A DNA stretch of 11,572 nt from Candidatus Roizmanbacteria bacterium (GTDB lineage Bacteria; Patescibacteriota; Microgenomatia; UBA1406; GWC2-37-13). This document shows, one piece after another, positions 1 to 11,572 of the stretch (the stretch's first letter is position 1; every line of letters starts with the position of its first letter). The stretch spans positions 22,235 through 33,806 of the forward strand of contig JAPLYR010000096.1 of the NCBI GenBank assembly GCA_026395455.1, in the 5' to 3' direction. Under the pieces are notes generated by a model. It made no database searches and was not told the origin of the DNA. It saw nothing but the letters and a program-made list of their open reading frames with translations. The position numbers were made by a program, and so were the translations under genes.

Positions 1-329
1 TTAATCGCGGCTTCCTTTAGATTATTAATAGTGTTGAGTAATCCTTCAGGCTTAAAAACTCCTCCCTCTAGATATATATCCTTAGCTAAAACTACTTCCA
101 ATTGTTTACTATTAATATAGTCCGTTATTTTAAATCCAGCGTTTTCAAATTGGAATATAACCTCTTCTTTTGAATTTTCGCCCGCAACATATATACATTT
201 ATTTTTATTCATCAATCCATCCATAAGGAACGGAACTACAAAGGAAAACTGCTGTTCCTTATTTTGATAAATAGAACAAATGTGATCTCCTAATTTAATA
301 TCCTTTATGTCTAAAATATTTGGACTCAT
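1..329 (-). CDS. MEDS-domain sensor protein, C-terminal part beyond window
   Basis: This frame is open from an ATG at 329 to the left edge, giving 109 residues and no stop, so the C-terminal part is missing. Residues 14-18 read GDHIC, followed by SIYQNKEQQ, PFLMDGL and a YVAGENSKEEV stretch. This order is typical of the N-terminal half of the MEDS domain (methanogen/methylotroph DcmR sensory domain), a RecA-like-looking sensory module found in regulators and histidine kinases. In the family it is a cytoplasmic ligand or redox sensor of unknown ligand. The gene starts 15 bp after the hemerythrin stop and is the last visible gene of the four-gene sensory operon. No Shine-Dalgarno precedes it. 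Whether a kinase, PAS or DNA-binding part follows cannot be seen. Family assignment is fairly sure; function is inferred. Confidence 0.82.
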   Translation of the reverse strand, partial: MSPNILDIKDIKLGDHICSIYQNKEQQFSFVVPFLMDGLMNKNKCIYVAGENSKEEVIFQFENAGFKITDYINSKQLEVVLAKDIYLEGGVFKPEGLLNTINNLKEAAI

Positions 330-344
330 TGATATATATAATTA

Positions 345-758
345 CTATTTTAATCCATGCTCTTTAAAACAAGCAACGTATTTCTGATCTTCGACCATCA
401 AATGATCAATAAGCCAGTCTTCTAAAAAATTAACCAAATTAAAAGCAAGCGAGATGGTGTCTTCTTTATAAAGACTAACAAGTGTTTCTAGTTTTACATT
501 AAATTCTCTATGCTTAGCTTTATGTTCTTCCTTATGCTCATAATTAAACTTCTCAAAATAGTCTTCTTCGGTTTTAAAATGAAATTGTTTATACTCCACT
601 AATGCCTTTATTATGGAATCGACATCACTCTGTGTGGGCTTACTAGTCAACAATTCAATTAATCGATTTATAGTATCAAACATTTTTTTATGTTGATTGT
701 CTATCTGTTGTACTCCAACGCTATATTTTTTATCCCATTCAAGTTTAGAGGTTGTCAT
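345..758 (-). CDS. Bacteriohemerythrin (diiron O2-binding protein)
   Basis: A 137-residue single-domain hemerythrin, close to the usual length of bacterial single-domain members. All expected diiron ligands are present with the right spacing: H23, H60, E64 (HFKTE), H79, H83 (HKAKH), H119 and D124 (HLMVED). The WxxxYSVGVQQID start and the four-helix pattern also fit. Such proteins reversibly bind O2 in the cytoplasm and serve as O2 carriers, stores or sensors. It lies 19 bp after the HAMP transducer gene and 15 bp before the MEDS gene on the same strand, so a role as the oxygen-responsive part of this sensory operon is plausible but inferred. It has no fused output domain. No Shine-Dalgarno is visible before the ATG at 758; the upstream sequence is a TA-rich run. 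Confidence 0.95.
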   Translation of the reverse strand: MTTSKLEWDKKYSVGVQQIDNQHKKMFDTINRLIELLTSKPTQSDVDSIIKALVEYKQFHFKTEEDYFEKFNYEHKEEHKAKHREFNVKLETLVSLYKEDTISLAFNLVNFLEDWLIDHLMVEDQKYVACFKEHGLK

Positions 759-777
759 AGTTGCTATATACTATATA

Positions 778-1716
778 TTAAATTTTCCCTTGTTGCGTAC
801 TTGATTTTTCAAGTTCGCTAATTCTCTTTTTGAGTTCAATCATCTTAATTTCCCTATCAACCATAAACTGATTTAATTTCTTAAGTTCTGTGTTCCCTTT
901 TTCAAGTGCATCTTTTGAATTAGTAATCTGAATGTTTGAATAATTTAATTTGGTAATCATGTCTTTAATATTACTTACCATCATCACAAATGAGCGAGAC
1001 AGAATTCCCACTTCATCCTTTTGATTAATGAGCTCTTGGTTAATTAAGACATCCATTTTTCCAGCAGCCACTTGTTCAACAGATTTTGTGAGATTTTCGA
1101 TTGGGTTTATGAGCTGTTTCGAAAAATTGCTCGCATAAATAATCATTACAAAAATAACAAAAAGAAAAATGATTGATGATGTAGTAAGGGTAATAAAGTA
1201 AAGCTGTTGGGATTTTTCTTGAGTACTAGATAAATATTCAAGCTCCTTTTGTAAAAGTGCCGCTGTATTGCTTTGTACAAACTCATTTTCTTTATGTGCT
1301 TGAGCAAAATGTTCAGAAAAATTCTGAAGCTCACTTGCTTTTATTTCTTTTAACCCAGTGTCACATTCACTTATAACCTTATTTGCTGTATGCTCAACAC
1401 CAAGAAGTAGCATTTTACTTTCCTCAGATACAATTCTTGTTTTTAGCAAAATAATAACATTGAGGAGATTTTCTTTTATTGTCTGATATTCAGAAAAAAA
1501 TTGCATATTTCCAGAATTTTTTCCAGCATTATTATATGTTTTAATTAAATTATCTGACATTGAAATAATACTGTATTCCATCGTCATCGTTTGAATTATC
1601 CTTTGATTTTGATAGACATTAAGCTGGTTTATCAAAAACATGATTGCAGCAAATACACCAATAACTAAAATCATTCCAATTAGGGTATTTTGAATCCTGT
1701 TTCTGATACTATTCAC
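778..1716 (-). CDS. Two-TM HAMP-domain transducer with terminal coiled coil, no catalytic output
   Basis: A 312-residue inner-membrane protein. A first TM helix spans about residues 10-30, an extracytoplasmic all-helical region about 31-170, and a second TM about 172-195. A HAMP domain follows at about 196-252, with the conserved proline in INPIENLT, then QVAAGKMDV and DEVGILSRSF. A coiled coil occupies about 265-305. The architecture up to HAMP is that of chemoreceptors and sensor kinases, but the protein ends at residue 312 with no MCP signalling, HisKA/HATPase or GGDEF part. The final helix (about 279-305) closely resembles the C-terminus of the PAS protein at 4865-5710. The start is GTG at 1716, chosen because it gives the usual short basic stretch before TM1. 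It lies 22 bp after the XylF-like gene and 19 bp before the hemerythrin gene. Signal partner unknown. Confidence 0.88.
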   Translation of the reverse strand: MNSIRNRIQNTLIGMILVIGVFAAIMFLINQLNVYQNQRIIQTMTMEYSIISMSDNLIKTYNNAGKNSGNMQFFSEYQTIKENLLNVIILLKTRIVSEESKMLLLGVEHTANKVISECDTGLKEIKASELQNFSEHFAQAHKENEFVQSNTAALLQKELEYLSSTQEKSQQLYFITLTTSSIIFLFVIFVMIIYASNFSKQLINPIENLTKSVEQVAAGKMDVLINQELINQKDEVGILSRSFVMMVSNIKDMITKLNYSNIQITNSKDALEKGNTELKKLNQFMVDREIKMIELKKRISELEKSSTQQGKI

Positions 1717-1738
1717 AATATTTTCTATTATTAATATT

Positions 1739-2791
1739 TTATTTAATTACTTGATATACCTGATTCTTTGAGTGAAAACCATCTTTAATAACAGTTTCGT
1801 CAATATTATTTTTTGTAACCATGATTGGATCAAGGAAAAAGGATTTCACTTCTATTTTCCCATTATATGTTTTACTATTTGATTGGGGAGTCTCTCCTTT
1901 TGCAAGCTCAACTGCTATTTCTGCTGCTTTTTGAGCAAGTGCAGGAATTGGTTTATACACTGTTAATGTTTGAGTTCCCTGGATTACTCGCTGAACTGCA
2001 GATAATTCTGCATCTTGACCTGATACGGGGATCCTTCCGTCAAGGTTATATTCTTTGAGCGCACGAATTGCTCCAAATGCTGTGCCATCATTTGCAGCAA
2101 CAACTGCATCTAATTTCCCACCAGTAGCTAAGTATTTTTTAATAGTATTGTATGACTCTTCTGGTTTCCAATCGGTCATAAATTCGTCAATAACAAGTTT
2201 TACAGATCCTTTTTTGATAAGTGGATTTAAAACCTCCATTGATCCTTGTTTTAAGAGTGAGGCATTATTATCTGTTGGAGCTCCTCCAATATAGGCAAAG
2301 TTCCCTGTATTTTTAACTGACGTAACCCCTTGCGCTTCCATATTCCCAACTTTTACATTATCGAATGAAATGTAAAAATCTACATCTGAATTTTTTATTA
2401 ATCTATCATAGGCAACAATTTTTATGTTTGCCTTATGAGCTAACTCAACAACTCCAGCGATTTTTTCACTATCGTAAGGGGCTATGACAATAACATCAAC
2501 ACTCTGACTAATTAAATTCTCTACTTGTGTATTTTGTAGCTCCGCATTGGAATTTGCTGATACAACTTGAGTATACACGCCTAGTTTTTTTGCTGCTTCA
2601 ACAAACAGATCTCTATCTTTTTGCCACCGCTCTTCTCTGAGGTCGCCAAGCGCAAACCCGATGCGGATACTGTTATTTGGATTAACTTGAGTATCTACTG
2701 GTGGTTTGATGAGGATAAATTTTATAATTACACCGATTATTATAATGCCAATTATAAGGCTAGTAATGACGAAAGTATTGGTTTTACTCAT
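1739..2791 (-). CDS. xylF: Membrane-anchored XylF-like sugar (D-xylose type) binding protein
   Basis: A 350-residue type I periplasmic-binding-fold protein. Residues 8-28 form a hydrophobic helix with no lipobox cysteine, so it is probably an uncleaved membrane anchor. From residue 42 the sequence follows XylF closely: IGFALGDLREERWQKDRD, an ENLISQSVDVIVIAPYD segment, VAYDRLI, DFYISFDNVKVG, GGAPTDNNA, VVAANDGTAFG, PVSGQDAE, TQTLTVYKP, and the C-terminal NNIDETVIKDGFH. The family binds D-xylose, usually for the XylFGH ABC importer, but no ATPase or permease gene is in this window. In Clostridium, a membrane-anchored XylFII is instead the ligand-binding subunit of the LytS sensor kinase. The co-directional HAMP transducer 22 bp downstream makes such a sensory role attractive here (inference). 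It is the first gene of the operon; a 14-bp palindrome lies 19 bp before its ATG. Confidence 0.92.
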   Translation of the reverse strand: MSKTNTFVITSLIIGIIIIGVIIKFILIKPPVDTQVNPNNSIRIGFALGDLREERWQKDRDLFVEAAKKLGVYTQVVSANSNAELQNTQVENLISQSVDVIVIAPYDSEKIAGVVELAHKANIKIVAYDRLIKNSDVDFYISFDNVKVGNMEAQGVTSVKNTGNFAYIGGAPTDNNASLLKQGSMEVLNPLIKKGSVKLVIDEFMTDWKPEESYNTIKKYLATGGKLDAVVAANDGTAFGAIRALKEYNLDGRIPVSGQDAELSAVQRVIQGTQTLTVYKPIPALAQKAAEIAVELAKGETPQSNSKTYNGKIEVKSFFLDPIMVTKNNIDETVIKDGFHSKNQVYQVIK

Positions 2792-2809
2792 GTTTTTATA
2801 TCAAAGTAA

Positions 2810-2823
2810 TGATTTATAAATCA
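2810..2823. promoter_or_regulatory. 14-bp perfect palindrome upstream of xylF-like gene
   Basis: TGATTTATAAATCA is its own reverse complement. It sits 19 bp before the minus-strand ATG of the sensory operon and contains TATAAA on both strands, so it could be a -10 element, an operator, or both. AT-rich palindromes also arise by chance. Confidence 0.4.
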
Positions 2824-2843
2824 ATCATGCTCTTCAGATTTCA

Positions 2844-2857
2844 ATATAGTACTATAT
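2844..2857. promoter_or_regulatory. 14-bp perfect palindrome in divergent gap; contains possible -10 of plus-strand gene
   Basis: ATATAGTACTATAT is a perfect palindrome between the divergent sensory operon and the membrane protein gene. It contains TATAGT (2845-2850), which lies 5 nt before an ATG at 2856, the same -10 to start spacing seen at other genes in this window. An operator or promoter role is inferred. Confidence 0.35.
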
Positions 2858-2884
2858 GAGGAGGTATGCAAATAGGAATATGGT

Positions 2885-3457
2885 ATTACTAATTTTAAAA
2901 AATCATTTATAAAATACCCAAAACTTTGTTGTCTGCTAACAATATATGTAGTTACAGGGATCTTTTTTTATGGATCTAGAACCTATCTCCCCTTTCAAAA
3001 TTTTCTTTTATCATACAAATATATTGGGACTTTTTTTAGCGGTTTTTTTTATGCCTATGGGTTTACTGCAGCACCTGCAACCGCCATATTATTAACTCTT
3101 GCAAAACAACAAAACGTTATCTTTGCAGGACTAATTGGTGGAATAGGAGCATTGTTAGGCGACACGATTATTTTTCTTTTTATTCGTCATTCATTTCTTG
3201 ATGAAATAAAAAAACTGAAAAAGGAAAAGCCATTTTTATTCATAAATAAAAATACAAAAAAAATATTTCATCGATTTAATGATTATTTAACGCCTATTAT
3301 TGCCGCACTATTTATTGCTTCTCCTCTTCCAACAGAGGTGGGTATTGCTTTAATGGCAACAATTAAAAAAATTTCTTTAAAACAGTTTTTCTTTATTGCC
3401 TACATGCTGCATACTTTAGGAATACTTACTATTCTCTTCATTGGTAATGCAATTTAA
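2885..3457 (+). CDS. Multi-pass membrane protein of unknown function; start unclear, possible frameshift near 2898
   Basis: The frame is open from 2876 (after a TAG at 2873) to the TAA at 3457, about 190 residues. It has no ATG or GTG, and its first TTG (3152) lies inside conserved-looking sequence, so a start there would cut off two or more membrane segments. Hydrophobic stretches cover IKYPKLCCLLTIYVVTGIFF, YIGTFFSGFFYAYGFTAAPA, AGLIGGIGALLGDTIIFLF, IIAALFIASPLPTEVGIAL and a C-terminal helix. The GALLGD and SPLPTE motifs and overall layout faintly recall DedA/VTT-type proteins, but this is tentative. An ATG at 2856, 5 nt after a TATAGT hexamer, opens another frame (MRRYANRNMVLLILK) that stops at 2912. 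A -1 shift at T-TTA-AAA (2894-2900) would join the two. Alternatives are an ATT start at 2885, a true inactivating indel or an assembly error. The listed start is the ATT, a placeholder. Confidence 0.65.
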   Translation: MTNFKKSFIKYPKLCCLLTIYVVTGIFFYGSRTYLPFQNFLLSYKYIGTFFSGFFYAYGFTAAPATAILLTLAKQQNVIFAGLIGGIGALLGDTIIFLFIRHSFLDEIKKLKKEKPFLFINKNTKKIFHRFNDYLTPIIAALFIASPLPTEVGIALMATIKKISLKQFFFIAYMLHTLGILTILFIGNAI

Positions 3458-3515
3458 TGTGATTATTTGATTCTATATATACAATTTTAGAAGTATTCTA
3501 TTTAAATATTTCTCA

Positions 3516-4223
3516 CTATGCTCCAAGATATGCATTTTCACTAATTCGAGACGCACTTTTCGCAGCTAAATCTAATAAATATTTTGTTATTGTGTTTATA
3601 TGATTTGCTTTATGCATATAATTTGCAAACATTTTTGGAGATCCTACTGTCACAGCATATTTGCCGATAAGATAAAATCGGGCATGTTCTAATTTGCCTC
3701 CCAGATACATTTTTTGTTTAATCCATCTATTTTTAGTCATAGATATTCCTACTGAAACAATGGGAATATTTGTCTCTATTGACAACCTCAGTGCGCCAGA
3801 GAATAACTTTTTAATAGAGCCATTTTCCGAGCTTAACTGACCCTCAGGAAAAATCAGCACACTTTCCCCTCTTAAGAGCTTTTCTTTTGCTGCATTGTAC
3901 GCAGCTCTTCCTTGATTTTCATACACTGGAATGTGTCCTGCTTTTGCAAGTAGTTTGCCAACAAATGGAATAGAAAATACACCACCGGTAATAAGTATTG
4001 ACACCTGCTCAGGAAGTACAATCATAAGCATAAGAGGATCAAGAGTTGAAAGATGGTTTGCAACGAATATTTTTGGTTTATTATCTACCTTATGTTCGCG
4101 ACTATAGTCAATATAAAGTGGAACAGCGAAGAAAATTCGTAATATCCATTTTATGAAAATGTACCAGTAATTATTTTTTTTTATATCTCGATCTTTACAG
4201 TTGAGTTTTTTATTTATTTTCAT
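3516..4223 (-). CDS. plsC: 1-acyl-sn-glycerol-3-phosphate acyltransferase family (PlsC-like)
   Basis: A 235-residue LPLAT/PlsC-type acyltransferase that would acylate lysophosphatidate at the inner membrane in phospholipid synthesis. Motif I is NHLSTLD (residues 56-62, with catalytic H57 and D62), the glycerophosphate-binding motif is FPEG (125-128), and IPIVSVGI (153-160) matches motif IV. A hydrophobic stretch at about 19-37 may anchor it. The start was set at the ATG at 4223. An upstream in-frame TTG at 4241 would overlap the MntP gene, whereas GGAGGA, formed by the last two Gly codons of the MntP gene, is a good Shine-Dalgarno for the ATG. This points to translational coupling. Substrate specificity among LPLAT members cannot be read from the sequence. 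Some CPR members are thought to remodel scavenged lipids, which is a possibility here. Confidence 0.9.
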   Translation of the reverse strand: MKINKKLNCKDRDIKKNNYWYIFIKWILRIFFAVPLYIDYSREHKVDNKPKIFVANHLSTLDPLMLMIVLPEQVSILITGGVFSIPFVGKLLAKAGHIPVYENQGRAAYNAAKEKLLRGESVLIFPEGQLSSENGSIKKLFSGALRLSIETNIPIVSVGISMTKNRWIKQKMYLGGKLEHARFYLIGKYAVTVGSPKMFANYMHKANHINTITKYLLDLAAKSASRISENAYLGA

Positions 4224-4230
4224 TATAAAA

Positions 4231-4791
4231 CTATCCTCCAAAAAATAAATGTTGTATTAGTATTTTAATACCAATACAAATAAGAATGAGTCCTCCAATA
4301 ATTTTAACGTTGTTTTTACAATATTTTCTCAGCTTATTTCCTTGATAAAATCCAATAAATGCAACATAAAAAGTAACCACTCCAATCGTAATAATGGTTG
4401 AAATAATAGAGTTATCGATAAACGCAAGTGTAATCCCTACTGTTGCCGCATCAATACTTGTTGCTATGACTAAAGGAGTAAGGGTACGAAGATTAATAGC
4501 TATTTTCCTCTGATCACACTCATCTTTATTCCAAGATTCATGTATTAATTTTCCTCCAATAAAACTTAAAAGCAAAAAAGCGATCCAATGATCTATGTTG
4601 GTTATGATTAGCTTAAATCCTAATCCAAGAATGACTCCAAGCAATGCCATACCTGCTTGCCCAATACCAAAAAGTGCCCCAACTTTGCATGCGTCTTTGA
4701 GTGATGGCTTTACAAATTGAGATCCCTCAACTATTGATACAGAAAAGGTATCAAAATTGAGCCCAATAGCAATCAGAAAGGATGTGATCAT
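4231..4791 (-). CDS. mntP: MntP-like manganese efflux pump
   Basis: A 186-residue, six-TM protein of the MntP (DUF204) family, nearly the same length as the E. coli exporter. The two internally repeated halves carry the paired acidic motifs NFDTFSVSI (D14) and SIDAATVGI (D114), which correspond to the aspartates essential in E. coli MntP. Gly-rich helices (LFGIGQAGMALLGVILGLG, FIGGKLIHESW, IIGGLILICIGIKILI) also fit. It would export Mn2+ across the inner membrane. The ATG at 4791 was chosen over a TTG at 4815 because it gives the standard N-terminus right at TM1. It is the first gene of a two-gene unit with the acyltransferase; its stop overlaps the acyltransferase ribosome binding site. No Mn riboswitch (yybP-ykoY) is apparent in the short upstream gap. 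Related cation or lysine-exporter-like folds are less likely. Confidence 0.88.
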   Translation of the reverse strand: MITSFLIAIGLNFDTFSVSIVEGSQFVKPSLKDACKVGALFGIGQAGMALLGVILGLGFKLIITNIDHWIAFLLLSFIGGKLIHESWNKDECDQRKIAINLRTLTPLVIATSIDAATVGITLAFIDNSIISTIITIGVVTFYVAFIGFYQGNKLRKYCKNNVKIIGGLILICIGIKILIQHLFFGG

Positions 4792-4830
4792 AAGTTTATA
4801 AGTATAAAGGAACAAATTTTATTTATCATA

Positions 4831-4858
4831 TTGAATGTATTTATAAATATGCCATACT
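4831..4858 (+). promoter_or_regulatory. Putative promoter of the PAS gene, extended -10
   Basis: TTGAAT (4831-4836), a 16-bp spacer and CATACT (4853-4858), preceded by TGC (4850-4852). The hexamer ends 6 nt before the ATG at 4865, so the transcript would be leaderless. A second option is TATAAA at 4842. Confidence 0.4.
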
Positions 4859-4868
4859 AACAGTATGG
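4852..4868. repeat. Perfect inverted repeat across -10 and start codon of the PAS gene
   Basis: CCATACT (4852-4858), AAC spacer, AGTATGG (4862-4868): a perfect 7-bp inverted repeat. It covers the likely -10 hexamer and the ATG (4865-4867) and lies in the gap divergent to mntP. It may be an operator or a hairpin hiding the start codon; chance is possible. Confidence 0.45.
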
Positions 4869-5710
4869 ATACATCTATTCCTAGTGAAATATATCTACAG
4901 ATTATAGACCAGATGCCAAACCCAATTTGGAGATCTGGCATCGATGCGAAATGTAACTTCTTTAATAAAGCCTGGTTCAATTTTACAGGGAAAACAATAG
5001 CTGAAGAAATTGGAGATGGGTGGGCAAAAGGTGTACATAAAGAAGATTTTGATATGTGTCTTAAGATCTATCTTGAGGCTTTCAAAAAAAGACAGTCATT
5101 TGAGATGGAATATCGTCTTATGCACAAAGATGGAACATATCATTGGATACTTGATTGTGGATCCCCTTTTTTTGATAGTGACCAGAAATTTTCTGGTTAT
5201 ATTGGGTCTTGTTATGATATCAATGAAAACAAAGAGTACAAGCTTTTATTCTCAAACATGGCAAGTGGTTTTGCATATCATAAAATAATCACTGATGAGT
5301 TAAGCGCTCCTATCAATTATGAATTTATTGATATTAATAGGCCCTTTGAACAGATTATTGGACTACATAAAAATGATGTCATTGGAAAAAAAGTAACAGA
5401 AGTTCTTCCTGGAATCGAAAAAGATCCTGCAAATTGGATAAAAAAGTATGGTGAAGTTGCGGTAAATGGAACAGAGATAAAATTCGAAAATTTTTCTCCT
5501 CTTTTAAATAAGTGGTTTTATGTGTCTGCATATGCACCAAAAAAAGGATATTTTGTGACTATTTTTGAAGATATTACTGTACGTAAATTAGCAGAAGATA
5601 ACCTGCAAAAAAAATTCGCAGAATTGGAAAAGATGAATCAATTAATGATTGGAAGAGAAATAAAAATGGTTGAATTAAAAAAGCAAGTCGAATCTCTCCA
5701 AAAAAAATAA
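4865..5710 (+). CDS. Tandem PAS-domain protein with terminal coiled coil, no kinase domain
   Basis: A 281-residue soluble protein. PAS 1 spans about residues 8-124 and is of the PAS_3/PAS_4 type (FNKAWFNFTG, DGWAKGVHKED, EMEYRLMHKDGTYHWILDCG, GYIGSCYDI). PAS 2 spans about 126-240 (EFIDINRPFEQIIGL, VIGKKVTEVLPGI, FVTIFEDITVRK). A coiled coil covers about 241-281 and contains MNQLMIGREIKMVELKK. PAS pairs like this normally sit in front of histidine kinases or diguanylate cyclases, but the stop follows the coiled coil directly and no catalytic domain is present. The last 27 residues match the end of the HAMP transducer at 778-1716 (16 identities), suggesting a common partner. No TM segment is seen. 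The ligand is unknown. The gene is divergent from mntP and is followed 39 bp later by the glycosyltransferase gene. Confidence 0.9.
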   Translation: MDTSIPSEIYLQIIDQMPNPIWRSGIDAKCNFFNKAWFNFTGKTIAEEIGDGWAKGVHKEDFDMCLKIYLEAFKKRQSFEMEYRLMHKDGTYHWILDCGSPFFDSDQKFSGYIGSCYDINENKEYKLLFSNMASGFAYHKIITDELSAPINYEFIDINRPFEQIIGLHKNDVIGKKVTEVLPGIEKDPANWIKKYGEVAVNGTEIKFENFSPLLNKWFYVSAYAPKKGYFVTIFEDITVRKLAEDNLQKKFAELEKMNQLMIGREIKMVELKKQVESLQKK

Positions 5711-5734
5711 GAGCTCTTATCTAGAGTGCATAAG

Positions 5735-5743
5735 TGATACAAT
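5735..5743 (+). promoter_or_regulatory. Putative extended -10 of the glycosyltransferase gene
   Basis: TGA followed by TACAAT (5738-5743), ending 6 nt before the GTG start at 5750. The spacing would give a leaderless transcript. No convincing -35 was seen. Confidence 0.3.
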
Positions 5744-5749
5744 CGGGGT

Positions 5750-6691
5750 GTGAAGAATAATATTAAGGTTGCTCTCTTATCTCCTATTACGCACTCTATT
5801 CCCCCTATTGGATATGGACCATGGGAGTTGATTGTATACAATCTTGCTGAGTCGCTAGTTCATCTCGGAGTCGATGTCACTTTATTTGCAACAAAAAAAA
5901 CCACCACGTCAGCAAAATTAGAATATATAGTGGACACTCCATTAAGTGAGGTTAATCAAAAACTGCATGCATCATTTTCTCAAAAACACATTGCATATGT
6001 GCTTTCTCAGTCAAAACGATTCGATATAATTCATAACCACTTTAATATCCACCCAGTACTTTCTGCTAAAACAATAAGGACTCCAATGGTTACAACCCTC
6101 CATGGAAGTGCATGTGAAAAAGTAAATGATCTCCATTACAAACAGTGTAAGAGTGAAAATTTTATTTCTATATCTTTTGCAGAAAGAAAGTTCATGCCAA
6201 ATTTAAACTATATTGGGAATGTGTATAATGGACTCGATTTCACGAAATATACAGTTAAAAGTAAGAAGGGTGAGTATTTTATATTTAGTGGAAGAATAGT
6301 AAAAGACAAAGGAATTCTCTCTGCGATTGAGTTCGCCCAACAAACAAAAATACCTCTAAAAATACTGGGGATTATTACCGATCAACAATTTTTTGATACA
6401 TCTGTAAGTCCTCATATTGACAATAAACTTATTACCTTCTTAGGTAATCTACCCACTTCTCAAGTGGTTATATTATTACAAAATGCAATTGCAACTTTGT
6501 GTTTTGTTGAATGGGATGAGCCTTTTGGGCTTTCTGCTCTTGACAGTCTTGCTAATGAGGCTATTAAAAGATTAAATGAGGTACAAAAAATAGATAGTGC
6601 TCAATGTTCCACATCTGCACGATTAAAATTCTCTCAGGAGATTATGGCTCAAAACTATTTGCAGTGCTATTTTAAATTATTAAAAAAATAA
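5750..6691 (+). CDS. GT4-type glycosyltransferase with internal loss in the donor-binding domain
   Basis: A 313-residue protein of the GT-B, GT4 type (glycosyl transferase 4-like N-terminal and group 1 C-terminal domains). The acceptor half shows PPIGYGPWELIVYNLAESL (18-36), DIIHNHF and TTLHGS. The donor half starts with FSGRIVKDKG (179-188, R182 and K187 as in GT4), then LKILG and the EWDEPFGL segment. In GT4 enzymes EPFGLxxxE is followed by ACGTPVIA, PE and a GxTGFL segment. Here EPFGLSALD carries D265 in place of the second Glu of EX7E, and SLA (266-268) runs straight into NEAIKRLNEV, which normally lies about 35 residues later. The rest of the C-terminus looks normal. The start is GTG at 5750. 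Catalysis is doubtful. Sugar donor and acceptor are unknown; exopolysaccharide or glycolipid synthesis would be typical. Confidence 0.85.
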   Translation: MKNNIKVALLSPITHSIPPIGYGPWELIVYNLAESLVHLGVDVTLFATKKTTTSAKLEYIVDTPLSEVNQKLHASFSQKHIAYVLSQSKRFDIIHNHFNIHPVLSAKTIRTPMVTTLHGSACEKVNDLHYKQCKSENFISISFAERKFMPNLNYIGNVYNGLDFTKYTVKSKKGEYFIFSGRIVKDKGILSAIEFAQQTKIPLKILGIITDQQFFDTSVSPHIDNKLITFLGNLPTSQVVILLQNAIATLCFVEWDEPFGLSALDSLANEAIKRLNEVQKIDSAQCSTSARLKFSQEIMAQNYLQCYFKLLKK

Positions 6692-6696
6692 TACTA

Positions 6697-7323
6697 TTAA
6701 GTCAGATCTGAAAAATCTCTCAATTCTTCCCATTGCTTTCTCATTTTTTCTGGATTAGCCTTTTCACCATCTATAAACTTTGCATATTGAGAATGTTGCT
6801 TCTCTACTCTCCGATAATATTTTATTGGGCACCAATATCGTTCCGTTCTCCCTCCTATTTCTGCGCTATATCGGATAAGGTTATTTACATAACTACAGTA
6901 GATACAATTTATTTTTTCCCAAGGATTAAGCCATGATAACAATTGGCGGTCATTAATAAAATATTCTCGATAATTGACAAGTGGGATCCCGTATAGACGG
7001 AAACACACTTGTTGATAGATTTCATTCGATTTATGAAAAATTACTGAAGGAAAAAACATTCCATAAATAAAAGGTGCACTTAAAAGATAGCGCCAATTAA
7101 TGGGGATTTGAATACGTTTATTATGATGCTCCCATAATTTAATATATTTTTTTGGAACGGCTATTTTTTTAAGATATCCATTACTTTCAAGAAGTTGCGT
7201 TAGTTTTTTGTTGAATGCATCTTTTGTTTCTTTTTGAAGCTCTATAAGCCTTTGAAGTGTCAACTGGCTATCAGCATATAACTCTGTTCTCATTTGGGTA
7301 AATCTTTTAGTTATGTCATCCAT
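6697..7323 (-). CDS. Conserved-looking hypothetical protein with CxxC and WCPIK motifs
   Basis: A 208-residue protein of unknown function. Residues 1-45 are predicted helical and charged, and may form a coiled coil. Around 78-96 is a hydrophobic stretch (LLSAPFIYGMFFPSVIF) that could be a membrane helix. The most distinctive part follows: GIPLVNYREYFINDR (112-126), CIYC (C140 and C143), a YVNNLI segment, then GGRTERYWCPIKYYR with C165. The pattern resembles hypothetical proteins I recall from proteobacteria, but I know no characterised member. Three fixed cysteines suggest metal binding, an Fe-S site or redox chemistry, all of which is inference. Its stop lies 5 bp from the convergent glycosyltransferase stop. 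Upstream is a 16-bp palindrome directly next to the ATG, and TATACT at 7347-7352 on the minus strand could be the -10. Confidence 0.85.
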   Translation of the reverse strand: MDDITKRFTQMRTELYADSQLTLQRLIELQKETKDAFNKKLTQLLESNGYLKKIAVPKKYIKLWEHHNKRIQIPINWRYLLSAPFIYGMFFPSVIFHKSNEIYQQVCFRLYGIPLVNYREYFINDRQLLSWLNPWEKINCIYCSYVNNLIRYSAEIGGRTERYWCPIKYYRRVEKQHSQYAKFIDGEKANPEKMRKQWEELRDFSDLT

Positions 7324-7339
7324 AGTTTAAATTTAAACT
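7324..7339. promoter_or_regulatory. 16-bp perfect palindrome adjoining the start codon
   Basis: AGTTTAAATTTAAACT is a perfect palindrome directly upstream of the minus-strand ATG at 7323 and downstream of a TATACT hexamer. It would lie in the 5' leader or at the transcription start. It is a candidate operator; AT-only composition lowers confidence. Confidence 0.4.
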
Positions 7340-7377
7340 GAAGCTTAGTATATAAGTTTTAAGAATAGATAGCTAGT

Positions 7378-7432
7378 CTGAAAGTTTTAAATTGAGATTA
7401 GTGAGGTAATGAATATTACCTCATACTTTCAG
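7378..7432. repeat. Nested inverted repeat (two perfect arms) in a divergent gap
   Basis: The inner arms TGAGGTAAT (7402-7410) and ATTACCTCA (7415-7423) are 9-bp perfect complements around GAAT. The outer arms CTGAAAGT (7378-7385) and ACTTTCAG (7425-7432) are also perfect. The outer and inner arms are separated by 16 nt on the left and 1 nt on the right. It lies just upstream of the promoter of the nucleotidyltransferase gene, inside the 161-bp gap between divergent genes. It could be a protein-binding site, or a terminator-like or structured RNA element; no T-run follows. Confidence 0.55.
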
Positions 7433-7438
7433 TATTAC

Positions 7439-7467
7439 ATGACAAAAGACTGTTGTGAGGCTATAAT
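7439..7467 (+). promoter_or_regulatory. Strong sigma-70-type promoter of the nucleotidyltransferase gene
   Basis: ATGACA (5 of 6 to TTGACA), a 17-bp spacer and a perfect TATAAT (7462-7467). The transcript would start near 7474, giving a leader of about 11 nt before the ATG at 7485. It lies 6 bp after the nested inverted repeat, so a protein bound there could affect polymerase. Confidence 0.6.
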
Positions 7468-7484
7468 TAGTAAACTACCTATAT

Positions 7485-8288
7485 ATGGTTGCTGAACTTT
7501 TATTAAAAATGGAGGAAAAGAGTGCATTACATAGCGTCCAAACGTTTGTAACTCATACTCTTGAACATCCTTTATTAAATGAAGAAACAAGAGAACGAAG
7601 AAAAATTTTTCCAAACAAGGTTACTGCGTTTTTATCTACTGGAGGTATTGATACGAGTAAATGTGCTATTGTTCCCTGGGGCGACTTTGTATGGAACTCA
7701 ACAAGTGAATCCGATTACGATATGGTCATTCTAACTACCGACTCGATAACCTCTAATCAAATATGGAATATCCAATTTACATCGCCCGAAATGGACATCA
7801 AAGGTGTCTCGGCTATCGACAGAATAAAATCTATAAATGATGGCTGGCCCTATGTCCCATTATTCATTCCTGATGAATATATAACTGGAAATTTGGATCT
7901 AGTACATAGGGCACGAATGATGTTAACTGCTGGAGATCCTGAAACCCGACGCAAGTATGAAAAGATGGCTCCTTTGATTTTTAATAATTTTTTTCGTAAT
8001 TGGCAATCGATGGATTGGTATAGATATAGTGACCCTCAAACACAAGATAAGAGAGCTATTCATTTTAATAGATTATTAAATGAAAGAGCCTCCCAAACTC
8101 ATAATCCAGAAGGTTGGAAGACTGCATTTTTAGATAATCTTGCCACATTTAAAATTCCCGACTTTGAAACCTACCGCGATGCAATGACAGAGTCATCAGG
8201 CGCGCTGCAACTACTGTCCAGCTATAAAAACCAAGGTATTCTTCCCTCTACGACTTCATCCCAATATGTCTCTCCAATTTCTGTTTAG
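7485..8288 (+). CDS. Nucleotidyltransferase-fold (pol-beta type) protein
   Basis: A 267-residue protein with a nucleotidyltransferase signature at 64-82: PWGDFVWNSTSESDYDMVI. D77 and D79 are placed as the two metal-binding carboxylates after a G-x(9-13)-DxD pattern, and D104 (EMDIKG) is a possible third. The usual Gly-Ser is Gly-Asp (G66, D67), a departure from the canonical motif. The C-terminal half is mostly helical (NWQSMDWYRYSDP, RLLNERASQ) and matches no family I recognise. Members of this fold move nucleotides onto RNA, proteins or antibiotics. No HEPN or MNT-type toxin partner lies next to it, and the protein is longer than a minimal MNT antitoxin. Substrate unknown. A strong promoter precedes it; the ATG at 7485 has no Shine-Dalgarno. 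Its stop faces the PQ-loop gene 13 bp away. Confidence 0.8.
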   Translation: MVAELLLKMEEKSALHSVQTFVTHTLEHPLLNEETRERRKIFPNKVTAFLSTGGIDTSKCAIVPWGDFVWNSTSESDYDMVILTTDSITSNQIWNIQFTSPEMDIKGVSAIDRIKSINDGWPYVPLFIPDEYITGNLDLVHRARMMLTAGDPETRRKYEKMAPLIFNNFFRNWQSMDWYRYSDPQTQDKRAIHFNRLLNERASQTHNPEGWKTAFLDNLATFKIPDFETYRDAMTESSGALQLLSSYKNQGILPSTTSSQYVSPISV

Positions 8289-8290
8289 TT

Positions 8291-8306
8291 ATTAAAAGGT
8301 TTTAAT
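8291..8306. terminator. Weak AT-only inverted repeat between convergent genes
   Basis: ATTAAAA (8291-8297) and TTTTAAT (8300-8306) pair around GG. A T-run follows at about 8310-8316 on the plus strand. The stem has no GC pairs, so this is at best a weak intrinsic terminator for the nucleotidyltransferase gene. It overlaps the stop of the facing gene. Confidence 0.25.
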
Positions 8307-8586
8307 TAGTTTTTTTCTTTCGATAGAGAAAGATTTGATAGACGACTGCTCCCGTTGTAATAATTCCTAGCCCTTGTCCAAAAACGAGCACCATATCTTT
8401 CTGCAGAACACCATGAAGCGTCCATAAGACATATACAAGGAAAGATAAAATATAAAAGGAAGTTGAAACTCCTTCTGTTGACTTTCTTTTATAATTTTTG
8501 TGTATCTGATCTGGAAAACCTACAACTTTTACTAGAATAGAAAGAATTGTTGTTAAAAATCCAATAATGAGAGCAAAGTTTACCAT
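8302..8586 (-). CDS. PQ-loop / SemiSWEET-like small membrane transporter
   Basis: A 94-residue protein with three TM helices (about 4-24, 43-62 and 67-87), the size of a single SemiSWEET half-transporter. The conserved core after TM1 is VVGFPDQIHKNYKRKSTEGV, then STSFYILSFLVYVLWTLHGV, as in MtN3/PQ-loop proteins; the usual PQ pair reads PDQ here. TM3 starts FGQGLGIITTG, where SemiSWEETs normally have an Asn (NAxT), so sugar binding is not assured. SemiSWEETs work as dimers for facilitated sugar diffusion. It is divergent from the methyltransferase. An extended -10 lies 5 nt before the ATG, so the mRNA is probably leaderless. A general PQ-loop protein of unknown substrate is the safer name. 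Confidence 0.87.
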   Translation of the reverse strand: MVNFALIIGFLTTILSILVKVVGFPDQIHKNYKRKSTEGVSTSFYILSFLVYVLWTLHGVLQKDMVLVFGQGLGIITTGAVVYQIFLYRKKKTN

Positions 8587-8591
8587 TCCAA

Positions 8592-8600
8592 ATTATAGCA
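8592..8600 (-). promoter_or_regulatory. Extended -10 of the PQ-loop gene
   Basis: On the minus strand TGC precedes a perfect TATAAT (8597 down to 8592). Only 5 nt separate it from the ATG at 8586, so transcription would start at or next to the start codon. No clear -35. Confidence 0.5.
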
Positions 8601-8678
8601 AGTTTAATATATTCATTAATATATATTATTAAAAATAATCTGATTAATACTGCTATGACAGCCTAAAGTAGTGTTAAA

Positions 8679-8687
8679 TGTTATAAT
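8679..8687 (+). promoter_or_regulatory. Extended -10 of the methyltransferase gene
   Basis: TGT followed by a perfect TATAAT (8682-8687), 8 nt before the ATG at 8696. This predicts a leader of 0-2 nt. An ATGACA hexamer at 8655-8660 is 21 bp away, too far for a good -35. Confidence 0.5.
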
Positions 8688-8695
8688 TATAGGAT

Positions 8696-9694
8696 ATGTA
8701 TGGCTATAGAGAACAAATGCGCGCATCCATAGATAGTCTGACAAGGCAATTTGGAAACCCAAAAAATCTTGGGAGGATAACTCCTACTGAGGGCCTTGAA
8801 ATAATGGATGTACAGAGAATTCCGGTTGCTCGAGCAAGAACAAAAATTGTTGGGAATTATATCGACCGTCTAGGTCTTGAAGGAAAAAATATTTTAGAGA
8901 TTGGCTCTGGTACAGGAGATCTGTACCGACTTATAAAGGCAACAGGGAAACATGTTGATCTGTCTCTTTCAGATATAAAACCAGAGAGAGTAAAAAGCCA
9001 TATTGGGAATGAAATTCCTGTAAAAAGGCTTGATTTAAATAGATTAGACTTACCCGATTCTTCACAGGAAATTATAATTGTCTCAAACTTGCTCGATCAA
9101 TTTGAACAATTTGAACCACCTCTTTCTGAAATTCAAAGAGTACTTACACCTGGAGGGATACTTATAACTCTCACTGATCTAGCTCCTGACGAATTTGTTT
9201 TTTTTAAAAGACATGCTGACTCTTATATTCTCCCTTTTGTACAAAATCAAAAAAATATAACTTCAATTCCCTATGTCGTTATGACTGCAGAACAAGCTGA
9301 ACAATTTGGGAACCTACAACCACCAGCATTAAAAGAATTTTGGTTTGCATATATGGATTTAAAAGAACCCTGGGAAAGAGCATTAGTTACAAGAATCTCT
9401 CATAATCAGCAGATAAAAGCACTCCAACATAATATGTTGATGCTCCATATGCAAAAAGGTCTTGGATTTGAACCAAAAATTATTGATTCCCCAGCTGAGT
9501 TCCATATTGAAGTAGGAAAAGCGATGGAGAAAGTGGGTTTTGAAAATGTAGATATAAATCTAGAAAGAGAAGAAATTGTTGGACCTCCAGAACGGAGACA
9601 AAAAGCCAGTATGGAATATAATCATGCATTTAGTAAATTAATTGAAACTTCAAATCCTACTTTGCAGTCTAACGTAAAAGAGATTGCGCTTTAA
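8696..9694 (+). CDS. SAM-dependent class I methyltransferase with large insert
   Basis: A 332-residue Rossmann-fold methyltransferase. Motif I is ILEIGSGTGDLY (66-77), the post-I acidic residue is in LSDIKPERV (D93), and LDLPDSSQEIIIVSNLLDQF (117-136) covers motifs II/III. LTPGGILITLTDLAPDEF (150-167) is the typical strand-5 region. In ordinary members the last two strands follow soon after, but the matching GFENVDINLEREEIV segment comes only at about 278-292. About 110 residues, rich in Gln, Glu and aromatics, lie between and may form a substrate lid or cap. Substrate (small molecule, lipid or protein) is unknown. It stands alone, divergent from the PQ-loop gene, and its last 45 bp overlap the convergent His-rich gene. 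No Shine-Dalgarno; probably leaderless. Confidence 0.88.
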   Translation: MYGYREQMRASIDSLTRQFGNPKNLGRITPTEGLEIMDVQRIPVARARTKIVGNYIDRLGLEGKNILEIGSGTGDLYRLIKATGKHVDLSLSDIKPERVKSHIGNEIPVKRLDLNRLDLPDSSQEIIIVSNLLDQFEQFEPPLSEIQRVLTPGGILITLTDLAPDEFVFFKRHADSYILPFVQNQKNITSIPYVVMTAEQAEQFGNLQPPALKEFWFAYMDLKEPWERALVTRISHNQQIKALQHNMLMLHMQKGLGFEPKIIDSPAEFHIEVGKAMEKVGFENVDINLEREEIVGPPERRQKASMEYNHAFSKLIETSNPTLQSNVKEIAL

Positions 9695-9928
9695 ATACGT
9701 AAGCAATTTAAACATGAGAATTGCTGGCCAAAAGATGGATTTTCCAATCCCCATCATAACTGCTGTAAATGTTGTAGCGCCTTTTAAGAAGTAAAAGAGT
9801 GCTCCGATTACACCAAGACCATATATTGGGTTACCCGTACCATGACCATGATGTTGATGATGTTTGAATATATTTTTATTTTTACAACATTCTCCTGGGG
9901 TTTTTTCTTCTGAATTATCTTTATTCAT
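9650..9928 (-). CDS. Small membrane protein with Cys/His-rich N-terminus
   Basis: A 92-residue protein. Residues 1-33 are hydrophilic and carry a Cys pair (C14, C15) and a His cluster, HHQHHGHG (23-30). From NPIYGLGVIGALFYFLKGATTF (33-54) to MGIGKSIFWPAILMFKLLTYLK (59-80) it resembles small two-helix membrane proteins that I recall as common in CPR and related genomes; their function is not known to me. The His/Cys cluster could bind Ni, Cu or Zn, as a chaperone or store, which is inference. The C-terminal 12 residues come from DNA shared with the 3' end of the convergent methyltransferase gene. The start at 9928 is supported by a TATAAT hexamer 6 nt upstream, within the gap after the DUF1801 gene. 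Confidence 0.75.
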   Translation of the reverse strand: MNKDNSEEKTPGECCKNKNIFKHHQHHGHGTGNPIYGLGVIGALFYFLKGATTFTAVMMGIGKSIFWPAILMFKLLTYLKRNLFYVRLQSRI

Positions 9929-9934
9929 AGTTTA

Positions 9935-9940
9935 ATTATA
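9935..9940 (-). promoter_or_regulatory. -10 hexamer of the His-rich membrane protein gene
   Basis: A perfect TATAAT on the minus strand, 6 nt before the ATG at 9928 and just past the stop of the DUF1801 gene. It suggests independent, leaderless transcription of the small gene. No TGn extension. Confidence 0.4.
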
Positions 9941-9946
9941 ATCTAA

Positions 9947-10309
9947 TTATTTTCCTAAATTTTCCTTTACTCTAAATTTAACTATTCTTTTTATTAAATC
10001 TAGTGGCAAGGGCACATTCATTGGAAATTGAATTGTCCCCTTTGTCAGTTTATATTGTGATAATTCACTTTTAAATGCATCTATACCTGAAGGAGATGGA
10101 TAAAATCCAATATGATTTTTATAAGCTGCAAAGTGAACTAGATTGCCGTTTAATTTGAATGTAGGTATCCCATAAGCTATTGTCTCTTCTGCGTTTGGTA
10201 CGATTTTTTTGATCGTCTTCCTTAAACTTTCTAATATTAGTTGTATTTTTTTAGGAAATGTTTGTATGTATAAATCAATTGTCCTTATTGTTGCTTTATG
10301 GGTATCCAT
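9947..10309 (-). CDS. DUF1801 / YdhG-like protein
   Basis: A 120-residue DUF1801 protein. Diagnostic segments are TIDLYIQTFPKKIQLILESLR, then IKKIVPNAEETIAYGIPTFKLNG (about 33-55), HFAAYKNHIGFYPSPSGI and the C-terminal TKGTIQFPMNVPLPLDLIKRIVKFRV. The fold resembles the frataxin-like B. subtilis Fra/YdhG group, for which an iron-chaperone role has been proposed, but most DUF1801 members are uncharacterised. The start was set at the ATG at 10309. An upstream in-frame TTG at 10372 would add 21 residues and overlap the SRPBCC gene by 46 bp, and the family normally begins close to this Met. It lies 17 bp downstream of the SRPBCC gene and is probably cotranscribed with it. Confidence 0.88.
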   Translation of the reverse strand: MDTHKATIRTIDLYIQTFPKKIQLILESLRKTIKKIVPNAEETIAYGIPTFKLNGNLVHFAAYKNHIGFYPSPSGIDAFKSELSQYKLTKGTIQFPMNVPLPLDLIKRIVKFRVKENLGK

Positions 10310-10326
10310 GGGTTGAAAAGAAAAAA

Positions 10327-10773
10327 CTATTTTTCTGCCAATCCTTTGAGTATAAATAATGCTTTTGGCCAAGCATCTTTCATATAGGAGACAAAGTCAT
10401 TGGTTGTATCCACTTCTATCATTACTTCAGTCTTCCCTATCACGTCCATGAATCTATATTTCTCATAACCAACCCATTTTTTCGCTTCACTGCTAGTTGT
10501 GTCTTCTACTCCATCAGTCACTAGTCCAACATGTTTAATTGAGATTAATTCATATGGAATACTGTCTGCAACTTCACTGGTCATTCCACCCATTTTTCCA
10601 TCCTCACCCGGAGCTAAAAATTGCATTTTTGTATCTTTATTCCAATTTCCCACAAAATGCGAGCCTGGCATAAATATAGCTGCCCATTCACGATATGTTT
10701 TGTCTCCTAACATTACCTCCCAAACTTTTTTCTTTGGTGCATTGATTTGAATAGAAAAATGAAGTGTTTTCAT
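10327..10773 (-). CDS. SRPBCC / AHSA1-type lipid-binding-fold protein
   Basis: A 148-residue START/Bet v1-fold protein of the SRPBCC (AHSA1-like) class. Recognised parts are the N-terminal FSIQINAPKKKVWEVMLGDKTYREW, where the family has a first strand followed by the KVW helix. Further on are GSHFVGNWNKDTKMQFLAPG, GGMTSEVADSIPYELISIKHVG and the C-terminal helix DAWPKALFILKGLAE. The fold encloses a hydrophobic pocket for a lipid or other small ligand; neither a ligand nor an enzymatic activity can be deduced. Genes of this family often travel with DUF1801 genes as small accessory clusters, as here. An extended -10 lies 7 nt before the ATG at 10773, so the two-gene unit probably starts without a leader. 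Confidence 0.9.
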   Translation of the reverse strand: MKTLHFSIQINAPKKKVWEVMLGDKTYREWAAIFMPGSHFVGNWNKDTKMQFLAPGEDGKMGGMTSEVADSIPYELISIKHVGLVTDGVEDTTSSEAKKWVGYEKYRFMDVIGKTEVMIEVDTTNDFVSYMKDAWPKALFILKGLAEK

Positions 10774-10780
10774 AATATAA

Positions 10781-10789
10781 AGTTTAGCA
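10781..10789 (-). promoter_or_regulatory. Putative extended -10 of the SRPBCC-DUF1801 unit
   Basis: On the minus strand TGC precedes TAAACT (10786 down to 10781), which ends 7 nt before the ATG at 10773. No clear -35. Confidence 0.35.
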
Positions 10790-10822
10790 TAAGAAATGCA
10801 TTACTCCATGGATTTACCATTT

Positions 10823-11038
10823 TTAAAATAGTTTTTCTTGATATGTCTTAGTCGCGAGTTTTATTAATGACTCTTTCTCAATTTGTCGAATTCTCTCGTA
10901 TGAGACTTTATATTTTTTTCCGATGAGTTTTAATTTTTTTCCTTTTAAACGAAGTGATAAAACATCTGCCTCTTTCGGTTTTAACCTATGAGTCTTTTTT
11001 ACAAATTCGGTAAAGTATATAAGTGTTCGATTGGACAT
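10823..11038 (-). CDS. Stand-alone sigma-70 region 4-like HTH protein
   Basis: A 71-residue protein made almost wholly of a sigma-factor region-4-like helix-turn-helix. LKPKEADVLSLRLKGKKLKLIG (19-40) corresponds to the L-xx-(K/R)E-xx-VLxLR...LxxIG part of region 4.1/4.2. YKVSYERIRQIEKESLIKL (43-61) is the recognition helix pattern (VSxERIRQIExxALxKL). Regions 1 to 3 are absent, and no adjoining ORF could supply them. In complete sigma factors this domain binds the -35 element and the beta flap. A free copy could be a transcription regulator, an anti- or co-sigma, or a remnant. Its own promoter is well placed: TTGAAT, an 18-bp spacer and TATAAT, with 11 nt to the ATG at 11038. Confidence 0.85.
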   Translation of the reverse strand: MSNRTLIYFTEFVKKTHRLKPKEADVLSLRLKGKKLKLIGKKYKVSYERIRQIEKESLIKLATKTYQEKLF

Positions 11039-11049
11039 TTTCTGTAGGC

Positions 11050-11079
11050 ATTATACATCTAATCTTCAGATTGATTCAA
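11050..11079 (-). promoter_or_regulatory. Promoter of the sigma-region-4-like gene
   Basis: On the minus strand TTGAAT (11079-11074), an 18-bp spacer and a perfect TATAAT (11055-11050), 11 nt before the ATG. This leaves a leader of about 5 nt. Confidence 0.5.
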
Positions 11080-11121
11080 TAACGCGAGTTTGAATTGCTT
11101 TTTTTCAAATAAATGAGAATG

Positions 11122-11433
11122 TCATTTCTTTCCTATAGAAGTGAGAAAAAGAAAAATAAAAAATGCGATAGTTATACATCCAAAGATAAAGAGTGTATGT
11201 AAAAACAAGTGTAGGGATTGTTTCTTTTTTCCATCAAAGTATAAAACAAATGGTTGATAGAAAAATAAATATCCCATAGTGACTGCAGAAAATGTAAATA
11301 AAGAGATAAGCGCGGCAGGCGCAAGAACTGAGTTATTCCCAAATTTAAGAATGGTTCCAAAATAAAGAATAAATGAAACAACAAGGATATATAAAACTGC
11401 GAGGATTGCGTTTATATATGGCTTTTTTGTCAT
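11122..11433 (-). CDS. Small three-TM membrane protein of unknown function
   Basis: A 103-residue membrane protein with TM helices at about 8-28, 36-58 and 74-98. Recognisable pieces are the start MTKKPYINAILAVLYI, SVLAPAALISLFTFSAVTMGY (35-55), FFYQPFVLYFDGKKKQSL (57-74) and a very hydrophobic last helix. I recall similar small proteins in CPR genomes, always annotated as hypothetical, and no function is known to me. It appears to be transcribed alone: the sigma-like gene 83 bp downstream has its own promoter. The ATG at 11433 follows an extended -10 by 7 nt and has no upstream Shine-Dalgarno. No signal peptide other than TM1. Confidence 0.83.
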   Translation of the reverse strand: MTKKPYINAILAVLYILVVSFILYFGTILKFGNNSVLAPAALISLFTFSAVTMGYLFFYQPFVLYFDGKKKQSLHLFLHTLFIFGCITIAFFIFLFLTSIGKK

Positions 11434-11440
11434 GGAGAAC

Positions 11441-11449
11441 AGTATAGCA
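11441..11449 (-). promoter_or_regulatory. Extended -10 of the three-TM protein gene
   Basis: On the minus strand TGC precedes TATACT (11446 down to 11441), 7 nt before the ATG at 11433. A leaderless start is predicted. No clear -35. Confidence 0.45.
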
Positions 11450-11499
11450 AATAGTTAAATTGTCTTAATTCTCTCTTTGAGTGCTTCCTACTATAAAAT

Positions 11500-11572
11500 T
11501 TAAACCTTAAGTAATCCACGAAATGCTCGCGATCCATAATAGGAATCAGCTCCGTTATGAAAAACAAAAACA
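11500..11572 (-). CDS. C-terminal end of a DUF4256-like protein (cut by right edge)
   Basis: Reading the minus strand from the right edge (one leftover base, then 24 codons to the TAA at 11500-11502) gives 23 residues containing FHNGADSYYGSRAFRGLLKV. The HNGA-(D/E)SYY-x-(A/S)R-x-FR pattern at the very C-terminus is what I recall from DUF4256 proteins, about 180-200 residues and of unknown function. Both competing frames on this strand lack such a pattern, and the first hits a stop after five codons. Only the tail is visible, so the assignment rests on this one motif. It is on the same strand as the small genes that follow it and close to the promoter of the three-TM gene. Confidence 0.65.
   Translation of the reverse strand, partial: VFVFHNGADSYYGSRAFRGLLKV

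Follow-up and report, generated by a model that had tools for sequence, protein, structure and literature searches.

A xylose-type binding protein paired with a kinase-less HAMP receptor in Candidatus Roizmanbacteria, and a conserved C-terminal tail that probably joins many receptors to a separate shared kinase

The genome of a Candidatus Roizmanbacteria bacterium encodes a sugar-binding protein next to a membrane receptor without a kinase core, and the question is which protein such a receptor talks to. The window (the whole stretch of DNA analysed, 11,572 nucleotides) harbours four genes, all on the minus strand and with gaps of 22, 19 and 15 bp. They encode a membrane-anchored XylF-like D-xylose-type substrate-binding protein of 350 aa (1739..2791), a HAMP receptor of 312 aa (778..1716), a bacteriohemerythrin of 137 aa (345..758) and the N-terminal part of a MEDS protein (1..329), the gene of which enters a stretch of N just outside the left edge of the window and continues beyond it. 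Coordinates and gene order were given correctly in the original prediction, and the families are backed by profile matches. Purifying selection relative to the sister species (omega, NG86: 0.07 for XylF over 327 codons, 0.19 for HAMP and 0.05 for hemerythrin) indicates that these three genes are not there by chance. The expected recurrence of the four-gene order was seen in the sister species (locus L021, genome G002), the only other such locus found, and none was found beyond the genus.

Neither a transporter nor a kinase adjoins the four genes. A XylG or XylH gene directly downstream would have spoken against a sensory role, and no such gene is seen beside the operon. The output protein, or xylGH genes, sought by extending the contig left of position 1 did not appear either; the MEDS gene ends the row, and the next gene to the left is a convergent gene encoding a SET domain.

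XylF matches TIGR02634 with 370.8 bits (6e-111), below the equivalog cut-off of 389.55, and PF13407 with 1.5e-55. The E. coli XylF structures 3m9w and 4ywh align with it over residues 41-347. A hydrophobic anchor without a lipobox Cys was read by eye in the translation at about residues 8-28 (2708..2770, minus strand); the bacterial relatives shown possess a similar N-terminal stretch, and three archaeal partners possess a lipobox-like Cys. It is very improbable that XylF merely serves transport in the ordinary way or scavenges sugar and stands beside the HAMP gene incidentally, although over its full length it is close to transport-type XylF of solved structure. The protein is apparently anchored and not released, it scores under the xylF equivalog cut-off, and no CUT2-type permease gene of the kind that belongs to a D-xylose ABC transporter (XylFGH) was seen beside the operon. 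The BPD_transp_2 permease (PF02653) has no match in the genome bin, which is 85% complete, but is present in 12 of 14 control genomes. Moreover, XylF is paired with this HAMP family in both CPR and DPANN.

The HAMP receptor starts at a GTG codon, where 21 of 25 aligned sequences, its own included, show [MI][NH][ST][IL]. It consists of a first transmembrane helix, a helical ectodomain (about residues 34-167, 1216..1617), a second transmembrane helix, a HAMP domain (residues 199-251, 964..1122) and one continuous helix into a C-terminal tail, all on the minus strand, with the transmembrane segments placed by eye. The match to PF00672 is borderline (24.9 bits, cut-off 25), and the family profile matches HAMP structures. 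Compared with solved structures, the receptor sequence retrieved mostly HAMP, chemoreceptor and sensor-kinase chains, and a few weak rows of other coiled coils. The AlphaFold model of the ectodomain (mean pLDDT 84.9) matches the LytSN chains 5xsj_L and 5xsd_L and other four-helix sensor domains, TorS-TorT entries among them. These fold matches span residues 14-175, so that the tail part was barely tested by them, and the LytSN match is supportive only, because four-helix bundles match one another widely.

XylF and the HAMP protein are a conserved pair. Full-length homologues of both occur in the same 2 of 144 relatives, the own genome and G002, and the pair was found in the sister species, a WWE3 bacterium and two Aenigmatarchaeota, with five named loci in all. 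Fifteen further pair contigs were judged by size, 15 of 17 HAMP contigs of at least 2 kb being equal in size to a XylF contig. Among 379 genomes of the phylum, XylF is present in two, and a HAMP gene with the tail lies alongside in both. In a woesearchaeon (locus L042), the same ectodomain and HAMP are fused to a histidine kinase, with HisKA and HATPase_c in one chain (L042:6007-7671), beside a XylF 56% identical to that of the window. The fused protein aligns with the window receptor up to residue 268, just short of the tail. The conserved pairing, the fold and this natural fusion beside a XylF suggest that XylF contacts the receptor ectodomain.

The original reading is partly supported. Its description of the receptor as lacking an output domain is right about the kinase core, since the profile search found no HisKA or HATPase_c in 778..1716, but it overlooked that the C-terminus is a highly conserved tail. 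This tail is the main finding of the analysis. It comprises about residues 270-308 (793..909, minus strand), with NTELKKLNQFMVDREIKMIELKKRISELEKSSTQ from residue 275, and its pattern is ..ELEKxNxLMVGRELKMIELKxxIxxL. The motif used, N..[MA][VI][GDN]RE[LI]KM[IV]ELK, is present in the HAMP protein and in a second protein of the window. The latter is a PAS-PAS protein (4865..5710, plus strand; PAS_3 5.4e-18) with the tail at 5591..5707, where it matches the tail profile A3 with 7.0e-19, its own row being present in that profile. With a CHASE4-PAS-tail protein encoded elsewhere, the genome possesses three tail receptors.

Alignment A1 contains 25 sequences, gathered by homology and not by motif; in every one of them, the window receptor among them, no more than 40 residues separate the tail motif from the C-terminus. 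Nine of its 26 invariant columns fall in the tail, and R288, E289, K291, M292 and K296 are invariant. A set of 114 tails was collected with a pattern that itself prescribes R and E; their invariance there is no result, and A1 is the independent evidence. Eighty loci were chosen for conserved words, regardless of where in the protein these fall; of their 121 motif matches, 120 lie within 51 residues of the end, one of the 120 running off its contig. The domains of the tail receptors include HAMP (65 of 122), PAS_9 (37), dCache_1 (22), CHASE4 (4), Response_reg (4) and GAF, and neither HisKA (PF00512) nor HATPase_c appeared among the 25 of 50 families listed. Tail genes were detected in 7 of the 144 relatives and 43 of the 379 phylum genomes. 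Many other receptors of small-genome bacteria and archaea share the tail, which probably connects them to a common kinase that is a separate protein.

The candidate partners are histidine kinases with a coil of another kind, AxLNILEDxEEE, referred to as NILED. In a hmmsearch of 845 ORFs, 117 contained the tail and 41 NILED, and none contained both. A co-directional tail gene stands directly before the NILED gene in 25 of 41 cases (-38 to +35 bp; one of the 25, at L099, has a slightly different motif), and directly after it in 0 of 41. Genes encoding only a receiver were found in 31 of 41 NILED loci versus 1 of 39 others. Of the 43 ORFs that matched the kinase pattern, one false match, L035_6 (236 aa), was removed, and the count of 33/42 was made on the rest. 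Among the relatives, NILED is present in 5 of 144 genomes, all of them within the 7 tail genomes. In the phylum sample, 43 genomes possess the tail, 37 NILED and 33 both (Fisher 3e-34, a statistic that ignores kinship); leaving out the 15 strongest NILED genomes as possible self-matches, the values are 18/22 and 7e-20. Since 29 of the 33 co-positive genomes contain a linked pair, joint transfer of an operon explains part of this co-occurrence.

It is unlikely, though worth weighing, that the tail is a generic coiled-coil end which keeps receptors dimeric and comes to lie near NILED kinases through clustering of sensor genes and co-transfer. The linked pairs and the regular heptad pattern of the tail are in line with this explanation. 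A mere dimerising end agrees poorly with the five invariant residues of A1, with the many receptor types that end in the tail, and with the gene polarity of 25 to 0 together with the mutual exclusivity of the two motifs. Furthermore, four co-positive genomes carry unlinked copies only (no pair within 4 kb on one contig), and the window operon itself has the tail and no kinase nearby.

The own genome harbours one NILED kinase, on contig C9 (coil match at G000:C9:9411-9512, E 6e-5) and not on the operon contig; the first NILED pattern had missed it, and the profile recovered it. Its architecture is HAMP-coil-PAS-HisKA-HATPase, and the gene of the CHASE4-PAS-tail receptor adjoins. The reading frame is broken into ORFs of 189 and 598 aa, where the sister species has a single ORF of 773 aa, so the C9 kinase could be defective or the break an assembly error; given the completeness of the bin, another kinase may be missing. 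Four genomes with a split XylF-HAMP-tail system were reached via the loci, and three of them possess a NILED kinase elsewhere (in G505 a weak match, 19.7 bits). The match in G503 is false, falling at the beginning of a 139-aa ORF that is unrelated, and was left out of the count. In a fifth genome, G506, the NILED match is the fused receptor itself.

The HAMP receptor might instead feed another output, either an unknown protein or one of the two further, ordinary histidine kinases that contig C48 encodes, which we consider quite unlikely. In favour of this, no kinase is linked to the operon, and 10 of 43 tail genomes in the phylum sample have no NILED match, nor do 2 of the 7 tail genomes among the relatives (conversely, 4 of 37 NILED genomes have no tail match). 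Three kinases that follow a tail ORF at a distance of up to about 60 bp, at L068, L080 (Geobacteraceae/Desulfuromonadaceae) and L091 (ANME-2c), lack the coil. Nevertheless, HATPase_c is found in 142 of the 144 relatives and does not track the tail, and the tail genomes are not rich in kinases (2 to 8 HATPase_c matches, gyrase-type matches counted in, the median of all being 3).

The reading we prefer, and hold to be fairly likely on sequence grounds, is that XylF with bound xylose acts on the HAMP receptor, the tail of which docks on a shared NILED kinase. The operon would then supply the input side of a two-component sensor that is divided between separate proteins. XylF, anchored N-terminally at the outer membrane face, would bind a pentose-type sugar, as its homology suggests, and in its loaded form contact the four-helix ectodomain, as XylFII does with LytS. 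The signal would pass through the second transmembrane helix, HAMP and the continuous helix to the tail. The tail, in the position of a kinase core, would dock on a separate histidine kinase with the NILED coil ahead of PAS/HisKA, control presumably running from receptor to kinase. In the own genome this would be the single C9 kinase found, shared with the CHASE4-PAS-tail and PAS-PAS-tail receptors. The kinase may in turn phosphorylate a CheY-like receiver, judging from the receiver genes neighbouring other loci.

Somewhat more probably than otherwise, tail and NILED coil form a general plug and socket by which kinase-less receptors of varied input share one histidine kinase. With similar, slight confidence, such systems would form a class of their own, without a name, in which the two-component system is split and many receptors serve one kinase. 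The inputs in this plug-and-socket reading are XylF-, SBP_bac_3/5- and NMT1-type binding proteins, Cache, CHASE4, PAS, GAF and MEDS, and its range is CPR and DPANN, also Omnitrophota, Elusimicrobia, Nitrospinota and Thermoplasmatota.

The hemerythrin exceeds the cut-off of NF033749 (120.8 bits, cut-off 84), has no second PF01814 match beside it in the bin, and shows by eye the His/Glu/Asp ligand pattern, in agreement with the original call. Hemerythrin genes recur beside tail genes, and the protein may add an O2 or redox input at the same junction. The MEDS call likewise holds, with PF14417 over its cut-off of 29.8 on both parts (66.6 bits for the window part, profile positions 1-90; 41.5 bits for L002:7819-8124, positions 102-160) and one intact protein of 216 aa in the sister species. 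The window MEDS protein has no tail. A profile for MEDS recurrence was discarded because it contained a tail, 55 of its 56 matches (all but L021) being tail proteins.

Several known systems resemble parts of this arrangement. LytS of Clostridium carries its own kinase, and TorS and LuxQ have theirs fused to the receptor, whereas the window receptor is kinase-less and ends in the tail. RetS acts on the kinase of another protein and is itself a sensor-kinase protein, unlike the kinase-less window partner with its dedicated tail. In chemoreceptor arrays many receptors feed one kinase through a shared hairpin-tip motif; the many receptors, the one shared output end and the one kinase are alike, but the tail has a different motif, is C-terminal and not a hairpin tip, and its partner is a HisKA-type kinase. 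PknG of Corynebacterium is a Ser/Thr kinase, and we know of no shared tail family in GlnH-GlnX-PknG. XylFII-LytS, treated in sections of PMC6321045 that cite Li et al. 2017, also has a dedicated xylose-binding protein acting on a four-helix ectodomain, and the window likewise encodes such a protein beside a four-helix membrane receptor with a LytSN-like model, although its XylF is near transport-type XylF. PMC6321045 also names TorT-TorS and LuxP-LuxQ, in which a binding protein stimulates a sensor kinase. PMC12148439 concerns the RetS-GacS multikinase network. According to the passages of PMC9769921 on GlnH-GlnX-PknG, a binding protein and a membrane receptor without typical output domains signal to a separate kinase; GlnX lacks a HAMP domain, and its cytoplasmic C-terminus is about eight residues long, whereas the window receptor has HAMP and tail.

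The motif strings GRELKM, RELKMIELK, RELRMIELK, LLNILEDV, LNILEDLEE and NRELKMIELK were absent from the literature searched, and no literature on the pairing was found in a search that left out most subscription papers and preprints, so that novelty is provisional. If the reading is right, the window encodes a xylose sensor with the XylFII-LytS-like receptor and its kinase as separate proteins. Sensors of CPR and DPANN without apparent output, described merely as HAMP or PAS proteins, would gain a predicted partner, recognisable from the sequence alone, and cells with two or three kinases that sense many signals would be explained. Genomes near 1 Mb would multiply inputs without multiplying kinases, and the tail would offer a natural modular coupling for sensor building. 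The question of what kinase-less receptors talk to would become directly testable with short peptides.

The window (bases 22235-33806 of contig C66) belongs to a genome bin of 0.98 Mb that is 85% complete; among the matches listed, its nearest relative with a name is a Lac Pavin bin assigned to Candidatus Roizmanbacteria. The four genes are present as originally described, with coordinates and order taken from translation and families from profile searches. The minus-strand operon comprises XylF (2791-1739), a HAMP receptor (1716-778), hemerythrin (758-345) and MEDS (329 leftward). The MEDS gene enters a run of N just left of the window and continues past the gap; it is intact in the sister species. 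An output protein was expected left of position 1; instead, MEDS is the last gene of the operon and the neighbour beyond is convergent. The DNA left of the window (L002) encodes this convergent neighbour, a SET-domain protein (7210-7818) with a similar protein at the equivalent place in the sister species, and a 263-aa protein (1957-2748) whose sole Pfam match is PF02906 (C-terminal domain, Fe-only hydrogenase large subunit; 1e-36).

The HAMP protein, described in the original prediction as lacking an output domain, is kinase-less, yet it ends in a conserved tail. Outside the genus, a search of 144 relatives with this protein gave no matches except at its C-terminal end. A profile of 25 HAMP-family sequences, including that of the window, was scanned over species genomes; at least 156 stretches were confirmed, and the best 80 loci were retained for locus counts. 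The tail holds 9 of the 26 invariant columns of the underlying alignment. In the best 80 loci, 120 of 121 motif matches sit 14-51 residues from the C-terminus, measured from motif RE; the scan words were drawn from the conserved stretch, so that tail conservation in these loci is partly chosen, unlike the position of the tail within the protein. The remaining match is a chance second one within a protein that also bears a true tail. When the tail is set in heptad register, its conserved R and M occupy core positions (R and E were pre-fixed by the collecting pattern).

Together with two from the window, these 120 give 122 tail proteins, whose remaining domains include HAMP (65), PAS_9 (37), dCache_1 (22), GAF, CHASE4 (4), Response_reg (4) and others. 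No kinase core was present among the 25 of 50 families listed for them; HisKA_7TM, found in three, is an N-terminal membrane region. A natural fusion was found in the Woesearchaeota locus L042, where the gene after XylF (a protein 56% identical to that of the window) encodes a histidine kinase of 554 aa with HisKA and HATPase_c. The first 268 residues of this kinase align with the window HAMP protein at 29% identity, and the alignment ends at window residue 268, just ahead of the tail, in which residue 275 is the first invariant one. The ectodomain is therefore also used in a kinase receptor, and by this alignment the tail of the window protein takes the position that the kinase core would have.

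Kinases near tail genes share a coil, AxLNILEDxEEE, ahead of PAS or HisKA. It was detected by pattern in 33 of 42 such kinases (one false kinase removed before the count), and by a profile built from 18 of these same kinases in 41 ORFs, in 41 of the best 80 loci. Tail and coil never occur in one ORF (0/845). Twenty-five of the 41 coil genes lie directly downstream of a tail gene, with spacing of -38 to +35 bp, and none lies directly ahead of one. Receiver-only genes are present in 31 of 41 coil loci versus 1 of 39 other loci. A family of about 205 aa was also found in L047 (6552-7169, without Pfam match), L048, L051, L059 and L077; in L047, L048 and L059 its member separates the coil kinase from the tail gene.

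Among the 144 relatives, the coil was found in five genomes, all within the seven tail genomes (P 4e-8, kinship ignored), and HATPase_c in 142. Six of these seven were first found by the HAMP protein alone. The best coil match scored just 32.6 bits and is therefore hardly a row of the coil profile itself. In 379 genomes of the phylum, some of which may have contributed rows to the coil profile, 43 possess the tail (E 0.001), 37 the coil (E 0.01) and 33 both (P 3e-34, kinship ignored); after removal of the 15 strongest coil genomes, the tail was present in 18 of 22 (P 7e-20, kinship ignored). In four of the 33, tail and coil never lie 4 kb or less apart on the same contig. Co-positive genomes average 2.1 tail and 1.2 coil matches, which fits several receptors feeding a single kinase. 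In the same sample, no coil match was obtained in 10 of the 43 tail genomes, and no tail match in 4 of the 37 coil genomes. Three kinases located shortly downstream of tail ORFs (L068, L080, L091) also lack the coil, which points either to variation in the coil or to a second partner type; those in L068 and L080 may represent the latter. The Geobacteraceae/Desulfuromonadaceae loci L068, L080 and L086 carry up to six tail receptors in a row.

The genome of the window encodes three tails, in the operon HAMP protein, a PAS-PAS protein (4865-5710) and a CHASE4-PAS protein on contig C9. The single coil kinase match, with HAMP, coil, PAS, HisKA and HATPase_c, lies next to the latter gene, from which a 189-aa ORF with dCache_1 separates it. 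This candidate partner kinase is broken into ORFs of 189 and 598 aa (C9 locus L140, 4323-6716), and the break is either an assembly error or real. The counterpart of this kinase in the sister species is a single ORF of 773 aa, also behind a CHASE4-PAS gene, whose tail falls within a run of N. The coil profile did not match two further kinases of the window's genome, which lie on C48. Of five genomes with XylF beside this type of ectodomain, three with split receptors have a coil kinase elsewhere (one a weak match), one with a split receptor has none, and the fifth has the coil inside a fused receptor.

The XylF-HAMP linkage recurs. A XylF-like gene adjoins a tail or receptor gene in five of the best 80 loci, from Roizmanbacteria (L021, the sister species), Aenigmatarchaeota (L022, L023), WWE3 (L035) and Woesearchaeota (L042). 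Fifteen of 17 contigs of at least 2 kb with HAMP homologues (P0002-P0024) equal exactly in length a contig with XylF (120 XylF matches listed), while seven small length offsets gave 0 or 1 matches; this is strong but indirect evidence that both genes share a contig. The sixteenth, of 18216 bases, also carries XylF, as seen in L021. Of the 379 genomes of the phylum sample, two have XylF (E 1e-6), each with a tail HAMP gene next to it. Between the window and sister species, omega is 0.07 for XylF, 0.19 for HAMP and 0.05 for hemerythrin. DNA identity in 200-base blocks (window 100-2724, L021:1-2630) is 90-99% in XylF-HAMP and 63-94% in the flanks, with the step early in the hemerythrin gene; the second boundary is not visible because the sister contig begins within XylF. 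Judging by this step, recent exchange appears to have carried XylF and HAMP together as one unit.

The window XylF aligns along its length with E. coli XylF, where the stretches LREERWQKDRD, AYDRLI, GGAPTDNNA, ANDGT, GQDAE and TVYKPI, which hold the sugar contacts, are identical or nearly so. By eye, the bacterial relatives listed have an N-terminal hydrophobic stretch, and the three archaeal partners a lipobox-like Cys. Such a stretch is also present in the XylF-like proteins P0079, P0097, P0100, P0134 and P0139 (55-63% identity to the window XylF), three of them named as CPR bacterial proteins. In agreement with the original view of XylF as a sensor, no transport genes lie beside it: the gene next to the end of the operon is convergent, and a CUT2-type permease, present in 12 of 14 control genomes, had no match in the 85% complete bin. 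The window also encodes a SemiSWEET-like sugar transporter of 94 aa (8302-8586; PF03083, 2.8e-10).

All seven hemerythrin-like ORFs in the best 80 loci directly adjoin a tail gene, one in the sister operon; the profile used comprised the window's protein and four of these seven. In L030, L061, L067 and L070 hemerythrin is flanked by the tail gene on one side and the coil kinase on the other, an arrangement that supports a putative O2 or redox input at the tail-kinase junction. In genome G070, a MEDS protein bearing the tail adjoins a coil kinase. The tail is not present on the window's MEDS protein, whose connection to the pathway is therefore a guess. The G070 locus (L143:3655-9030) is a compact cluster of PAS-tail, CHASE4-type-PAS-tail (both by eye), SBP_bac_3 and coil kinase genes, with the MEDS-tail gene on the opposite strand.

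On the outer side, the proposed XylF-HAMP pair resembles XylFII-LytS (PMC6321045); by the kinase test, the window receptor falls outside that class. The GlnH-GlnX-PknG system (PMC9769921) likewise passes its signal to a separate kinase, but of another type: for the tail receptors, the proposed partner is a histidine kinase that carries a dedicated coil. A literature search of limited coverage, by titles, abstract starts and motif strings, gave no account of a pairing between tail and coil. The original observation stands, while its emphasis on a four-gene operon gives way to kinase-less receptors that share a proposed docking tail. Tail loci also possess other binding-protein genes, namely NMT1 (L079), SBP_bac_5 (L029) and SBP_bac_3 (G070), and XylF therefore looks like a single instance of a broader arrangement of binding proteins and tail receptors.
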